Assembly: GCF_040530035.1 (NCBI RefSeq)
Contig: NZ_JBEWCD010000001.1
Location: 2,046,001 to 2,110,000, forward strand
DNA length: 64,000 bases
Reading direction: 5' to 3'
From: Roseibium sp. HPY-6
GTDB taxonomy: Bacteria > Pseudomonadota > Alphaproteobacteria > Rhizobiales > Stappiaceae
This document shows, piece by piece, positions 1 through 64,000 of this stretch; position 1 is the stretch's first letter, and the number at the start of each line of letters is the position of its first letter. The notes under the pieces were generated by a model. That model worked only from the letters and a program-made list of their open reading frames with translations. It was not told where the DNA came from and searched no databases. Made by a program: the position numbers and the translations under genes.

Positions 1-41
1 GATAACTGTGACGCAGGTTGGAGAGTGTGATTTGTGCCATG
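1..41 (-). CDS. glpT: Second glycerol-type ABC transporter ATPase, N-terminus only (partial)
   Basis: Reading the minus strand from an ATG at 41 gives MAQITLSNLRHSY before the window ends. This matches the usual opening of the second ATPase (GlpT type) of glycerol ABC importers. It starts 10 bases beyond the stop of the preceding ATPase gene, so the two are almost certainly co-transcribed and pair as a heterodimeric nucleotide-binding unit. Only about 13 codons are visible, so the identity rests on the short N-terminus and the context. The bases GAGGAGAG just upstream of the ATG serve as ribosome binding site. Confidence 0.6.
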
Positions 42-51
42 AACTCTCTCC

Positions 52-1116
52 TCAAGCCACCAGTTCGCCGTCAGGCGCGAAGAAGAAACAATGGCTCGGG
101 TCCAGATAGAAGCTATGGACTTCGCCGACGAAGTAAGGATGGACGCCCGGGGAAAGAGACACCCAGGAATGGCCGTGCAGGTCAAAGTGAGCGCTGCTCT
201 CCGAGCCGCTCAACTCGGTCACCTGGACATGGCCGTCCAAGCGTACGGAATGTGCAGGCGTTTCGACAGGCATGACGTGGTTCGGCCGGATCGCCAAAGT
301 ATAAGAACCGTCCTTGAGAGCCGCGACCGCGTCAGAGGCCTGCCACCGGATGTCTTCGGTCAGTATGACCGTATCACCCCGTTTGGTGACCGGTGCGACA
401 TTGATCGGTGGGTTTGAGAAAACCTTCGCCGCATCCAGGTCCTTCGGCTTGCGGTAGATTTCCGAAGTCGGCCCGAACTGCACGACATTGCCGTCGGTCA
501 TCAGCGCGGTTTGCCCACCCAGAAGAAGTGCCTCTTCAGGCTCGGATGTGGCATAGACGACTACAGCGCCACGGCCGGCGAAAAGATCCGGCAACTGATC
601 GCGCAATTCCTCGCGCAGCTTGTAGTCGAGGTTTGCAAGCGGCTCATCCAGAAAGACGGCATCGCTCGTCTTGACGATCGCGCGCGCCAGTGCGGTGCGC
701 TGCTGCTGACCGCCGGAAAGTTCGTGCGGCTTCCTGCCGAGGTAGGGCTTGAGTTTGAGAAGATCCGCGGCCTCCTCAACCCTGCCTTCGATTTCGGATT
801 TCGCGACACCGGCGACTTTCAGCGGTGAGGCGATATTGTCAAACACCGACATATGCGGATAGTTGACGAAAAACTGGTGGACCAGACTGATGTTGCGCTT
901 CTGTGCCGACAGTTTGGAAACGTCCTTGCCGTTCAGAATGATCTGTCCGGAAGCAAGGCTGTCGAGACCGGCCATGAGCTTGATCAGCGAGGTTTTGCCC
1001 GAACCTGTTTCTCCCAGGAGAACATTGAAGTGGCCGGCATGGAGCGTCAGGCTTGTGTCCTTGACATGGGTAATACCCTGGACCTGCTTGCTGACGTTTT
1101 TGAGTTCAAGAGACAT
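52..1116 (-). CDS. glpS: Glycerol-type ABC transporter ATP-binding protein (GlpS-like)
   Basis: A 354-aa ABC ATPase that would energise uptake of glycerol or a related polyol at the inner membrane. Visible motifs are a Walker A of the form GETGSGKT (the usual GPSGCGKS is changed, as is common in the GlpS branch), the signature LSGGQQQR, Walker B VFLDEPLANLD, and a C-terminal TOBE-like region with LAIRPNHV. I chose ATG 1116 (MSLELKNVSKQ), where ABC homology begins; an in-frame ATG at 1170 would add 18 residues without resemblance. It lies between the binding protein gene and a second ATPase that overlaps the window edge. The glycerol assignment is from family resemblance and neighbours; another polyol is possible. 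Confidence 0.8.
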   Translation of the reverse strand: MSLELKNVSKQVQGITHVKDTSLTLHAGHFNVLLGETGSGKTSLIKLMAGLDSLASGQIILNGKDVSKLSAQKRNISLVHQFFVNYPHMSVFDNIASPLKVAGVAKSEIEGRVEEAADLLKLKPYLGRKPHELSGGQQQRTALARAIVKTSDAVFLDEPLANLDYKLREELRDQLPDLFAGRGAVVVYATSEPEEALLLGGQTALMTDGNVVQFGPTSEIYRKPKDLDAAKVFSNPPINVAPVTKRGDTVILTEDIRWQASDAVAALKDGSYTLAIRPNHVMPVETPAHSVRLDGHVQVTELSGSESSAHFDLHGHSWVSLSPGVHPYFVGEVHSFYLDPSHCFFFAPDGELVA

Positions 1117-1192
1117 GTAATATAGCCCGCGTCCGGACCGGGCATCCAGGCGAGGCATTCGCATCGCCACCCGTCACCTTCGGATCGGTAAT

Positions 1193-1215
1193 GGACCGGG
1201 GACAAGCCCCGGTCC
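1193..1215 (-). promoter_or_regulatory. Intercistronic stem-loop between glpV and glpS
   Basis: GGACCGGGG (1193-1201) and CCCCGGTCC (1207-1215) form a perfect 9-bp stem with a 5-base loop, in the 126-bp gap between the binding protein and ATPase genes. There is no following T run in the direction of transcription, so it is more likely an mRNA-stabilising or partial-termination element that favours expression of the binding protein than a full terminator. Confidence 0.6.
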
Positions 1216-1242
1216 GGCTTCAGATTTGGGACGCACCCAACC

Positions 1243-2982
1243 TTAGTTTTGAGACCAGCGAGCGACGAGGTCGTCGTAGTTCACTGTCTGGCCTTGCGGC
1301 TTCTCGTTTTCGAGTTTCGCCTTCGGCGCACCCGGCTTCTCGAGCCAGAAGGCTGCGTCTTGCGGTTCGTTCAGACGCGGTCCGCAGCCGCCGTAGACAT
1401 TAGCGCGTTCGTCAGCCTGCTGCATGCGGGCCATCACGATGTCCATCTCTTCGGCAAGTCGGTCCATGGCTTCCTGCGGCGTGAACGCACCTGAGTTCAC
1501 GTCACCGATCTGCTGCCACCAGATCTGGGCCAGCTTCGGATAGTCCGGAACGTTGACGCCTGTCGGAGACCAGGCCACACGGTCAGGCGAACGGTAGAAT
1601 TCGACCAGACCACCGAGTTTCGGAGCACGCTCGGTAAAGGACTCGTGGTTCACCGTGCTGTCGCGGATGAACGTCAGACCTACGTGGCTTTTCTTGGTGT
1701 CGACGGTCTTTGAGACAACGAACTGTGCATAGAGCCATGCAGCTTTGGCGCGATCTTCCGGGGTCGACTTGAGGATCGTCCAGGAACCCACGTCCTGGTA
1801 GCCGACCTTCTGGCCTTCTTCCCAGTAAGGACCATGCGGGCTCGGAGCCATCCGCCAAAGTGGTGTGCCTTCGTCATCCACCGTGTTGTTACCTTCCGAC
1901 TTCGGCTTCACCATGTCGGCAGTAAACGCAGTGTACCAGAAGATCTGCTGGGCAACGTTACCCTGGCTGAGCGCCGGAAGGGACTGGTAGAAGTCGAAGC
2001 TGGCAGCACCAGGAGGCGCGTAGTTGCGCAGCCACTCGTCCCATTTGCGGATCGCGTAGACAGCCGCAGGTCCGTTGGCCGCACCACCGCGAGACACGGA
2101 TGCACCGACCGGATTACAGGACCCCGCTTCCATGCGGATGCCCCATTCATCAACCGGAATGCCGTTCGGCTCGCCTTTGTCCCCCGCGCCGGCCATCGAC
2201 AGCCATGCATCGGTCATGCGCCAGCCGAGATCCGGAGCGCGCTTGCCGTAGTCCATGTGACCGTAAATCGTGACGCCGTCGATTTCCTTCACGTCGTTGG
2301 AGAAGAACTCGGCGATGTCTTCGTAGGCCGACCAGTTGACCGGCACACCGAGATCATAACCGTACTTTTCCTTGAAGGCCGTCTTGAGGTCTTCACGGTC
2401 AAACCAGTCCTTGCGGAACCAGTAAAGGTTTGCGAACTGCTGGTCGGGCAGCTGATAGAGATCACCGTCTGGACCGGTTGTGAACTGGGTGCCCATGAAA
2501 TCGTCAAGATCGAGACCCGGGTTGGTAACGTCCTTGCCGTTGCCCTCCATCCAGTCGGTCAAATTGTAGGCCAGCTGGAGCCGCGAGTGCGTGCCGATCA
2601 AGTCGGAGTCGTTGACATACGCATCGTAAAGGTTCCGGCCGGTCTGCATTTGTGTCTGCACGGCCTGGACAACTTCACCTTCGCCGAGGATCTGGTGATT
2701 GACCTTGATGCCCGTAATTTCTTCAAATGCCTTGGCAAGAACTTCCGACTCATAAGAGTGTGTCGGAATACCTTCGGACAGAACATTGATTTCCATGCCG
2801 TTGAACGGTTCAGCCGCATTGATGAACCACTGCATCTCGGCAAGCTGCTCATCCTTGTTCAGCACGGACGGCTGGAACTCCTGATCGATCCACTTCTTTG
2901 CCGCTGCTTCATCGGCAAAAGCGGACCCTGCTCCCGCAAGTACAGCACCGGCTGCAACTGCGGAGAGTAGATACTTACGCAT
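1243..2982 (-). CDS. glpV: Glycerol-type ABC transporter periplasmic binding protein (GlpV-like)
   Basis: A 579-aa extracellular solute-binding protein, long for the class but typical of the GlpV group. Residues 1-23 are a Sec signal peptide (MRKYLLSAVAAGAVL then an AFA/DE cleavage site). The body has the family 1 solute-binding fold (INVLSEGIPTHSYESEV near the N-terminus, DLYQLPDQQFANLYWFRKDW in the middle). A strong ribosome site (GGGAGGAG) precedes the ATG. It is the first gene of the minus-strand unit glpV-glpS-glpT; in described rhizobial operons glpV is last, so the order differs. The specificity (glycerol) is inferred from the family and the GlpS/GlpT-type ATPases beside it. Confidence 0.75.
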   Translation of the reverse strand: MRKYLLSAVAAGAVLAGAGSAFADEAAAKKWIDQEFQPSVLNKDEQLAEMQWFINAAEPFNGMEINVLSEGIPTHSYESEVLAKAFEEITGIKVNHQILGEGEVVQAVQTQMQTGRNLYDAYVNDSDLIGTHSRLQLAYNLTDWMEGNGKDVTNPGLDLDDFMGTQFTTGPDGDLYQLPDQQFANLYWFRKDWFDREDLKTAFKEKYGYDLGVPVNWSAYEDIAEFFSNDVKEIDGVTIYGHMDYGKRAPDLGWRMTDAWLSMAGAGDKGEPNGIPVDEWGIRMEAGSCNPVGASVSRGGAANGPAAVYAIRKWDEWLRNYAPPGAASFDFYQSLPALSQGNVAQQIFWYTAFTADMVKPKSEGNNTVDDEGTPLWRMAPSPHGPYWEEGQKVGYQDVGSWTILKSTPEDRAKAAWLYAQFVVSKTVDTKKSHVGLTFIRDSTVNHESFTERAPKLGGLVEFYRSPDRVAWSPTGVNVPDYPKLAQIWWQQIGDVNSGAFTPQEAMDRLAEEMDIVMARMQQADERANVYGGCGPRLNEPQDAAFWLEKPGAPKAKLENEKPQGQTVNYDDLVARWSQN

Positions 2983-3426
2983 CTGAAACTCCTCCCATGT
3001 GAGTATATAAGCCGTTTTCGTCGGCTTCGCTTACAAGGACACACCATTGCCATGATGTCAAACTAATTTTTTAGTAGATTTATTTTCTGATACCGAATTT
3101 AATTAATTAATTGATTTAAATACGTTTTTTACACAAATCCTGCAGGCAACACCGTCAGCAAAATGAAGCTGTTTCCGCACCTGGCGATGAAAGTGTGGCA
3201 CAATCTTGACATTTCACATAGCGCAAAATGCGGTTTCGAGTCTTTCGGATTAGCGCTGCGATTGCTTCGAAAAATTTCGTTTTGCATCGCAAAACGAAAA
3301 CAAGAGAAAATTTACTGCAATGCACCATCCGAGCCCACAGCGCCCATCGGAGACCGGACAATCATGACAGGGGACGGCAGAGTGACCAAAAGGGAGTTTT
3401 AAATGCCGAGTACATGGGATGAGATT
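2983..3426. other. Intergenic region upstream of glpV
   Basis: A 444-bp stretch with no supported gene. The half next to glpV is AT-rich (a run of TTAATTAATTAATTGA around 3100-3115) and fits a promoter or long leader. The distal half carries an 11-bp-arm inverted repeat (3275-3299). Short open frames here lack resemblance to proteins and run into kynA in antisense. Confidence 0.6.
3275..3299. promoter_or_regulatory. Palindromic operator-like site, possible GlpR/DeoR site
   Basis: TTTCGTTTTGC and GCAAAACGAAA are exact reverse complements separated by ATC. The TTCG...CGAA core resembles sites bound by DeoR-family regulators such as GlpR (TTCG-type half sites). It lies about 290 bp upstream of glpV, the only nearby gene pointing away from it on the minus strand. 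The regulator itself is not in the window. Confidence 0.45.
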
Positions 3427-4278
3427 TCAGAGTACGGTTCTGACGTGCCAGAGCTCGGGGAAAAGCTCAACTTCCAGCATCCGTTTCAGATAGGAAACGC
3501 CGCCCGTTCCCCCGGTGCCGCGTTTGAAACCGATTACGCGCTCGACGGTCGTTACATGGTTGAACCGCCAGCGGCGGAAATAGTCTTCAAGGTCGACGAG
3601 CTTTTCACCCACTTCATATAGAGCCCAGTGGCTGGTGGGGTCCTGATAAACGGCCTGCCAGAGATCCCTGATTTCGATCACTTCAAGATGCGGCGCTGAT
3701 GCAGGCACGGAGGTCGTCTCGACCGGAACTTCAAAACCCTGGCGGCGCGCAAACTCAAGGACCACCTGATAAAGGCTGGGTTTCTCAAGCTCCGCTTCCA
3801 AAAGGGCACTGCCGTCCGGATCGTGCGCGTGTGGCCTGGTCATTGACAGGTTCCGGTTACCAAGCACGTATTCGATCAACCGGTATTGTAGAGACTGAAA
3901 CCCGGACGACTGGCCAAGCGCATCCCGGAACCGCGTATAGTCGCTCGGCGTCATCGTCCGCAGCACATCCCAGGCCGAATTGAGCTGCTCCATGATCCGG
4001 CTGACCCTGGCGAGCAATTTCATGGCTTCCGGCAACAGATCGTTTGCAATCGCGTCCCGGGCGGCATGAAGCTCGTGCAGCATCAGTTTCATCCATAATT
4101 CGGACGTTTGATGCTGAATGATGAAAAGCAACTCGTCCGGTGCGTCGGACAGCGCCTTTTGCGCGGACAGTATCTTTGAAAGTCCGAGATAGTCGCCGTA
4201 AGACATTCTGTCGGAGAAGGTCATTTGCGCACCTTCTGTTTCCGGATTGTAGGCAGCGCCCAATTCGTCGTCTTGCAT
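3427..4278 (-). CDS. kynA: Tryptophan 2,3-dioxygenase
   Basis: A 283-aa heme dioxygenase that opens L-tryptophan to N-formylkynurenine, the first step of the kynurenine route, in the cytoplasm. Diagnostic features are YGDYL near residue 27, [14 protein letters not shown] with the active-site His56, the [13 protein letters not shown] segment near 117-129, the heme-ligand region [18 protein letters not shown] with His241, and the GTGGTGG loop. Length agrees with bacterial homologues. No kynureninase or formamidase gene is adjacent, so this gene stands alone here. Its 3' end faces the glpV upstream region. Confidence 0.95.
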
Positions 4279-4438
4279 GATGTCTGTCTCTCGGCCGGAG
4301 TTTTAGTACCCTTAGCGTCTCTATACAGGGCAAGGACGGCAGATTGAACAGGCAGCGTGTCGGCCTCGCAACCAAGGCGTCTCGAGCGAAGGCGGTTTTC
4401 TGTCGTGCCCCGGAAAAGACCGATTGTGTTCTTGGCGG

Positions 4439-5548
4439 TTATTGCGAGCGCTTCGCGTCGCCCGCATCTGCAGCCCGCAGGATCGCTGCGGCGGAAAAGT
4501 CGTAGTTGCTCCTGCCGGTTCTGGTCTTGCAGAAACGGCCAAAATCTATCTTGCGCCAGTTTCCGTCACCCAGGTGCTCCAGATAGTCATCGACGTTGGC
4601 AGGTGTTATCGGGGACATCTTGAATCGCACGTCGACATAGACCTCACCCTTCGAGGTGCGGAAGAAATGATCCCGCAGCAAGACAATCGCCCAGGCACCG
4701 GCAAAAACGTCACCGCCATGAGACATCGTCATCTCGCGGCGTGCAATGGCTTCCATGGCGCGTTTCGACCAGTTCAAACCGGCAAAGAGGACATCTTCCC
4801 CAGCGGTTAGTCCGCGTTCTACAGCGGCTTTGCGAGCCCCGAAGGCGATAGCGTCTGTTGCGCCCCAGATTGCATCGACCTGCGTGCGCGCCAAAACGTC
4901 TTTGGTTCTTGCAAAAGCAACCTCTTCGTTCCAGTCCACGGGAATAGCGTGCAGGAGCTCAACATCCGGATTTTCGGCGACGGCACGCTGCATGCCGGTT
5001 TCGCGCAGGAGTCCCGATGGCGTCGAGGTGTCCCCGGTTAAAGCAAGCAGTCGGATCTTCTTCTCGCCGGCGCGCATACCTCTCCTCTTTTCGATGAGTG
5101 AAAGCGCCATCTCGTAGCCGGCGTTTTCATTGTCCGGCGCAATTGACGCAATTACCCGGCGCAGATCAATTCCACGCGCCTCAAGGAGCGATCTCTGCGT
5201 CCGTGTGAGCGTGTTCAAGAGGAAAAGCACCTTGCTTGACGTACCATCAAGCAGATGCAGCAGTCTGGCGGCCGACTGATATTCGTTCACGAGGATGAAG
5301 TAATCAGGCAGATCGCCTTTTTCCAGGCGCTGCTTCAGGACCATCTCCATGCCGTATGGCTGTCTGTCGGCATTCAGGATTTCCAGATCAATGTTCAGGT
5401 CGTCTGCGGCCGCCGTCATCGTCCTGGAGACTTCGCCCCAAAAACCGTCATTGCCGCCCGGATTGATGAAACTTACCCGGAAGTCGGCAGCTTGAGCGGC
5501 TCCGGCAAAAACCAGAATCATCACAAACAGAATACACCTTGCGATCAT
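4439..5548 (-). CDS. Orphan periplasmic sugar-binding-type protein
   Basis: A 369-aa type 1 periplasmic binding fold (Peripla_BP_4/LacI-like) with a signal peptide (MIARCILFVMILVFAGAAQA, then ADFRVSFINPGG). DNENAGYEMA, LALTGDTSTPSG and AIWGATDAIAFGARKAA are typical ligand-fold segments. I use ATG 5548 because it has an AGGA ribosome site and starts directly at the signal peptide; a TTG at 5572 would add eight residues. No permease or ATPase gene is adjacent, so it may feed a sensor or a distant transporter. It is divergent from another orphan binding protein at 5834. Ligand unknown. Confidence 0.75.
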   Translation of the reverse strand: MIARCILFVMILVFAGAAQAADFRVSFINPGGNDGFWGEVSRTMTAAADDLNIDLEILNADRQPYGMEMVLKQRLEKGDLPDYFILVNEYQSAARLLHLLDGTSSKVLFLLNTLTRTQRSLLEARGIDLRRVIASIAPDNENAGYEMALSLIEKRRGMRAGEKKIRLLALTGDTSTPSGLLRETGMQRAVAENPDVELLHAIPVDWNEEVAFARTKDVLARTQVDAIWGATDAIAFGARKAAVERGLTAGEDVLFAGLNWSKRAMEAIARREMTMSHGGDVFAGAWAIVLLRDHFFRTSKGEVYVDVRFKMSPITPANVDDYLEHLGDGNWRKIDFGRFCKTRTGRSNYDFSAAAILRAADAGDAKRSQ

Positions 5549-5833
5549 GACTTTCCTATTTCGCCACACCAACTTAACGCTTCGCAGCGCCTACGGCGCA
5601 TTTCAGGACCGGTCACCGACAGGTCTGATTAGGGCTCCATTGCCCCGATCCTTCAAGTACTGACGGTCACATATGCACACATATCAATAACTTACCTATG
5701 GGCACTTTCGTTCGAGAAGTGACTACTCAAGCACTCGCGATGAGGTCGGCCAGTACCCAGGTTTTGTTCATCTGGGCAATCTGAAGTATGATCGCGCCAA
5801 CGAAAATCCCCGCATTCAAAACGGCGGAAGATC

Positions 5834-6742
5834 ATGTGCAAATTTGGCCGACTGGCACTGGCGATATTCTGTGGCGTATTTTTCCTGTCATTCGATGCAA
5901 GAGCTTTTACGCAGCTAGATGAAATAGTCACGCTGAAACCCCGGGGAGAAGCGGACAATCGCTACCGTTATGTAGAAGAGCTTCTGCGGAAGGTACTTAA
6001 GAAAACGGGCACCAATGCGTCGGTCACGCAAGCTGCATCGGATTATTCGAGGGATCGCCTGCTGCAAGAGCTTATTGTCGGCGAGAATATTCAGGTCATT
6101 GCGGAGGCACCCAAACCCGGTTGGGAAGAAAAGCTCATTCCAATTCGAATTCCACTGCGAAAGGGAATTCAGGGATTCAGGCTTTTGCTGATCAACAAAC
6201 AGGATCAGAAGGCTTTGGCCGAAGTCGAAAGTCTGGATGACCTCATGGCGTTTCCAACAGGCTCCGGCTCACAATGGTCTACGCGTACCGTAATGGAAGA
6301 GGCCGGGTTCGAGGTCATCACAAGCGAGGACTACGAAACGCTTTTCAGGATGCTTCAGCTTCGGCGTTTCGTGACCTTCGGACGCGGTGTCAACGAGGCG
6401 TTCGCGGAGCAGGCCAGTTTTTCAAGAAAAAACCCCAACCTGATCGTTGAAGAAACGCTGTGCATCTACATTCCGCTTCCGACGTATTTTTTTGTAAGCC
6501 CTGCATATCCCGAGCTGGCGGAAAAAATAGAAGCCGGCCTCCTTGAGATGATAGAAGACGGCTCCTTCGACGAGCATTTCCGCGCCTTTCATCAAGACGA
6601 TCTCGAACGCGCCAATCTTGCGAATAGAAAGATTTTTTCGCTCACGAATACGAATCTCAGCGATGAAACGCCTTTTGAGCAATCCGACTACTGGTTTGAT
6701 CCGGCATCGGTGGGTGCCGTCATGACCAAAGACGGCAGCTGA
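5834..6742 (+). CDS. Orphan amino-acid-type substrate-binding domain protein
   Basis: A 302-aa secreted protein with a signal peptide (residues 1-24, ending ARA) and a family 3-like periplasmic binding fold: VESLDDLMAFPTGSGSQWSTRTVMEEAGFE resembles the second lobe of such proteins, with LAEKIEAGLLEMIEDGSFDEHF near the C-terminus. There is no canonical arginine motif I can point to, so the ligand is uncertain. The gene is preceded by GGAAG and is divergent from the orphan binding protein at 4439-5548. No transporter components are near; a sensory partner role is possible. Confidence 0.65.
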   Translation: MCKFGRLALAIFCGVFFLSFDARAFTQLDEIVTLKPRGEADNRYRYVEELLRKVLKKTGTNASVTQAASDYSRDRLLQELIVGENIQVIAEAPKPGWEEKLIPIRIPLRKGIQGFRLLLINKQDQKALAEVESLDDLMAFPTGSGSQWSTRTVMEEAGFEVITSEDYETLFRMLQLRRFVTFGRGVNEAFAEQASFSRKNPNLIVEETLCIYIPLPTYFFVSPAYPELAEKIEAGLLEMIEDGSFDEHFRAFHQDDLERANLANRKIFSLTNTNLSDETPFEQSDYWFDPASVGAVMTKDGS

Positions 6743-6859
6743 GACAAATCACATAAAAAGACATCTGCCTGGCTCCACGAAGAAACACGTGGTGCGGTGC
6801 GTCAAAGTATGAAAATCTAGGCCCCGTTTTCTGAACCTTAAGCTGATCAGGGTCACCGA

Positions 6860-9800
6860 ATGTCCATACGCGCAAGCATTTATCACTTGACCCATTACCG
6901 CTATGACAGACCGGTGACGCTCAGTCCGCAAATCATCCGGCTTCGTCCGGCCCCCCACAGCAGAACCCGGGTGCTGTCACACTCATTGAAGGTCTCGCCT
7001 GGTGGGCATTTCGTCAATCACCAGCAGGACCCCTACGGCAACTGGCTTGCGCGTTTCGTGTTCCCCGAACCGGTGCGCGAATTCAAGATCGAGGTGGATC
7101 TTGTTGCCGATATGAGCGTTTACAACCCGTTTGATTTCTTCGTTGAGGAGACCGCGGAAGAGTGGCCGTTCGACTATCCGGAAGATTTACGGGTCGATCT
7201 TGAGATCTACAGGCGCACCGAAACGCCTGGACCACGCCTTGCCGCCTTTCTGGACTGTGTCCCGAAGGACAAAGCCAGGACCATTGACTTTGTCGTTGGA
7301 TTGAACAGCCGCGTCTCACAGGAGGTCGGCTACGTCATTCGCATGGAGCCCGGCGTCCAGACGCCTGAGGAAACCTTTGAACGGGGAACGGGCAGCTGCC
7401 GGGATTCAAGCTGGCTCCTGGTGCAGGCCCTGCGGCATCTCGGCTTTGCTGCACGTTTCGTCTCTGGGTATCTCATCCAGCTAAAACCGGATCTGGAGGC
7501 TTTGGACGGCCCGTCCGGCACCGATCACGATTTCACCGATCTTCATGCGTGGGCAGAAGTCTATCTGCCGGGCGCGGGGTGGATCGGTCTCGACCCGACC
7601 TCCGGTCTCCTGACCGGTGAAAGCCACATCCCTCTGGCTGCGACACCGCACTACACGAACGCTGCGCCCATCGTCGGCATGGCCAGCGAGGCAAATGTCG
7701 ACTTTTCCTTCGACATGCAGGTTTCAAGGATCGCGGAGCATCCGCGCATCACGAAACCATTTTCCGACGAAGCCTGGTCGGCGCTGAACACTCTCGGCGA
7801 TGAGGTCGATCGTATCCTTGCGCAGGAAGACGTGCGGCTGACCATGGGCGGAGAACCAACTTTCGTATCCATTGACGATTTTGAATCCGATGAATGGAAC
7901 ACGGACGCCGTCGGCCCGACAAAACGCGATCTGGCAGACAAGCTCATCCGGCGCCTCAGAGATCGGTTCGCTCCCGGCGGATTTCTGCACTACGGCCAGG
8001 GCAAATGGTATCCGGGCGAAACACTGCCCCGTTGGACGTTTTCGCTCTACTGGAGGCGGGACGAAAAACCGATCTGGCAGGATGCCAACCTGATTGCCGA
8101 AGAAGGCACCGAGACCGGTGCAACCGTCGAGCAGGCCCAATCGCTCATGCAGCATATCGCGACCCTTCTGGAGCTTGAACCGGGGTACGTCGTACCGGCA
8201 TACGAAGATCCCGCTGTCTGGATGGTCAAGGAAGCAAATCTCCCGGAAAACGTCACACCGGACAATTCCGAGCTCGAGGATGCCGAAGCACGGCACCGCA
8301 TCGCACGTGTGTTTGACCGGGGCCTGACAAGTCCGGCCGGTTACATATTGCCTGTCCAGCGCTGGCAGTCGAAATCAGCCGGAACACGCTGGCGCTCGGA
8401 ACGCTGGAAGCTGCGACGGGATGCGCTCTTTCTCGTCCCGGGTGACAGTCCGGTCGGCTACCGGCTGCCACTGGAGTCGCTTCCCTATCTAATCCCCGCG
8501 CAATATCCCTACACGAACATTGCCGATCCGTCGGTACCGCGTGATCCATTGCCCGAGTTCACAGTCGAACCACGTACTGAGCCGCAACAGAACATTGCGC
8601 GTTTCACGGCAAATGAACCGCAGCAGGAGCGTCAGGAACAAGTTCCCCCTGACCGGGAATTGGGCGATGCGACGGTCAGAACCGCGCTTTCTGTCGAGCC
8701 GCGCGATGGCCGCTTGTGTATCTTCATGCCGCCGGTTGAGCGGCTTGAGGACTATCTGGAACTGATTGCCACAGCCGAGGCGGCCGCTGCCGATTTGGAA
8801 CTGCCTGTCCACATAGAAGGATATCCGCCTCCGACCGACCCACGTCTGAATGTGATCCGCGTGGCGCCGGATCCCGGTGTCATAGAAGTCAACATTCATC
8901 CCGCCGGCAGCTGGAAGGAATGCGTCGCAATCACTGAAAACGTCTATGAGGAAGCACGGCAAACCCGTCTGGGGGCCGACAAATTCATGATTGACGGCAA
9001 GCACACAGGCACCGGGGGCGGCAATCATGTGGTGGTTGGCGGAGCGACGCCGCTGGACAGTCCGTTCCTGAGGCGCCCCGATCTGCTGCGCAGCCTCATA
9101 TTACACTGGCAGCGGCACCCGAGCCTCTCCTATCTTTTTTCGGGATTGTTTATCGGACCAACCTCGCAGGCACCCAGGGTGGACGAAGCCAGACATGACG
9201 GGCTCTACGAACTGGAAGTCGCACTGTCGCAGATCCATCGACCCAACGAGGGACCGGCCCCGTTTCCGTGGCTGGTCGACAGGCTGTTGCGCAACATTCT
9301 CGTCGATGTAACGGGAAATACCCATCGCGCCGAAATCTGTATCGACAAGCTTTATTCACCGGATGGTCCTACGGGCCGCCTCGGGCTGGTTGAATTCAGG
9401 GGTTTCGAGATGCCGCCGGACCCGCGGATGAGTCTCGCCCAGCAATTGCTGTTGCGTGCCCTGCTCGCCCGGCTTTGGCAACATCCCCTGTCGGGTAACC
9501 TGACGCGTTGGGGCACGACCCTCCACGACCGGTTCATGCTGCCGCACTATGTCTGGGCCGATTTCCTGGAGGTGCTTCAGGATCTCCAGCACCATGGCTT
9601 TGCCATGCGTCCCGAGTGGTTTGAGGCACAGTCTGAATTCCGGTTTCCGTTCTGCGGCGAGATCGAGGTTGACGGCGTCCATCTGGAACTGCGCCAGGCG
9701 CTCGAACCCTGGCATGTTCTCGGCGAGACCGGAGCGATCGGCGGAACCGCCCGCTATACCGACAGCTCCACGGAACGCCTTCAGGTGAAACTGACGACCG

Positions 9801-10192
9801 CAGATCCTGAGCGTTACAGTGTCACGTGCAATCGCCGGCTGGTCCCTTTGCAAAAAACAGAGACGAGCGGCGTAGCCGTTGCGGGCGTGCGATACAAGGC
9901 CTGGCAGCCTGCGATGGCACTTCATCCTGTTCACCCGGTCGACGCTCCACTCACCTTCGATATTTTCGACCGCTGGAGTGGCCGCGCACTCGGCGGCTGC
10001 GTTTATCACGTGGCGCATCCGGGCGGCCGCAGCTACGAGACGTTTCCCGTCAATGGTAACGAGGCGGAAGCCCGGCGGCTATCGCGTTTCGAATCGCACG
10101 GTCACACGCCAGGTCTTTTCGTGCCTCAACCGGAGCAACCGCACCCGGAATTTCCGCTGACCTTGGACCTCAGGCGTCCTGCCGGTGTATAA
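6860..10192 (+). CDS. Transglutaminase-like/DUF2126 two-domain protein
   Basis: An 1110-aa cytoplasmic protein. The N-terminal third is a bacterial transglutaminase-like peptidase: an N-terminal beta region ([19 protein letters not shown]) and a papain-like triad visible as Cys180 (GTGSCRDSS), His229 (DLHAWAEV) and Asp245 (GLDPTSG). The remaining ~800 residues are DUF2126, a predicted amidoligase-like module ([34 protein letters not shown]). It begins a three-gene operon followed by an ATP-grasp/Alpha-E fusion and a second transglutaminase. Comparative work on amidoligases predicted that such clusters make or process peptide tags; no substrate is known. No Anbu-type proteasome subunit gene, often linked to these genes, is present here. 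Confidence 0.88.
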
Positions 10193-10234
10193 GGCCTTCA
10201 ACGCGTTGGAGAAGCCGGATTGGGAATGATGTGA

Positions 10235-12640
10235 ATGAGCCTGGATGAAACAGCAAAAAGCGGCGACCTGGAGTACGACTTGTTAAAGTCGTATCGCCCT
10301 TTTCCAGGCGTTTCCGACGAACTGCTTGATCCGAGCGGCACGGTCCGACCGGTCTGGAGGCCGTTTCTTGACCATCTGTCCTCACTGTCCGCAGAAGACA
10401 TCAGCGACCGGTTTGCGCGCGGCAATCAGTACCTCAACGACGCCGGCGTATACTTTCGGCAATACGGACAAGATGGCGCACTGGAGCGCGAATGGCCTCT
10501 CAGTCATATTCCGGTAATCATCGGCGAGAGCGACTGGCAAACGATTGCCGAGGGCTTGGTTCAGCGCGCGGAACTTCTGGAAAAGGTCGTTGGTGATCTT
10601 TACGGCGAAAACCGGCTCGTCACCAATGGATACCTGCCTGCAAGCCTGATCGCTGAGAGTCCGGAATGGCAGCGCCCGCTCGTCGGCATCACGCCGCGTT
10701 CGGGTCATTTTCTGCATTTCCTGGCGTTCGAAATCGGTCGTGGTCCGGATGGCACATGGTGGGTCTTGTCTGACAGGGCACAGGCTCCTTCCGGAGCTGG
10801 TTTTGCCCTTGAAAACCGGGTCGCCACGGGCCGGGTCTTCAACGAATATTTCGCCAAGGCAAATGTGCACCGTCTTGCCGGGTTCTTCCGCAGGTTCCGG
10901 GATCAGGTCCTGGACTTGCGCGGCGAACAGGACAGCCGCGTCTCGATCCTTACGCCGGGTCCGCTGAACGACACTTACTTCGAGCATGCCTATATCGCAC
11001 GCTATCTCGGCTTCATGCTCCTCGAAGGAGAGGATCTGACGGTCGAGAACGGTCATCTGATGGTACGGACAGTCGCCGGGCTGAAACCGGTCAGCGTGCT
11101 TTGGCGCCGCCTCGATTCTGCCTGGACCGATCCCGTTGAATTGAACGAGGAATCGCATATCGGCACGCCCGGGTTGGTCCAGGCCGTGCGCGAGGGCACC
11201 GTGACGATGGTCAACGCACTCGGCACGGGCATTCTGGAAACCCGCGCCCTGCTTGCCTTCCTGCCGCGCATTTGTGAGCAGCTGTTAGGGACCGGATTGA
11301 AGCTGCCCAACGTCGCCACCTGGTGGTGCGGAGAAGAAACCACCCGGTCCTATGTTAAGGAACATGCCGCGGCGATGATGTTTAGTCCGGCGCTCTCGAC
11401 CGCGCTGCCCTTCACGTCTGGACAGACCGACTTTATCGGCAAGGATTCAGACAGGTTTCAAAAGGGCATCCTGGAAAACTGGATCGACTCGGAAAAGGGC
11501 GGCCTCGTCGCTCAGGAAGCTGTCACGCTCTCTACGACACCGGCTTACCACGACGGCTTGCTCGTCCCGCGTCCAATGAGCCTGCGCGTCTTCCTGGCGC
11601 GTACCCACGAGGGCTGGGAAGTCATGTCCGGCGGATTTGCCCGGATCGGCAAGGCGGAAAGCGCGAGTGCAATCGCGATGCAGGCGGGTGGTTCTGCCGC
11701 CGATGTCTGGATCGTCGGAAAGCGCAAGCTTGCGATGGACACCCTGCTTCACCAAAGCGAATCTCCTTTCTTCAAGTCGCAGTCCGGCGCCCTTCCCTCC
11801 CGGGCCGCGGATAATCTTTTCTGGCTCGGAAGGTATGTGGAGCGAGCAGAAGGAGCGGTTCGTTTGCTGCGTGCCTATCACGCGCGCCTCCTGGAGACAG
11901 CCGATCCGGAAGCACCCCTGATCTCGCGCACGGCCGACTATCTTGAAGACATCGGCGTCGCCCCCGAGGCCCCGATCCCGGACGGGCTGTGTGCCATGCT
12001 GCAGTCTGCCGTGAACAGTGCCGGCAAGGTTCGTGACCGTTTTTCAGTTGATGGCTGGCTTGCCCTCAACGACCTCGCGCAGACAGCCAATGGTGCGCGA
12101 CAGATCATGAAGGACAACGCGGATGTGCCCCGCGCAATGAGCCTTTTGCTGCGCAAGATCACCGGGTTTTCTGGGCTGGTGCACGAAAACATGTACCGCT
12201 TCACCGGGTGGCGTTTCCTGAGCATTGGTCGTGCGCTGGAAAGAGCAAACAGAATGGCGGATCTGTTGTCCGGCTTCACCGGCCCCGATGCACCCGATGG
12301 AGCTCTGGAGTTGTTGCTCGAGGTCGGTGACAGCGCCATGTCCATGAGCCGCCGCTATGCTGTGTCTCTTTCGCACGCGACTGTTCTCGACCTGCTGGCG
12401 ATGGACCCGAAGAACCCGCGCTCGGTGATGTATCAGCTCACGGATATGAAAGACCATATCAGCGTACTTCCCGGCGCTTCTGAAAACGGCTATCTGTCCG
12501 ATCTTGCCCGCGCTGTCCTGCAGGTTCACACGAGCCTTGCCGTTGCGACGCCCGAAACCCTGACACCGGAAACACTCGACGAATTGAGGGACCAGATCGC
12601 GTTTCTCTCGGTCGAGCTTTCCGATACATATATTCGATAG
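10235..12640 (+). CDS. Circularly permuted ATP-grasp and Alpha-E (DUF403) fusion protein
   Basis: An 801-aa fusion. Residues ~40-480 match the circularly permuted ATP-grasp family (DUF404/DUF407): RPVWRPFLDHL, FYGxEN-like LYGENRLV, HFLAFEIGRGPDGTWWVLSDRAQAPSGAG, RLDSAW and GIGETRA-like GTGILETRA. Residues ~510-800 are the Alpha-E helical domain (SRAADNLFWLGRYVERAE, SSYRFTGWRFLSIGRALERANRM). In many genomes the two are separate neighbouring genes. It sits 42 bp after the DUF2126 gene and 37 bp before a second transglutaminase gene. The expected chemistry is ATP-dependent amide bond formation; the product is unknown. Confidence 0.9.
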   Translation: MSLDETAKSGDLEYDLLKSYRPFPGVSDELLDPSGTVRPVWRPFLDHLSSLSAEDISDRFARGNQYLNDAGVYFRQYGQDGALEREWPLSHIPVIIGESDWQTIAEGLVQRAELLEKVVGDLYGENRLVTNGYLPASLIAESPEWQRPLVGITPRSGHFLHFLAFEIGRGPDGTWWVLSDRAQAPSGAGFALENRVATGRVFNEYFAKANVHRLAGFFRRFRDQVLDLRGEQDSRVSILTPGPLNDTYFEHAYIARYLGFMLLEGEDLTVENGHLMVRTVAGLKPVSVLWRRLDSAWTDPVELNEESHIGTPGLVQAVREGTVTMVNALGTGILETRALLAFLPRICEQLLGTGLKLPNVATWWCGEETTRSYVKEHAAAMMFSPALSTALPFTSGQTDFIGKDSDRFQKGILENWIDSEKGGLVAQEAVTLSTTPAYHDGLLVPRPMSLRVFLARTHEGWEVMSGGFARIGKAESASAIAMQAGGSAADVWIVGKRKLAMDTLLHQSESPFFKSQSGALPSRAADNLFWLGRYVERAEGAVRLLRAYHARLLETADPEAPLISRTADYLEDIGVAPEAPIPDGLCAMLQSAVNSAGKVRDRFSVDGWLALNDLAQTANGARQIMKDNADVPRAMSLLLRKITGFSGLVHENMYRFTGWRFLSIGRALERANRMADLLSGFTGPDAPDGALELLLEVGDSAMSMSRRYAVSLSHATVLDLLAMDPKNPRSVMYQLTDMKDHISVLPGASENGYLSDLARAVLQVHTSLAVATPETLTPETLDELRDQIAFLSVELSDTYIR

Positions 12641-12677
12641 CCCGGTTTTCCGCCGGGCCGACATTTGAGAGTCAAAC

Positions 12678-13553
12678 GTGCTTTATGACGTAAGCCTGGA
12701 AATTACGTACGACTACGCCAGTGCCGCGTACTCAGGTCGACACGCGCTGCGTCTGCTGCCCGCAACAATTGCTGGTGAGCAAAGGCTTCTGTCGTCCAGT
12801 ATCAGGCTTTCTCCGGGACCAACCGAACGAAGGGACCGCAAGGACTTTTTCGACAACGCCGTCACTGACGTCATTTATCGCAGATCCCACAGCGAGTTGA
12901 CGTTCAGACTGGCCGCCAGGATCGAGCGAACCGCGACACCTGAGGAGCTCGACATTTCACCGCCACTTCCGGTGCTGGCAAGAGAATTGGCAAACGTTCA
13001 GTCACTCGGACCCGATGAGCCGGTCCATTTTCTGACAGCCTCTCCAAGGCTCCCGCTCGATCCCGCCTTCGCCGTCTATGCCCAGGAACATATCAGTCCG
13101 GGGTGTACGGCACTTTCCGCCATCGAAACGATCGGCAAAGCGCTGCATGAGGATCTGGAGTTCGACGCGGAAGCTACAACGGTAGATACGCCCGCGCTCG
13201 AAGCCTTCGAGCGCCGGCATGGTGTTTGTCAGGACTTTTCGCACATCATGATTGCCTGCCTGCGCAGCATCGGTATTCCGGCAGGCTATGTCAGCGGTTT
13301 TTTACGGACGATCCCGCCTGAAGGACAACCGCGTCTTGAAGGTGCCGATGCCATGCATGCCTGGGTCCGCGCCTGGTGTGGAATCGAAGTTGGCTGGGTC
13401 GAATACGACCCGACCAACGCGCTTCGGGTAGGGCAGGATCATATCGTGGTTGCAAGGGGCCGGGACTACGGGGACGCGGCGCCCGTGAAAGGCGTATTGC
13501 GCACGGCGGGTACACAGACCACGGGCCACAAGGTGGATGTGATTCCAAGGTAG
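12678..13553 (+). CDS. Transglutaminase family protein (cysteine peptidase-like)
   Basis: A 291-aa protein with an N-terminal beta region (MLYDVSLEITYDY) and a transglutaminase core whose triad is visible as Cys184 (HGVCQDFSH), His227 (AMHAWVRAW) and Asp244 (VEYDPTNAL). It begins with GTG at 12678. As the third gene of the operon it probably hydrolyses or transfers the peptide or isopeptide bond made by the ATP-grasp and DUF2126 partners. The active-site residues are all present. It is followed by about 300 bp holding a palindromic repeat and convergent sugar-transport genes. Confidence 0.88.
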   Translation: MLYDVSLEITYDYASAAYSGRHALRLLPATIAGEQRLLSSSIRLSPGPTERRDRKDFFDNAVTDVIYRRSHSELTFRLAARIERTATPEELDISPPLPVLARELANVQSLGPDEPVHFLTASPRLPLDPAFAVYAQEHISPGCTALSAIETIGKALHEDLEFDAEATTVDTPALEAFERRHGVCQDFSHIMIACLRSIGIPAGYVSGFLRTIPPEGQPRLEGADAMHAWVRAWCGIEVGWVEYDPTNALRVGQDHIVVARGRDYGDAAPVKGVLRTAGTQTTGHKVDVIPR

Positions 13554-13855
13554 AATCTGCTGCTGCTTTTTGGAAATGCCATCTGGTTTACGTCACTGAG
13601 GAAACGGCATAATTCCTCGTGACACCAGGTCGGAACACGGAATTTCTTCCTGGATTTGTCACCCCGGTTTGCCGTGCAAACGGCAGGACCGGGATCGAGT
13701 ACCCCGTGAGGCCGAAGACTAAAAAATACCGGAAACAAGAACTTACTGGGGTCCGGCGTTCCGCTTCGCTTCAGCCGGAATGACAAGTCTGTTGATGGGA
13801 GATCGCCTCGCGAGGTCTGTTGCGAGGCGAACAGGACAGCAATCGTTGAGGCTCG
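13554..13855. other. Convergent intergenic region with a dispersed repeat
   Basis: Between two converging operons. It holds one copy of the GTCATYCCGG-bounded repeat (13658-13784); I see no gene and no separate canonical terminator. The stem-loops of the repeat may serve termination in both directions. Confidence 0.6.
13658..13784 (-). repeat. Dispersed palindromic repeat, copy A
   Basis: Read on the minus strand it opens GTCATTCCGGCTGAAGCG and closes with CCGGGGTGAC-like bases, with ACCCCAGTAAG and a TCGATCCCGGTCCTGCCG segment inside. It is the same length (127 bp) as copy D at 60488-60614 and aligns with it along most of its length, in the opposite orientation. Confidence 0.7.
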
Positions 13856-14914
13856 TCAGCGTATGGCCTGGTTCTCCGCGTCGAAGAAATGCATGCGCTT
13901 TTCATCGAACTTCAGGCCAATTCTGGCGCCTTCTTCGATCGTCTCACTGCCGCTTATTCTGACAAGAATGGTTTCAAGGCCGTCCAGGGCAACATAGAGG
14001 AAGATGTCCGCGCCGAGATATTCGGCAACTTCAACGGTTCCGCTGCAATGGCCTTCCCCCTCAGCGACGATCGTCATGTGCTCAGGGCGAATGCCGAGCT
14101 TGACCGGTTGCTGCGTCAGTTCGGCATGCGGATAATGACCACCGCCATGCCCCTGCAGCGAGAACTGATCACCAGAGACCGAACATGGCAGCACATTCAT
14201 TTTCGGCGAGCCGATAAACTGCGCAACGAAAAGGTTGTCCGGTCTTTCGTAGAGTTCGCGCGGCGAACCGACCTGTTCGATCCGGCCAGCCTGCAGAACC
14301 ACGATCTTGTCCGCCAGCGTCATCGCCTCGACCTGATCGTGGGTGACGTAAATCATCGTGGTGCCGAGGCTTTTGTGGAGACGCGCAACCTCAAATCGCA
14401 TCTCAACCCGAAGCGCGGCATCAAGGTTGGAAAGCGGTTCGTCGAACAGAAACGCGCTCGGTTCGCGCACAATCGCGCGACCGATGGCAACGCGTTGGCG
14501 CTGCCCTCCCGACAGAGCCTTTGGCCGGCGGTCCAGATAGTCGTCAAGCTTCAGAACTTCGGCCGCCGCATTGACCTTGTTTTCAATTTCTGGCTTTGGG
14601 ACACCTGCCGTTTTCAGACCGAAGCCGACATTTTCGCGCACGGACATGTGCGGATAAAGGGCGTAGGACTGGAACACCATTGAGAGACCACGCCCTGATG
14701 GCGGAAGAGCCGTGACGTCCTTGCTGTCGATCTCGATCGATCCCCGGCTGGTCTCCTCAAGGCCTGAAATCAGGCGCAGCAGCGTCGATTTTCCGCAGCC
14801 GGAAGGGCCGACAAAAATGACAAACTCACCGTCCTGAATATCCAGATCTATGCCCTTGATGACCTGGAGATCGCCGAACCATTTTTCGACCTTGTTGAGC
14901 TGTATCGCGCCCAT
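13856..14914 (-). CDS. Sugar ABC transporter ATPase, UgpC/MalK/AglK family
   Basis: A 352-aa ATPase of the carbohydrate (CUT1) importers. Walker A is GPSGCGKST, the signature [14 protein letters not shown], Walker [12 protein letters not shown], the switch His is in VTHDQVEAM, and a C-terminal regulatory (TOBE) region includes LGIRPEHM. It is the last gene of the minus-strand operon lacI - binding protein - two permeases - hydrolase - ATPase, starting 20 bp after the hydrolase stop. It powers the import catalysed by the two permeases upstream; substrate specificity is not set by this subunit. Confidence 0.92.
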
Positions 14915-14934
14915 GCCTTATGTCCTCCGGCTTG

Positions 14935-16224
14935 TTATGCTGCTTGTTCAACATGTGTTGGGGATGCCCAGGTCAGCCAGATGGCTGCCGTCCACGAAAA
15001 GGTGCCTCCTCCGGCACCTGCCGCCGTTTCCGGGCTGAAATATTCGGCAAAGCCGCTCGCTTCGACGAGCCGTGCCGTATCATTTCTCAACCTTTCCGCG
15101 CGTACGCTGTCACCGACTTCGGCAAAGCCCCTGGCGATCATGTAGTTCACCATGGCCCAAACCGGACCCCGCCAGTATCTGAGCGGTTCATAGCTGGTAT
15201 GTTCCGGATCGTAGGATGGCATCAGGTAGCGCACCTTTTCGGCGATCCTGTCAAAATGCCCCTGGAGCGAAACCAGCGTTTCCTGATCGGCAATGCCGGC
15301 ATAGGGAGCAAGGAACGACATGCTCGAAATCCCGTTGGTGTGCTTGCCGGATCTCCGGTCCAGCGCAACGTGAGCTTTCAGATCGTCGTGCCAAAGGGTT
15401 TTCACCCCCGTCTCCATGCGGTTGATCCATCCCTTGATTTCATCCGCTTCCGCGTCTTTGCCCAGTCTTTCGGCCAACGTCAGAAGGTCGCGGGATGCCC
15501 GCAGGAAGATGAATGTGACGCCCGGATCGGCGACGAAGAAGGGACAGGTTCGCGCAACCTCGGCCGGGTCCCATCCGACATTCCGGCAGGCGGCCATGAT
15601 GCTCAGATACCTGTCGTAGTCTTCCTTGTGCGGCCGCATCGCCGGGTCGACATGAGATGTATCCTTGCGCTCATAGGGCTCGATGTCCTGCACCACAACG
15701 GCACGCAGAGCATCGTCCCAGTCCGGCAGGTTGTCGCGGCCAGATTCCCAGGGATGGATGACGGACATGGCACCCTTTGCCTCCGGATCCCGGTAGGCAA
15801 GGAACCACCGGTGCCAGTTCATGAGACTGGGAAAGAGGGCAGCGGCGCGGCCGAGCGCTTTCCCGCTGGTATCGTTATCGACAAGATCGCGGATAACTGT
15901 GGCCGCAACCGGCGGCTGCGAATGGCCCGAACTCGGGATGGGCCCGCCATTTGTTCCCCAGACGGAAGGACCAGGAAAGTAGCTTGGGTCATCTTTTCGA
16001 AAGAGAATGTGAGGAACCATTCCGTCCCGCCATTGCCCTTCGAAAAGCATTTCGATTTCCCGCCACGCCCGATCCTGATCGAAGGTTGCGAAACCAAGAG
16101 CCACGAACACCGAATCCCAGTTCCACTGATAAGGGTAGAGGCCTTTGGTCGGTACCGTGTATCCGCCCTGATCGTTTTCGATCAGGATGGATCTTGCTGT
16201 TTGATCTAAGTCTGCGCTTGACAC
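14935..16224 (-). CDS. GH63-type (alpha/alpha)6-barrel glycosidase, possibly glucosyl/mannosylglycerate hydrolase
   Basis: A 429-aa cytoplasmic enzyme (no signal peptide) of the trehalase/GH63 clan. Seen motifs: WNWDS (34-38), HPWESGRDN (158-165) with Asp164 as likely general acid, YWRGPVW (350-356), and EYFSPETAAGAGGGTFSWTA near 394-413 with Glu394 as likely general base. The short length fits the bacterial mannosylglycerate/glucosylglycerate hydrolases of GH63 rather than full trehalases or glucosidase I. It lies inside a sugar ABC operon, and a glycerate 2-kinase gene lies 8 kb upstream on the same strand, which fits a glycerate-releasing reaction. Specificity is inference. Confidence 0.75.
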   Translation of the reverse strand: MSSADLDQTARSILIENDQGGYTVPTKGLYPYQWNWDSVFVALGFATFDQDRAWREIEMLFEGQWRDGMVPHILFRKDDPSYFPGPSVWGTNGGPIPSSGHSQPPVAATVIRDLVDNDTSGKALGRAAALFPSLMNWHRWFLAYRDPEAKGAMSVIHPWESGRDNLPDWDDALRAVVVQDIEPYERKDTSHVDPAMRPHKEDYDRYLSIMAACRNVGWDPAEVARTCPFFVADPGVTFIFLRASRDLLTLAERLGKDAEADEIKGWINRMETGVKTLWHDDLKAHVALDRRSGKHTNGISSMSFLAPYAGIADQETLVSLQGHFDRIAEKVRYLMPSYDPEHTSYEPLRYWRGPVWAMVNYMIARGFAEVGDSVRAERLRNDTARLVEASGFAEYFSPETAAGAGGGTFSWTAAIWLTWASPTHVEQAA

Positions 16225-16263
16225 AGATTTCTCCTTGGCCGGTGCGGCCGTTTCAAATTCGAT

Positions 16264-17496
16264 CTAACCCTTCACACTGCCGGCCGTCAGGCCCTGCACG
16301 AGGAAGCGTTCGAACCAGAGGAAAATGACGAGGACGGGCACGGTCGCAATCACCGCGCCCGCCATGAGGTGCTGACGAGGCACCTCGGAGGAATTGAGGG
16401 ACACGACACCGCGTGACAGTGTGAAGATGTCCGGATTGTCGAGGAACATGAAGGCGAACAGGAATTCATTCCAGGCGATCATGAAGACGTAGAGCGAAAC
16501 GGACGCCAGCGCCGGCAGCGACAACGGCAGTGTTATCTTCAGGATAACGCCAATCCGCGTCAGGCCGTCCATCAGACCGGCTTCTTCCAGCTCGGAAGGA
16601 ATTCCGCGGAAATAGCCCTGCAGCATGTAGAGAGCGACCGGGATCGTTGTTGCCGGATAGACGATCAACAGCCCGGTGAGCGTGTTGCGCAGACCGAGTT
16701 GGGAGAACACGGCGTAAAGCGGGATCACCAACACGATCGCAGGGACCATGTAGATCAACAGCACCGAGCGCGACAGGAACGCCTGTCCCGGAAACCGCAG
16801 CCTTGAAACCGCGTAAGCACCTGGAACGGAGAAAAGCAGCGTCAGCAACACCGTTGAAACGGAAACATAGGCTGAGACGAGCAGATAGCGGCCGAAGTTG
16901 AACTGGGTAAACAGCTCGACATAAGAGCGGAACAGCCCATCCAGCCCTTGCGAAAAGTCGATGGAAAGATCCAGCGGATTTGCCAAAAGGGTCTGCTGGC
17001 TCTTCAGAGAGGTCATCACCATCACATAGAACGGCAGTGCTACGATGATCGTGAAAATGACGAAGCCGACACCCTTGGCAATGCGGATATAGATCACTTC
17101 GCGTTCGTAGCGGCTCATGGCACCCAGGCTCGCGCCCGACAGGCAAACGCTTGTCGCCCAGGTGGCCCCTAGAACGAATACGATCAGCGCCAGAATCTGC
17201 CAGACCGGAACGGTACTCAGCGGCAGGGTAAAGGGTGCTGCGAAAGATCCGACCATTAAAATCACGAACAGCGTGATCGCGGCGATTGCCCAGGCCGGCA
17301 GGCCACCGCTTGAGCCGGCCGATTGCCGCCAGACGAACACCAGCGCGCTCACCAGACCTGCAATGCCCGCGGCCGTTGCCTGCGGCAGCGCGACCTCACC
17401 CGTAATCAGCGTCAGCGTGACGGCGATGACGACAATTCCCGTTACGCCCCAGATAAGGCCCGTGATGGCAGCAAGAAGGATACTCCCCGGTCTCAT
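16264..17496 (-). CDS. Sugar ABC transporter permease, AglG/MalG type with extra N-terminal helices
   Basis: A 410-aa inner-membrane permease. The C-terminal ~280 residues are a standard MalG-like subunit with the EAA loop (LEEAGLMDGLTRIGVILKITLPL) that docks the ATPase. The first ~120 residues add about four hydrophobic helices (LLAAITGLIWGVTGIVVIAV, and three more), making it longer than the usual ~280 aa. The ATG overlaps the stop of the partner permease by 4 bp, showing translational coupling. It pairs with the gene at 17493-18797 to form the channel. Confidence 0.9.
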   Translation of the reverse strand: MRPGSILLAAITGLIWGVTGIVVIAVTLTLITGEVALPQATAAGIAGLVSALVFVWRQSAGSSGGLPAWAIAAITLFVILMVGSFAAPFTLPLSTVPVWQILALIVFVLGATWATSVCLSGASLGAMSRYEREVIYIRIAKGVGFVIFTIIVALPFYVMVMTSLKSQQTLLANPLDLSIDFSQGLDGLFRSYVELFTQFNFGRYLLVSAYVSVSTVLLTLLFSVPGAYAVSRLRFPGQAFLSRSVLLIYMVPAIVLVIPLYAVFSQLGLRNTLTGLLIVYPATTIPVALYMLQGYFRGIPSELEEAGLMDGLTRIGVILKITLPLSLPALASVSLYVFMIAWNEFLFAFMFLDNPDIFTLSRGVVSLNSSEVPRQHLMAGAVIATVPVLVIFLWFERFLVQGLTAGSVKG

Positions 17497-18797
17497 AGCC
17501 CTTCCTCCTTCGGTGAGAAGCGGATGAACAGGGTCGCGAATGTCACCAGCACCACGAAGACCACGACCGCCACCGCGGCACCGGCTCCAAGGTTGGAGAG
17601 TGCAAATCCCTGTTCATAGACATCGACGGTGAGCGTCCTGGTTCCGGCATTGCCGCCGGTGAGCAGGAAGATGTCGTCGAACTTGTTGAACGTCCAGATG
17701 AACCTCAGCAGGAACAGCACAGACAGGATGCCCATCAGCTGCGGCAGCGACAGGTACCAGAACTGCTGCAACGGCGTCGCTCCGTCCATCTCGGCCGCTT
17801 CATACATATCCGTGTTGATCGACTGCATGCGCGCCAGAATGAACAGGAAGGACAGCGGAAAATACCGCCACGCCTCGAACGCGATCACGGTCGTCAGCGC
17901 CAGCGGAAACTCCATCGGTATGCCGAAGAGCGAGTACTCGATCGCCCGCTGACCGAAGAAATTGATCGGGTCGCTGACCACACCCATCTTGGTCAGAAGA
18001 GCATTCACCGTCCCGGAAAACGGATCGAACAGCACGACCCAGGTGAAAGCAACGGCAATCACCGGAGAGACATAGGGAAACAGGAAAAGTCCCCGGACGA
18101 ACCCTCTACCCTTGAAAACCGTGTTCAGCAGCTGTGCGGCGAAAAGGCCGAGGACCAGTGCCCCGCCTGTCCCGAAGATCGTGTAGTAGAATGTCACACG
18201 CAGAACCGACCAGAATTCCTCCGCGCTGAAGATCCGCTGAAAATTCTCAAAGGTGAAATCGAAACTCGTCAGGATGTTGTCCGCGTCGCCGGTTATGACC
18301 GGTTCGCTGGCGCGTTCAGGCCTGTTGGCTGCAAGAAAGGCATCCGTGACCGTGCCTTCGATCTTGAGTCGTTCGCGCCAACCCGGTTCAACCGTGCCGA
18401 TGGTGCAAGTCAGTGCACTTCCATTAAGGGTACAGACATCCGGCAGAAGCGAGACATTGAAGCCGTCCGGAATAGCGTCTGTCAGAACGACATCGCGGAC
18501 TTCCTCCTCCTGCGAGGAATTGCGTAGCCGGTATTCAAGCTCAGCGCTGTCTCCGGCGGCCTCGGGACCTCCGCGCAATCGTTCGTTGACCAGCACTGTC
18601 GGCGGACGCAGATCTGCAAGCTGAACCGGTTTGACACTGATCCAGAAGTTGGCAAGCAGGGGCCCGGCGACAATCATCAGGATGATGGCGAATGTGGGCG
18701 CCAGCATGAGATAGGCCAGCCACATCTCGCGGCGCTGCATGGGCCCAACACCTTTTGGCGGGCCCAGGGACTCCGAATTTTGATTCTGTGCGCTCAT
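17493..18797 (-). CDS. Sugar ABC transporter permease, AglF/MalF type with a large periplasmic insertion
   Basis: A 434-aa permease from ATG 18797 (MSAQNQNSES). TM1 is at about residues 25-55. Residues ~60-180 form a periplasmic loop containing a segment (about 84-152) that looks like a DUF11-type beta-sandwich repeat: LEYRLRNSS, VVLTDAIPDGFNV, VCTLNGSALTCTIGTVEPG with Cys122 and Cys131. The rest is a MalF-like core with the EAA loop (YEAAEMDGATPLQQFWYLSL). An open frame continues upstream to 19085 but is proline/arginine-rich, lies across the intercistronic hairpin and lacks resemblance, so I exclude it; ATG 18830 is an alternative start. Confidence 0.85.
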   Translation of the reverse strand: MSAQNQNSESLGPPKGVGPMQRREMWLAYLMLAPTFAIILMIVAGPLLANFWISVKPVQLADLRPPTVLVNERLRGGPEAAGDSAELEYRLRNSSQEEEVRDVVLTDAIPDGFNVSLLPDVCTLNGSALTCTIGTVEPGWRERLKIEGTVTDAFLAANRPERASEPVITGDADNILTSFDFTFENFQRIFSAEEFWSVLRVTFYYTIFGTGGALVLGLFAAQLLNTVFKGRGFVRGLFLFPYVSPVIAVAFTWVVLFDPFSGTVNALLTKMGVVSDPINFFGQRAIEYSLFGIPMEFPLALTTVIAFEAWRYFPLSFLFILARMQSINTDMYEAAEMDGATPLQQFWYLSLPQLMGILSVLFLLRFIWTFNKFDDIFLLTGGNAGTRTLTVDVYEQGFALSNLGAGAAVAVVVFVVLVTFATLFIRFSPKEEGL

Positions 18798-18906
18798 GGT
18801 TTCAGCTCTGCTTTTCTGCCCGTTTGCCATCTGAAATTCAGGGGGGCGTTGGGACAAACCGTCCCTCACCTCCCGCACGGCATGCGCGGGAAGAAGCACT
18901 TGGTGG

Positions 18907-18939
18907 GGATCGGGCACCTGTCGGCTTTGCGCCCGATCC
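18907..18939 (-). promoter_or_regulatory. Intercistronic stem-loop after the sugar-binding protein gene
   Basis: GGATCGGGC (18907-18915) pairs perfectly with GCCCGATCC (18931-18939) over a 15-base loop, in the 205-bp gap between the binding protein stop and the permease start. It lacks a T run. Like the hairpins after the other binding-protein genes in this window, it may raise binding-protein mRNA over the permease mRNA. Confidence 0.6.
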
Positions 18940-19002
18940 AAATGTTGCTGGTGGGTGGTGTTCCGCCGGGTAGCCGGAGGAACCACGTGCATTTTGTTGT
19001 TG

Positions 19003-20352
19003 TTATTGAACCTTGGCGAGTTCTTCGTTGAGCTTGGCAACAGTAGCCGCTGCATCGCGCTCATCGTCGATGAACTCACGGACATAACGGTTGATCACCT
19101 GGCTGTTGATGATCTTGGAGGCAAGCGAAAGCTGTCCTTCCGTGACACCCCAACGGCTGGCGGTATCGAGACCGGCAACGATGGTCTTGATCGTCTCGGG
19201 ATCATAGAGCTCGGTCAGCGGAGCCTTGCGGTCCACACCGACCGGAAGTTGGGCCCAACCGTCCACGAAAGCCGTTGCATTGTCGGCGTTGCCACGACGG
19301 ATCGGGAACTTGCCTTCAGGCGCAATCGACAGAGTCGACATGTAACCGTCATCCATGGAGAATTCGACAAACTGCATCGCAGCTTCTGTGTCGGCGTCAT
19401 TGGTAATGCCAAAGTAACGCACATCGCCCCAGGCCGCGCCGTCGGGATTGGACGGGCCGCTCAGCGTTGTCACGACGCCGGTTTTCGATGCCAGTTCCTT
19501 GGAAGTCGGATCGTCGGTGATCGTCGGAGGCGCGCTGTCGCGCAGACCGGCAAGTTCATCCAGGATGAACGGAGACCAGATGATCATCGCAGCTTTGCCG
19601 GCGAAATAAAGTTCACGCGACTGCTTCCAGAAGAGGTCGCCCGGAGGAGAAGCTTTCGCGATCGCCTTGTAGAATTCCAGCGCCTCGATGGTCTTTTTCT
19701 CGTCAAGAGCCTTGAAGCCTTCGCCGTCGACCGGCGTTATGCCATTGGCCAGCAGGACATGCTCAAGCACCTGGCTCATGAAGTTTTCGTCGATTTTGGT
19801 CGCGGCGACGAAAGCGAACATTTCCGGCGGATTGTGCAGCTTTTCAACCGCAGCCAGAATGTTTTCATAGCTGTCGGGTGCGGCAAGACCGTTCTCGTCG
19901 AAGAGATCTTTGCGGTAGACGACCATCTGCGTCCAGCCATCGACCGGGACCGAGGCAATACCGCCGTCAACCGCCGCCATCGCGACCGCACCGGGTGCAA
20001 AGGTATCCTTGCCGAGATTGTCGACGACTTCGGTCGCAGCTTCTGTATCCAGAATGCCGGCTTCTGCCCAGGGCAGCGCATATTGAAGCGTGTGATAGAT
20101 CACGTCCGGCAAATCACCGGCGGCAAAAGCCGCGGTTGCGCGCGTGCCGAGGTCGGATTCGGAAACCGGAATGACCTCGACTTCGATACCGGTCTTGTCC
20201 TTGAAGGCTGCCGCCATTTCTTCTTGTTTGGCCAGACGTTCAGGCTGCTCTTCCGTTGTCCAGAAACGCAGCGTATCCGCCTGTGCCGTGGTCAGGCCAA
20301 GTGCGAGCACGCCCGCAATGGTCGAGGCCAGGAATTTACTCCTCCCAAACAT
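19003..20352 (-). CDS. Sugar ABC transporter periplasmic binding protein, family 1
   Basis: A 449-aa protein with a signal peptide (residues 1-25, ending AQA/DTLRFW) and a family 1 solute-binding fold: FWTTEEQPERLAKQEEMAAAFKDKTGIEVEVI, AAFAAGDLPDVIYH, WTQMVVYRKDLFDENGL, AGKAAMIIWSPF. Length and neighbours fit the alpha-glucoside (AglE) branch. The start ATG follows the regulator stop by one base, with GGGAGA inside the regulator's last codons as ribosome site. It determines the specificity of this importer; the ligand may be a glycoside osmolyte given the GH63-like enzyme in the operon. Confidence 0.88.
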   Translation of the reverse strand: MFGRSKFLASTIAGVLALGLTTAQADTLRFWTTEEQPERLAKQEEMAAAFKDKTGIEVEVIPVSESDLGTRATAAFAAGDLPDVIYHTLQYALPWAEAGILDTEAATEVVDNLGKDTFAPGAVAMAAVDGGIASVPVDGWTQMVVYRKDLFDENGLAAPDSYENILAAVEKLHNPPEMFAFVAATKIDENFMSQVLEHVLLANGITPVDGEGFKALDEKKTIEALEFYKAIAKASPPGDLFWKQSRELYFAGKAAMIIWSPFILDELAGLRDSAPPTITDDPTSKELASKTGVVTTLSGPSNPDGAAWGDVRYFGITNDADTEAAMQFVEFSMDDGYMSTLSIAPEGKFPIRRGNADNATAFVDGWAQLPVGVDRKAPLTELYDPETIKTIVAGLDTASRWGVTEGQLSLASKIINSQVINRYVREFIDDERDAAATVAKLNEELAKVQ

Positions 20353-20353
20353 T

Positions 20354-21460
20354 TCATTCTCCCTTACTGCCAGAAGGTGGCTGTTGGTTCAGCCGGTCAC
20401 GGAGCACATTTGCCAGCGCATCCGATGTCATGGATGGAGCGCCATCGGAGGCGCGCCGGATAAGTCTTGCCTTTGCGAGAGCCTGCAGTGTCTGCGGCTC
20501 TTTTCCGTCAAGAAGGTCGATCAGCATGCGGGCAACCCGCCCGCCGGCTTCCTGCGCGCTCTGCGAATACGTCGTCAGCGGCGGATCAAGATATTCACCT
20601 GCCGGCAGACCGTCATAGCCGATCACGGTCACGTCCGACCCGGTCTTCAGACCAAGTTTCCGGCAGAGCTGCACGACACCGATTGCCAGCGCATCCGTTG
20701 CGCACAGTATTGCGGTTGGTGGTGCAGCCTGAGACAGCAGAGCTTCAGCACCCGCAAGGCCGCCCTTCTCGCTGATCGTCTGGATTGTCTCAAGGCTCGG
20801 ATCATGACGGACGCCTAGCGCGTCAAGACCCTGGCGGTACCCTTCCAGGCGCTGGCGGGCGAAGTTCAGGTCGAGCGATCCTCCGACAAAGCCAATCCGC
20901 TCATGACCCAGGCTGTAGAGATGGCGAACACCGTCTGCAAACGTCGCCTCGTTATCGATGTCGAACCAGGCATAGCCGGAAGGATCACCGGTGCGTCCGT
21001 GGGCGACAAACGGAAAATTCTGCTCACTCAGATACGCGATACGGGGATCATCGACTTCCGTCCGGGTCACAATGAAACCGTCCACCTTGCGCCGGGCGAT
21101 CAGGCGCTTCAGCGTTTCAATCACGTGATCGCGCGAGTGCGCCGTTGTCACAAGGAGATCAAGGCCGAGTTCATCAAGTGCCCGTGCGATGCCGTCTATG
21201 AACTCCGCCAGAAACGGATCGGCTCCATTGCCGTGTCCGACCGGGATGATGATACCCAGCGTATCCTGCCGTCCGCGCTTCAGGTTCCGTGCTGTTGCCG
21301 ACGGCTGGTATCCCAAATCCTGAACGGCCTTGAGGATACGCTTGCGGGTGCTGTCTGAAATGTCGGTATAATTGTTGAGGACGCGCGAGACGGTTCCCTT
21401 GGCAACGCCCACATGGCGGGCCACGTCGTCAATAGTGACGGAACCACGGAGTCGCGACAT
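20354..21460 (-). CDS. LacI-family transcriptional regulator of the sugar operon
   Basis: A 368-aa repressor with the N-terminal LacI helix-turn-helix (VTIDDVARHVGVAKGTVSRVLNN, residues 8-30), hinge (YQPSATARNLKRG) and a periplasmic-binding-like effector domain (LGIIIPVGHGN, RTGDPSGYAWFDIDNEAT, LCATDALAIGVVQL, VTVIGYDG). It is the first gene of the transporter operon and so probably autoregulated. Two operator-like palindromes with a promoter lie just upstream (21537-21582). The effector is likely the imported sugar or its breakdown product. Confidence 0.92.
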   Translation of the reverse strand: MSRLRGSVTIDDVARHVGVAKGTVSRVLNNYTDISDSTRKRILKAVQDLGYQPSATARNLKRGRQDTLGIIIPVGHGNGADPFLAEFIDGIARALDELGLDLLVTTAHSRDHVIETLKRLIARRKVDGFIVTRTEVDDPRIAYLSEQNFPFVAHGRTGDPSGYAWFDIDNEATFADGVRHLYSLGHERIGFVGGSLDLNFARQRLEGYRQGLDALGVRHDPSLETIQTISEKGGLAGAEALLSQAAPPTAILCATDALAIGVVQLCRKLGLKTGSDVTVIGYDGLPAGEYLDPPLTTYSQSAQEAGGRVARMLIDLLDGKEPQTLQALAKARLIRRASDGAPSMTSDALANVLRDRLNQQPPSGSKGE

Positions 21461-21536
21461 GTTTCCTCCCGAAGGGCCCTTGTCCCTTTGAATTTTCGGC
21501 TACCGGAATGCACCAGGTGCCGATTTATTAGGCAAA

Positions 21537-21582
21537 AGTGTTCCAAAACCGGTTTCGGAAGTCAACAAAATCGGTTTCGGAA
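21537..21582 (-). promoter_or_regulatory. Promoter with two tandem LacI-type operators
   Basis: TTCCAAAACCGGTTTCGGAA at 21541-21560 is a near-perfect 20-bp palindrome with the central CCGG typical of LacI-family sites. A second copy at 21563-21582 matches it at 16 of 20 positions, 22 bp away (two helix turns). On the minus strand TTGACT (21565-21560) and AACACT (21542-21537) are spaced 17 bp, so operator 1 fills the spacer and operator 2 lies just upstream of the -35. This fits repression of the LacI-led operon. Confidence 0.65.
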
Positions 21583-21722
21583 ACATAAAAAGAATTTTTC
21601 GCACTGCGGGAACCTGCTGGTGTTAAAGCAAAACACCACGCTCAAAGGTTTCGGAAAATCAAGAAGACGTCGCGCGCCAAACCTTCAGTAACCTACGATT
21701 GGAAGCTCGATTGGAATCCATG

Positions 21723-21837
21723 ATCATCCCGGTCTGGCAGCGCCAAGACCCGGATCCGGTATCTGCACGCGAGGAGGAACGCGCTGAACTCAGAAATTAC
21801 TGGATTCTGGCTTCTCGCTTAGCTTCAGCCAGGATAA
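21723..21837 (-). repeat. Dispersed palindromic repeat, copy E (diverged)
   Basis: On the minus strand it reads GTTATCCTGGCTGAAGC followed by AAGCGAGAAGCCAGAATCC and AGTAA, and ends with CCGGGATGAT. It shares the layout of the other copies but has more mismatches, suggesting an older insertion. Confidence 0.55.
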
Positions 21838-21869
21838 CGTTCGATCGTCAAGATAACCACCTGGAAGGC

Positions 21870-22280
21870 TCAGAACGGTACCGAGGACACCAGAATAATA
21901 TTGGCGTAAGGCGTGACCTCGCCGGTGCGTATGATCGCTCGGGCGCGCTGTGAGCGGAGTTTGAAGTCGTCGTGTGACATCCGGACGTGCTCGATCGGCT
22001 TGCCGGTTTCCGCCGCCCAATGCGCCAGTTTCACCTCAATCCGCGTGACCAACTCAGGAGATGCTTCTTCTGCGAAGGCAGCCTGTTCAACAATGAGTTC
22101 CCAAGTCAGGGCTTCGAAGACATCGAAGAAGCCCGGAACACCCGGTGACACGGCAAGGTCGATGACACCGACACCTGGCGGCACCGGCAGTCCGGCGTCA
22201 GCAATCACAATCTCGTCCATATGCCCCAGCGAAGCCACCAGCTTGCTGAGATGACGGTTCAAGAGCGGTGTGCGTTTCAT
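21870..22280 (-). CDS. rbsD: D-ribose pyranase (RbsD/FucU family)
   Basis: A 136-aa enzyme that interconverts pyranose and furanose forms of a sugar. Family marks are LLNRHLSKLVASLGHMDEIVIADAGLPVP at residues ~6-35, with the catalytic His of LGHMDE and the Asp of ADAGLP, and a C-terminal TPYANIIL. ATG 22280 has a GGAAGG ribosome site; an open frame continues to 22469 but lacks similarity. No ribose transporter or ribokinase is adjacent. It lies downstream of a VOC protein gene on the same strand. Confidence 0.88.
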   Translation of the reverse strand: MKRTPLLNRHLSKLVASLGHMDEIVIADAGLPVPPGVGVIDLAVSPGVPGFFDVFEALTWELIVEQAAFAEEASPELVTRIEVKLAHWAAETGKPIEHVRMSHDDFKLRSQRARAIIRTGEVTPYANIILVSSVPF

Positions 22281-22374
22281 GAAACCTTCCCGACTTTCAG
22301 TCACGTGACACTCAGCATATGAACACGGACGCGTGCAGATTGTCTTAAAGCCAAGCAGCACCAGCGGCGGCCCT

Positions 22375-22746
22375 CTATTCCTCGGGCAGTTCGCCCTCCG
22401 GTGGTTGCCAGAGTTCGACAGCGTTGCCCTCCGGGTCCAGGAAGCGGAAGAAGCGGCCGTATTCCTCATCGTCGTAGCCGAGCTCAGTCACACCGCTGGC
22501 ACGAAGGCTTGTCATCAGGGCATCAATGTCATTCACCCGGAAATTGATCATGAAGCGATTGTCAGCGGGTCCAAAATAAGATGTGTCCGCCTTGAAGGCA
22601 GCCACGACGGACGGACCCGCGTTCTGATGCAGCCACGTGCCGAGATTGATATCGAAGTGCTTTTTGTAAAACGCGGCCTGCCGCTCCGGGTCGGTGCTTT
22701 TGAAAAAGACGCCGCCAATACCGTCGACCTTCGCTGAATGACTCAT
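22375..22746 (-). CDS. VOC (glyoxalase/dioxygenase-like) domain protein
   Basis: A 123-aa single-domain vicinal-oxygen-chelate protein: VDGIGGVFFKSTDPERQAAFYKKHFDI at the start, YFGPADNRFMINFRVNDIDALM in the middle and FFRFLDPEGNAVELWQP at the end, which supplies the Glu typical of the metal site. The substrate cannot be read from the sequence. It starts 20 bp after the stop of the CofD-like gene and is probably co-transcribed with it. Confidence 0.8.
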   Translation of the reverse strand: MSHSAKVDGIGGVFFKSTDPERQAAFYKKHFDINLGTWLHQNAGPSVVAAFKADTSYFGPADNRFMINFRVNDIDALMTSLRASGVTELGYDDEEYGRFFRFLDPEGNAVELWQPPEGELPEE

Positions 22747-22766
22747 TTACCGTCCTCCGACTGTGT

Positions 22767-23948
22767 TCACACCAACGAGACCAACGCTTCACAAAGCGCC
22801 ACCGGGTCGTAATACGGCGAAGACGTCTTGCTCACCAGATCGAGCTTCAGCACCGTGATACCACGCGCGCTGATTTCGCCAGTCTGCGCGTCCGGTATGC
22901 TCTTGTCGACAATAACGAAATTGAGCAGATTTTCTGTGCGGCAAGCGGCACCGGCATCGCGATGCAGATAGGTCAGCAGCGTGTGGACCTTGTCCGCGAG
23001 TGGCATGTCGCCGGTTTCAGGATCTTTACCAAGACTTGGAACGTAGACTTTCGGAACCGTGCGTTCCGCGACCGCGCGCCCGACCCCCTCCGGCAGCAGG
23101 TTGGCCATCAGGCTTGTGTAGAAACTGCCGGGCGCATAGCAAATCAGATCAGCGGAATGCATCAGCGTCCGGTTGCGTTCCGGGAAAACAGACTGCGCAA
23201 GGTTTTTGCCGTTGAGACTGTGATTGAGGAAAAAGTCCTTGATCGGCGACGTCAGTGCCGGGTGCTCTTTGCCGGTCAGTAAATGCTGGCCGATGATCAC
23301 GTCACCATTGGCAAGTTCGGCACCCAGATGCAGGTTGTCGTCGGTTACCGCTCGAACCGTGCCCTGCACACCGACCAGTTTGGAGACCAGAAAGATGATC
23401 GGCTCAAGCTGCTGGTTCTGGTTGATGTAGCCACCCGCCAGAATGAGATTGCCGATGCTTGCGCCGCGCAGGTCGAACGTTTTCGGGCAGGCAGACCGGA
23501 ACATGCCGAGCTGGTTCTGGATGAGCATGCGCATAGGTTGCTCGATGGCACCGACCAGCGGATGCGTGCCGGCGATCATCGCGCCGAGTTCATTGTGCAG
23601 ATCCTCCAGCATCGCAGACTTTGCAAAACGGTGCGTGAAAAGCCGGAAGACATCCGGATGCCCAAGCACCGTCTCGTCGGCAAGCGCCATAAGACGGCTT
23701 CTCAGATCTCCGATTGCCGGCATGTCAAATGCGACCCGAAGCCCTTGCGAGCTGCCGCCGGAATCAAATGGCGTCACGAGGTGAATGGAGTTGTGCGTGT
23801 AGCGCTTCAAAACTTGCGACACGCCATTCAGCGCCGATCCTCCGCTGAAAAAGAGGAGGCGTGGGCCGAGCTTCGGATTGGACAGAAACCGTTCGATCCT
23901 GAACGGGTCCGGCATGCGCACCGCACGCGTGATGGTGACTTCGGACAT
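22767..23948 (-). CDS. CofD/YvcK-like protein
   Basis: A 393-aa protein of the CofD-like superfamily: LLFFSGGSALNGVSQVL (16-residue nucleotide-binding start), HLVTPFDSGGSSQGLR, and ADLICYAPGSFYTSLMANLLPEGVGRA. It resembles the CofD-like component that TIGRFAM places in a so-called GAK system (ATP-grasp, kinase and CofD-like proteins), but no HprK-like kinase or ATP-grasp partner of that set is adjacent. True CofD makes coenzyme F420 precursors; YvcK proteins bind UDP-sugars. The gene lies between glycerate kinase and a VOC protein on the same strand. Function not assigned. Confidence 0.75.
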   Translation of the reverse strand: MSEVTITRAVRMPDPFRIERFLSNPKLGPRLLFFSGGSALNGVSQVLKRYTHNSIHLVTPFDSGGSSQGLRVAFDMPAIGDLRSRLMALADETVLGHPDVFRLFTHRFAKSAMLEDLHNELGAMIAGTHPLVGAIEQPMRMLIQNQLGMFRSACPKTFDLRGASIGNLILAGGYINQNQQLEPIIFLVSKLVGVQGTVRAVTDDNLHLGAELANGDVIIGQHLLTGKEHPALTSPIKDFFLNHSLNGKNLAQSVFPERNRTLMHSADLICYAPGSFYTSLMANLLPEGVGRAVAERTVPKVYVPSLGKDPETGDMPLADKVHTLLTYLHRDAGAACRTENLLNFVIVDKSIPDAQTGEISARGITVLKLDLVSKTSSPYYDPVALCEALVSLV

Positions 23949-24006
23949 ACCAACCCCTGTTCAAATCGCCTTTCGGCAAATCCGAATTTGCCGCCGGATC
24001 AGGTCG

Positions 24007-25263
24007 CTATTCAATCCATATGGCACGGAAATCATTCACATTTGTCAATGTCGGTCCTGTGACGACCTGATCGCCGATCTTTTCAAAGAAACTGTGCGCA
24101 TCGTTTTCGCCAAGCGCTGCCGATGCCGAAACGCCCTTTACTTCGGCTTTGGAGAGCGTATCGGGTCCGATGACGGCACCGGCAACCTCTGCGGCTCCGT
24201 CGACACCATCGGTATCGCATGCAAGCGCATAGATGCCCTGCGCCCCCTCAAGCGCAAGCGCCAAGGCGAGGGCATATTCCGCATTGGGTCCGCCGACCCC
24301 GTTGCCATTGCGGGTCACTGTCAATTCACCGCCTGAGAGCAACAGGAGCGGCCGGCCCCCTGCGCCGCGCGCTCTCTGGCGCTCAAGAGCGAGGCCTGCA
24401 TGCGCACGCGCGACCTCTCGCGCTTCCCCTTCCAGGGCGTCCCCCAGAATCTCAACGTCGCATCCGAGGCCTTTGGCCAGCGCCCGCGCAGCTTCAAGCG
24501 ATTGGGAGGGGGCAGCAAAGATCGTGTTGGTTACGCGCGAGAGCCTTTCATCGTCGGGCGGAATGACCCCGGTTGGGCCCGCCAGAACATTCTTGACTGT
24601 ATCCGGCACCTCAAGAGCCCAGTTATCGAGGATTGCGCTCGCGTCGTCTTGGGAGCTCTGGTCCCCGACCGTTGGCCCGGACCCGATTTCGGCCGGATCG
24701 TCACCTGGAACGTCGGACAGCAGCAATGCCTGCATATGCGCTGGATAGGCCGCCGCAGCGAGCTGACCGCCTTTCACCGCACTAAGGTGCTTTCGCACCG
24801 TGTTCATCTGACCGATGGGAGCACCCGAACTTAAAAGCTTCTGATTGACCAGCTGCTTTTCCGAAAGCGAAATTTCGCCCGCAGGCGATGTCAGCAACGC
24901 CGAAGCGCCACCGGAGATGAGCGCCAGAACGAAGTCATCCTCGCCAAGACCCTCAAGAAGCGACAGCAGGCGGCGTGTGGCATTGAGACCCGCCTCATCG
25001 GGAACAGGATGGGCTGCTTCGACAATCTCGATCCCCTGACAGGGACGCCCATAGCCATAGCGCGTAATGACCAGCCCCTCACAGGGTCCCCAGACGGCTT
25101 CGACAGCTTCGGCCATGCGCGCTGAGGCCTTGCCCGCTCCAATCACAACGACCCGGCCGCCCGGCTTTTCGGGGAGAAAAGCAGAGAGGCTTTTCATCGG
25201 ATCGGCCACTTCCACCGCCCGCTGAAACAGGTCTCGCAGGGCCTCGGCAGGCTGATTGCTCAT
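24007..25263 (-). CDS. Glycerate 2-kinase (MOFRL family)
   Basis: A 418-aa cytoplasmic kinase converting D-glycerate to 2-phosphoglycerate. It has the N-terminal DUF4147 domain (VVIGAGKASARMAEAVE, LISGGASALLTSPAGE, LLLSDVPGDDPAEIGSGPT) and the C-terminal MOFRL domain (GVGGPNAEYALALALAL, ALACDTDGVDG). I chose ATG 25263; an ATG at 25326 would add 21 unrelated residues. Older names for the family include hydroxypyruvate reductase (TtuD). It is upstream of the CofD-like gene and may salvage glycerate released by the GH63-like hydrolase of the nearby sugar operon. Confidence 0.88.
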   Translation of the reverse strand: MSNQPAEALRDLFQRAVEVADPMKSLSAFLPEKPGGRVVVIGAGKASARMAEAVEAVWGPCEGLVITRYGYGRPCQGIEIVEAAHPVPDEAGLNATRRLLSLLEGLGEDDFVLALISGGASALLTSPAGEISLSEKQLVNQKLLSSGAPIGQMNTVRKHLSAVKGGQLAAAAYPAHMQALLLSDVPGDDPAEIGSGPTVGDQSSQDDASAILDNWALEVPDTVKNVLAGPTGVIPPDDERLSRVTNTIFAAPSQSLEAARALAKGLGCDVEILGDALEGEAREVARAHAGLALERQRARGAGGRPLLLLSGGELTVTRNGNGVGGPNAEYALALALALEGAQGIYALACDTDGVDGAAEVAGAVIGPDTLSKAEVKGVSASAALGENDAHSFFEKIGDQVVTGPTLTNVNDFRAIWIE

Positions 25264-25465
25264 GGGGACACACCTTTCATTTCGAACAGGTGAGCAGTTT
25301 GAGCGCTGTTTTAAGAGATTTTTCAAGGCGCGATTTGGCCAAAGTCGTCTTCATACTATCTAAAAGCCAAATAGAAGTGCATTTTCGCATGAGAGAATTG
25401 CCCATTTCACAATTGCCAAATTGCCTTTGCGACCTCACGTAGGTGAGAAAAGAGAGGACAAACCG

Positions 25466-25855
25466 ATGTCAGACACCTCAATGCCCGCGCTTAATGACGC
25501 GATCAGAAACCCGAACAATCCGACCCATATGATGGTGATCAAGGATGTGGCGCGCCGCATCCGTATATACGCCGGCGATGTCTTGCTGGCGGACAGCACT
25601 TCTGCACGGAGGGTCGTGGAGTTCGGCAAGTCGGTCTATGACCCCGTGGTCTACATTCCCGAAGCAGACCTGATTGCAAATTTCGAGACCGTCGAGAGGT
25701 CGACACATTGCCCGATCAAGGGCGACGCCAGCTACGTCGCCCTGGAGGGCGCCGAGATAGGCTGGGTATATCACAACCCGATACCCATGACCGCTCAACT
25801 GAAAGGGCATTACGCATTCTGGCCTGCAAAGACACGTCTGGTGGAAGGCGAATAG
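25466..25855 (+). CDS. DUF427 domain protein
   Basis: A 129-aa single-domain DUF427 protein: VARRIRIYAGDVLLADSTSARRVVEFGKSVYDPVVYIPEADL, then HCPIKGDASYVAL and VYHNPIPM, as in the family. ATG 25466 follows an AGAGAGGA ribosome site; the frame extends 45 bases further 5' without support. The function of DUF427 proteins is not established. The gene stands alone on the plus strand between two minus-strand groups. Confidence 0.85.
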   Translation: MSDTSMPALNDAIRNPNNPTHMMVIKDVARRIRIYAGDVLLADSTSARRVVEFGKSVYDPVVYIPEADLIANFETVERSTHCPIKGDASYVALEGAEIGWVYHNPIPMTAQLKGHYAFWPAKTRLVEGE

Positions 25856-25884
25856 ATTTTCCTTCCCGCTCCACAGGGTGCGTC

Positions 25885-26322
25885 TTAAGCGGCCTGGCCG
25901 CTCTCAGCTACTGGTCCGAGGCACTGCAAAATCCGGGTCCAGCCTCCCTCATGATTGTCGCGGCTTTCCAGGGATGGAAACTTAACGTGCGTAAGAGTGA
26001 GCTGCGTACCACCTTCCACTTTCTCAAAATCAAGGGTCACCAAACTGTCCGGTTCCGAGAACGGGCTCTCCCAGGTGAAGGCAAGACGCGAGTGGCGGGA
26101 AATTTCCTTGTAGGTTCCTGCATGGGGTATGTGCTGATCCCCCGCTTGCATGATGATTTCGAAGCGGCCGCCGACAGTAGGATCGGTGGTAGCTTTCGGA
26201 ACGGTCATGCCCGGTCCCGGCGTCATGAATTTCGCCAGCGTTTCAGGGTTCAACCACGCTTCGAAAACACGTTCCGCCGGTGCATTAAAAACACGCGAGA
26301 CCACAACACTCAGATCATTCAT
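25885..26322 (-). CDS. SRPBCC/AHSA1-type ligand-binding protein
   Basis: A 145-aa START-like domain protein: VSRVFNAPAERVFEAWLNPETLAKFM, VGGRFEIIM, YKEISRHSRLAFTW, TQLTLTHVKFPSLESRDNHEGGWTRIL. It overlaps the end of the ArsR gene, the common ArsR-SRPBCC pair. Two consecutive ATGs exist (26325 and 26322); the second has the better spacing (7 bases) to GGAG. Such pairs often respond to small hydrophobic molecules, but the ligand is unknown. Confidence 0.85.
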   Translation of the reverse strand: MNDLSVVVSRVFNAPAERVFEAWLNPETLAKFMTPGPGMTVPKATTDPTVGGRFEIIMQAGDQHIPHAGTYKEISRHSRLAFTWESPFSEPDSLVTLDFEKVEGGTQLTLTHVKFPSLESRDNHEGGWTRILQCLGPVAESGQAA

Positions 26323-26662
26323 CATCCGGCTCCGTTTCAAGCAACTCGTCCAGCGCGTCGAGGCGTTGCGCCCAGATGGATCTGAGCTCCTTGAACCAGC
26401 GGTCGATCTCTCGCACTGGCCCCATGTCCGGTACGATCAGATGCTCACGCCATTCGGTTCGTCTGCGCACAAGGCCGACCGCTTCCAGAACCTTGATATG
26501 CTTCGACACGGCATTGAGGCTGACCTCGAAATGCCTGGCAAGATCTGTGACCCTTGTCGGACCGTGCTGCACAAGGAGTGTCAGCAGTTCCCGACGGCGC
26601 GGATCGCTCACCGCCTTCAACAGGGCGGTGAGTTTCTGGTCATCCGGCAATCGTTCAACCAT
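26315..26662 (-). CDS. ArsR-family transcriptional regulator
   Basis: A 115-aa winged-helix repressor: LLKAVSDPRRRELLTLLVQHGP, then the recognition region RVTDLARHFEVSLNAVSKHIKVLEAVGLVRRR (residues ~37-68). It lacks the Cys-based metal site of arsenic sensors (no ELCVCDL motif), so it belongs to the branch paired with SRPBCC proteins. Its start codon lies inside one of two inverted repeats (26654-26710), which indicates autoregulation. Confidence 0.9.
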   Translation of the reverse strand: MVERLPDDQKLTALLKAVSDPRRRELLTLLVQHGPTRVTDLARHFEVSLNAVSKHIKVLEAVGLVRRRTEWREHLIVPDMGPVREIDRWFKELRSIWAQRLDALDELLETEPDDE

Positions 26663-26710
26663 TAAGTTGAATTATCCTGATACAAAAAATTAGTCAACCA
26701 ATTAGTTGAA
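26654..26710. promoter_or_regulatory. Two inverted-repeat operators of the ArsR regulator
   Basis: TTCAACCATTAAGTTGAA (26654-26671) and GTCAACCAATTAGTTGAA (26693-26710) share the form TCAAC-N6-GTTGA and are 39 bp apart. The first overlaps the ArsR start codon, the second lies upstream, so bound repressor could bracket the promoter. I infer ArsR binding from position and symmetry. Confidence 0.6.
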
Positions 26711-26722
26711 TGAATGAGTCGG

Positions 26723-27115
26723 TCAAGATTCCGCTGGCTGCATCGTGAGTTGCTCGACATCCTCGACATAGACAAGAGCCCTGCCTTGGCAGATCCGGGT
26801 TCCATTCGCGGTTTCGCAGGTGGTTTCCAGATCAACCAGGTGCTTCTCGGGCCGCAAACGCGTGACGGTGACAGACGCCGTAAGCTCCTCTCCGACCGGG
26901 GCTGCCGCCAGAAAGTCCAGACTCTGCTTGAGATAGTTCGTGCCAGGGCCGGGAAGCTTTACCCCGAGAAGATACGAAAAGAGAGCGCCGATAAGCGGCC
27001 CCGGTACGCTTTCAGGAACACCGGTAGTCCCGGCAGACAAGGCGGCGAAGGCGCGCATGTCTTCCCTGGTGAACGTTCTTCTGGAAAAAGCTTGCTGCCC
27101 GAGACTGAAATTCAT
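26723..27115 (-). CDS. Hotdog-fold (MaoC-like) protein
   Basis: A 130-aa single hotdog domain: GQQAFSRRTFTREDMRAFAALSAG at the start, PGPLIGALFSYLLGVKLPGPGTNYLKQSLDF in the middle and VTVTRLRPEKHLVDLETTC. The usual MaoC catalytic D-x4-H motif (DxNPxH) is replaced by STAG-like GTTGVPESVPG, so the catalytic pair seems absent, and it may be a non-catalytic partner. It overlaps the next upstream gene (MaoC) by 4 bp and is the last gene of the TetR-led acyl-CoA operon. Confidence 0.75.
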   Translation of the reverse strand: MNFSLGQQAFSRRTFTREDMRAFAALSAGTTGVPESVPGPLIGALFSYLLGVKLPGPGTNYLKQSLDFLAAAPVGEELTASVTVTRLRPEKHLVDLETTCETANGTRICQGRALVYVEDVEQLTMQPAES

Positions 27116-27501
27116 GCCGCATCTCCGATCTTACAGGCCCCGGAAAGAGTGACCGCCCCGTCGGCACTGCGGCGTATTTCGATGTCAACCAGACCCTGTG
27201 TGTCTGGATATTCCGAAATGGAAATCGTCAACTCTTCATCCGCATAGGAAGGGTTCGGAAACATCAGCGTTTGCAGCTCGTGGTCACGCCCCGGGTAAAG
27301 TGCCTGCAAGTGTCCGAAAACCCGCGCGTAAAGAAGCATTCCATGCGACACGGTTCTTCCGAACCGCGTGCGGGCGGAAAAATCCGGATCGACATGTATC
27401 GGATTGTCGTCGCCCGAAAGCCTGGCGAATTCATCGAAATCCGCCTGTCGCGGTGTCCAGGTGAAGGTGGTACAAGTCGGCTTTTCGGCGGAGTGGCTCA
27501 T
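27112..27501 (-). CDS. MaoC-family dehydratase (enoyl-CoA hydratase 2-like)
   Basis: A 129-aa hotdog protein with the intact hydratase motif: FARLSGDDNPIHVDPDFSARTRFGRTVSHGML, whose Asp and His match the (R)-specific hydratase pair. It probably hydrates or dehydrates a CoA thioester. It starts 3 bp after the acyl-CoA ligase stop and overlaps the start of the second hotdog gene (ATGA), so the two hotdog proteins are made together and may form a heteromer. Confidence 0.85.
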   Translation of the reverse strand: MSHSAEKPTCTTFTWTPRQADFDEFARLSGDDNPIHVDPDFSARTRFGRTVSHGMLLYARVFGHLQALYPGRDHELQTLMFPNPSYADEELTISISEYPDTQGLVDIEIRRSADGAVTLSGACKIGDAA

Positions 27502-27504
27502 GGC

Positions 27505-29046
27505 TTACGCATCCTCCGCAACCGGTTGCGAAGAAAAACTGTCTTTGAGGACGTTCTTGCGCACCTTGCCTGCAGCAGTCCGGGGCAGATCCTCAACCAC
27601 TTCGAAGCTTTTGGGGATCTTGTAAGGTGCCAGATGCCGCCTGCACCAGGCGGGCAGGTCTGCCGTGTCAAGCTTCGCACCTGGCCGCAGGATCAGGTAA
27701 CCTGCACCAACCTCGCCCCATTTTTCGTCGGGCACGCCGATGACGACGGCTTCCAGAATGGCGGGATGGCTGACCAGAACCTTTTCGACCTCGGCGGGAT
27801 AGACGTTCTCGCCGCCGGAAATGTACATGTCCTTTATCCGGTCAACGATGAAGTAGTAGCCGTCCTCGTCCCGCCGGGCAACATCGCCTGACTTCAGCCA
27901 TCCGTCTTCGGTGAAAGCTCTTTGTGTTGCCTCGGGGTTGTCCATGTACCCGGGTGTAATGTTCGGTCCCCGGAACTGAACCTCGCCTTCGCCGGGGCCT
28001 TCGACAACCTCGCCGTCCGCATCGACGAGCCTGACATCGGTCAGCATTTGTGCTTTGCCGACAGAACCTATTTTTCTGTCCGCATTGTCCCCATCCATGA
28101 GAAAAACCGTCGGTCCCGTCTCAGTCATGCCCATGCCGTTGCAGATGGTCACGCCGCGTTTGCGGAAATCAATGAGAAGATGCTTCGGAACAGGAGCGCC
28201 GCCGCATCCCAGCGAACGAACACTTGAGAAATCCGTCTTGCGGATTTTTGCCGAAAGCGCCAGTGCCTGATAAATCGCCGGCACGCCGAAAAAAGTGGTA
28301 ACCTTGCCTGCATTTATCAGGTCAAGCACAAGATCGGGCTCGAACTTGCGCAAGACGACCGACGATCCTCCGTTGAGGAAGATTGGAAGTGTCGGGAGAT
28401 TAATCCCGGCCGTGTGAAAGAGGGGCAGGAAATTGACGCCCTTTTCGCCAACACTCAGCCCGGTCGCCTGGCAATAGTTTGTCATGTTGGCGTAGGCCAT
28501 GCCGGCGGTCTGGATAACGGCTTTCGGCAGGCCGGTCGTCCCGGACGTATACAAAAGATACCACGGCGCATTTGTCTTGATGCGACCGCAGCCGATGGCC
28601 GCGGAGCTAGATTGCACCAGTAGTGGATCAAGCGCGCTCTGCGCGTTCGCTGCAGCGCAGATCGGCAGAACGTCCACCCCGCTTTCCCGGACCAACTCCG
28701 TTGCAATTGCAGCATTTTCTTTGTCGGCAAAAAGCAGCCGAGCGGCGGACTCTTCAAGGATGGGTTTCAGTTCGGCAACCGGCTGACGCCAGTTGAGCGG
28801 AATGAGCAGGATCCCCGTCTTTTGCGCAGCAAACAACAAAACGAAGAAGTCCGGGTGGTTGTGGCAAAGAACCGCAATGCGGTCGCCCCTTTTGAGCCCG
28901 TGGCCAAGAAGCAGGTTTCCAAGGCGGCTTGCCCGGCTGTTCACTTCACAAAACGTATAGGCCAATCCGCTTTCGTGGTCGGTGAAGGCCAGCCTATCGG
29001 GCGTTAGTTCCGCCCGCTTTGCCGCCATGTCGGTCAAAAACTCCAT
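27505..29046 (-). CDS. AMP-dependent acyl-CoA ligase
   Basis: A 513-aa ANL-family enzyme that activates a carboxylic acid to its CoA thioester via an acyl-adenylate. Motifs: YTSGTTGLPKAV (P-loop), GMGMTETGP, WLKSGDVARRDEDGYYFIVDR and the C-terminal catalytic Lys region PRTAAGKVRKN. ATG 29046 has GGGAGG 6 bases upstream. It resembles medium/long-chain or aromatic acid ligases; the substrate cannot be decided from sequence alone. It lies in the operon tetR - enoyl-CoA hydratase - ligase - two hotdog genes. Confidence 0.88.
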   Translation of the reverse strand: MEFLTDMAAKRAELTPDRLAFTDHESGLAYTFCEVNSRASRLGNLLLGHGLKRGDRIAVLCHNHPDFFVLLFAAQKTGILLIPLNWRQPVAELKPILEESAARLLFADKENAAIATELVRESGVDVLPICAAANAQSALDPLLVQSSSAAIGCGRIKTNAPWYLLYTSGTTGLPKAVIQTAGMAYANMTNYCQATGLSVGEKGVNFLPLFHTAGINLPTLPIFLNGGSSVVLRKFEPDLVLDLINAGKVTTFFGVPAIYQALALSAKIRKTDFSSVRSLGCGGAPVPKHLLIDFRKRGVTICNGMGMTETGPTVFLMDGDNADRKIGSVGKAQMLTDVRLVDADGEVVEGPGEGEVQFRGPNITPGYMDNPEATQRAFTEDGWLKSGDVARRDEDGYYFIVDRIKDMYISGGENVYPAEVEKVLVSHPAILEAVVIGVPDEKWGEVGAGYLILRPGAKLDTADLPAWCRRHLAPYKIPKSFEVVEDLPRTAAGKVRKNVLKDSFSSQPVAEDA

Positions 29047-29086
29047 GTGTCCTCCCAACACCTGGTGTTCAAATAGGGCTCCGGTT

Positions 29087-29872
29087 TCAGGCGCTCTTGC
29101 TGGTAAAAGTCTTCAGTCCGGCAATGGTCTCAGGCCGGGCAACGAGTTCGAGAAAGTGTTCTTTTTCGTTTTCAAGACGTTTGCGCACGGCTTCAAGGCG
29201 CTGTGCATCCCAGACATTTTGCCGGGTGGCCACATGGCTCTGCTGGTGCCGCGCACCAAGAGCCGCGACCCAGTCCGCGACATCTGCCTCAAGACGGGAC
29301 GGTTTTGAGATCCGTGACACCAGACCGAGCGCCAAGGCATCGTCTGCAAAGATCCTTTCGTTCAGATACTGGATCTGAAGCGATCTGGCCGGTCCGATGC
29401 GATCGCTCAAGAGCGCGGTCCAGCCCCCATCCGGACCGAAGCCGACTTCCGAATAGTAGGGTTGAATGAAGGCGTCCTCGGACATCGCGACCATGTCGGC
29501 AGCGAAGACCAGACCCGCAGACCCTCCTGTCACGGGCCCGTTGACGGCCGTCAGAACCGGCGCTGGAAACGTCAGAAGATCAAGGATCGCGTCGTGGAGG
29601 AGACCAACGAGACACTCCGAATAGGTCTGAAGGTCTTTTTTGCAAGCACCGTGATCCAGAAATCCCAGCAAGTCTCCACCCGTCGAAAAGCTGCCACCTT
29701 TGGCGCAGATAACAAGCGCTGCAGGCTTGTTTCTAGCTGCCGCCTGGATTGCCGCTCTCAGATCAAGAAGCAGATCAGGAACCAGCGCGTTGTGGCGATG
29801 AGGACGGTTCAACCGGACCCAGAGCGCACCGTCCCGCTCTTCCGTCTCGACAAGTCCAGGCGCCGATTTCAC
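29087..29872 (-). CDS. Enoyl-CoA hydratase/isomerase family protein
   Basis: A 261-aa crotonase-fold protein: LWVRLNRPHRHNALVPDLL, oxyanion-hole segments GGSFSTGGDLLGF and VNGPVTGGSAGLVFAADM, and IQPYYSEVGFGPDGGWTALLSDRIG with a candidate catalytic Glu. Reaction could be hydration, isomerisation or ring opening of a CoA ester. The ATG overlaps the TetR stop by 4 bp. A 40-bp gap precedes the ligase gene. Confidence 0.87.
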   Translation of the reverse strand: MKSAPGLVETEERDGALWVRLNRPHRHNALVPDLLLDLRAAIQAAARNKPAALVICAKGGSFSTGGDLLGFLDHGACKKDLQTYSECLVGLLHDAILDLLTFPAPVLTAVNGPVTGGSAGLVFAADMVAMSEDAFIQPYYSEVGFGPDGGWTALLSDRIGPARSLQIQYLNERIFADDALALGLVSRISKPSRLEADVADWVAALGARHQQSHVATRQNVWDAQRLEAVRKRLENEKEHFLELVARPETIAGLKTFTSKSA

Positions 29873-30495
29873 GGTTTGATACCATTGGCGATCAGGTCGT
29901 AGGCGCTCTCGACAAGCTCTGCTATCGGCGTTTTGGTCTTGAAGACGACAAGCTGTTCGCCGAGCGCGCGCGCTATTCCCATCAGGGCCCAGGCGCGCGT
30001 GTCGGGATCCCCTGCAGAGATTTGTCCCGAGGCGGCCGCATCGACGAGACCCGGGCGGTAGCCGTCGGCGAACGCCTCATAGTATTCACGATAGGCCTGC
30101 GGATCGACAAAGAGGGCCTCCTGAACAATCCGGTAAAGGTCAGGATGCGCTTCAACGAATTCCAGAAACGCGCGCAGTCCTTCCTTTTCGGCTGAAAGCC
30201 TGTCCTCTATGTCCTGTGTCGCCTCGGAAATCGTGTGGCGAACAAGGCGCCCCATTTCCAGGACAAGTTCGGAAAATACCTCTTCCTTGGTCTTGAAATA
30301 GATGTAAAACGTGCCCTGGGCCACCCCGGCTTCGCTGGTTATGTGACCGATGGAGGCATCATTGTAACCTCGTGCGCCGATGACACGTTCGGCGGCTGAA
30401 AGAATCGCCTTTCTCGTCGCCTCGCCCCTGGCGGTTTTCGGCTGATTGAAAGGCGCCTTGAGCGGCACATCCAAGGTGCTGGCCGATCTGTTCAC
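29869..30495 (-). CDS. TetR-family regulator of the acyl-CoA operon
   Basis: A 208-aa repressor starting, in my reading, at GTG 30495. The N-terminal HTH is at ~residues 25-70 (ATRKAILSAAERVIGARGYNDASIGHITSEAGVAQGTFYIYFKTKEEVF), followed by a helical ligand domain. GTG 30495 has GGAG with 7-base spacing, whereas the upstream ATG (30522) lies inside the 24-bp palindrome at 30517-30540 and has no ribosome site. First gene of the operon and probably autoregulated. The same palindrome sits at the promoter of the Liv-type importer operon, so it likely controls both. Confidence 0.88.
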   Translation of the reverse strand: MNRSASTLDVPLKAPFNQPKTARGEATRKAILSAAERVIGARGYNDASIGHITSEAGVAQGTFYIYFKTKEEVFSELVLEMGRLVRHTISEATQDIEDRLSAEKEGLRAFLEFVEAHPDLYRIVQEALFVDPQAYREYYEAFADGYRPGLVDAAASGQISAGDPDTRAWALMGIARALGEQLVVFKTKTPIAELVESAYDLIANGIKP

Positions 30496-30516
30496 GTCGA
30501 TACTCCAAAAACTATG

Positions 30517-30540
30517 AAACATGAATCAGTATTCATGTTT
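30517..30540. promoter_or_regulatory. TetR operator, copy 1 (at tetR)
   Basis: Perfect 10-bp arms AAACATGAAT and ATTCATGTTT flank CAGT. It lies directly upstream of the GTG start of the TetR gene. A near-identical site (21 of 24 positions, same CAGT centre) is at 47529-47552. Confidence 0.75.
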
Positions 30541-30677
30541 GCCTCTTGAAAGCAATAGTCTTATATAAGCGGTTGAAAACAAAAGCGATCGTGGTTCAAA
30601 TTGCTGGTAATACGGGAGCGCAGCGTTGTTTTTTCCGGTTGCGACAGCTCTATGACGTTTGGCCGCATCACGTGCGT

Positions 30678-30691
30678 TTGACCTTGATCAA
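30678..30691 (+). promoter_or_regulatory. FNR-type binding site upstream of hemA
   Basis: TTGACCTTGATCAA fits the FNR/FnrL consensus TTGAT-N4-ATCAA at nine of ten defined positions. It lies about 160 bp upstream of the hemA ATG. FnrL control of hemA by oxygen is established in Rhodobacter, which makes this location meaningful; binding here is inferred. Confidence 0.6.
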
Positions 30692-30852
30692 GGCGAATTG
30701 TCTATTTATGCAGTTTTGAATAACTTAAAGGTGCCCGATAATTGACTTCAGATGGTTGGGGCCTGAAGCACACTGCCGAGACGCGATAAATCGGCGGGAA
30801 CAGGACGAGAGGCGCTGGTCGGAAGAAACCAGCGATAAAGAGGACCGGTATC

Positions 30853-32070
30853 ATGGACGTGAATGCGTATCTCGAAGAGCGCTTGGGCAAACTTCATGAC
30901 AATGGTAATTACCGGGTCTTCGCAGATCTTGAGCGTCAATCAGGAAATTTCCCCCGGGCAACGCGCTATCGCGAAGACGGCTCGCAGCAGGACGTCACTG
31001 TATGGTGCTCCAACGATTATCTTGGAATGGGCCAGCATGATAAGGTTGTTGGCGCGATGCAGGATGTCATCGCCAAATGCGGCGCTGGCGCTGGTGGAAC
31101 ACGCAATATCTCGGGCACAAATCACTATCACGTCCTTCTGGAACGCGAATTGGCCGATCTTCACGCCAAGGAAGCGGCCCTGATCTTCACATCCGGATAT
31201 GTCTCCAACTGGGCCGCATTGGGCACGCTGGCGTCCCAGGTGCCGGGCATGATCGTATACTCCGACAGCCTTAATCATGCGTCCATGATCGAGGGGATTC
31301 GTCACGCACGCTGCGAGAAGCGGATCTTCAAGCACAATGATTATGAAGATCTTGAGCGCCTGATGGCCGCGGACGATCCGGACGCGCCGAAAATGGTCGC
31401 GTTCGAGAGCGTTTATTCCATGGACGGAGACATCGCGCCGATCAAGGAAATTTGCGACGTCGCCGACAAGTTCGGCGCCCTCACCTATCTCGATGAGGTA
31501 CACGCCGTCGGCATGTATGGCGCACGCGGCGGCGGCGTTGCCGAACGCGAAGGCCTGATGGATCGTCTGACAATCATCGAAGGCACGCTTGGCAAGGCGT
31601 TCGGTGTCATGGGCGGTTACATCACCGGCAGCAAGACGGTCGTGGATTTCATCCGGTCCTTTGCGTCCGGCTTTATCTTCACCACAGCACTGCCCCCGGC
31701 GCTTGCTGCAGGCGCAACGGCTTCCATCAAGCACCTGAAGGAAAGCCCGTTCGAGCGCAAGGCACACAAGGACCGGGTCGCACAAGTTCGTGCGGCGCTG
31801 GACAAACGCGGCATTCCGCATATGGAAAATCCGAGCCACATCGTGCCGGTCATGGTCGGCGATGCGAAGAAGTGCAAGTGGATCTCCGACATCCTGCTGG
31901 AGACCTATGGCATCTACGTTCAGCCGATCAATTACCCGACGGTGCCGGTCGGCACGGAGCGCCTGCGTTTTACGCCTACACCACTGCACACGGCAGCCGA
32001 CATCGAGCATCTTGCTGATTCAATCAACGATCTCTGGTCGCAATGCGCGCTTGCCCGCGCCGTGGCCTGA
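30853..32070 (+). CDS. hemA: 5-aminolevulinate synthase
   Basis: A 405-aa PLP enzyme condensing glycine and succinyl-CoA to 5-aminolevulinate, the committed step of heme synthesis by the C4 route. Visible features: [49 protein letters not shown] and the PLP lysine Lys248 in [13 protein letters not shown]. Length matches alphaproteobacterial HemA. The gene is monocistronic: a strong terminator follows at 32106-32131. An FNR-type site upstream suggests oxygen control. Confidence 0.97.
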
Positions 32071-32105
32071 TCCGTTCCTTCTCCTCCCGGAAGGTAGACC
32101 CTGCA

Positions 32106-32131
32106 CCCGCCCTTCAAGGGCGGGTTTTTTT
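32106..32131 (+). terminator. Rho-independent terminator of hemA
   Basis: CCCGCCC and GGGCGGG pair around TTCAA and are followed by seven T residues (32125-32131), 35 bp after the hemA stop codon. Confidence 0.9.
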
Positions 32132-32601
32132 GCGCCTGTTTTCTGCTCGCATCACGTCCGCCATTTCAATCTTATGGAAACAGGCGACACCACCCGTCCC
32201 TGCATTTTTGCAAGGGCTTAATTCCTGTTTGCAGCATGCAAAGGCGATAAGCTGGCTAGCCGCGCTTGTCACAAGAATTCGGATCACCACATCCAATAGA
32301 CCGCAGCGTTGTTAACACAACAGCCTTGGAAACCCAGAGCTCTATTAGATGATACGCAGCCGCTTCATGGAACCAATTCAGCTCGTATCCAAGGCGCTGA
32401 GCACAGCGCAATATGGGTTATCGTGCGAGTTCCGCAACGAAGGAGATGGGTTGAATTGGCCGACCGAAGGCTCGATTTTCGGGTCCGCTGGACTGCGTTG
32501 CCCTCTGTTTGTGGTCACCCGAACCACCGCGCAGAGCGCGTCTCACCAGCAAACACGAAAACCGGGTCAAGAGGCTCCGTATTATTTAATAGGTCTCTAA
32601 T
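32132..32601. other. Intergenic region without recognised features
   Basis: About 470 bp between the hemA terminator and a small ORF. Short open frames occur but none shows protein-like composition or a convincing ribosome site together with similarity. No RNA gene or strong repeat is evident. Confidence 0.5.
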
Positions 32602-32808
32602 ATGCGCACTAATCTTATTAAGCTTGAATCGATTGCCGGTGGCCAGGTTTGGGTCAACCCGGCTTTCATTGCATCTATTGAGGATTATGAGAAATACGCC
32701 ACGATAAGGATGGCCGCACCAGAGCACGAAGGCAGCGGCGTGGCTTACAGCGTCAACGAGAAGGCACATACAATCGTCGCAGCGATTGAAGCTGCGGAAA
32801 ATGATTAG
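32602..32808 (+). CDS. Small protein, weakly FlbD-like
   Basis: A 68-aa soluble protein: MRTNLIKLESIAGGQVWVNP, then FIASIEDYEK, TIRMAAPEH and a C-terminal helix VNEKAHTIVAAIEAAE. The pattern of a short beta-hairpin with 'vwVNP..I..IE' and a final helix resembles FlbD-type small proteins, but flagellar genes are absent here and the match is only by eye. An AGG lies 8 bases before the ATG. Base composition is lower in GC than neighbours. Confidence 0.5.
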   Translation: MRTNLIKLESIAGGQVWVNPAFIASIEDYEKYATIRMAAPEHEGSGVAYSVNEKAHTIVAAIEAAEND

Positions 32809-32984
32809 CGTTGCGTCGATCTAGACTTGATCTGCATCTTCATTGCGCAAATTCCTTGATTGAAAATTCAAACAATTCGTGATGGAGAGCCCTCGTCGCT
32901 CTTACATGTTTTGTCACGCGACACTGCCTTTTCCGGCGACTGCCCTAACTTTCAAAGAAGTGTCGGTCGAGCGGAGCAAAATTG

Positions 32985-33722
32985 ATGAGAATTGCCTTTG
33001 TAGCTGTATTCACCTGGTTCCTGTTGCTGGCATCCCCTGCTCTCGCCGAAGAACTCGACCTTGAGCTTGTGCTCCTTGCCGACGCCACAGGATCGATCGA
33101 CGATGCTGAAATCCGGTTTCAGCGGGCCGGATATGCGGAAGCGATCACGGATCCGTCAGTTCTGAGCGCGATTGCAAGCAATGCTTATGGCAAGATCGTT
33201 GTGACCTATGTCGAGTGGGCGGACATGTTCTCCCAGGACGTGGTGGTCGACTGGACGGTGATCGACGGTAAGGCCTCTGCCGAGGAGTTCGCCGGCAAGC
33301 TCATGGAAAAGCCGCGCCAGGCCTATGGACGGAATGCGATCGGCGCAGCGCTCTTGAAAGGCAAGGAACTTATTGATGAGAATGCCTACACCGGCCTGCG
33401 CCGCGTGATTGACCTGTCCGCGGACAGCGCCAACAACTGGAACGGCCCGCCGATCCGCGAGGCGCGGGACACCGTGGTTTCCGCAGGTATTGTCATCAAC
33501 GGACTTGCAGTCTTGTGCAGACACTGCTCCGGCCGTCCGGTTTCCTATGATCTGGAACAAAGATTTCACGACGAGATCATCGGTGGCCCGGCGGCTTTTG
33601 TCGTCACTGCGGACAGCGCCGAAACCTTCGCAGATGCCGTACGCAAAAAGCTGATTCTCGAAATCGCCACAAAACCCGAAGATGCGGAAAAGATTCTGAC
33701 ACGGCTCGCGCGGGCTGAGTAA
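32985..33722 (+). CDS. DUF1194 (von Willebrand A-like) secreted protein
   Basis: A 245-aa protein with a signal peptide (MRIAFVAVFTWFLLLASPALA) and a vWA-like fold: LELVLLADATGSIDDAEIRFQR contains a MIDAS-like D-x-T-x-S variant (DATGS), followed by VDWTVIDG and RRVIDLSADSANNWNG. It belongs to DUF1194, found in alphaproteobacteria, function unknown; probably periplasmic and metal-binding. ATG 32985 is preceded by GGAG at a 9-base distance. Confidence 0.85.
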   Translation: MRIAFVAVFTWFLLLASPALAEELDLELVLLADATGSIDDAEIRFQRAGYAEAITDPSVLSAIASNAYGKIVVTYVEWADMFSQDVVVDWTVIDGKASAEEFAGKLMEKPRQAYGRNAIGAALLKGKELIDENAYTGLRRVIDLSADSANNWNGPPIREARDTVVSAGIVINGLAVLCRHCSGRPVSYDLEQRFHDEIIGGPAAFVVTADSAETFADAVRKKLILEIATKPEDAEKILTRLARAE

Positions 33723-34145
33723 CGGAATCCGACAAGGTTTATCCAACGATAGAACCGGCACCGATCACAATTTTAACCTCGGGTCACTTCACGATTGCCA
33801 CACAGGACTGTCATCTGTTTATGATTTGAATCAGGGAGTTGCCGCCTGCACGTATACCAACCGTAGCAAGCAGAGACCTATCTGACTGTGTTTGGATTCT
33901 GTTCTGCAAGGAGTGTGTTGCAGTCCGATGTGGGACATCGGACAAAGCAGACAACGTGGCAGAACTGGATCCAAGCACAGCCGTTGGTGCCGTTTCCAGG
34001 CTCTGCGGACATCGTTGCATTCCTTGAACGGCCAACCAGGCCGTACTATGGAAAGCGCCTCGCCGCAAAACCTGGAAACGGCATCAGATTGATCTCTACT
34101 TGCTACGGTTGGTATAGATCGCCGTGGGCTTCGGGAGTGAACGTA
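33723..34145. other. Intergenic region with an inverted repeat
   Basis: 423 bp between the DUF1194 gene and the antiporter. An open frame runs in from 33888 in phase with the antiporter, but it has no similarity and lacks a ribosome site. It contains a perfect 9-bp inverted repeat at 33923-33943. Confidence 0.5.
33923..33943. promoter_or_regulatory. Inverted repeat, possible operator upstream of the antiporter
   Basis: GTCCGATGT and ACATCGGAC are exact reverse complements separated by GGG. It lies about 200 bp upstream of the antiporter ATG. The binding protein is unknown; a short RNA hairpin is the alternative. Confidence 0.4.
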
Positions 34146-35393
34146 ATGGCCACCGGTCTTTTGATGCTGGCGATGTTTACGGTCTGCTACACGTTGCTGG
34201 CGAAGACGCTGTCAAATGGCATTCTGACCGCTCCGATCCTGTTCATCGGCTTCGGCTACCTGATGTCGCAGACGGGCCTGATGCCCTTTGCAGAGGCTGA
34301 ACACCTTCTGCACATCGTTGCCGAACTCGCTCTGATCATCCTCTTGTTCCTGGATGCGGCACAGATCAACCTGAAAGCGCTGCGCGAACGGCATCAGTGG
34401 CCGCTCAGAATGCTGCTCATCGGTCTGCCGCTTGCCCTGCTGATCGGGACGGCTGCCGCAGCCCCCTTCCTGACAACGTATCCACTCATCGTCGCAGCGC
34501 TGGTCGCTGCGCTGCTTGCACCGACCGATGCCGCACTCGGCCAGGCCGTCGTGACCAATGAAGCCGTCCCTAAACGTGTCCGGCGCGCGCTCACGCTGGA
34601 GAGCGGCCTGAACGATGGCCTTGCGCTGCCGGTCATCCTGCTCTTTGCAAGTTTAACTGCTGAAATGATGCACCAGGACACCACCAATTGGCTCCTGTTC
34701 GGCGCCAAACAGCTGATCTTCGGACCGCTGGTTGGCGGCATCATGGGATTTGTCGGCGGTTACCTTTTCCTTGCTGCCAAGCGCCGCAAGATGACATCGG
34801 TAACCATTGAGGGCATCGGCGCTATTGCGATGGCGGGAGCTGCCTATCTCGCGGCCGGCATGGTCGACGGCAACGGATTTATTTCTGCCTTTGTCGCGGG
34901 GTTGTGTTTCGGCAATGTCATCAAGGGCCAATGCGCTTTCATCTACGAGTTCACCGAAAGCGAAGGACAGATGCTCGCCTGGGGCGCTTTCTTTCTCATC
35001 GGACTGGCGCTTCTGCCTGAAGCAATTGCGCATCTCGACGCCGGCATGCTGACGATTATCCTCGTCAGCCTGTTCATCGTGAGGCCCCTTGCCGTGTGGC
35101 TGTCGCTTACCGGAACAGACGCGGCTCCGCTCACGAAGCTCTTTTTCGGCTGGTTCGGACCGCGCGGGCTCGCGACCGCGTTGTTTGCACTTCTGGTCGT
35201 AGATGAAATCGATCATGAAATCGGCGAATATCTGTTGAACCTTGCCGTCAATGCCGTCTGGATCAGTGCGGTGCTGCACGGAATTACCGCTGTACCATTT
35301 GCAAAGTGGTATGGTGCCCGCATGTCCGACAATGAAGGAGCTGCCGAAATGGCCGCCATCCCGCCGATGCGGCCGGGCAGCCCGGTCGAATGA
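34146..35393 (+). CDS. Na+/H+ (cation:proton) antiporter, CPA1 family
   Basis: A 415-aa inner-membrane exchanger with about 11-12 hydrophobic helices. The ion-site motifs are visible: LLAPTDAALGQAVV and LESGLNDGLALPVILL (the ND pair), and FFGWFGPRGLATALFALLV near the C-terminus. I chose ATG 34146 because GGAG precedes it by 8 bases and the first helix begins there. It probably exports Na+ or K+ in exchange for H+. It lies upstream of the Rieske gene cluster but separated by 76 bp; a link is not evident. Confidence 0.88.
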   Translation: MATGLLMLAMFTVCYTLLAKTLSNGILTAPILFIGFGYLMSQTGLMPFAEAEHLLHIVAELALIILLFLDAAQINLKALRERHQWPLRMLLIGLPLALLIGTAAAAPFLTTYPLIVAALVAALLAPTDAALGQAVVTNEAVPKRVRRALTLESGLNDGLALPVILLFASLTAEMMHQDTTNWLLFGAKQLIFGPLVGGIMGFVGGYLFLAAKRRKMTSVTIEGIGAIAMAGAAYLAAGMVDGNGFISAFVAGLCFGNVIKGQCAFIYEFTESEGQMLAWGAFFLIGLALLPEAIAHLDAGMLTIILVSLFIVRPLAVWLSLTGTDAAPLTKLFFGWFGPRGLATALFALLVVDEIDHEIGEYLLNLAVNAVWISAVLHGITAVPFAKWYGARMSDNEGAAEMAAIPPMRPGSPVE

Positions 35394-35469
35394 CAATCAG
35401 CTTTTCACGCCATCAGGAATTCAGCCAAGATTTTGCGAAGACATGCGAAATCACTAGCCGGGGGAAGAA

Positions 35470-37080
35470 ATGAAAAAACACGTTGTAGCCACCTTGAGCG
35501 CCCTGCCGGACCGCGATCCGCAATATGCGCTTGTCGCCGATGTCGACTTGGTGGTCGTCCGGTTCGATGACGACATCTCGGTCTTTTACGGCAGATGCCT
35601 GCACCGCGGCGCTTTGATGTCTGACGGCTACGTAGACGGCGACAATCTGATTTGCGGCGTTCATTATTGGGACTATCGCGTCGACAGCGGCGTTTCGGAA
35701 TACAATAATTCCGAGGCTCTCCCCAAGTTTACAAGCTGGGTCGAAGGAGACGAGGTGTGCGTCGACGAGGACGAGATTGCCGCCTGGGGGCAGGAGAATC
35801 CGCAGCCGTTTCAGCGCGACCAGTATCTGGGTCTTTATGCAGACACGAGCCACGGCACCGAGGAAGAACCCTATAACGGGCTGATCCAGCAATATGCGCG
35901 CGATGGCCTGACCAAGACGGGTCACCACGGCCGGGTCGACGCGATGGGCGTGCCGCGCACGCAGCTGCCCGACTGGGACGACATCCAGATCCTGACCGCA
36001 CAGTTGCAGCGCTTTCCGCTTCTCGATGATGATCCCGTCGGTACAGACGTCGTCATTGGACCCAACGCGCAAAAGCCACTCCGCCTCAAGATCCCGCTCT
36101 TTGTCTCCGACATGAGTTTCGGTGCCTTGTCCGAACCCGCAAAAGTGTCCCTTGCCCGTGGTGCGGAACTTGCCGGTACCGGCATCTGTTCCGGGGAAGG
36201 CGGTATGCTCCCGGAAGAGCAGGAAGCGAACTCCCGCTATTTCTATGAGCTCGCTTCGGCCCGCTTCGGCTTCGACTGGGCAAAGCTCGACCGGGTTCAG
36301 GCATTCCATTTCAAGGGTGGTCAGGGTGCCAAAACGGGCACCGGAGGGCACCTGCCGGGCGCCAAGGTGAAAGGCAAGATCGCTGAAGTGAGGGGCCTTC
36401 AGGAAGGCACCGACGCCATTTCGCCGCCGCGCTTTCCCGACTGGACCGACTGCGTGCAGGTCAAGGAATTTGCTGACGAAGTGCGTACGCGGACCGGCGG
36501 CATTCCAATCGGCTACAAGTTGTCGGCGCAGCATATCGAGAAAGATATCGACGCGGCGCTTGAGGTCGGCGTCGACTACATCATCCTCGACGGGCGCGGT
36601 GGCGGCACTGGCGCCGCCCCAATCATTTTCCGAGACAACATCTCCGTCCCGACGATCCCGGCCCTCGCCCGCGCGCGGCGTCATCTGGACAAATCCGGCA
36701 GGCCCGACGTCAGCCTGGTGATCACAGGCGGCCTGCGCAAACCCGCCGACTTCGTCAAGGCGATGGCGCTCGGCGCAGATGCGATCGCCGTTTCCAATGC
36801 GGCCATGCAGGCCATCGGCTGCATCGCCATGCGCGCCTGTCACACCAACAACTGTCCCGTTGGCATTGCCACGCAGAAACCGCATCTCGTCAGCCGCCTT
36901 CAGATCGAAAAGTCCGCGCGGCAATTGACCAATTTCTTCGAGGCCTCCGTCGAGCTGATGCAGGTGATGGCGCGGGCCTGCGGATACGCGCACCTGAACG
37001 AATTCAACCCGGACGATCTGACAACCTGGAAGCGGGAAATGTCCGACCTGTCCGGCGTCGCCTATGGCGGTGTCGCCTGA
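35470..37080 (+). CDS. Rieske-glutamate synthase-like FMN/3Fe-4S oxidoreductase
   Basis: A 536-aa fusion. Residues ~1-100 are a Rieske [2Fe-2S] domain with Cys43-x-His45 and Cys62-x2-His65 (CLHRG and CGVHYWDY). Residues ~150-530 are the FMN-binding TIM barrel of glutamate synthases: FVSDMSFGALS, GGQGAKTGTGGHLPG, DGRGGGTGAAP. The C-x5-C-x4-C triad Cys451, Cys457, Cys462 (ending CHTNNCPVG) matches the 3Fe-4S ligands of GltS. There is no glutaminase domain, so it is unlikely to be an ordinary glutamate synthase. It starts the plus-strand Rieske cluster with a GGGGGAAG ribosome site; the next gene begins 30 bp later. Confidence 0.88.
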   Translation: MKKHVVATLSALPDRDPQYALVADVDLVVVRFDDDISVFYGRCLHRGALMSDGYVDGDNLICGVHYWDYRVDSGVSEYNNSEALPKFTSWVEGDEVCVDEDEIAAWGQENPQPFQRDQYLGLYADTSHGTEEEPYNGLIQQYARDGLTKTGHHGRVDAMGVPRTQLPDWDDIQILTAQLQRFPLLDDDPVGTDVVIGPNAQKPLRLKIPLFVSDMSFGALSEPAKVSLARGAELAGTGICSGEGGMLPEEQEANSRYFYELASARFGFDWAKLDRVQAFHFKGGQGAKTGTGGHLPGAKVKGKIAEVRGLQEGTDAISPPRFPDWTDCVQVKEFADEVRTRTGGIPIGYKLSAQHIEKDIDAALEVGVDYIILDGRGGGTGAAPIIFRDNISVPTIPALARARRHLDKSGRPDVSLVITGGLRKPADFVKAMALGADAIAVSNAAMQAIGCIAMRACHTNNCPVGIATQKPHLVSRLQIEKSARQLTNFFEASVELMQVMARACGYAHLNEFNPDDLTTWKREMSDLSGVAYGGVA

Positions 37081-37110
37081 CCCTGTAGTCTCGTCTTGAG
37101 GGAGAATACC

Positions 37111-39087
37111 ATGAACGCTGAACCGCTAGACTGGATCAAGGTCGGCCATGTCAACGATTTGCCGGAAGGCCGCGTCAAGACGGTAACCGCGCGCACGACA
37201 TCCATCTGCTTGTCGCACTTCGATGGGCAATGGGCCGCCATGGAAAACCACTGTCCGCACCAGCGGGGCCCGCTTGGCGAGGGTTCCATCGAAAAGGGCA
37301 CCGATGGAAAATGCTGGATCCGCTGCCCTTGGCACGGCTGGGATTTCGATCCGCTCACCGGAAAGCCCCCCGGTGGACATGAGGACAGCGGCCAGCAGAT
37401 CTACCCGCTCAAAATCGAAAATGATGAGATCTTTGTCGGGCTCGAAGCCGAACCGGAGCACGAGCGCACCGCCACCGACGTCATGGCCGAAACCATGGTC
37501 AATTGGGGCGTCAAGCGCGTCTTCGGCATGGTGGGTCATTCCAATCTTGGTCTTGCCGATGCGATCCGGCTGCAGGTCAACAAAGGTAAACTCGGCTACG
37601 TTGGCATTCGCCATGAAGGCGCCGCAGCGTTTGCGGCGTCCGCCTATGGCAAACTGACAGGCAAGCCCGCCGGTTGTCTGACCATTGCCGGACCTGGCGC
37701 AACCAATCTTCTGACCGGTCTTTGGGACGCCAAGGTCGATCGCGCGCCCGTCTTGGCCCTCACCGGACAGGTTCAGACCCAGGTGTTCGGCCCGGGTGCC
37801 TTTCAGGACATTGATCTGAAATCGGCCTTTGATGCGGTGTCCAGGTTCTCTCAGCCTGTGCTAAGCACCTCCAATCACGCCGAACTCATGTCGCTGGCCC
37901 TCAAGACCGCTATTGTCGAACGGGATGTCGCCAACCTGATTTTCCCGGACGATGTCCAGACGATCCCGAGCGAAAAGCCTGCGGGTTATCCTGATGGGCG
38001 CCTCGGCGGAACAGAGATCTCGCCCTCGCCGGACGATCTCGCCAAGGCGGCCGAGATGATCAATGGCGCGAAGCGGCCCACCATCGTGCTCGGCTACGGC
38101 GCGAAAGAGGTCCGCGAGAAGGTCATCGCGCTGGCCGAGAAGATCGGCGCGCCGGTGATGACCACCTTCAAGGGCAAGGGACTGATCCCGGACAACCACC
38201 CGCTGGCAGCAGGCGTGCTCGGTCGGTCCGGCACGCCGATCGCCAGCTGGTTCATGAACGAGGCGGATCTGATCATTTCGCTTGGTTCCTCCTTTGCCAA
38301 TCACACCGGGATCGCACCCTACAAGCCGATCATCCAGGTGGACTTCGAGCGCATGCAACTCGGCAAGTTCCATCCCGTGACGCTTCCGGTTTGGGGTGAA
38401 ATCGGCACCTTCTGCGATGCTGTTTCAGGCTCCGTCTCTCAAGCCGCCGATGCCGCCGACCAAAGGTCCGAGCTTGTCGAACGGTGGGAGATCTGGCGCG
38501 AGGAAAAGGAAACGCGTCTGTCGGAAGATCACGGCGGCGGAATTCACTCCGCAGCGGTCTTCAAGGCACTGACGGAACTCTGCCCGGATGATGCCATCAT
38601 CCCCGTCGATGTCGGCAACAACACTTACTCCTTTGGCCGCTATTTCGAACCACGCGGCCAGCGCATCCTGATGTCCGGTTATCTCGGTTCGATCGGCTTC
38701 AGCCTCCCCGCCGCGCTCGGAGCCTGGTGCGCGACACAGGATTTCGAGGAATACAGGGGCCGCAAGGTGATCTCGATCTCAGGCGATGGCGGCTTTGGCC
38801 AATACGCGATGGAGTTCACCACAGCCGTCAAATACGGCATGAACATCACACATATTCTTCTCAACAACTCAGAGCTTGGAAAGATCTCCAAGGAACAGCG
38901 GTCCGGAGAATGGCCTGTCTGGGAGACCAATCTCACCAATCCCTCCTTCGCCGCCTTCGCCCGTCTATGCGGCGGCCACGGGCACCGTGTCACGGAGGCA
39001 TCCGAACTCGGCGATGCCATCGCCAAGGCGATCGCCCATGACGGTCCCTCGCTTGTGGAAATCATAACCGACGCGGATCTGGTGTGA
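37111..39087 (+). CDS. Rieske-thiamine diphosphate enzyme fusion (acetolactate synthase-like)
   Basis: A 658-aa fusion. Residues 1-115 form a Rieske domain with Cys48-x-His50 and Cys72-x2-His75 (HCPHQRGPLGEG and CPWHGWDFD). Residues ~120-658 are a full TPP enzyme of the acetolactate synthase/pyruvate oxidase superfamily: catalytic Glu169 (RHEGAAAFAAS), GPGATN, a central domain (RPTIVLGYGA) and the TPP-binding GDG (558-560) to NN (585-586) motif. ATG 37111 follows GAGGGAGA. The fusion suggests that electrons leave a TPP-bound intermediate through an iron-sulfur centre, as in oxidoreductases. Substrate unknown. Confidence 0.9.
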   Translation: MNAEPLDWIKVGHVNDLPEGRVKTVTARTTSICLSHFDGQWAAMENHCPHQRGPLGEGSIEKGTDGKCWIRCPWHGWDFDPLTGKPPGGHEDSGQQIYPLKIENDEIFVGLEAEPEHERTATDVMAETMVNWGVKRVFGMVGHSNLGLADAIRLQVNKGKLGYVGIRHEGAAAFAASAYGKLTGKPAGCLTIAGPGATNLLTGLWDAKVDRAPVLALTGQVQTQVFGPGAFQDIDLKSAFDAVSRFSQPVLSTSNHAELMSLALKTAIVERDVANLIFPDDVQTIPSEKPAGYPDGRLGGTEISPSPDDLAKAAEMINGAKRPTIVLGYGAKEVREKVIALAEKIGAPVMTTFKGKGLIPDNHPLAAGVLGRSGTPIASWFMNEADLIISLGSSFANHTGIAPYKPIIQVDFERMQLGKFHPVTLPVWGEIGTFCDAVSGSVSQAADAADQRSELVERWEIWREEKETRLSEDHGGGIHSAAVFKALTELCPDDAIIPVDVGNNTYSFGRYFEPRGQRILMSGYLGSIGFSLPAALGAWCATQDFEEYRGRKVISISGDGGFGQYAMEFTTAVKYGMNITHILLNNSELGKISKEQRSGEWPVWETNLTNPSFAAFARLCGGHGHRVTEASELGDAIAKAIAHDGPSLVEIITDADLV

Positions 39088-39105
39088 GGAAGAGCCTCAG
39101 ACCTT

Positions 39106-39217
39106 GTCATCCCTGCGAAGACAGGGACCCAGTAGACACCGAAAGTGAAGAGTTGCGAAAACCCTATGTTGAGGAATACTGGATCCCGGCCTTGCGCTTT
39201 GCTCCAGCCGGGATGAC
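39106..39217 (-). repeat. Dispersed palindromic repeat, copy B
   Basis: On the minus strand it opens GTCATCCCGGCTGGAGC, continues with GGCCGGGATCCAGTATTCC and closes with CTTCGCAGGGATGAC. It lies between the TPP fusion gene and the small membrane-protein genes and ends 16 bp before the ribosome site at 39234-39237. Confidence 0.75.
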
Positions 39218-39244
39218 AAATGGAAGAACTTCGGAGGACACCTG

Positions 39245-39466
39245 TTGCAGACTGCAGAACTACTTCTTGAGCTTGGCCGTTGGTACCTGATGGCGGGCGG
39301 GGTCGTGGCGGCCGCATTTCTTGTCTTCGGCATCGATCGGGTGGAACCGTCCGCACGCGGGTCCTATGCGTTCCGACCGCTCCTGATACCGGGCATCTGC
39401 CTGATCTGGCCACTGGTGCTGTATCGCTGGTTCACCCTTGAAAAACATGGAGAAGACGCCCGGTGA
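39245..39466 (+). CDS. Small two-helix membrane protein of the Rieske cluster
   Basis: A 73-aa protein with TTG start at 39245, preceded by GGAGG 7 bases upstream. Two hydrophobic helices: LGRWYLMAGGVVAAAFLVFG and YAFRPLLIPGICLIWPLVLY, with a charged C-terminus. The stop codon overlaps the GTG start of the next small ORF (GTGA). It has no recognised family by eye; it resembles small subunits of membrane redox complexes in size and topology only. Confidence 0.65.
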   Translation: MQTAELLLELGRWYLMAGGVVAAAFLVFGIDRVEPSARGSYAFRPLLIPGICLIWPLVLYRWFTLEKHGEDAR

Positions 39467-39636
39467 AACGCGCTCATCGAACAGCTCACGCCCGGATCTG
39501 GACGGTTCTCGGTATCTTGCTGCCTCTGGCATTCTTCGCAGTCCTGACCCTGCGCCAGACGCCACCAGCGGACCGGCCGGCCATTCTTGTTGAAGCCCCT
39601 GCAGGCGAGCCAAGCGGTGCGGAGGCCTCTCAATGA
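39463..39636 (+). CDS. 57-aa single-helix membrane protein of the Rieske cluster
   Basis: A short ORF from GTG 39463 to TGA 39636, overlapping the previous stop (GTGA) and the next start (ATGA). It begins MKRAHRTAHARIW, has one transmembrane segment (TVLGILLPLAFFAVLTL) and a Pro/Ala-rich tail. The overlaps on both sides, the basic N-terminus and the clear helix argue that it is real despite its size. Likely a small subunit or assembly factor of the membrane complex encoded next. Confidence 0.6.
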   Translation: MKRAHRTAHARIWTVLGILLPLAFFAVLTLRQTPPADRPAILVEAPAGEPSGAEASQ

Positions 39637-40700
39637 GTGTGCAATACACACCGGTGATCTGGAACCGGAACAAGATCTTCTACGATGCCGTGCTGCTGAT
39701 TGCGGTCGTGCTCTACCTTTACATCTATATCCGTGTCGCACCCGGTTTCGAGGATGTCACCAAGCCAATCGACGGTGCGATCCTGCGCATGAGAGCCTTC
39801 GGCAGTTGCGCCTTCCTGATGCTGACCGTGATCTTGTGCATCGGGCCACTCGCCCGCCTCGATCGCCGGTTCCTGCCGCTCCTCTACAATCGCCGGCATT
39901 TCGGCGTGATGACGGCGGGGATTGCAGCCGTACACGCCAACTATGTCCTGACGTGGTATTACAATTTCTCACCGACGGACAAATATGTCGCTCTTCTGTC
40001 GTCAAACACCAACTATGGACAGATCCTTGGCTTTCCCTTTGAAACGCTGGGGATTGTGGCTCTGTTGATCCTGTTTGTCCTGGCAGCGACCAGCCACGAC
40101 TTCTGGCTGAGCTTCCTGGGTGCGCCGATCTGGAAGGCGCTGCATATGTTCATCTATGCGGCCTACGCGTGCGTTGTCCTGCATGTCGCGCTCGGCGCGC
40201 TTCAGGGCGCGGGAGATCCGATCTTCACAAGCGTCGTCGCGGCGAGTGTTGTTCTGGTATCGGGACTTCACTTTGCCACAGGTCGCATGGAAGCCAGACG
40301 GGACCGGGGCGAAGAGACGGCCAAGGCATCGCTTCAGGAGAAGGGCTGGCTGGTGGCAGGCGAACTGGATGAAATCGACGATGACTGCGCCAAGGTGGTG
40401 ACCCTGTCAGACGACGAGCGGGTTGCCATTTTCAAGTATGACGGCAAGCTGTCGGCGATCACCAATGCCTGTGCTCACCAGAACGGTCCGCTCGGAGAAG
40501 GCAAGGTGCTTTGGGGCTGTATCACCTGCCCCTGGCACGGCTATCAGTACAATCTCAGCGACGGCCGCGCACCGGCACCGTTCACTGAAAAGATCTCGAC
40601 CTACAGGCTGAAACTGATTGGATCAACAATTCTCCTCGATCCGAACGCCCTGCCACCCGGCACCCATGTGGACCCTGTCGAAATCGGAGAAGCGGCATGA
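39633..40700 (+). CDS. Ferric-reductase-like membrane protein with C-terminal Rieske domain
   Basis: A 355-aa fusion. Residues ~15-215 contain about six transmembrane helices of the ferric reductase/MsrQ-like type with histidines in helices that could hold heme b (His101, His171, His184, His213). Residues ~235-345 are a Rieske domain with Cys280-x-His282 and Cys299-x2-His302 (CAHQNGPLGEG, CPWHGYQY). This would carry electrons between a cytoplasmic iron-sulfur centre and membrane heme. It is translationally coupled to the 57-aa ORF and to the next gene (ATGA overlaps). Confidence 0.85.
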   Translation: MSVQYTPVIWNRNKIFYDAVLLIAVVLYLYIYIRVAPGFEDVTKPIDGAILRMRAFGSCAFLMLTVILCIGPLARLDRRFLPLLYNRRHFGVMTAGIAAVHANYVLTWYYNFSPTDKYVALLSSNTNYGQILGFPFETLGIVALLILFVLAATSHDFWLSFLGAPIWKALHMFIYAAYACVVLHVALGALQGAGDPIFTSVVAASVVLVSGLHFATGRMEARRDRGEETAKASLQEKGWLVAGELDEIDDDCAKVVTLSDDERVAIFKYDGKLSAITNACAHQNGPLGEGKVLWGCITCPWHGYQYNLSDGRAPAPFTEKISTYRLKLIGSTILLDPNALPPGTHVDPVEIGEAA

Positions 40701-41458
40701 GCTGGAGACAGACGAAAGACGCCCCCTTCTATGTCGGCTACCTGAATGCGGTGCCGAAGCAACTGGTCATGTTCCTCGTTGTCTTCGCTGTCTGCTTTGC
40801 GGGCGGTTTGGGCATCGCCGCACTTGCGCTCTCCTCGACGCAGAATGATCCGGGCAACGGCGGGTTCCAATGGGGCAACCGGTTTGAAAATGTCGGCATC
40901 CTCGAACTGCGTCCCTACCCCGTTCTTCGCGTGCCTGCAGACGGCGAGACCCCTGCACGGACCTATATGCTTGCTGGCCAGGGAAAACGTGGAGCATTCA
41001 GTCAGGCGGAAAAGAACCAGGACGGGCCTGTGACCCTGCGGGGAGTCCCGGTCAATCGCGGCGACCTCACCATGATCCAGGTCGGGCGGGTCGAAGCCGT
41101 GGAAGGAGGCGCTCCCGACTTTACGCCCGCGGGTCCTGAGCCGTTGGGCCGCTGGAAACTAACCGGAGAGATCTGCGACGGCAAATGCTATGCCGGGGCC
41201 ATGCGGCCAGGTCGCGGCCTTGCCCACAAGGCCTGTGCAGACCTCTGCCTGACCGGAGGCATACCGCCGGTCTTCGTCTCCTCAGGCCCGGTAGAGAACC
41301 GCAACTTCTTCCTGATGGCCGATCAGGACGGAAACCTGATTGGTGACGAAATCAAACCGTTGCTGGCGCTTTACGTTGAACTGGAGGGCGACGTCGAACG
41401 CCTCGATGATCTGATGGTCTTTAAGGTGGACCTTGCAAAAGCGAGGATCCTGAAATGA
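40697..41458 (+). CDS. Membrane-anchored protein with C-x3-C...H-x2-C-x3-C motif
   Basis: A 253-aa protein with one N-terminal helix (residues ~22-46) and a periplasmic domain. The notable segment is residues 158-191: Cys160-x3-Cys164, GAMRPGRG, His177-x2-Cys180-x3-Cys184, TGGIPP. Such paired cysteines and a histidine could bind a metal or form disulfides. I recall similar unnamed proteins with a GExxDxKC...HxxCAxxCxxGGIPP pattern but know no function. It overlaps both neighbours by 4 bp, so it is part of the same complex or pathway. Confidence 0.7.
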   Translation: MSWRQTKDAPFYVGYLNAVPKQLVMFLVVFAVCFAGGLGIAALALSSTQNDPGNGGFQWGNRFENVGILELRPYPVLRVPADGETPARTYMLAGQGKRGAFSQAEKNQDGPVTLRGVPVNRGDLTMIQVGRVEAVEGGAPDFTPAGPEPLGRWKLTGEICDGKCYAGAMRPGRGLAHKACADLCLTGGIPPVFVSSGPVENRNFFLMADQDGNLIGDEIKPLLALYVELEGDVERLDDLMVFKVDLAKARILK

Positions 41459-41709
41459 GCGAAGACCAATCCCCGAGACCGGCCTGGCAGACCATCCTGA
41501 TCTCGCTGATCCTGACGGCCGCGCTCACAGCGATTGCCTACTACGCCTGGATCTACGCCAATATCGGCGCGCGTCAGTGGGACGTGACCAAGAACAGCCT
41601 GACAACAGACCTTCGGTTCTTTGTCGGGCTGCTGGCGGTCTTCCTTGTCCTGACGTTCCTCGACAAGATCATCGAGTTCGTGAAAACGAAGATCGGTGGC
41701 GGGCACTGA
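41455..41709 (+). CDS. Small two-helix membrane protein, end of the Rieske cluster
   Basis: An 84-aa protein with two hydrophobic helices (TILISLILTAALTAIAYYAWIY and FFVGLLAVFLVLTFLDKIIEF) and a lysine-rich C-terminus. Its start overlaps the previous stop. It ends 6 bp before the stop of the convergent alpha/beta hydrolase gene. No family recognised; probably a subunit of the membrane redox complex. Confidence 0.65.
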   Translation: MSEDQSPRPAWQTILISLILTAALTAIAYYAWIYANIGARQWDVTKNSLTTDLRFFVGLLAVFLVLTFLDKIIEFVKTKIGGGH

Positions 41710-41715
41710 GGCGCA

Positions 41716-42513
41716 TCAACGCTGGTGAATCAGTTCCATCAGCAGGTCGTTGAAACGGGCGGTCTCTTCCATGTGCGGTGCGTGGCCGGAGCGGTCGAAG
41801 AGGTGCAGCTGAAAGTCCGGCACATTCTCTTCATGCCAGCGATGGACGCCTTGTCCGTACAGCTGGCTCTTGCGCCCCGCGACCAGATGAAACGGCACGG
41901 GGAAGTTCTCCAGCAACGGCCTAAAATCCTGAGCTGTCAGCGAGGCCCACATCTGTTTCAGAAGTGCCGGATCGGCCTTGGCGATCTCATGAGCGACCTT
42001 TTCCTTCTGCTCCTGCCCGACAGGTAATCCGTCTGCGAAGAGCCGGCTCGCGATCCGTCCCGGCAGCTTCGGCCAGTCCGGAACGATGGCATTGAGAAAC
42101 ACCTGGTTGAGCTCTGAATTAAGCCCGTTCAGCGTCCCGTTCTGCCAGGTGGACGTGTTCAGCACCTTCGGTGTCATGTCGACGGCAACGAAGGAAGAAA
42201 ACCGGCCCGAACCGAAACGCTCGATCATCGAATAGGCCACCAGTGCGCCCATGGACCAGCCGCAAAGGATCGCGTCTGAGACATCCCGCTCCACAAGTTC
42301 GGCATGGACTGCATCGGCAGCCGCTTCGATCGTCAATGGCAAGTTGTTGGCTGTTTGCCCGTGACCCGGCAGATCCGGCACAAGACATCGGGCATGCGCC
42401 TTCAGGCTGTCAATCTGGCTGTGAAAGAACTGGCCCGGACACGACCAGCCGTGAATGAGCACCAGGGGGCGTCCGGCCCCCACGTCGCGCAAAAAAAGTC
42501 CCTTGTTGCTCAA
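41716..42513 (-). CDS. Alpha/beta hydrolase
   Basis: A 265-aa alpha/beta-fold hydrolase, reading from TTG 42513, which overlaps the permease stop (TTGA). Motifs: LVLIHGWSCPG (oxyanion strand), LPGHGQTA, nucleophile elbow GWSMGA, an acid in the C-terminal half, and the final His in FDRSGHAPHMEE. It resembles BioH/esterase-type enzymes. As the last gene of the Liv-type importer operon it may hydrolyse an imported ester or lactone. An open frame continues upstream to 42591 but lies inside the permease gene. Confidence 0.82.
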   Translation of the reverse strand: MSNKGLFLRDVGAGRPLVLIHGWSCPGQFFHSQIDSLKAHARCLVPDLPGHGQTANNLPLTIEAAADAVHAELVERDVSDAILCGWSMGALVAYSMIERFGSGRFSSFVAVDMTPKVLNTSTWQNGTLNGLNSELNQVFLNAIVPDWPKLPGRIASRLFADGLPVGQEQKEKVAHEIAKADPALLKQMWASLTAQDFRPLLENFPVPFHLVAGRKSQLYGQGVHRWHEENVPDFQLHLFDRSGHAPHMEETARFNDLLMELIHQR

Positions 42514-43571
42514 GCACGCCCCGCCCGCAGTCTTCCGACGATCCCGCTCGGAAAGAAATAAACCGAAAGGATAAATAGCACGCCGAGCCAAAGCAGCCAG
42601 CGTTCCGGCGCAACGAGTGTTGAAACCAGCGGTACGGCGCTTGTTGCCTCCACGGCAACGCCCATCAAGTTCTGCAGATAGGTCTGCGCAAGGATAAACA
42701 GTGTGGCACCAAGCACCGCTCCGTAAAGCGTGCCCATTCCTCCGATCACCACCATCAACAGGATGTCGATCATGATCTCCATTGACAGCGTCGTGGCAGG
42801 CCCGGTGTAGCGCAGCCAGATCGCCAGCAATGACCCTGCAAGTGCTGCCATGACGGCGGAAAGAACCGTTGCAGTCGTGCGGTACCAGACCACCTTGTAT
42901 CCGATTGCTTCTGCCCTGAACGCGTTATCCCGAACGGCCTTGAGTGTCCGCCCGAACGGCGAGTTGACAATCCGAAGCATGACCAGGAACAGCGCCAGAG
43001 ATGCAAAGAAAACAAGATAGTAGGCCAGCAGCTTGCCGTTGATCCGGACGCCGAAAACCTTTTCCTGAACCAGCTTGAAGGCCGGTGTCAGCTCGCGCGG
43101 GATCTTGTAGTTGAGCCCGTCCTCACCGCCAGTCAGCCAGGACATCTGCGAAACGAAAACCGCGAACGCGCTTGCAACGGCCAGCGTCACCATGGCGAAG
43201 AAGATCGCCTTGACGCGCAACGAAAACAAACCGATTGCCAAAGCGAAAGCGGCCGCAACAAGCATCCCGGCGAGCGTGCCCCAAGCGAGCGACCAGTAAC
43301 TCGGACCGGAGGTGCTGAGCGCGAGAGCCGTCCCGTAAGCACCGATGCCGAAGAACATGGTGTGCGCGAAAGAGACGATCCCAGAGTAGCCAAGCAGGAG
43401 ATCGTAGCTCGCTACCAGGACGATGAAAATGCAGATCCGCGCTGCCGTCTCGAGCGACTTTGTCCCCGGGAACAGGAACGGGGCAAAGGCGAGTGAAATC
43501 AGGACCGCAACAAGCAGCAAGGTCAGAAGGCCGCTGCGCGGGGTGTCGCCGGAAAGAAGTCTCGTAAGCAT
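42510..43571 (-). CDS. Branched-chain-type ABC permease (LivM family)
   Basis: A 353-aa inner-membrane permease with ~9-10 helices: SLAFAPFLFPGTKSL, SYDLLLGYSGIVSFAHTMFFGIGAYG, and the EAA-like cytoplasmic loop region LKAVRDNAFRAEAIGYKV. It partners the LivH-type gene 9 bp upstream. The transported ligand is probably an organic acid, since the family covers aromatic and short-chain acids as well as amino acids. Confidence 0.9.
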   Translation of the reverse strand: MLTRLLSGDTPRSGLLTLLLVAVLISLAFAPFLFPGTKSLETAARICIFIVLVASYDLLLGYSGIVSFAHTMFFGIGAYGTALALSTSGPSYWSLAWGTLAGMLVAAAFALAIGLFSLRVKAIFFAMVTLAVASAFAVFVSQMSWLTGGEDGLNYKIPRELTPAFKLVQEKVFGVRINGKLLAYYLVFFASLALFLVMLRIVNSPFGRTLKAVRDNAFRAEAIGYKVVWYRTTATVLSAVMAALAGSLLAIWLRYTGPATTLSMEIMIDILLMVVIGGMGTLYGAVLGATLFILAQTYLQNLMGVAVEATSAVPLVSTLVAPERWLLWLGVLFILSVYFFPSGIVGRLRAGRA

Positions 43572-43580
43572 GCCGGTCCC

Positions 43581-44609
43581 TCACTTCGCCTTGACGACGG
43601 GATAAAGACCCTGGGGCCGCCACATCAGGATCACGACCATGAGCGCAATGGTGGAGATCAGCGCCACCTTCGGCGCGAGAAAGGCCGTGTAGTTGGCGAG
43701 CAGACCAACCAGAAGGGCTCCGATGAAGCATCCTTCGACGGACCCGAGCCCACCGATAATCACCACGATGAAGACCAACACCATGATCTCCGATCCCATA
43801 TGCGCGGTGATCGTCTCCTGGTAGAGCCCCCACATCACGCCTCCAAGCCCGGCAAGCGCCGACCCCGTCATGAAGACGATCAGGAACAGCCTGCGGATCC
43901 TGTAACCGAGCGCTTCGACCATCTCACCGTTCTCAACCCCGGCCCTGACAAGCAGTCCGACCTTTGTGTTTTTCAGGACGTGACGCATTGCGAGAAAGAG
44001 TGCGAGCCCGATGGCGACCGCAACGAGCCTGTATTTTTCAATGGCCGCTTCCCCGAACACCACCGATCCCTGAAACGCCTCGGGACGTGAGATGTGTAAT
44101 TCGTCCGGTCCCCAAACCACGTAGATCATCTGCTGCGCAACGATCAGGCCGCCCATCGTGACAAGGATCTGCTTCAGATGCTCGCCATAAACCGGCATGA
44201 CGATGACGCGCTCGAAGGCATAGCCGAGCAAGCCGGTCACGACCATTGCCGCAAGGATGGCAACCAGAACCGCGGCAAGGTTGAGCATGACACTCGGCGA
44301 CGCCGTCCAGCCCGCGAGCCACGCCAGCACCGTGAACCCGACAAAGGCACCGACCGCGACAAACGCCCCGTGCCCGAAATTGATCACGTCCATCAGCCCA
44401 AAGACCACCGTCAGCCCGGACGCCATGATGAAAATCATCATGCCCATGGCAAGGCCGGCCACCGTGAGGGTCAGCCAGCTCGCCGGGTTGCCGATGGCAA
44501 CAAGCCCCAGAAGCGCAAGCACAGGCACGAGCAAGACCGGCAGTTTCTGCAAGACCTGTTCCCGCAAGGGTATCTTTTCGATGCGCGGCTTGATTGCTGT
44601 TTCGCTCAT
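43581..44609 (-). CDS. Branched-chain-type ABC permease (LivH family)
   Basis: A 342-aa permease. Typical segments: GLTVVFGLMDVINFGHGAFVAVGAF, and the coupling loop GLLVRAGVENGEMVEALGYRIRRLFLIVF. A cytoplasmic N-terminal extension (~25 residues, ETAIKPRIEKIPLREQVL) precedes the first helix. Its ATG overlaps the LivF-type stop by 4 bp. Confidence 0.9.
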   Translation of the reverse strand: MSETAIKPRIEKIPLREQVLQKLPVLLVPVLALLGLVAIGNPASWLTLTVAGLAMGMMIFIMASGLTVVFGLMDVINFGHGAFVAVGAFVGFTVLAWLAGWTASPSVMLNLAAVLVAILAAMVVTGLLGYAFERVIVMPVYGEHLKQILVTMGGLIVAQQMIYVVWGPDELHISRPEAFQGSVVFGEAAIEKYRLVAVAIGLALFLAMRHVLKNTKVGLLVRAGVENGEMVEALGYRIRRLFLIVFMTGSALAGLGGVMWGLYQETITAHMGSEIMVLVFIVVIIGGLGSVEGCFIGALLVGLLANYTAFLAPKVALISTIALMVVILMWRPQGLYPVVKAK

Positions 44610-45331
44610 TGATGCGCCTCCAGGCTCAACCCCATCAATCTCTCCTGCAAGCCATCGTCTTCAATCAGTTCGCTCATCTGCCCGGCGTGAATGATGCGGC
44701 CGTCATCCATGACGGCGACAGTGTCGCCAATGGCGGACGCCATCGCGAAATTCTGTTCAACGAGCAGGATCGTCGTGTCCGTCTGTTTCAGTTCGCGCAT
44801 GGCTTCGGTCATCGCATTGATGATGGCCGGTGCGAGTCCTTTGGTCGGCTCGTCAATCAGGATCAGCCGCCGAGGTTCGATGATGGCACGGGCAACGGAC
44901 AGCATCTGTTTCTGACCACCCGAGAGGGTTCCGGCGGAGGCCTCCCAGAAGGTGCCGATCGGTGGAAACAGCTCCTTGATCCAGCCAAGACGTTTCTGAT
45001 CGACAGGTCCGTTTGATGCGGCAAGCACCATGTTCTCGGCAACCGTCAGATCCGTGAAGATGCCCATGTCTTCCGGCACATAGGCAACGCCGCGCCGGGA
45101 AATGTCGGGCGTTTCCAGCTTCGTGATGAGGTGATCACCAAAACGGATCTCACCCTGGCTGGCAGTCCAAAGGCCCATGATGGTTCTGAGCGTTGTGGTC
45201 TTGCCCGCGCCATTGCGTCCCAGAAGAACGGTCACACCGCCTTCCGGCACGACGAGATCCACGCCCTGAAGAATGTGGTAGGGACCGATAAGCGTGTGCA
45301 CGCCGGCAAGAGAAAGCAGGGTGTCGGACAT
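44606..45331 (-). CDS. Branched-chain-type ABC ATPase (LivF family)
   Basis: A 241-aa ATPase: Walker A GRNGAGKTT, signature LSGGQKQMLSVARA, Walker B LILIDEPTKGLAP, switch region LLVEQN. Length and the LivF-like C-terminus are normal. It shares one base with the stop of the LivG-type gene (TGATG), which couples their translation. Confidence 0.93.
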   Translation of the reverse strand: MSDTLLSLAGVHTLIGPYHILQGVDLVVPEGGVTVLLGRNGAGKTTTLRTIMGLWTASQGEIRFGDHLITKLETPDISRRGVAYVPEDMGIFTDLTVAENMVLAASNGPVDQKRLGWIKELFPPIGTFWEASAGTLSGGQKQMLSVARAIIEPRRLILIDEPTKGLAPAIINAMTEAMRELKQTDTTILLVEQNFAMASAIGDTVAVMDDGRIIHAGQMSELIEDDGLQERLMGLSLEAHQ

Positions 45332-46101
45332 CAGGCCGCCTCCGGAGCCTTGCCGAGATAGGCCTCCTGCACGACCGGCAGCGCGATCACTTCGGCGGGG
45401 TCGCCATCTGCGACCAGTTCGCCGTTGTGCAGGACGACAATCCGGTCGGCCAGGGATCGGATCACGTCCATCTTGTGTTCCACCAGCAGGATGGTCCGGT
45501 CCATGTCCGCTTTCAGTTTCCGGATCAGCTCCAGAATGACCGGGACCTCGTCGACGCTCATGCCCGCTGTCGGTTCGTCGAACATCAAAACCTGAGGACC
45601 CAGTGCGATCAGCAACGCGACTTCAAGCTTGCGCTGGTCGCCATGGGGAAGCGCCGAAACGATCTGGTCGGCCTGATCGATCAGCCGGACTTCTGCCAGA
45701 ACGTGATCGGCGCGTTCCAGAAGCTCGATATGGCTTTCCGCGATCGAGAACAGATCGAACCCTTTACGCGCCCTGGACTGTACGACAAGGCGCACGTTTT
45801 CGCGCACGGTTAAGGTGGGAAACAGGTTCGTCAGCTGGAAGGCACGTCCGATGCCGCGATCTGTCCGGTCGGGAACGGAGTGTCGTGTGATGTCTTCACC
45901 GTTCAGCGTCACGGTACCTCCCGTCGCCTTCAATTGCCCTGAAATGAGATTGAAATAGGTCGTCTTTCCTGCACCGTTCGGTCCGACAATAGCGGTAAGC
46001 GTTCCCCTGTCGAACCCGCATGAGACGCGGTCAATCGCAACATGACCACCGAAGCGGATTGTCAGGTCACGAGTTTCGAGAATGGGTTTTTCTGTCGCCA
46101 C
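45331..46101 (-). CDS. Branched-chain-type ABC ATPase (LivG family)
   Basis: A 256-aa ATPase from GTG 46101 (AGGA 9 bases upstream): Walker A GPNGAGKTT, Walker B VLMFDEPTAGMS, switch LLVEHKMD. The signature is LPHGDQRKLE, changed from the usual LSYGQQR; this departure is visible but the helix after it is intact. A TTG at 46140 would extend it by 13 residues. It follows the binding-protein gene across a hairpin. Confidence 0.88.
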   Translation of the reverse strand: MATEKPILETRDLTIRFGGHVAIDRVSCGFDRGTLTAIVGPNGAGKTTYFNLISGQLKATGGTVTLNGEDITRHSVPDRTDRGIGRAFQLTNLFPTLTVRENVRLVVQSRARKGFDLFSIAESHIELLERADHVLAEVRLIDQADQIVSALPHGDQRKLEVALLIALGPQVLMFDEPTAGMSVDEVPVILELIRKLKADMDRTILLVEHKMDVIRSLADRIVVLHNGELVADGDPAEVIALPVVQEAYLGKAPEAA

Positions 46102-46142
46102 GGGAATGCGTCCTGTGATTTCGAAGACGTCTGCCGGCAAGG

Positions 46143-46172
46143 GCCCGGCCAGTCGAACTTCTCCGGCCGGGC
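46143..46172 (-). promoter_or_regulatory. Intercistronic stem-loop after the Liv-type binding protein gene
   Basis: GCCCGGCC (46143-46150) pairs perfectly with GGCCGGGC (46165-46172) over a 14-base loop. It lies between the binding-protein stop and the LivG-type start and lacks a T run. Confidence 0.6.
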
Positions 46173-46232
46173 AACTTTACAGAATTTTCGGGAACCGGCG
46201 CGTGGTCGATGGGGTGTTACGCGCCAGTCTCC

Positions 46233-47432
46233 TTACTGATTGCGGATCGGAATATCCATATCCTCGATCTTCAACTCACGCACCAGTTCCGGAATACCCC
46301 ACTCGACATCGGGATCGACACGGATCTTGAAGTGATACATGGGCTGCAGCGCCTGATGATCTTCGGCACGGAAAACCATCTTGCCTTTCGGCGTTTCGAA
46401 TTCCATGCCTTCCATCGCACTGATCAGCTCTTCCGTTTCCGTTGAACCCGCCTTGCGGATGGCCTCAACGATTGCAATCCCGGCGGACATGCCACCCGCG
46501 GTGAAGAAGTCGGGCGGTGCATCGAACCGTTTCTGGTGCTCGGAGACCAGCCAGTCGTTCACCGGATTTTTCGGGATCTCATAATAGTAGTAGGTCGCGC
46601 CTTCCATTCCAGGCAGCTCCTTGTAGGCCTTCATGGCCGCCAGGATATTGCCGCCCGTTGCGATCTCAACGCCGAACCGTTCCGGCTCCATTGCCTGGAT
46701 CTTGCTGATCGGATTGCCGCCGCCGGCCCAGATCACGAACAGGAATTTGCGGCCCGGCTCATCCTTCAAGGCATCGAAAATACGCTGCGCGTTCGCGGTA
46801 AAGTCCTTGGTGTCGGTGGGGGCGTATTCCTCGAAAACAAGGTTGGCACCCGTACCCGCCAGCGCTTCCTTGAAGGCGGCAACTCCGTCGCGTCCGAACG
46901 CATAGTCCTGCGCGAGCGTCGCGATGGAGACGCCTTCCTGACCGAGAGCGACAGCGTTGGCAATCGCGTCCTGCGACGAGTTGCGCGATGTCCGGAAGAC
47001 GTAGCGGTTCCAATTGTTGCCTGTGATGGAATCGGCAACGGCCGGTTCCACGATCAGCAGCTTTTCATATTCTTCGGCGACCGGCAGCATGGCGAGCGCA
47101 ACACCGGAAGAAACCGGCCCGACTGCTATATCGACTTCATCATCGCCATAAGCTTCGGCAAGCGCCCCCTTGCCGATATCCGGCTTGAGTTGCGTATCCT
47201 TTTCGATCACCACGATCTTGCGGCCGTCGATCTCCATCGAGCCGTCGGTGGCGTATTCAAGCCCCATCATCAGACCTGTATGGGACTGCTTTGCATAGGC
47301 TTCGAACGGTCCGGTTTTACCGTAGACGTGAGCGATCTTGATATCTTCCGCCTGGGCGGCGGGTACGCTCGCAGCGAGAAGGCTCAGGCCGGCCACAATC
47401 GGACTTGCCCAGCGGTGAAGGCGTTTGGTCAT
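46233..47432 (-). CDS. Branched-chain-type ABC periplasmic binding protein
   Basis: A 399-aa Peripla_BP_6 protein with a signal peptide (MTKRLHRWASPIVAGLSLLA, cleavage AQA/ED). Body: IKIAHVYGKTGPFEAYAKQSHTGLMMGLEYA, VGPVSSGVALAMLPVAEEY, TSRNSSQDAIANAVAL, FFTAGGMSAGIAIVEAI. The GPFEAYAKQ... start is typical of the acid/aromatic-binding branch rather than LivJ/K. ATG 47432 has a GGGAGG site. It is the first gene of the importer operon and carries a TetR-type palindrome at its promoter. The ligand is unknown. Confidence 0.88.
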   Translation of the reverse strand: MTKRLHRWASPIVAGLSLLAASVPAAQAEDIKIAHVYGKTGPFEAYAKQSHTGLMMGLEYATDGSMEIDGRKIVVIEKDTQLKPDIGKGALAEAYGDDEVDIAVGPVSSGVALAMLPVAEEYEKLLIVEPAVADSITGNNWNRYVFRTSRNSSQDAIANAVALGQEGVSIATLAQDYAFGRDGVAAFKEALAGTGANLVFEEYAPTDTKDFTANAQRIFDALKDEPGRKFLFVIWAGGGNPISKIQAMEPERFGVEIATGGNILAAMKAYKELPGMEGATYYYYEIPKNPVNDWLVSEHQKRFDAPPDFFTAGGMSAGIAIVEAIRKAGSTETEELISAMEGMEFETPKGKMVFRAEDHQALQPMYHFKIRVDPDVEWGIPELVRELKIEDMDIPIRNQ

Positions 47433-47528
47433 CGTTTTCCTCCCGATAGGCGCAGGAACCAGACAGGCTGCCTTCTGCTCTCGCATCACGCAAAACACCG
47501 TCTTTCCGCCCAACGCCATGCATATATG

Positions 47529-47553
47529 AAACCTGAATCAGTATTCATGTCAA
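47529..47553 (-). promoter_or_regulatory. TetR operator, copy 2, overlapping the importer promoter
   Basis: AAACCTGAAT-CAGT-ATTCATGTCA matches the tetR operator at 21 of 24 positions. On the minus strand a perfect -35 box TTGACA (47553-47548) starts inside it and the palindrome fills the promoter spacer, the classical arrangement for repression. It lies about 100 bp upstream of the binding-protein ATG. Confidence 0.72.
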
Positions 47554-47607
47554 GACAAGACGACGACCCTTCGATGTAACAGGCATCGCAAGAAACATCG
47601 CGTTAGG

Positions 47608-47634
47608 CCGGCCCAGCCTCTTCAGGCTGGCCGG
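47608..47634. terminator. GC-rich hairpin, possible terminator of the UgpC-type gene
   Basis: CCGGCCCAGCCT pairs with AGGCTGGCCGG around CTTC with one bulged C. It lies about 210 bp past the stop of the minus-strand ATPase. No T run follows, so termination is uncertain. Confidence 0.4.
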
Positions 47635-47845
47635 AATTTCAAATCTTCGAATGGAGGAGTTTGCGATGGTTGCGTTACGAAGAAAGTGCGCAGATAAACC
47701 GCTCACGATTTTCGGCACCCGGGATCAGATACTGTTGACGTAGCTCGGCAAATCCGGCGTAGAAATTGTTGCTTCCAACAGAAAGAGGTAGCGCCCAAGG
47801 TCAGAAAATGAGATCGCCGCTGAACACGGCGACCACCCAAGCAGA

Positions 47846-48907
47846 TTACCGCAACCGCGCTTCGGTCTCTGCGTCGAAGAAGAAAGCGGAAGAAGGATCA
47901 AAAGTCACTTCGACATGGCCCTCTGTGACCGGGGCTTCCTCGCCTTTGGTCTCCACGATGATCCGCTCACCGGTCGGACAGATCAGATAGGAGTAGGCAA
48001 CACCGCCGAGCTGTTCGCAAAGGTCGACGGTCGCACCCTCGGAGCTCTCGGAAATCTTCAGATGCTGCGGTCGCAATCCGACAAGGACCTTTTTGCCGGC
48101 ACCCGGAAGCGCCACTGTCGTTGGGACAGTTATGCCGCCAAATGCAGGAATGGTAACGCCACCTTCAGCCGCAACGCCTTCGACAAAGTTCATGCTAGGC
48201 GAACCGATAAATCCTGCAACAAACCTGTTGTCCGGGTCGGAGTAAAGCTTCATTGGCGACCCGACCTGTTCGATTTTGCCTGCGCGCAGCACGACGATCT
48301 TGTCTGCAAGCGTCATGGCCTCGACCTGGTCATGCGTCACGTAGATCATCGTTGCGCCGATATCCTTGTGCAGCCGCGCGATTTCAACACGCATGTCGAC
48401 ACGCAGTTCCGCGTCGAGGTTGGACAGCGGTTCGTCGAAGAGGAAAACTTCAGGTCCGCGCACGATGGCACGGCCAATGGCAACACGCTGGCGCTGACCA
48501 CCCGAAAGTGCTTTCGGCTTACGCTTGAGGTAAGGATCCAGCTTCAGGATACGGCTCGCTTCGGAAACCTTCGCGTTAATCTCGGCTTTGGGGTGGCCAT
48601 TCATCTTGAGCCCGAAGCCCATATTCTCTTCAACCGACATATGCGGATAAAGCGCATAGGTCTGGAACACCATCGCCACGCCGCGCTCAGACGGATCAAG
48701 CTTCGTCACGTCGCGGCCACCGATCTGGATCTGTCCGGTGGTCGTTTCTTCAAGTCCGGCGATCATGCGCAGCAAGGTGGACTTGCCACAGCCGGACGGG
48801 CCGACAAAGACACAGAATTCGCCATGATCGATCTGAAGATCCACGCCGTGGATGACTTGCAGGTCGGCATATTTTTTGACTGCTTTGGTCAGCGTGACGC
48901 CAGACAT
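47846..48907 (-). CDS. Galactoside ABC transporter ATPase, UgpC family
   Basis: A 353-aa carbohydrate-importer ATPase: Walker [10 protein letters not shown], signature [14 protein letters not shown], Walker [30 protein letters not shown], and the C-terminal VGLRPQHLKI. It is 25 bp downstream of the iclR gene on the minus strand and divergent from the binding protein and permeases it presumably serves (49832-52945), which have no ATPase of their own. Confidence 0.92.
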   Translation of the reverse strand: MSGVTLTKAVKKYADLQVIHGVDLQIDHGEFCVFVGPSGCGKSTLLRMIAGLEETTTGQIQIGGRDVTKLDPSERGVAMVFQTYALYPHMSVEENMGFGLKMNGHPKAEINAKVSEASRILKLDPYLKRKPKALSGGQRQRVAIGRAIVRGPEVFLFDEPLSNLDAELRVDMRVEIARLHKDIGATMIYVTHDQVEAMTLADKIVVLRAGKIEQVGSPMKLYSDPDNRFVAGFIGSPSMNFVEGVAAEGGVTIPAFGGITVPTTVALPGAGKKVLVGLRPQHLKISESSEGATVDLCEQLGGVAYSYLICPTGERIIVETKGEEAPVTEGHVEVTFDPSSAFFFDAETEARLR

Positions 48908-48932
48908 TTAATCTCTTCTCCCTAGGTGTTCT

Positions 48933-49712
48933 TCAGGCGGGGAACTGCCAGTCTTCAACGGCTGCAGCAATTTCCGAAGCGGTTTTCAAAAGCACAGGAC
49001 GCACTTCTGAAAGCTCTTCCAGACCCTTTCGTGTTGTCGATGTGGTGACGGAAAGCGCCCCGATCGGACGCCCTTTCGAGGACAGGACAGGTGCGGCAAT
49101 ACAGATGATTCCGGGTTCATGCTCCTCCCGGTCGAACGCAACACCCTTGGTTTTGATGTCCTCCAGATCGGCCCTGAGCGCAGCTTCACTGCTCAATGTA
49201 GATGGTGTGTAGGCGTGGAAAGACTGTTTCTTGATGGCTTCCGCAAGCTCGTCCGGTTCCAGAAACGCAAGCAGTGCTTTTCCGACACCGGTACAATATC
49301 CGGGTCCGATCTTGCCGGCCTGCGAATACATGTCGATGGGATTGATGGCGTTGCGCTTGTCGACATAAAGCACCTGCCCGCCATCCAGTTGGGCCAGGTG
49401 AACCGTCTCTCCGACGGCCTCGGAAAGCTTGCGTACGAACGGCCGGGCGATGGGAGCGATCGAACTCTGACGCCAGGCAGCGTGGGCAAGCCGGACAAGC
49501 CGAATTCCGAGCGAATAGGTTTGCTGGCTTTCGTCGTAAGCAAGCATGCCCTGGCTCACCAGGGTCTGCAGCAGACGGTAGAGCGTTGCCTTGGGGTGCA
49601 CACTGTCGGAGAGCAATTCACTAAAGCGGACCGGACGTCCGACGGCTGCGACTTTATCGAGCACATCGAGCGCCTTGCCGACAGTTCCGTCGCCATTGGC
49701 CTGCTTGTTCAT
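48933..49712 (-). CDS. IclR-family regulator of the galactoside locus
   Basis: A 259-aa regulator: N-terminal winged helix (VGKALDVLDKVAAVGRPVRFSELLSDSVHPKATLYRLLQTLVSQGML, residues ~11-57) and the IclR effector domain (GYCTGVGKALLAFLEPDEL, AFDREEHEPGIICIAAPVLSSKGRPIGALSV). Ribosome site GGAGGAAATC precedes the ATG. It is divergent from the galactoside operon and likely regulates it and its own iclR-ATPase unit in response to a galactose-pathway intermediate. Confidence 0.9.
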   Translation of the reverse strand: MNKQANGDGTVGKALDVLDKVAAVGRPVRFSELLSDSVHPKATLYRLLQTLVSQGMLAYDESQQTYSLGIRLVRLAHAAWRQSSIAPIARPFVRKLSEAVGETVHLAQLDGGQVLYVDKRNAINPIDMYSQAGKIGPGYCTGVGKALLAFLEPDELAEAIKKQSFHAYTPSTLSSEAALRADLEDIKTKGVAFDREEHEPGIICIAAPVLSSKGRPIGALSVTTSTTRKGLEELSEVRPVLLKTASEIAAAVEDWQFPA

Positions 49713-49831
49713 GATTTCCTCCGTCGGCCCGTTTCTTTTTCGCCGGGCCTGTTGACAACTTAACCTGATCAGCTCAAAGTATCAATATACAAAACTAAGT
49801 TTCAAATAATGGAACCAAAAGGGAGGACACC
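49713..49831. promoter_or_regulatory. Divergent control region iclR/galactoside operon
   Basis: A 119-bp AT-rich region. A TTGACA at 49752-49757 could be a -35 for the plus-strand operon, with only weak -10 candidates about 17-19 bp downstream. CTGATCAG at 49766-49773 is a short palindrome that might be part of the regulator site. These are guesses from position. Confidence 0.4.
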
Positions 49832-51091
49832 ATGCGTTCCATGTTGAAGACGTCCGCTGCTGCTTTTGCCATTCTGGCAGGCACAATGGGCGCTGTTTCT
49901 GCTGACGGCCTGACAGGCGATCTCAAGATTTTCCTCGACACGTCGAACCCGGCACCCCGGGCCACGATGGAGAACATGATTGCGCAGTTCCAGGAGAAAA
50001 ACCCGGACCTGAACATCGAAACCACCGTGATCGACCGTGAGGCCTACAAAACCCAGATCCGCAACTTCCTGACCGCGAATGCGCCGGATGTCGCGACCTG
50101 GTACGCTGCCAACCGCATGCGTCCCTATGTTGAAGCCGGCCTGTTCGAGGACGTCTCTGATCTGTGGGCAGAGCCTGCAATCGCCGACAATCTGGCATCG
50201 ACAAAAGGCGCGATGACCATCGACGGCAAGCAGTGGGGCGTCCCTTACACGTACTACCAGTGGGGCGTTTACTACCGCAAAGACATCTTCGACGAACTCG
50301 GCCTCAGCGAGCCGACGACCTGGGAAGAAGAAAAAGCCAACTGCCAGAAAATCATCGATGCCGGCAAGAAGTGCTACACGATCGGCACCAAGTTCCTCTG
50401 GACCGCAGGCGGCTGGTTCGACTACCTGAACATGCGCACCAACGGCTTTGACTTCCACATGGACCTGCTGACCGGCAAGGCTTCCTGGCAGTCCGACGAA
50501 GTCCGCAAGACGTTCGCCAACTGGCGCGAGCTCATCGACATGGGCGCGTTCATCGACAATCACCAGACCTACAGCTGGCAGGAAGCTCTGCCGTTCATGG
50601 TTCAAGGTGACGCGGCAGCCTACCTCATGGGTAACTTTGCTGTTGCACCGCTGCGTGACGCCGGTCTCACGGATGATCAGCTCGACTTCTACCAGTTCGT
50701 GGAAATCACGCCTGGCATCGAGAAGGCTGAAGACGCTCCGACCGACACGTTCCACATTCCTGCCAATGCACAGAACAAGGAAGCGGCACGCGAATTCCTG
50801 CGGTTTGTTGTTTCTCCGGACGTTCAGACAGAGATCAACAACGGCAAGAACCTGGGTCAGTTGCCAGTTAACGCCAACTCTTCGGTCGATGACGACAAGT
50901 TCCTCGTCCAGGGCTTCGAGATGCTCTCGAGCAATTCTCCAGGTGGCGTTGCCCAGTTCTTCGACCGCGACGCGCCGGCTGAAATGGCAAAGGTTGCCAT
51001 GGAAGGCCTGCAGGAATTCATGGTCAAGCCGGATAACCTCGACAAGATCCTGGCCCGCCTGGATCGCGCCCGCGAGCGCATCTACAAGTAA
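49832..51091 (+). CDS. Galactoside ABC transporter periplasmic binding protein
   Basis: A 419-aa family 1 solute-binding protein with signal peptide (MRSMLKTSAAAFAILAGTMG, cleavage near SA/DG). Body: LKIFLDTSNPAPRATMENMIAQFQEKNPDLNIE, FLTANAPDVATWYAANRMRPY, YTYYQWGVYYRKDIFDELGL. A GGGAGGA site precedes the ATG. It is the first gene of an operon with two permeases, alpha- and beta-galactosidases and the galactose oxidative pathway, so its ligand is probably a galactoside such as melibiose, raffinose or lactose. Confidence 0.88.
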   Translation: MRSMLKTSAAAFAILAGTMGAVSADGLTGDLKIFLDTSNPAPRATMENMIAQFQEKNPDLNIETTVIDREAYKTQIRNFLTANAPDVATWYAANRMRPYVEAGLFEDVSDLWAEPAIADNLASTKGAMTIDGKQWGVPYTYYQWGVYYRKDIFDELGLSEPTTWEEEKANCQKIIDAGKKCYTIGTKFLWTAGGWFDYLNMRTNGFDFHMDLLTGKASWQSDEVRKTFANWRELIDMGAFIDNHQTYSWQEALPFMVQGDAAAYLMGNFAVAPLRDAGLTDDQLDFYQFVEITPGIEKAEDAPTDTFHIPANAQNKEAAREFLRFVVSPDVQTEINNGKNLGQLPVNANSSVDDDKFLVQGFEMLSSNSPGGVAQFFDRDAPAEMAKVAMEGLQEFMVKPDNLDKILARLDRARERIYK

Positions 51092-51111
51092 GTTCCGCAC
51101 ATGACGGAACA

Positions 51112-51138
51112 GGACAGGGTGCTTCCCGCACCCTGTCC
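51112..51138 (+). promoter_or_regulatory. Intercistronic stem-loop after the galactoside-binding protein gene
   Basis: GGACAGGGTGC (51112-51122) pairs perfectly with GCACCCTGTCC (51128-51138) around TTCCC: an 11-bp stem in the 86-bp gap before the permease gene. It is followed by CATTACT, with no T run. Confidence 0.65.
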
Positions 51139-51177
51139 CATTACTAGGTCCCAGCAGCCAATTCTGGAGAGGCAAAC

Positions 51178-52095
51178 ATGGCCCAGGCGTCCGTTGCCCA
51201 AGACCACCAGAGCTCGTGGTGGCACCGAAACCAGCAACAAATCACTCCGTGGCTGTTCCTGGCTCCAGGTATTCTATTCTTTCTGTTCTATGTGATCTTC
51301 CCGATCTTCCAGTCGTTCAACCTGTCTCTTTATGAATGGGACGGTCTCGGCCAGGCTGAGTATGTCGGACTTTACAACTACGAAGAACTCTATTGGGACG
51401 AAGCGTTTTATACGTCGTTGAAAAACAACGTCATCTGGCTGCTTCTCTATCTACTGGCCATTCCTGCCGGGCTTTTCATCGCCCTCTTCCTGAACCAGAC
51501 AGTGACGGGTATCCGGCTCTATAAATCCCTGTTCTTTTTCCCGTTTGTGATTTCTCAGGTTGTCGTCGGTCTCGTCTTCACATGGTTCTACGACCCGACC
51601 TTCGGCATCCTCAATGTGCTTCTTGGCGCTGTCGGCATTCCCCCGATGAATGTGCTTGGCGACGAGAACTGGGTCACCGTCGGGATTATCGTGGCTGGCC
51701 TTTGGCCACAGACCGCCTACTGCATGATCCTTTATCTGACAGGTCTCAACGCGGTTGACCCTGAACAGATCGAAGCCGGTCGTCTGGATGGCGCAAAGGG
51801 CTGGAAAATGCTGTGGTACATCATTGTTCCCCAGTTGCGCCCGGCCACCTTCATCGCCTTCGTTGTTACCATCATCGGTGCATTGCGGTCTTTCGACCTT
51901 ATCTCGGTCATGACCAATGGCGGGCCTTTCGGCGCCAGCCGCGTTCTGAGCTTTTACATGTTCGAGGTCGCCCTGTCCGAATACGGGTTCCGCATGGGCT
52001 ACGGCGCTGCGATTGCGGTCGTCCTGTTCCTGATCATGCTGGCCTTCATCGCCTACTTCCTGTGGTCGATGTACAAAGAAGAAAAGGCGCGCTGA
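51178..52095 (+). CDS. Galactoside ABC transporter permease (MalF-type)
   Basis: A 305-aa permease with six helices. N-terminal ITPWLFLAPGILFFLFYVIFPIFQSF, EAA loop EAGRLDGAKGWKMLWYIIVPQL, and C-terminal SEYGFRMGYGAAIAVVLFLIML. GGAGAGG lies before the ATG. The following permease gene starts one base after its stop. Together they form the channel powered by the ATPase at 47846-48907. Confidence 0.92.
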   Translation: MAQASVAQDHQSSWWHRNQQQITPWLFLAPGILFFLFYVIFPIFQSFNLSLYEWDGLGQAEYVGLYNYEELYWDEAFYTSLKNNVIWLLLYLLAIPAGLFIALFLNQTVTGIRLYKSLFFFPFVISQVVVGLVFTWFYDPTFGILNVLLGAVGIPPMNVLGDENWVTVGIIVAGLWPQTAYCMILYLTGLNAVDPEQIEAGRLDGAKGWKMLWYIIVPQLRPATFIAFVVTIIGALRSFDLISVMTNGGPFGASRVLSFYMFEVALSEYGFRMGYGAAIAVVLFLIMLAFIAYFLWSMYKEEKAR

Positions 52096-52096
52096 G

Positions 52097-52945
52097 ATGT
52101 TTCCGACACCGATCGAACGCACACCGCGCTCCTGGCAGGTCACCTATCAGGCATTCCTGCCGCTGGCGCTGATCCTCTGGCTGCTGCCCCTCATCGCTGT
52201 TGCCATTTTCTCAGTCAAGCCCGACTCCGACTTCGCCAACGCGAACTACTGGGGCTGGCCGTCGGAATTCAAGGGGTTTTCCAACTACTGGCTGGTGTTC
52301 ACCGCATCCGACATGCCGCAATATATGCTGAACTCGTTCAAGATCACGATCCCGACCGTGATCGGTGCGGTGGCGCTCTCCTGCATGACCGGATTTGCGC
52401 TCGGCATCTACAAGTTCAAGGCAAACATCTGGATCTTCTTCATGTTTGTCGCCGGTAATTTTGTACCGTTCCAGATCCTTATGGTCCCCGTTCGCGATCT
52501 CACGCTTCAGCTGGGTCTCTATAACACCATTACGGGTCTGGTTCTGTTCCACGTTGCCTTCCAGACCGGGTTCTGCACCCTCTTCATGCGCAACTTCATC
52601 CGCGCCCTCCCGTTCGAGTTGATCGAGGCGGCGCGCGTAGAGGGCATCTCTGAATGGCGGATTTTCTGGTTCGTGGTGCTTCCGCTGATGAAGCCTGCGA
52701 TTGCCGCGCTGTCTGTTCTGATGTTCACCTTCATCTGGAACGACTACTTCTGGGCGATTGTCCTGACGCAGGGCGTGGAAAGCCAACCGGTCACGGCAGG
52801 GATCACCTCGTTCAACGCGCAATATCGCGCCGCATATCATCTGATGAGTGCCGGTTCGATCGTTGCAGCGCTTCCGCCGGTGGCCATGTTCTTCTTGATG
52901 CAGCGGCACTTTATCGCCGGCCTGACACTCGGGGCTGTTAAATGA
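52097..52945 (+). CDS. Galactoside ABC transporter permease (MalG-type)
   Basis: A 282-aa permease: SYQAFLPLALILWLLPLIAVAIFS-like first helix, MTGFALGIYKFKA, EAA loop ELIEAARVEGISEWRIFWFVVLPL, and the typical end RHFIAGLTLGAVK. Normal length for the CUT1 family, unlike the enlarged MalG-type permease at 16264. It is followed 54 bp later by the alpha-galactosidase gene. Confidence 0.92.
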   Translation: MFPTPIERTPRSWQVTYQAFLPLALILWLLPLIAVAIFSVKPDSDFANANYWGWPSEFKGFSNYWLVFTASDMPQYMLNSFKITIPTVIGAVALSCMTGFALGIYKFKANIWIFFMFVAGNFVPFQILMVPVRDLTLQLGLYNTITGLVLFHVAFQTGFCTLFMRNFIRALPFELIEAARVEGISEWRIFWFVVLPLMKPAIAALSVLMFTFIWNDYFWAIVLTQGVESQPVTAGITSFNAQYRAAYHLMSAGSIVAALPPVAMFFLMQRHFIAGLTLGAVK

Positions 52946-52999
52946 TCGGCCGGTGTCGCAGGCCGGTCTGAATACAAAAGAGTGTATGGAGTAAAGGGA

Positions 53000-55078
53000 A
53001 TGCAGGCGAGGACCTGGCATCTTGGTGATGCTCATCAAAGCCTGGTGCTCGCCAGCTTGGGGGACTGCCTACCCGAAGCGGTTTATTGGGGGCCCGCGCT
53101 TCCCGAGCGGGAGTCCTATCAGTCGCTAGCTGCTGCAGCAGTCACGGATGTCACCGGCGGCATGGTGGACCGGAATGCGCCCATCAGCCTCAACCCGGAA
53201 GCGTCTCAGACCTTTCCCGGTCAGTCGGGGCTGACCGGCCGGGACGCCGACGGCAACCCGCTCACACCTCGGTTCCGCTTTTCGAACGAAACAACATCCG
53301 AACACGGGCTGACCCTTGTTTATGCGGACACCGACCTCGAACTGAGCCTTGTCCTCGATCTGTCGATGGATCCGGAAACGTCGCTCTTGCAGATGCAGAC
53401 CCATCTGGAAAGTGCCCACAAGATTACCGTCGACTGGCTCGCAGCTCCGGTCCTCCCTGTTCCTGCTCATATGGGGGAGATGATCGAGTATTCCGGCCGC
53501 TGGTGCGCGGAGTTCCTGACGCGCAGGCTTCCTTTCGCGCCGGGAGCACGCGTGCGCGACAACCGGACGGGCCGGACGGATCACGCCCACTTTCCTGCCC
53601 TGATTGTTTGTTCGAGCCAGACGAGCAATACGTCGGGAGAAGCTTACGCATATCACTACGGGTGGTCCGGCGGTCACAGGATGGTCGCAGAAGAACTGGC
53701 CGACGGACGGCGCCAGGTCCAGTTCGGACACGCCTCTGCGAGCATGAAAAAAAACCATGTCTTCCGCACGGCCCCGCTCTTCGCCACATATTCCGGTACC
53801 GGCTTCAACGGCGCTGCTGTGCGTTTCCAAAAATACGTCCGGAACAAGCTGGTCTCCGGCGCAAGGATGCCGCGCCCGGTACATTACAATTGCTGGGAAG
53901 CTGTCTATTTCGATCACAAGCTTGACGAACTGAAGTCTATCGCGTCCCGGGCGGCGGACCTTGGGGCAGAGCGTTTTGTGCTGGATGATGGTTGGTTCGG
54001 CCAAAGAGACGACGACACGTCCTCCCTTGGAGACTGGGTCGTAGACAAGCGGAAATATCCTGACGGGCTGAAACCGCTCATCGACCACGTCAAATCGCTC
54101 GGCCTGCAATTCGGCATCTGGTTCGAACCTGAAATGATCAATGAGGACAGCGACCTGTTCAGGGCGCATTCGGAATGGGTTCTGGGATCGGCTGACCAGC
54201 CGAAGGGACGGCAACAGCTTGTCCTCGACATGTCCCGCGATGACGTGCGCGACTATCTTTATGACTGCATTGCCAAGGTGCTTGCGGAAAATGACATTGG
54301 CTACATCAAATGGGACCACAATCGCGTTCTGCCCGTGGTCGATGCGGCGCAAACCGAAGGTCTTTACGCGCTGATTGATCGCTTGCGTGCTGATTTCCCG
54401 CATGTCGAAATCGAAAGCTGTGCTTCAGGCGGTGGCAGGGTCGATTTCGGAATTCTGAAGCGAACACACAGGGTCTGGCTCTCCGACAGCAATGACGCGC
54501 TCGAACGGCAGCGCATTCAGCACGACGCGTCCCTGTTTCTCCCGGCAAGCGTAACAGGCTCGCATGTCGGCCCTCGCGTCAGCCACACTTCGGGCCGGAC
54601 GATAAACGCCAAGTTTCGCGCATGGACGGCAGCTCAGCGGCATATGGGTTTCGAAATGGACCCGCGGGAATTGTCTGATGAGGAAGCAGAGGTCCTGAAA
54701 ACCGTCACCGGTTGGTGGAAAGCGAACAGGGACTGGATGGCGACAGCCGATATCTTGCGTCTCGACAGCGCCGATCCGGCGCTGTTCGCCGAACAGCAAC
54801 TGGCCGAGGACGGCGACCGGTTTGTTGTCTTTGCAGCGCTCGTGCGCCCATCGAACCAGATTCTACAATATCCGTTGCGGCTGACCGGCCTCGACAGGAA
54901 CGCGCTCTACAGGATCACGTTGATCAATCGCGCCGATGCTACCGGTCTGTCCCGGGGGTCGCCATTCCTGAAGAACAACGACCTTGAGGCAAGTGGGCAA
55001 TATCTCATGTCGCACGGTCTCACTTTGCCGTGGCGCTTCCCTGAGACGATCTGGGTGCTGGAAGCAAAACGGATTTGA
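53000..55078 (+). CDS. Alpha-galactosidase, GH36
   Basis: A 692-aa cytoplasmic enzyme (no signal peptide) releasing galactose from alpha-galactosides. GH36 marks: NCWEAVYFDH, FVLDDGWFG, GIWFEPEMIN, the nucleophile Asp439 in KWDHN, ESCASGGGRVD, and the acid/base motif SDSND (Asp496/Asp499). ATG 53000 has GGAG 8 bases upstream; an ATG at 52982 would add six residues. It sits between the galactoside permeases and the galactose-oxidation genes. Confidence 0.93.
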   Translation: MQARTWHLGDAHQSLVLASLGDCLPEAVYWGPALPERESYQSLAAAAVTDVTGGMVDRNAPISLNPEASQTFPGQSGLTGRDADGNPLTPRFRFSNETTSEHGLTLVYADTDLELSLVLDLSMDPETSLLQMQTHLESAHKITVDWLAAPVLPVPAHMGEMIEYSGRWCAEFLTRRLPFAPGARVRDNRTGRTDHAHFPALIVCSSQTSNTSGEAYAYHYGWSGGHRMVAEELADGRRQVQFGHASASMKKNHVFRTAPLFATYSGTGFNGAAVRFQKYVRNKLVSGARMPRPVHYNCWEAVYFDHKLDELKSIASRAADLGAERFVLDDGWFGQRDDDTSSLGDWVVDKRKYPDGLKPLIDHVKSLGLQFGIWFEPEMINEDSDLFRAHSEWVLGSADQPKGRQQLVLDMSRDDVRDYLYDCIAKVLAENDIGYIKWDHNRVLPVVDAAQTEGLYALIDRLRADFPHVEIESCASGGGRVDFGILKRTHRVWLSDSNDALERQRIQHDASLFLPASVTGSHVGPRVSHTSGRTINAKFRAWTAAQRHMGFEMDPRELSDEEAEVLKTVTGWWKANRDWMATADILRLDSADPALFAEQQLAEDGDRFVVFAALVRPSNQILQYPLRLTGLDRNALYRITLINRADATGLSRGSPFLKNNDLEASGQYLMSHGLTLPWRFPETIWVLEAKRI

Positions 55079-55141
55079 ACAGATGAGAATTGCAGGCACG
55101 GCATTTCAAGGTGCTGCAGCAAAGAGAAAAGGGAGCGTCAC

Positions 55142-55906
55142 ATGCACGCAAACTATCCTGACCTGAAGGGCCAATCGGTCTTCATCACCGGCGGTGGTTC
55201 CGGCATCGGCGCAGAGCTCACAAGCGGATTCCTGGCACAAGGTGCAAAAGTCGCTTTTGTCCAACGTTCGGATGCAAGCGAATTTTGCGACGAGATGGAA
55301 CGCCAACATGGCAATCGGCCATTGTTTTTGCCCTGCGATATCTCCGATATCGACCAGCTGAAAGGTGCGATCGACAAGGCTGCCGAAGCGCACGGTGCAA
55401 TAACGGTACTTGTCAACAACGCGGCCAACGACAAACGCCACGCGACAGAAGAAGTGGACGAGGAATTCTGGGACTGGTCTCAGTCGATCAACCTGAAAGC
55501 CTATTTCTTTGCCTGTCAGCACGTCATCGCAGGCATGCGCGCGGCCGGCGGCGGATCGATCATCAACTTCACGTCCATTTCATATATGATGGGCAATGCA
55601 GGCTATGCCGCCTACACAACGGCGAATTCCGGGATCAACGGCATGACCCGGAGCCTTGCCCGCGAGTTCGGTCCGGAAAACATCCGGGTCAATGCCATTG
55701 CACCAGGCTGGGTGCTGACACAAAAACAAAAAGACTTGTGGGTGACGCCGGAAGCACTCGCGGCACATATTGACCGCCAGTGCCTGAAGTTTGAACTAGC
55801 GCCCGAAGATATGGTCGATCCGGTCCTGTTCCTGGCATCGAAAACCAGCAGGGGCATGACGGGGCAAGCGATGGTCGTCGACGGCGGAGTAGTGGTGACG
55901 GGATGA
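55142..55906 (+). CDS. Short-chain dehydrogenase, probable galactose dehydrogenase, with altered active site
   Basis: A 254-aa SDR with the cofactor motif TGGGSGIG (N-terminal) and NNAAND. By position it should oxidise D-galactose to galactonolactone, first step of the De Ley-Doudoroff route. Ser145 and Tyr158 of the catalytic set are present, but the Tyr-x3-Lys lysine is Asn162 (YTTAN, codon AAT). Homologues normally have Lys here, and one base change converts AAA/AAG to AAT. This could reduce or abolish activity or reflect a sequencing error. The stop overlaps the kinase start by 4 bp. Confidence 0.8.
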   Translation: MHANYPDLKGQSVFITGGGSGIGAELTSGFLAQGAKVAFVQRSDASEFCDEMERQHGNRPLFLPCDISDIDQLKGAIDKAAEAHGAITVLVNNAANDKRHATEEVDEEFWDWSQSINLKAYFFACQHVIAGMRAAGGGSIINFTSISYMMGNAGYAAYTTANSGINGMTRSLAREFGPENIRVNAIAPGWVLTQKQKDLWVTPEALAAHIDRQCLKFELAPEDMVDPVLFLASKTSRGMTGQAMVVDGGVVVTG

Positions 55907-56823
55907 GCCTTCAGGCAAAAGCGGACTGGATTGCGGTGGATTGGGGCACGACCAATCTGCGCGCCTGGGCGCTTGATTCTCAAGACAATATCATCGCCCA
56001 TCGCAGCTCAAGCAAGGGGATGAGCAGTCTTGAAAGAGACGAATTCGAACCGACCCTTCTTGAACTGATCGGGGACCTCATTCCGCCCGCCGGCAAGACT
56101 GCTGTCGTGATCTGCGGCATGGCCGGATCCCGTCAGGGCTGGGCTGAAGCCCCCTACAAAACAACCCCCTGCGCTCCGCCTGCCCTTGAGGACGCAACCA
56201 CCGTCCGCTCTCTGGATGTCCGCCTTGACGTCCGCATTCTGCCGGGCATCAAACAGGCTGATCCGGCGGATGTCATGCGCGGCGAGGAAACCCAGATTGC
56301 CGGTTTTCTGGCAAAGAACGAAGGTTTTACGGGAACCCTTTGTTTGCCGGGAACACACTCGAAATGGGTCAGACTCCAAGACGGTATCGTTGAACACTTC
56401 AGGACGTGCATGACCGGGGAAATGTTTGCACTCCTTTCCGCGCGTTCCGTCCTGCAGCACTCTCTCTCGCCAAAGGAAATGGACCAAAGCGCATTTGACC
56501 AGGCCGTCAGGGAGGTTGCCGGTCGCCCGCAATCGATCGCAACCAGCCTCTTTGGCATCCGCGCCGGCGGTCTTGTTGCCGGCCTGTCGCCTCAAGCCGC
56601 AAGGGGGCGTCTCTCAGGTCTTCTGATTGGCGCTGAACTCGCTGCGGTAAAAGAGGAATTTGATCTCTCGGCCGTCATCCTTCTTGGAAGCGACCAGATT
56701 GCATCGGCATACCAGACGGCACTCTCTTGCCTCGGGCACAGGTCCGAAGTGATCGATGCGGAGGCCACCACGCTGCAGGGCCTTGCACTTGCCTATTCTT
56801 CCTATTCAAAGGTTTCCTCATGA
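55903..56823 (+). CDS. dgoK: 2-dehydro-3-deoxygalactonokinase
   Basis: A 306-aa kinase phosphorylating 2-keto-3-deoxygalactonate. Family marks: WIAVDWGTTNLRAWALD at the start, VVICGMAGSRQGWAEAPY, PGIKQ, EETQIAGFLA, LPGTHSKWVRL, FRTCMTGEMFALL, and GLVAGLSPQAARGRLSGLLIGAEL. Normal length. Coupled to the SDR upstream and to the aldolase downstream by 4-bp overlaps. Confidence 0.95.
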   Translation: MSLQAKADWIAVDWGTTNLRAWALDSQDNIIAHRSSSKGMSSLERDEFEPTLLELIGDLIPPAGKTAVVICGMAGSRQGWAEAPYKTTPCAPPALEDATTVRSLDVRLDVRILPGIKQADPADVMRGEETQIAGFLAKNEGFTGTLCLPGTHSKWVRLQDGIVEHFRTCMTGEMFALLSARSVLQHSLSPKEMDQSAFDQAVREVAGRPQSIATSLFGIRAGGLVAGLSPQAARGRLSGLLIGAELAAVKEEFDLSAVILLGSDQIASAYQTALSCLGHRSEVIDAEATTLQGLALAYSSYSKVSS

Positions 56824-57434
56824 GCCGGAATCTCATCGCAATCCTGCGGGGCCTGACCCCACCTGAGGCATTGCCCATCGCCGAATGCCTGATCGACGCT
56901 GGCATCACCCGCATCGAAGTTCCACTGAATTCACCGGACCCTTTCAAGAGCATCGAGGCGATGGTCAGATCGTTTTCTGACCGTGCCGAGATCGGCGCAG
57001 GAACCGTTCTGACGCCGAACCAGGTGCTTGAAGTCAAATCCGCAGGCGGGACGCTGATTGTTTCGCCCGATTGCAATCCCGACGTCATTCTCGCCACGAA
57101 GGCCGAGGACATGTCTTCCTTTCCAGGGGTCATGACACCAAGCGAGTGTTTCACGGCTCTGCGCTGTGGCGCCGACGGATTGAAATTCTTTCCGGCTTCC
57201 CTGATTGGACCGGATGGACTGAAAGCGATGCTTGCGGTCTTGCCGAAGGGAACACCAACTTTTGCCGTCGGTGGTGCCGGCCCGGACAATTTCGGGGCTT
57301 GGTTCCAGGCAGGCGCGGCAGGTTTCGGGATCGGAACGGCTCTCTTCAAGCCCGGCTTTACCGTCGCAGACGTCAAGGAGCGCGCCGCACAGATTGTCAG
57401 CGCCTACGACACTGCCATCGCAGCCAACGGATAA
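56820..57434 (+). CDS. dgoA: 2-dehydro-3-deoxy-6-phosphogalactonate aldolase
   Basis: A 204-aa class I aldolase cleaving KDPGal to pyruvate and glyceraldehyde-3-phosphate. Family marks: LIAILRGLTPPEALPIAECLIDAGITRIEVPLNSPDP, IGAGTVLT, LIVSPDCNPDVI and the Schiff-base Lys region GADGLKFFPASLIGP. ATG 56820 overlaps the kinase stop. Confidence 0.94.
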   Translation: MSRNLIAILRGLTPPEALPIAECLIDAGITRIEVPLNSPDPFKSIEAMVRSFSDRAEIGAGTVLTPNQVLEVKSAGGTLIVSPDCNPDVILATKAEDMSSFPGVMTPSECFTALRCGADGLKFFPASLIGPDGLKAMLAVLPKGTPTFAVGGAGPDNFGAWFQAGAAGFGIGTALFKPGFTVADVKERAAQIVSAYDTAIAANG

Positions 57435-57439
57435 TAAGA

Positions 57440-58279
57440 ATGACAAACATATTTGACGAGCGGCCTTGTACGCTCGGCGAGGGACCGCTCTGGCATCCGG
57501 AGCGCCAGCAGCTTTTCTGGTTCGACATTTTGAACTGGAGCTTGCTGTCCCGGGAAAACGGCACGACGAAAGCCTGGGAATTTGATGAGTATGTTTCGGC
57601 CGCTGGCTGGGTCGGCAAATCGGAAGTGATGATCGCCAGCGCAAGTCAGCTCTTTCTCTTCAACCTCGAAACCGAAGCCAGGATGAAACTGTGCGACCTG
57701 GAGGCGGATGATCCGGTCACCAGATCGAATGACGGGCGCGCAGATCCAAAAGGTGGCTTCTGGATTGGCACCATGGGGATCAACGCTGAACCGGGCAAAG
57801 GCGCAATATACCGCTACTACCGCGGTGAGCTGCGCCGCCTTTACACCGGCATCACGATCACCAACGCGATCTGTTTCTCGCCTGACGGGCAAAAGGCTTA
57901 CTTTGCCGACACAGCGACTCAGACAATTCAACAGGTGGTCCTCGACGGCAACGGATGGCCTTCGGCAACACCTACGCTCTTCGCGGACCTGTCGAAGGAA
58001 GGGCACAACCCAGACGGCGCCGTCGTCGACAGTGATGGCCACCTCTGGAACGCGCAATGGGGCGCAAATCGTGTCGCGCGATATGCGCCGAACGGCACCT
58101 TTGTTGAGGAAGTCTCCTTCCGGGCGCGACAGGTCTCCTGTCCGGCCTTCGGAGGGGCAGATCTTCAAACCCTGTTCGCAACGTCGGCTTCGGTGGGCCT
58201 GAACGGTGACTGGGAAGGCAAAACCTATTTCACCCAGGTATCTGCGCGCGGACAAGCAGAGCCTCGTGTCATTCTTTGA
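57440..58279 (+). CDS. SMP-30/gluconolactonase-family lactonase, probable galactonolactonase
   Basis: A 279-aa six-bladed beta-propeller: LGEGPLWHPERQQLFWFDIL (metal Glu near residue 13), SNDGRADPKGGFWIGTMG (Asn/Asp site), AICFSPDGQKAYFADT, GHNPDGAVVDSDGHLWNAQWG. It would hydrolyse galactonolactone to galactonate. ATG 57440 lies 5 bp after the aldolase stop; the open frame runs further upstream inside the aldolase gene, without meaning. No galactonate dehydratase gene follows. Confidence 0.88.
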   Translation: MTNIFDERPCTLGEGPLWHPERQQLFWFDILNWSLLSRENGTTKAWEFDEYVSAAGWVGKSEVMIASASQLFLFNLETEARMKLCDLEADDPVTRSNDGRADPKGGFWIGTMGINAEPGKGAIYRYYRGELRRLYTGITITNAICFSPDGQKAYFADTATQTIQQVVLDGNGWPSATPTLFADLSKEGHNPDGAVVDSDGHLWNAQWGANRVARYAPNGTFVEEVSFRARQVSCPAFGGADLQTLFATSASVGLNGDWEGKTYFTQVSARGQAEPRVIL

Positions 58280-58462
58280 CCAAAAACGAGAATACTCTGG
58301 CGATCGATCACCCTTGAACCAGGCCCTGTGCGGTTGTCATCGCTGTGAAGGCAGCGCTCCGGTACACTACCGTAAAGATCAGCATGATTTCAGGACGATT
58401 GCCGGCCCGATAGCGGTGCAAAAGCACCCAGCCGGGGCAACGAGGATAATGAGAGAAGTCAG

Positions 58463-60364
58463 ATGAAGCGCACGCTAGGGACCTGCTACTATCCTGAGCA
58501 TTGGCCGGAAGAGATGTGGGAAGCTGACGCCCGCCGCATGGCGGAAGCAGGCCTGACCTGGGTAAGGATCGGTGAATTTGCATGGTCGCGGCTGGAACCC
58601 AAGCCCGGTGATCTGCAGTTTGACTGGATGGACCAGTCCATTGAGGTCTTGGGCGCAGCGGGATTGAAGGTCGTTCTCGGCACACCGACGGCAACACCGC
58701 CAAGATGGCTTCTGGACAAACATCCCGACATGATCGCGCTGGATGCAAACGGCAATCCAAGAGGTTTCGGCTCTCGTCGCCATTACTGCTTTTCGCATCA
58801 GGGATACCGGGAAGAAAGCGACCGGATCGTCCGGCTGTTTGCCGAACGTTATGGCGATAACCCCCATGTTGCCGCATGGCAGACCGACAACGAATACGGC
58901 TGCCACGACACGACGCATTCCTATACATCTGCCGCACTCAACGCGTTCAGGTCGTGGCTCAAGGACCGCTACGGATCCATCGACGCCCTCAATCGCGCCT
59001 GGGGCAACGTCTTCTGGTCGATGGAGTACGGTTCATTCGGCGAAATCGGACTGCCCAATCTGACTGTGACAGAACCGAACCCGTCGCACGTGTTGGCATT
59101 CCGCCGTTTTTCTTCAGATCAGGTCGCAAGTTTCAATCGGCGCCAGGTGGAGATCATCCGCGAATATTCCAACGCGCCGACCAGCCACAATTTCATGGGC
59201 CGGATCACGGAATTCGACCATTTCAAGGTTGGCGACGATCTTGATATTGCCACCTGGGACAGCTATCCGCTCGGCTTCCTGGAAGACAGGGTCGGCGCGA
59301 GCGAAGAACATCAGCGCACCTATGCCCGCCAGGGCGACCCGGATTTCCAGGCGTTTCATCACGACCTCTACCGGGCTGTCGGCAGAGGACGCTGGTGGGT
59401 CATGGAACAGCAGCCGGGGCCGGTCAACTGGGCGCCTTACAATCCCGCGCCGCTGCCTGGCATGATGCGCCTGTGGGCCTGGGAAGCTTATGCACATGGT
59501 GCAGAAGCCGTCTGTTATTTCCGCTGGCGCCAAGCGCCCTTTGCTCAGGAACAGATGCATGCCGGTATGCTTCGCCCCGACAATGCGGACGCACCTGCCC
59601 TGACTGAAGCCAGGCAGGTTGCGGACGAATTACGCGCTGCGCCGGACGTCTCGATCATTAAGGCACCGATTGCGCTGATCTATGACTACGATGCCGATTT
59701 CGCCTGGGCCACCCAGCCACATGGCGCAGGTCTCAACTACTTCCAGATCGTGTTCGACGCCTATAAAGCGCTCAGAAAACTCGGACTATCGATCGATATC
59801 CTCCGGGCCGACACACGCGACTTCTCGGGGTACAAACTCGTGCTTGCCCCCGGCATGATCTACATGCCCCATGATATGAAACGCGCGCTCGCAGAAACCG
59901 AAGCCCATGTCGTGATCGGGCCACGGACCGCAGCACGCAACGCCGATATGGTCATCCCGGTTCCGCTGCCCCCGGATATGCCCAATTTCGACGTCACCGT
60001 TGCACGCGTCGAAAGCGTGCGACCCGACATGCCGATGCCGTTAAAGGGCGGAGGGAGCTTTGTCGGCTATCGCGAGGAGCTCGAAGGTTCTGCCGAAGTT
60101 GTCATGACACTCAAAGATGGTCAGGCCGCCATCATGCGATCTCAAAACATGACCTATGTTGCCGGAACCGGCGATGAAACAGCTTGGAAGCGACTTTTTT
60201 CCGAGCTTTGCGGTAAAGTTGGGCTTGAAACGACCGCGCTCGCGGGAGGTGTCCGCTGCCGGGAGACTGCCAGCCAGAGGATCTGGGTCAACTATGGCTC
60301 AGAACCTGCTGAAACGCCGGTCGGCCGGATCGAGGCGGCGGGCGTGCTGTTCGAAAAACTTTGA
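58463..60364 (+). CDS. Beta-galactosidase, GH42
   Basis: A 633-aa enzyme: GTCYYPEHWPEEMWEADARRM (start of the TIM barrel), acid/base Glu144 in TDNEYG, nucleophile Glu315 in VMEQQPG, then a trimerisation domain (~390-590) and a C-terminal beta domain. No signal peptide, so it acts in the cytoplasm on imported galactosides. It is separated by 183 bp from the lactonase gene and is the last gene of the plus-strand locus. Confidence 0.94.
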   Translation: MKRTLGTCYYPEHWPEEMWEADARRMAEAGLTWVRIGEFAWSRLEPKPGDLQFDWMDQSIEVLGAAGLKVVLGTPTATPPRWLLDKHPDMIALDANGNPRGFGSRRHYCFSHQGYREESDRIVRLFAERYGDNPHVAAWQTDNEYGCHDTTHSYTSAALNAFRSWLKDRYGSIDALNRAWGNVFWSMEYGSFGEIGLPNLTVTEPNPSHVLAFRRFSSDQVASFNRRQVEIIREYSNAPTSHNFMGRITEFDHFKVGDDLDIATWDSYPLGFLEDRVGASEEHQRTYARQGDPDFQAFHHDLYRAVGRGRWWVMEQQPGPVNWAPYNPAPLPGMMRLWAWEAYAHGAEAVCYFRWRQAPFAQEQMHAGMLRPDNADAPALTEARQVADELRAAPDVSIIKAPIALIYDYDADFAWATQPHGAGLNYFQIVFDAYKALRKLGLSIDILRADTRDFSGYKLVLAPGMIYMPHDMKRALAETEAHVVIGPRTAARNADMVIPVPLPPDMPNFDVTVARVESVRPDMPMPLKGGGSFVGYREELEGSAEVVMTLKDGQAAIMRSQNMTYVAGTGDETAWKRLFSELCGKVGLETTALAGGVRCRETASQRIWVNYGSEPAETPVGRIEAAGVLFEKL

Positions 60365-60425
60365 TGAAATCGTACTGAGCCGCCCCGGCCCTGAGCCGTG
60401 GCCTATCTTGAGAAATGAAACAACG

Positions 60426-60446
60426 GTCCCGGAGCAAGTCCGGGAC
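60426..60446 (+). repeat. Short palindromic unit after the beta-galactosidase gene
   Basis: GTCCCGGA and TCCGGGAC form a perfect 8-bp stem around GCAAG. The arrangement with a CAAG loop is like the hairpin at 1193-1215 (loop ACAAG). It may end or stabilise the transcript. Confidence 0.5.
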
Positions 60447-60487
60447 AGCTGAAAATAAGACATGGATAATCTAAAGCGCTTCCGTCC

Positions 60488-60614
60488 GTCATTCCGGCTG
60501 AAGCGCAGCGGAAGGCTGGAAACCAGTAAACCCTTGTCTGTCCGTCTTTTTCTCGATCGGCCAGATGGGATACTGGATCCCGGTCTTGCTGCTCCCGCAG
60601 CAAACCGGGATGAC
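60488..60614 (+). repeat. Dispersed palindromic repeat, copy D
   Basis: Opens GTCATTCCGGCTGAAGCG and closes AACCGGGATGAC, with ACTGGATCCCGGTCTTGC in the second half. It is 127 bp, the same as copy A, and its ends are inverted complements that could pair. Confidence 0.75.
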
Positions 60615-60827
60615 AATTGGGAAGCAGGAGCAAACAGGAGACTTTGCATTGAGGCTTGCGGTTTCAGTCGTCAATGCATGCCTCATTTCGCTCCGCTCTT
60701 GGTCGGCTGCCAGACAATCGATTTACACAACTCAACGCCCTATAAGCGGCGACCAGATGCTGACCATGAAAGATACCGGCTGTGACAGTTCAATGCAGAA
60801 CTTAGCTGATCCAAAGTCTTTTACTTC

Positions 60828-60928
60828 GTCATCCCGGGCGCAGCGAAGCGAAGACCCGGGATCGGAGGGCCATGGAGAGCCTCTCGGCTCAACGGTCCCG
60901 GCTCGCGCTTACGCTTGGCCAGGATGAC
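60828..60928 (+). repeat. Dispersed palindromic repeat, copy C (short form)
   Basis: Opens GTCATCCCGGGCGCAGC and closes GGCCAGGATGAC. It is 101 bp and keeps the GCRAAGCG-type internal arm but has a different middle. Confidence 0.65.
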
Positions 60929-60995
60929 GGTGGAAAATTCAATATCTGGTAATAAGTGATACGCAGATCTGCAGCTCAAACCGTCATTCCTGGCC

Positions 60996-61667
60996 TCAAG
61001 CGGCCTCGCCCGCCAGCAATTGCCGGATGATGGATTCATAAGCGTCGACGCCCTGTGCACCCGTGACCAGATGCCGCCGATTGAAGATCACGGCGGGAAC
61101 ACCTTGGATCCCGTTCTGTGTCCAGAACGTTTCTTCCTGCCGCACCTGATCCGCGTAGCGGCCATCTTGCAGAACATTCAAAGCGTCTGCTCTGTCAAGA
61201 CCGACGCTTTCTGCAACCTCGGCCAGAACATCAACATCGTTGAGGTCCTGCCGATCCTGAAAATAGGCGGTGAACAAAGCCATTTTGAGAACGTGCTCCT
61301 TGCCCTCGCTCGCGGCCCAGTGCAGCAGTTGGTGCGCCTTGAATGTGTTCACCATCTGCATGTCATCGGTGAACTTGAACTCAAATCCAAGTCCGCTTCC
61401 GATCTCCGACAAGCGCTTGCGCGCGGCTTCTGACTGTTCTTTTGTCGACCCATATTTGCGCATGATGTGATCGCGCAGGTTTTCGCCTTCCGCCGGCATG
61501 TCGGGATTAAGCTCGAAGGGATGCCATTTGACGCTCGCGGAGGCCTGTGTTCGTTGAATAGCCTGTTCCAACTGCTTGAAACCGACAATACACCAGGGAC
61601 ACACAACATCGGAGACGATGTCGATTTGAAGAACCTCCTCCATATCAAAATCTGACAAATCAGCCAC
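60996..61667 (-). CDS. DsbA-family (FrnE-like) oxidoreductase
   Basis: A 223-aa thioredoxin-fold protein with an active site CPWC in SDVVCPWCIVGFKQLE, a helical insertion and C-terminal GVPAVIFNRRHLVTGAQG (cis-Pro region). No signal peptide, so it is cytoplasmic, like FrnE-type DsbA proteins. I use GTG 61667, which has AAGGAG 9 bases upstream and overlaps the antiporter stop by 8 bp. ATG 61643 is a shorter alternative. Confidence 0.85.
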   Translation of the reverse strand: MADLSDFDMEEVLQIDIVSDVVCPWCIVGFKQLEQAIQRTQASASVKWHPFELNPDMPAEGENLRDHIMRKYGSTKEQSEAARKRLSEIGSGLGFEFKFTDDMQMVNTFKAHQLLHWAASEGKEHVLKMALFTAYFQDRQDLNDVDVLAEVAESVGLDRADALNVLQDGRYADQVRQEETFWTQNGIQGVPAVIFNRRHLVTGAQGVDAYESIIRQLLAGEAA

Positions 61668-63603
61668 GGGTCTCTTCTCCTTCGGGTTCCAGTCCCAGGG
61701 TTGCATCGCCTTTCGGCGGCGGGTTCCATCCGCGCTCCGTCCGGTCATGACGTTCTTCGCCGCGATCAACCCTCATGATGTCGAACAGGGTTTCTGCATG
61801 GGCGCGCATTGCATCAATGTAGGACTTGTCGACACCGCCGTCGTTGTAATTCTCGCGCAGATCATCAAGCATCGCGAAGTCGTGATTGCGAAACTCCCTG
61901 GTTTTCGTTCTCGCCCGGAACGGATGCCCGCCAAGCTCGACAAGTGCCTGCCGTCCCAGCGCCAGCGCGCCTTCGAACACTTCCCGCTCCGCGATATGGG
62001 CCCCGACGTTTTCCAGCTCGTAGACATGGTGGCGATCTCGCGCCCTGGCGAGAATTTTCACCTTCGGATAGGTTTTGGCAACGTGCTCGACCACAAGCGT
62101 CTGCTTGTCACGGTCATCAATCGCCGCAATGAAGAGATCCACGTCGCCGACACCTGCCGTGTGCAGCAGATCAGGCCGCGTGGCGTCCCCGTAAAAGGTC
62201 TTGATGCCAACCTTGCTAAGGTTCTCAACTGTCTGCGGATCATGGTCCAGGATGACGACGTCATAGCCGCTGGTCAGCAGCAACCTTGAAATGATCTGAC
62301 CGAACCGGCCCATGCCCACAATCACGACGCGGCCCTTGCTGTCGATGACATCTGCTTCCCGATCAGACTTCGCGGAGGCGCGCGGAGCGATCACCTTTTC
62401 ATAGAGTATGAACAGGGCCGGCGTGAGCAGCATCGAGATCGCGACGACAAGCGTCATGGTTCGAAGCAGGCTTTGATCAAGTGCGCCGGAACTGCTTGCA
62501 AACCCGAAGAGCACAAACGCGAATTCGCCGGCCTGGGCAAGTCCAAGCGCGAACAGCCAGCGATCAGGACCGTCCAGACGGAACAGCGTGCCGAGCCCGA
62601 ACAGCAAGGCGAACTTGACGGCCATCAGACCGAGCGCCAGTCCGAAGATGGTGATGGGTGCGCCAAACAGAAGATTGAAATCGATCCCGGCCCCGACTGT
62701 CAGGAAAAACAGTCCGAGCAACAGCCCTTTAAAGGGCTCGATGTCGCTTTCCAGTTCATGCCGGTAATCGCTGTCGGAAAGGACAACGCCCGCAAGGAAA
62801 GTTCCAAGTGCAGGGGACAGGCCGACAAAGTCCATCAGAAGCGCGATCCCGATCACGAGCAGGAGCGCAGTCGCCGTAAATATTTCGCGCAAATGCGCTT
62901 CCGCAATAAATCGGAAGACAGGTCTGAGCAGGTGTCTGCCGGCAATGATGATCGCGATGATCACGGCGAAGATCACCAGTGCCTGGGCCCATCCCGGCAG
63001 GGCAGCGAGCGCCTCGCCGCCATGCGCGCCTCCGCCTTCATGTCCGCCGTGCCCGTGACCGTCAGAGTGTTCAGCGCCATTGCCGGCGACGTGGCCGACG
63101 GCCAGAAGTGGCAAGACGGCGAGCATCGGGATGACCGCGATATCCTGGGTCAGCAGTACGGAAAACGAACTCTGCCCGCCTTGTGTCTTCAGCCAACCTT
63201 TTTCGTTAAGGGTCTGCAGCACGATGGCGGTCGACGACAGCGCAAGGATCATTCCGAGCGCAAGCGCACCCTGCCATTCAAGGCCAAACACAAGCCCGAT
63301 CCCCGCGAAGACGGCGGTGGTGCCGACAACCTGCAATCCGCCGAGTCCGATCAGCTGCTTGCGCATCTTCCACAAGACGGCGGGTTGCAGCTCCAGGCCA
63401 ACCAGAAACAGCATCATCACAACGCCGAACTCGGCGAAGTGCTGCACTTCCGTTGTTTCGGACCCGACAATCCCGAGAACAGGACCAATGACGACACCGG
63501 CGATCAGGTATCCAAGGACCGAACCGAGGCCGAGCCTGTTTGCGATCGGCACGGCGATGACGGCTGCGCACAAATAAACGAATGCGTCGCTGAGAAGCTC
63601 CAT
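61660..63603 (-). CDS. Glutathione-regulated-type K+/H+ antiporter (KefB/KefC, CPA2)
   Basis: A 647-aa antiporter: ~12 helices in residues 1-400 (GYLIAGVVIGPVLG, FLVGLELQP, LALSSTAIVLQTL, LGTFLAGVVLSDS), then a TrkA-N/RCK domain (VVIVGMGRFGQIISRLLL, LDHDPQTV). Residues 179-195 in a loop are His/Gly-rich (HSDGHGHGGHEGG), unusual for the family and possibly metal-binding. It shares one base with the stop of the KefF-type gene (TGATG). It would protect against electrophiles by K+ efflux. Confidence 0.92.
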   Translation of the reverse strand: MELLSDAFVYLCAAVIAVPIANRLGLGSVLGYLIAGVVIGPVLGIVGSETTEVQHFAEFGVVMMLFLVGLELQPAVLWKMRKQLIGLGGLQVVGTTAVFAGIGLVFGLEWQGALALGMILALSSTAIVLQTLNEKGWLKTQGGQSSFSVLLTQDIAVIPMLAVLPLLAVGHVAGNGAEHSDGHGHGGHEGGGAHGGEALAALPGWAQALVIFAVIIAIIIAGRHLLRPVFRFIAEAHLREIFTATALLLVIGIALLMDFVGLSPALGTFLAGVVLSDSDYRHELESDIEPFKGLLLGLFFLTVGAGIDFNLLFGAPITIFGLALGLMAVKFALLFGLGTLFRLDGPDRWLFALGLAQAGEFAFVLFGFASSSGALDQSLLRTMTLVVAISMLLTPALFILYEKVIAPRASAKSDREADVIDSKGRVVIVGMGRFGQIISRLLLTSGYDVVILDHDPQTVENLSKVGIKTFYGDATRPDLLHTAGVGDVDLFIAAIDDRDKQTLVVEHVAKTYPKVKILARARDRHHVYELENVGAHIAEREVFEGALALGRQALVELGGHPFRARTKTREFRNHDFAMLDDLRENYNDGGVDKSYIDAMRAHAETLFDIMRVDRGEERHDRTERGWNPPPKGDATLGLEPEGEETRG

Positions 63604-64000
63604 CAGACCGTCTCCCCTTTCAAAATGAAATCGTCGAGAATGTCGGTCAGAACGTCGGCCCGGGTCGCCTTTTCAAGATCCAGCCGGTCTGCCACGAGCG
63701 CTTTCAGGAGGTCGTCATAGGCATTGCGATGCACATTGAGCCGCCCTTCTTCAACGGCCCGGCCGGCGCCGAACAGGCAGAAAGGCGCAAGGTATTTCAT
63801 TCGGCAGAGATCAGCTGTCTTTTCGAACGGTGCAAGCAGGCTGCGCAGGTCGGCATGGTTCATTCCCTGCTCCGAATAGGCGTCCGGCTTGGCACCGGTC
63901 GTCACCGCATTCAGGAAAATCTTGCCGTCAAGCTCATGTCCGTGTTGGCCGTACGCGAACCCGTATTCCAAAACAAGATCCTGCCACTCCTTCATGATCG
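63603..64000 (-). CDS. KefF-type NAD(P)H quinone reductase, C-terminal part (partial)
   Basis: The frame runs off the window end; 132 codons are visible. IMKEWQDLVLEYGFAYGQHG, then GKIFLNAVTTGAKPDAY and KYLAPFCLFGAGRA match the flavodoxin-2 family of KefF/KefG ancillary proteins, which bind FMN and activate Kef antiporters. The N-terminal FMN region lies outside. It is coupled directly to kefB. Confidence 0.85.
   Translation of the reverse strand, partial: IMKEWQDLVLEYGFAYGQHGHELDGKIFLNAVTTGAKPDAYSEQGMNHADLRSLLAPFEKTADLCRMKYLAPFCLFGAGRAVEEGRLNVHRNAYDDLLKALVADRLDLEKATRADVLTDILDDFILKGETV

Follow-up and report, generated by a model that had tools for sequence, protein, structure and literature searches.

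A stretch of 64,000 nucleotides from Roseibium sp. HPY-6 (the window) carries a real, conserved redox cluster that is apparently undescribed, as judged from the literature searched. It comprises seven genes, A to G, read as open reading frames on the plus strand at 35470–41709. The recurrence of these genes in order is more than chance; though conserved, the set is modular. Domain content, ligand conservation, synteny, co-occurrence and a fusion of C with D can be read directly in the sequences. We tentatively favour, at somewhat short of an even chance, a modular system for electron transfer across the membrane, with Rieske [2Fe-2S] domains as its wiring, in which electrons would pass from A and B through the hemes of E to F.

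Gene content and conserved residues

The ORF coordinates bore out the seven same-strand genes and four 4-bp overlaps (C/D, D/E, E/F and F/G) described in a first-pass annotation of this DNA (Table 1). A and B are separated by 30 bp, and B and C by 157 bp. The ATG of B at 37111 is preceded by the Shine-Dalgarno-like GAGGGAG, and a TTG at 37096 also opens the B frame. Three Rieske fusions had been proposed, to a GltS protein, a TPP enzyme and a ferric-reductase domain, and all were recovered as Pfam matches in A, B and E. As had been claimed, each Rieske domain keeps both Cys and both His ligands (C43/H45/C62/H65 in A, C48/H50/C72/H75 in B, and C280/H282/C299/H302 in E). With A to G confirmed, what had been missed was the Na_H_Exchanger antiporter gene directly upstream of A, whose start was set by homology and whose frame is open from 33888. 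Hydropathy analysis gave two weak segments in C, one in D, two in G, and a single N-terminal one in F.

Table 1. Positions of the cluster genes, their domains and the adjoining antiporter gene in the window
Feature	Position	Strand	Basis
CPA: Na_H_Exchanger-fold cation/proton antiporter	likely 34146-35393	+	415 aa; Pfam PF00999, E 2.2e-36
A: Rieske + GltS-type FMN/[3Fe-4S]	35470-37080	+	536 aa; Pfam Rieske + Glu_synthase; ligand residues
Rieske [2Fe-2S] domain of A	35479-35721	+	PF00355, residues 4-84
B: Rieske + PoxB-like TPP enzyme	37111-39087	+	658 aa; Pfam Rieske + TPP_enzyme N/M/C
Rieske [2Fe-2S] domain of B	37129-37368	+	PF00355, residues 7-86
C: small membrane protein	39245-39466	+	73 aa; TTG start; Pfam none
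D: single-span membrane protein	39463-39636	+	57 aa; GTG start; Pfam none
E: ferric-reductase-like (YedZ/FRD) b-heme membrane domain + C-terminal Rieske	39633-40700	+	355 aa; Pfam Ferric_reduct + Rieske
Rieske [2Fe-2S] domain of E	40347-40604	+	PF00355, residues 239-324
F: membrane-anchored, two OB-like domains (predicted)	40697-41458	+	253 aa; Pfam none
F motif C160-x3-C164-x12-H177-x2-C180-x3-C184	41174-41248	+	
G: small membrane protein, two predicted spans	41455-41709	+	84 aa; Pfam none

A Rieske oxygenase was rejected, as Pfam places no catalytic oxygenase domain in any of the three Rieske proteins; a defence system was likewise rejected, PADLOC anti-phage defence models having 0 matches among 9 proteins. 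The closest relatives are from Roseibium. Downstream of the cluster in the window lie a hydrolase gene and branched-chain-type ABC genes, the latter named by reading.

Aligned relatives showed strong conservation of the residues concerned. Among 35 A sequences, C43 and the [3Fe-4S] cysteines C451, C457 and C462 are present in 35/35, and the other three Rieske ligands in 89%; 4 of the 35 are of CDGSH type. The Rieske ligands of B, together with H168 and E169 (the latter the catalytic Glu of a TPP enzyme), are invariant in 27 sequences. The annotation of E as a ferric-reductase-like Rieske membrane protein is upheld by the invariance, across 60 aligned relatives, of His 89, 101, 155, 171 and 184 and of all four Rieske ligands. 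F, with its one N-terminal hydrophobic segment, fits the Cys/His membrane-anchored protein described earlier; C164, H177, C180 and C184 of its motif occur in 56/56 sequences and C160 in 98%. Structure prediction suggests two OB-like domains bearing this conserved Cys/His site.

Conserved but modular occurrence of the gene set

Loci were found through similarity to F, and the best 80 of 281 were inspected; F is present at every locus by construction because the loci were fetched by it. Twenty-four are Roseibium-type (L001-L023 and L078, from Roseibium, Labrenzia, Stappia and one unclassified alphaproteobacterium), and the other 56 include one further Roseibium (L056) and two loci of a single Rhizobium strain. 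The order A to F is repeated at 20 of the 24 Roseibium-type loci, with a similar G at 24/24.

Outside this group, among the same best 80 of 281, E accompanies F at 56/56 loci and relatives of C are found at 54/56, the remaining two stretches starting inside E at a contig end. Relatives of D were found at 39/56 loci of these best 80. Gene calls came from a simple codon-usage script that missed D in many loci; it also missed B in L118 (read from the frame), F in L141 and A in L146. A G-like sequence occurs at only 1/56 of these F-fetched loci, and in some loci other small proteins take its place. Ten of 11 long C proteins are C-D fusions, with a D-like part at their end. Within the same set of 56, a Rieske-bearing A lies nearby at 24 loci and a Rieske-bearing B at 10, and at 28 the fetched stretch holds the membrane core and lacks both.

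Whole-genome counts were made with A and B at E <= 1e-150 and F at 1e-20 (class sample) or by a domain profile at 1e-6 (phylum sample), leaving weaker relatives uncounted. In the class sample of 289 alphaproteobacterial genomes, Rieske-A was found in 8, B in 13, F in 14, and all three in 7 that are spread over 5 genera. Thus 7 of the 8 genomes with Rieske-A also hold B and F (hypergeometric p, relatedness ignored, of 4e-10 for the A-B and 9e-10 for the A-F co-occurrence), and the genes are not neighbours in 4 of the 7. B was present in 5 of the 249 genomes of the phylum sample, all 5 of which also hold Rieske-A and F; the A of a further genome (G430), which starts at residue 109 and has an internal stop, was excluded from the Rieske count. 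The order A-CD-E-F-B was seen in four B-bearing genomes of this sample besides the window's own, the place of F in one (G476) coming from a separate search. A and B are also found together on three haloarchaeal plasmids, at 59-62% identity to the window proteins, and the stretches fetched there hold no relative of E or F.

The claim that the seven genes are conserved as one set thus stands as to conservation, given the A to F order in Roseibium-type loci, and falls as to a fixed unit. The core without A or B, A and B without E or F on the haloarchaeal plasmids, and the unlinked A, B and F in four class genomes all speak against such a unit, and these modular and unlinked occurrences contradict a fixed seven-gene pathway.

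The same observations bear on a reading that we rate as rather unlikely, namely that two independent modules are merely neighbours. A and B would then work as soluble partners: B would oxidise a 2-oxo acid and, by Rieske-to-Rieske transfer, drive a reductive GltS-like reaction of A. C-D-E-F would be a separate periplasmic redox or metal-handling complex. The haloarchaeal pairs and the cores without A or B fit it, as does a Rhizobium core locus that adjoins an SDR gene and a TPP enzyme without a Rieske domain, and short relatives of the second domain of F adjoin SCO1/SenC genes in 3/3 genomes. Against it, A, B and F co-occur in Alphaproteobacteria also where they are unlinked, and there is a single tight gene order with 4-bp overlaps.

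Some relatives of A and B swap or add mitoNEET-type CDGSH domains. Relatives that align to A only from about residue 105-130 onward are 58-71% identical, and where their N-terminus was examined it bears two CDGSH modules. Six class genomes have B and neither A nor F at the thresholds used; in 5 of the 6, B carries two CDGSH domains, and 4 of these 5 proteins additionally have Fer4_19. The extra domains look as if they replaced the missing partners A and F.

A candidate electron route and alternatives to it

Cofactors, topology, direction, substrate, acceptor and complex formation are what we infer for the favoured Rieske-wired system. A cytosolic, PoxB-like B would oxidise a 2-oxo acid, probably not simply pyruvate, and would hand the electrons on through its own Rieske domain in place of the membrane tail of PoxB. 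The flavin/[3Fe-4S] protein A may trade electrons with the pool of B through the A Rieske domain. In E, the Rieske domain would occupy the position that the NAD(P)H/FAD module has in NOX/FRE proteins, accept electrons from A and B, and let them move across the hemes to the periplasmic side, where F would take them by its Cys/His site and pass them to a further acceptor. C, D and G would be small structural subunits of an E-F complex, and the upstream antiporter may serve the function of A in ion or ammonium balance. The path from TPP enzyme through flavin to heme drawn by the first-pass annotation had been inferred and is not supported as stated; a soluble A-B pair also fits.

A more general scheme strikes us as doubtful. 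It would be a plug-and-bus system. Soluble flavin and TPP enzymes would bear interchangeable His-ligated [2Fe-2S] plugs, of either the Rieske or the mitoNEET-type CDGSH kind, and dock by them to a transmembrane b-heme protein tipped with a Rieske domain; electrons would be exported to periplasmic Cys/His OB-like metalloproteins of a new class. The cation/proton antiporter would belong to the unit, and the A-B pair would be common to two domains of life, through the haloarchaea.

The antiporter adjoins A at 13 of the loci inspected, and in two genomes (G123 and G009) it lies beside A although B and F are located elsewhere. Around 22 chosen alphaproteobacterial loci, Na_H_Exchanger was the commonest Pfam family among neighbours (10 of 148 proteins), with the 5 such genes of the window's own genome as yardstick in lieu of a matched control set; the scan covered 148 of 170 proteins, 15 of less than 100 aa and 7 of more than 780 aa being excluded. 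The flavoprotein KefF accompanies the KefC antiporter, a model for the coupling of A to its neighbour. On this analogy, A could be a flavin reductase that acts under stress from electrophiles, quinones or oxidants and is coupled to the antiporter, with B and E-F supplying or removing its electrons. We consider this improbable. An antiporter near 10 of the 22 loci, also where A is apart from B and F, agrees with it. Likewise, of 6 genomes fetched from a family that does not belong to the class (f169), 3 have genes for cytochrome b561, YceI, nitroreductase and pirin in the vicinity of A-type genes; two of these 3 add GST and LysR, and one adds Oxidored_FMN and MsrA. The Pseudovibrio locus L031 has a nitroreductase gene two genes ahead of A and a GST gene immediately after F. 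However, this gene set is absent at the other three f169 loci and at four loci of other genomes, and the supporting non-alphaproteobacterial sample of 81 proteins was partly hand-picked: it keeps part of a list of 114 compiled mechanically, with four genes on each side, and adds genes from L142, L144, L151, L088 and L031. GST, pirin and nitroreductase are not among the 25 commonest families of the mechanical alphaproteobacterial sample, and a Pfam scan gave no second domain such as TrkA-N in the antiporter.

Neighbouring transport genes raise the alternative of a catabolic operon, in which a TRAP-imported organic anion would yield a 2-oxo acid, B would oxidise this acid, and the electrons would travel by A and E-F. 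A DctM gene lies 65 bp upstream of A in the same orientation in one genome (G451), DctP/DctM-like genes directly follow the core in another (G218), and a sensor kinase and a sigma-54-type response regulator follow B in a third (G326); DctM counts 5 and DctP 3 among the 148 neighbour proteins of the 22 chosen loci. TRAP systems are, however, common in these bacteria, most loci have none nearby, and beside the window cluster no TRAP genes were seen, the branched-chain-type ABC genes lying downstream instead. We give this alternative little credence.

Relation to known systems

The full-text literature searched, with subscription journals mostly outside it, yielded no description of the Rieske-GltS/Rieske-TPP pair or of the cluster, in agreement with the earlier statement that no characterised pathway has this gene set. 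Neither is described in the parts consulted of PMC5859297, PMC3174974, PMC8097209, PMC10715153, PMC3591440, PMC5676040 and PMC5449189.

The closest solved relative of B is E. coli PoxB, a pyruvate:ubiquinone oxidoreductase (PDB 3EYA/3EY9; best PDB match 3eya, E 6.3e-67). B matches the TPP N, M and C domains throughout its catalytic part and keeps the positions of the RHE Glu, the DVG Val (PoxB 380) and PoxB Glu469. In contrast, PoxB Phe465, a residue of the pyruvate/FAD pocket, is replaced by Lys591, invariant in 27 B sequences. B has an added N-terminal Rieske domain, aligns only to PoxB residue 527 of 572 and ends five residues later, with no match to the C-terminal lipid-binding segment (528-572). 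Pyruvate is doubtful as substrate because of the invariant Lys and the lack of a PoxB-like membrane tail, and on the same grounds an ordinary pyruvate oxidase was rejected. The idea of a TPP enzyme acting on a 2-oxo-acid-like substrate gains from the kinship to a 2-oxo-acid oxidase.

A resembles the glutamate synthase large subunit (GltB/Fd-GltS) in its central FMN domain and three [3Fe-4S] cysteines, whereas the amidotransferase domain is unmatched in its 536 aa (Pfam, NCBIfam) and the NCBIfam GltB model gives 132 bits against a cut-off of 1047. Tandem CDGSH domains joined to a glutamate synthase FMN domain have been described as type 5 CISD (PMC3174974), and a CDGSH-GltS architecture is noted in PMC5859297; the consulted parts of both give no function for it. 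A shares the GltS subfamily with type 5 CISD, and has a Rieske domain instead of the tandem CDGSH N-terminus.

For F, a search of the PDB gave no solved relative by sequence (best E 0.48), and nothing reached E <= 0.001 in Foldseek. Among its structural matches SilF, a periplasmic metal chaperone, stood level with unrelated OB folds, and the OB-like fold by itself shows no function.

E shares the Ferric_reduct membrane domain (PF01794) and invariant His with MsrQ/YedZ and matches the NCBIfam MsrQ model at E 7.5e-10, but at 38.7 bits against a cut-off of 130. No gene for the molybdopterin partner MsrP was seen: Pfam gave none among A-G, the antiporter, the hydrolase downstream and two genes upstream, and reading by eye gave none among the downstream ABC genes. 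A figure legend of PMC3591440 names model M4, a ferric reductase domain architecture bearing Rieske and FMN domains. Unlike NOX/FRE proteins, E matches only the Ferric_reduct and Rieske families, with no FAD/NAD(P) domain match. NOX/FRE proteins are loaded by NAD(P)H-flavin modules, and MsrQ by quinol. If the Rieske-wired reading is true, it would point to what the orphan type 5 CISD glutamate-synthase family and the Cys/His membrane protein family of F do, and offer a bacterial setting in which to compare mitoNEET-like CDGSH and Rieske domains as interchangeable parts. Rieske plugs on metabolic enzymes would then be a further way, in addition to NAD(P)H-flavin modules and quinol, of loading a transmembrane heme conduit of the YedZ type.

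Composition of the cluster and conservation of its ligands

The first-pass annotation had described seven genes on a shared strand with four 4-bp overlaps; an ORF check confirmed this layout, and Pfam recovered the three proposed Rieske fusions. No Pfam match was obtained for C, D, F or G, and G gave only a sub-cut-off match in NCBIfam. The host genome (7.03 Mb) contains 15 Rieske matches above the Pfam cut-off, 3 of which lie in the cluster, and a search of this genome found no second full-length E. The proteins closest to those of the cluster come from Roseibium/Labrenzia. The gap between B and C contains an element with inverted ends (TTGTCATCCC ... GGGATGACAA), fragments of which recur at other places in a few Roseibium-type loci. 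The aminotransferase-fold gene, presumably encoding 5-aminolevulinate synthase, has a relative upstream in locus L021.

Coordinates of the features, in the window unless a fetched locus (L) is named
Feature	Position	Strand	Content
Aminotransferase-fold gene	30853-32070		Pfam Aminotran_1_2 only
Antiporter gene (likely)	34146-35393		Na_H_Exchanger
A	35470-37080	+	Rieske + Glu_synthase
B	37111-39087	+	Rieske + three TPP domains
B-C gap with its element	39088-39244		inverted ends
C	39245-39466	+	small membrane protein
D	39463-39636	+	small membrane protein
E	39633-40700	+	Ferric_reduct + Rieske
F	40697-41458	+	membrane-anchored Cys/His protein
G	41455-41709	+	small membrane protein
Short relatives of F second domain	L136:7868-8335, L137:7404-7847, L138:7742-8230		147-162 aa, no Pfam match
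DUF5996 protein (sub-threshold)	L126:7047-7895		after A in genome G009
Relative of the DUF5996 protein	L116:10364-11107		after B in genome G003

Ligand conservation was examined in relatives aligned from fetched loci (60 of E, 27 of B, 35 of A and 56 of F). His 89, 101, 155, 171 and 184 of E and its four Rieske ligands were kept in 60/60, as were the four Rieske ligands of B in 27/27. In A, C43 and the 3Fe-4S cysteines 451, 457 and 462 were kept in 35/35, and the other three Rieske ligands in 89%, 4/35 relatives being CDGSH-type. F kept C164, H177, C180 and C184 in 56/56 and C160 in 98%.

Structure prediction gives F a single membrane helix plus two domains, both of which resemble the OB fold with middling scores; mean pLDDT is 81.6, and 89.2 for the second domain predicted alone. 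The second of these domains holds the Cys/His motif as an insert, predicted with lower confidence. The short relatives of this domain may form an unnamed periplasmic metal-site family. SCO1/SenC genes adjoin them in genomes G326, G476 and G252, with rhodanese genes too in the latter two. This setting is a hint of copper or thiol chemistry in the periplasm, but says nothing about F itself.

Synteny and co-occurrence

An F profile, run against single genomes from 84,980 species, yielded 281 relatives, and we kept the best 80 of the 281 loci; F is present in them by construction, since they were fetched through it. The first-pass annotation had raised conserved synteny of all seven genes as a check. 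Of the 80 loci, 24 are Roseibium-type, and C to G were found at every one of these, A at 23 and B at 21; at the other 56, A and B were both absent from 28. A occurred at 24 and B at 10 of these 56, along with E at 56, C at 54 and D at 39; the two loci lacking C both start within E at a contig end. The order A-B-C-D-E-F was found in Roseibium and one further locus, and A-CD-E-F-B (CD, fused C and D) at four loci and in G252, G326, G451 and G476; seven metagenome-derived genomes have C-D-E-F-A. In several groups C and D form a single protein, and a D profile matches the C-terminal half in 10/11 long C proteins.

In Rhizobium and relatives (L081, L082 and L041-type loci), the C-D-E-F core is accompanied by an SDR gene and, in divergent orientation, by genes for a TPP enzyme lacking Rieske, a CoA transferase, and OpgC-like and TPR proteins; this arrangement is a second cluster type. 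Roseibium aggregatum PHM038 (L056) has a core cluster with an F only 51% identical to the window type and an SDR gene resembling that of the Rhizobium loci. L061, from a record labelled Oceanobacillus sp., holds a core cluster of alphaproteobacterial type; this label is probably wrong.

Among an even draw of 289 alphaproteobacterial genomes, B was detected in 13, A in 12 (8 of the Rieske form, 4 matching only from about residue 128 onward) and F in 14. Rieske-A, B and F occurred together in seven genomes of five genera; G074, the one other genome with Rieske-A, has a completeness of 67%. The three genes were adjacent in three of the seven (G000, G096, G252), within about 70 kb in G009 and G143, and split over different contigs in G123 and G227. 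In the phylum sample (249 genomes), all five B-bearing genomes also had Rieske-A and F, and five more, every one from family f169 outside Alphaproteobacteria, had Rieske-A without B or F. The DUF5996-like proteins following A and B are a possible further tie between the two.

Domain swaps and neighbors of A and B

In A relatives of Vibrio and some other genomes, two CDGSH modules replace Rieske. Proteins of this build are described as type 5 CISD in PMC3174974, and PMC5859297 also notes the architecture (CDGSH + glutamate synthase domain). We counted 55 A genes with Rieske and 4 with CDGSH, and 45 B genes with Rieske alone and 4 with CDGSH + Rieske, a fifth CDGSH-bearing B lying outside that count. 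At the thresholds applied, B occurred in six class genomes in which A and F were not detected: five carry CDGSH-bearing B, with Fer4_19 between the CDGSH domains in 4/5, and the sixth (G003) has B with Rieske alone.

A Na_H_Exchanger protein is encoded upstream of A. This family was the commonest among scanned neighbors (10/148 proteins at 22 chosen alphaproteobacterial loci) and absent at 12/22; the host genome has five such genes. The antiporter adjoins A in G123 and G009 although B and F sit elsewhere, and by plasmid annotation an antiporter gene adjoins B on one haloarchaeal plasmid and lies about 3 kb from B on a Mycobacteroides plasmid.

Among plasmid records, A and B both have full-length relatives on three haloarchaeal plasmids (59-62% identity), and B occurs without full-length A on a fourth (57%) and on one Mycobacteroides plasmid (52%). 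No E or F relatives were found in the stretches around these genes. The haloarchaeal stretches (L083-L085, L088) variously hold merA, DsrE, rhodanese and sulfite-exporter genes.

A role of A in stress is suggested by three of the six f169 genomes fetched, where the A-type genes (two with Rieske, one with CDGSH) have cytochrome b561, YceI, nitroreductase and pirin genes in their vicinity. However, a mechanical sample of alphaproteobacterial neighbors revealed no stress-gene trend around A. The three islands themselves (L142, L144, L151), two of which include LysR and GST genes, look like an electrophile/quinone stress regulon.

Proposed electron route and comparison with known systems

All parts of the cluster would be most simply accounted for by a Rieske-wired route carrying electrons across the membrane. 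What chiefly speaks against this is that the E-F core occurs without A or B, and A or B without the core; on this ground we gave some weight to a rival reading, on balance unlikely, in which the A/B pair and the core are independent modules sharing a neighborhood.

The closest solved relative of B is PoxB. Counting along the alignment, PoxB Val380 and Glu469 are kept as V501 and E595, whereas Phe465 is replaced by Lys591, which is invariant in 27 B sequences. The last 45 residues of PoxB have no counterpart in B. The natural reading of the sequence is that B would oxidize a 2-oxo acid without being a standard pyruvate oxidase. In E, Rieske occupies the position that FAD and NAD(P)H domains take in NOX/FRE proteins; E matches the NCBIfam MsrQ model under its cut-off. 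A figure legend in PMC3591440 names a Rieske- and FMN-bearing architecture in the ferric reductase superfamily.

Neither the Rieske-GltS/Rieske-TPP pair nor the cluster was the subject of any paper found by full-text literature searching, in line with the first-pass annotation, which knew of no characterized pathway with this set. The component families are already known, and we therefore place the cluster among transmembrane b-heme conduits that work with peripheral redox enzymes.
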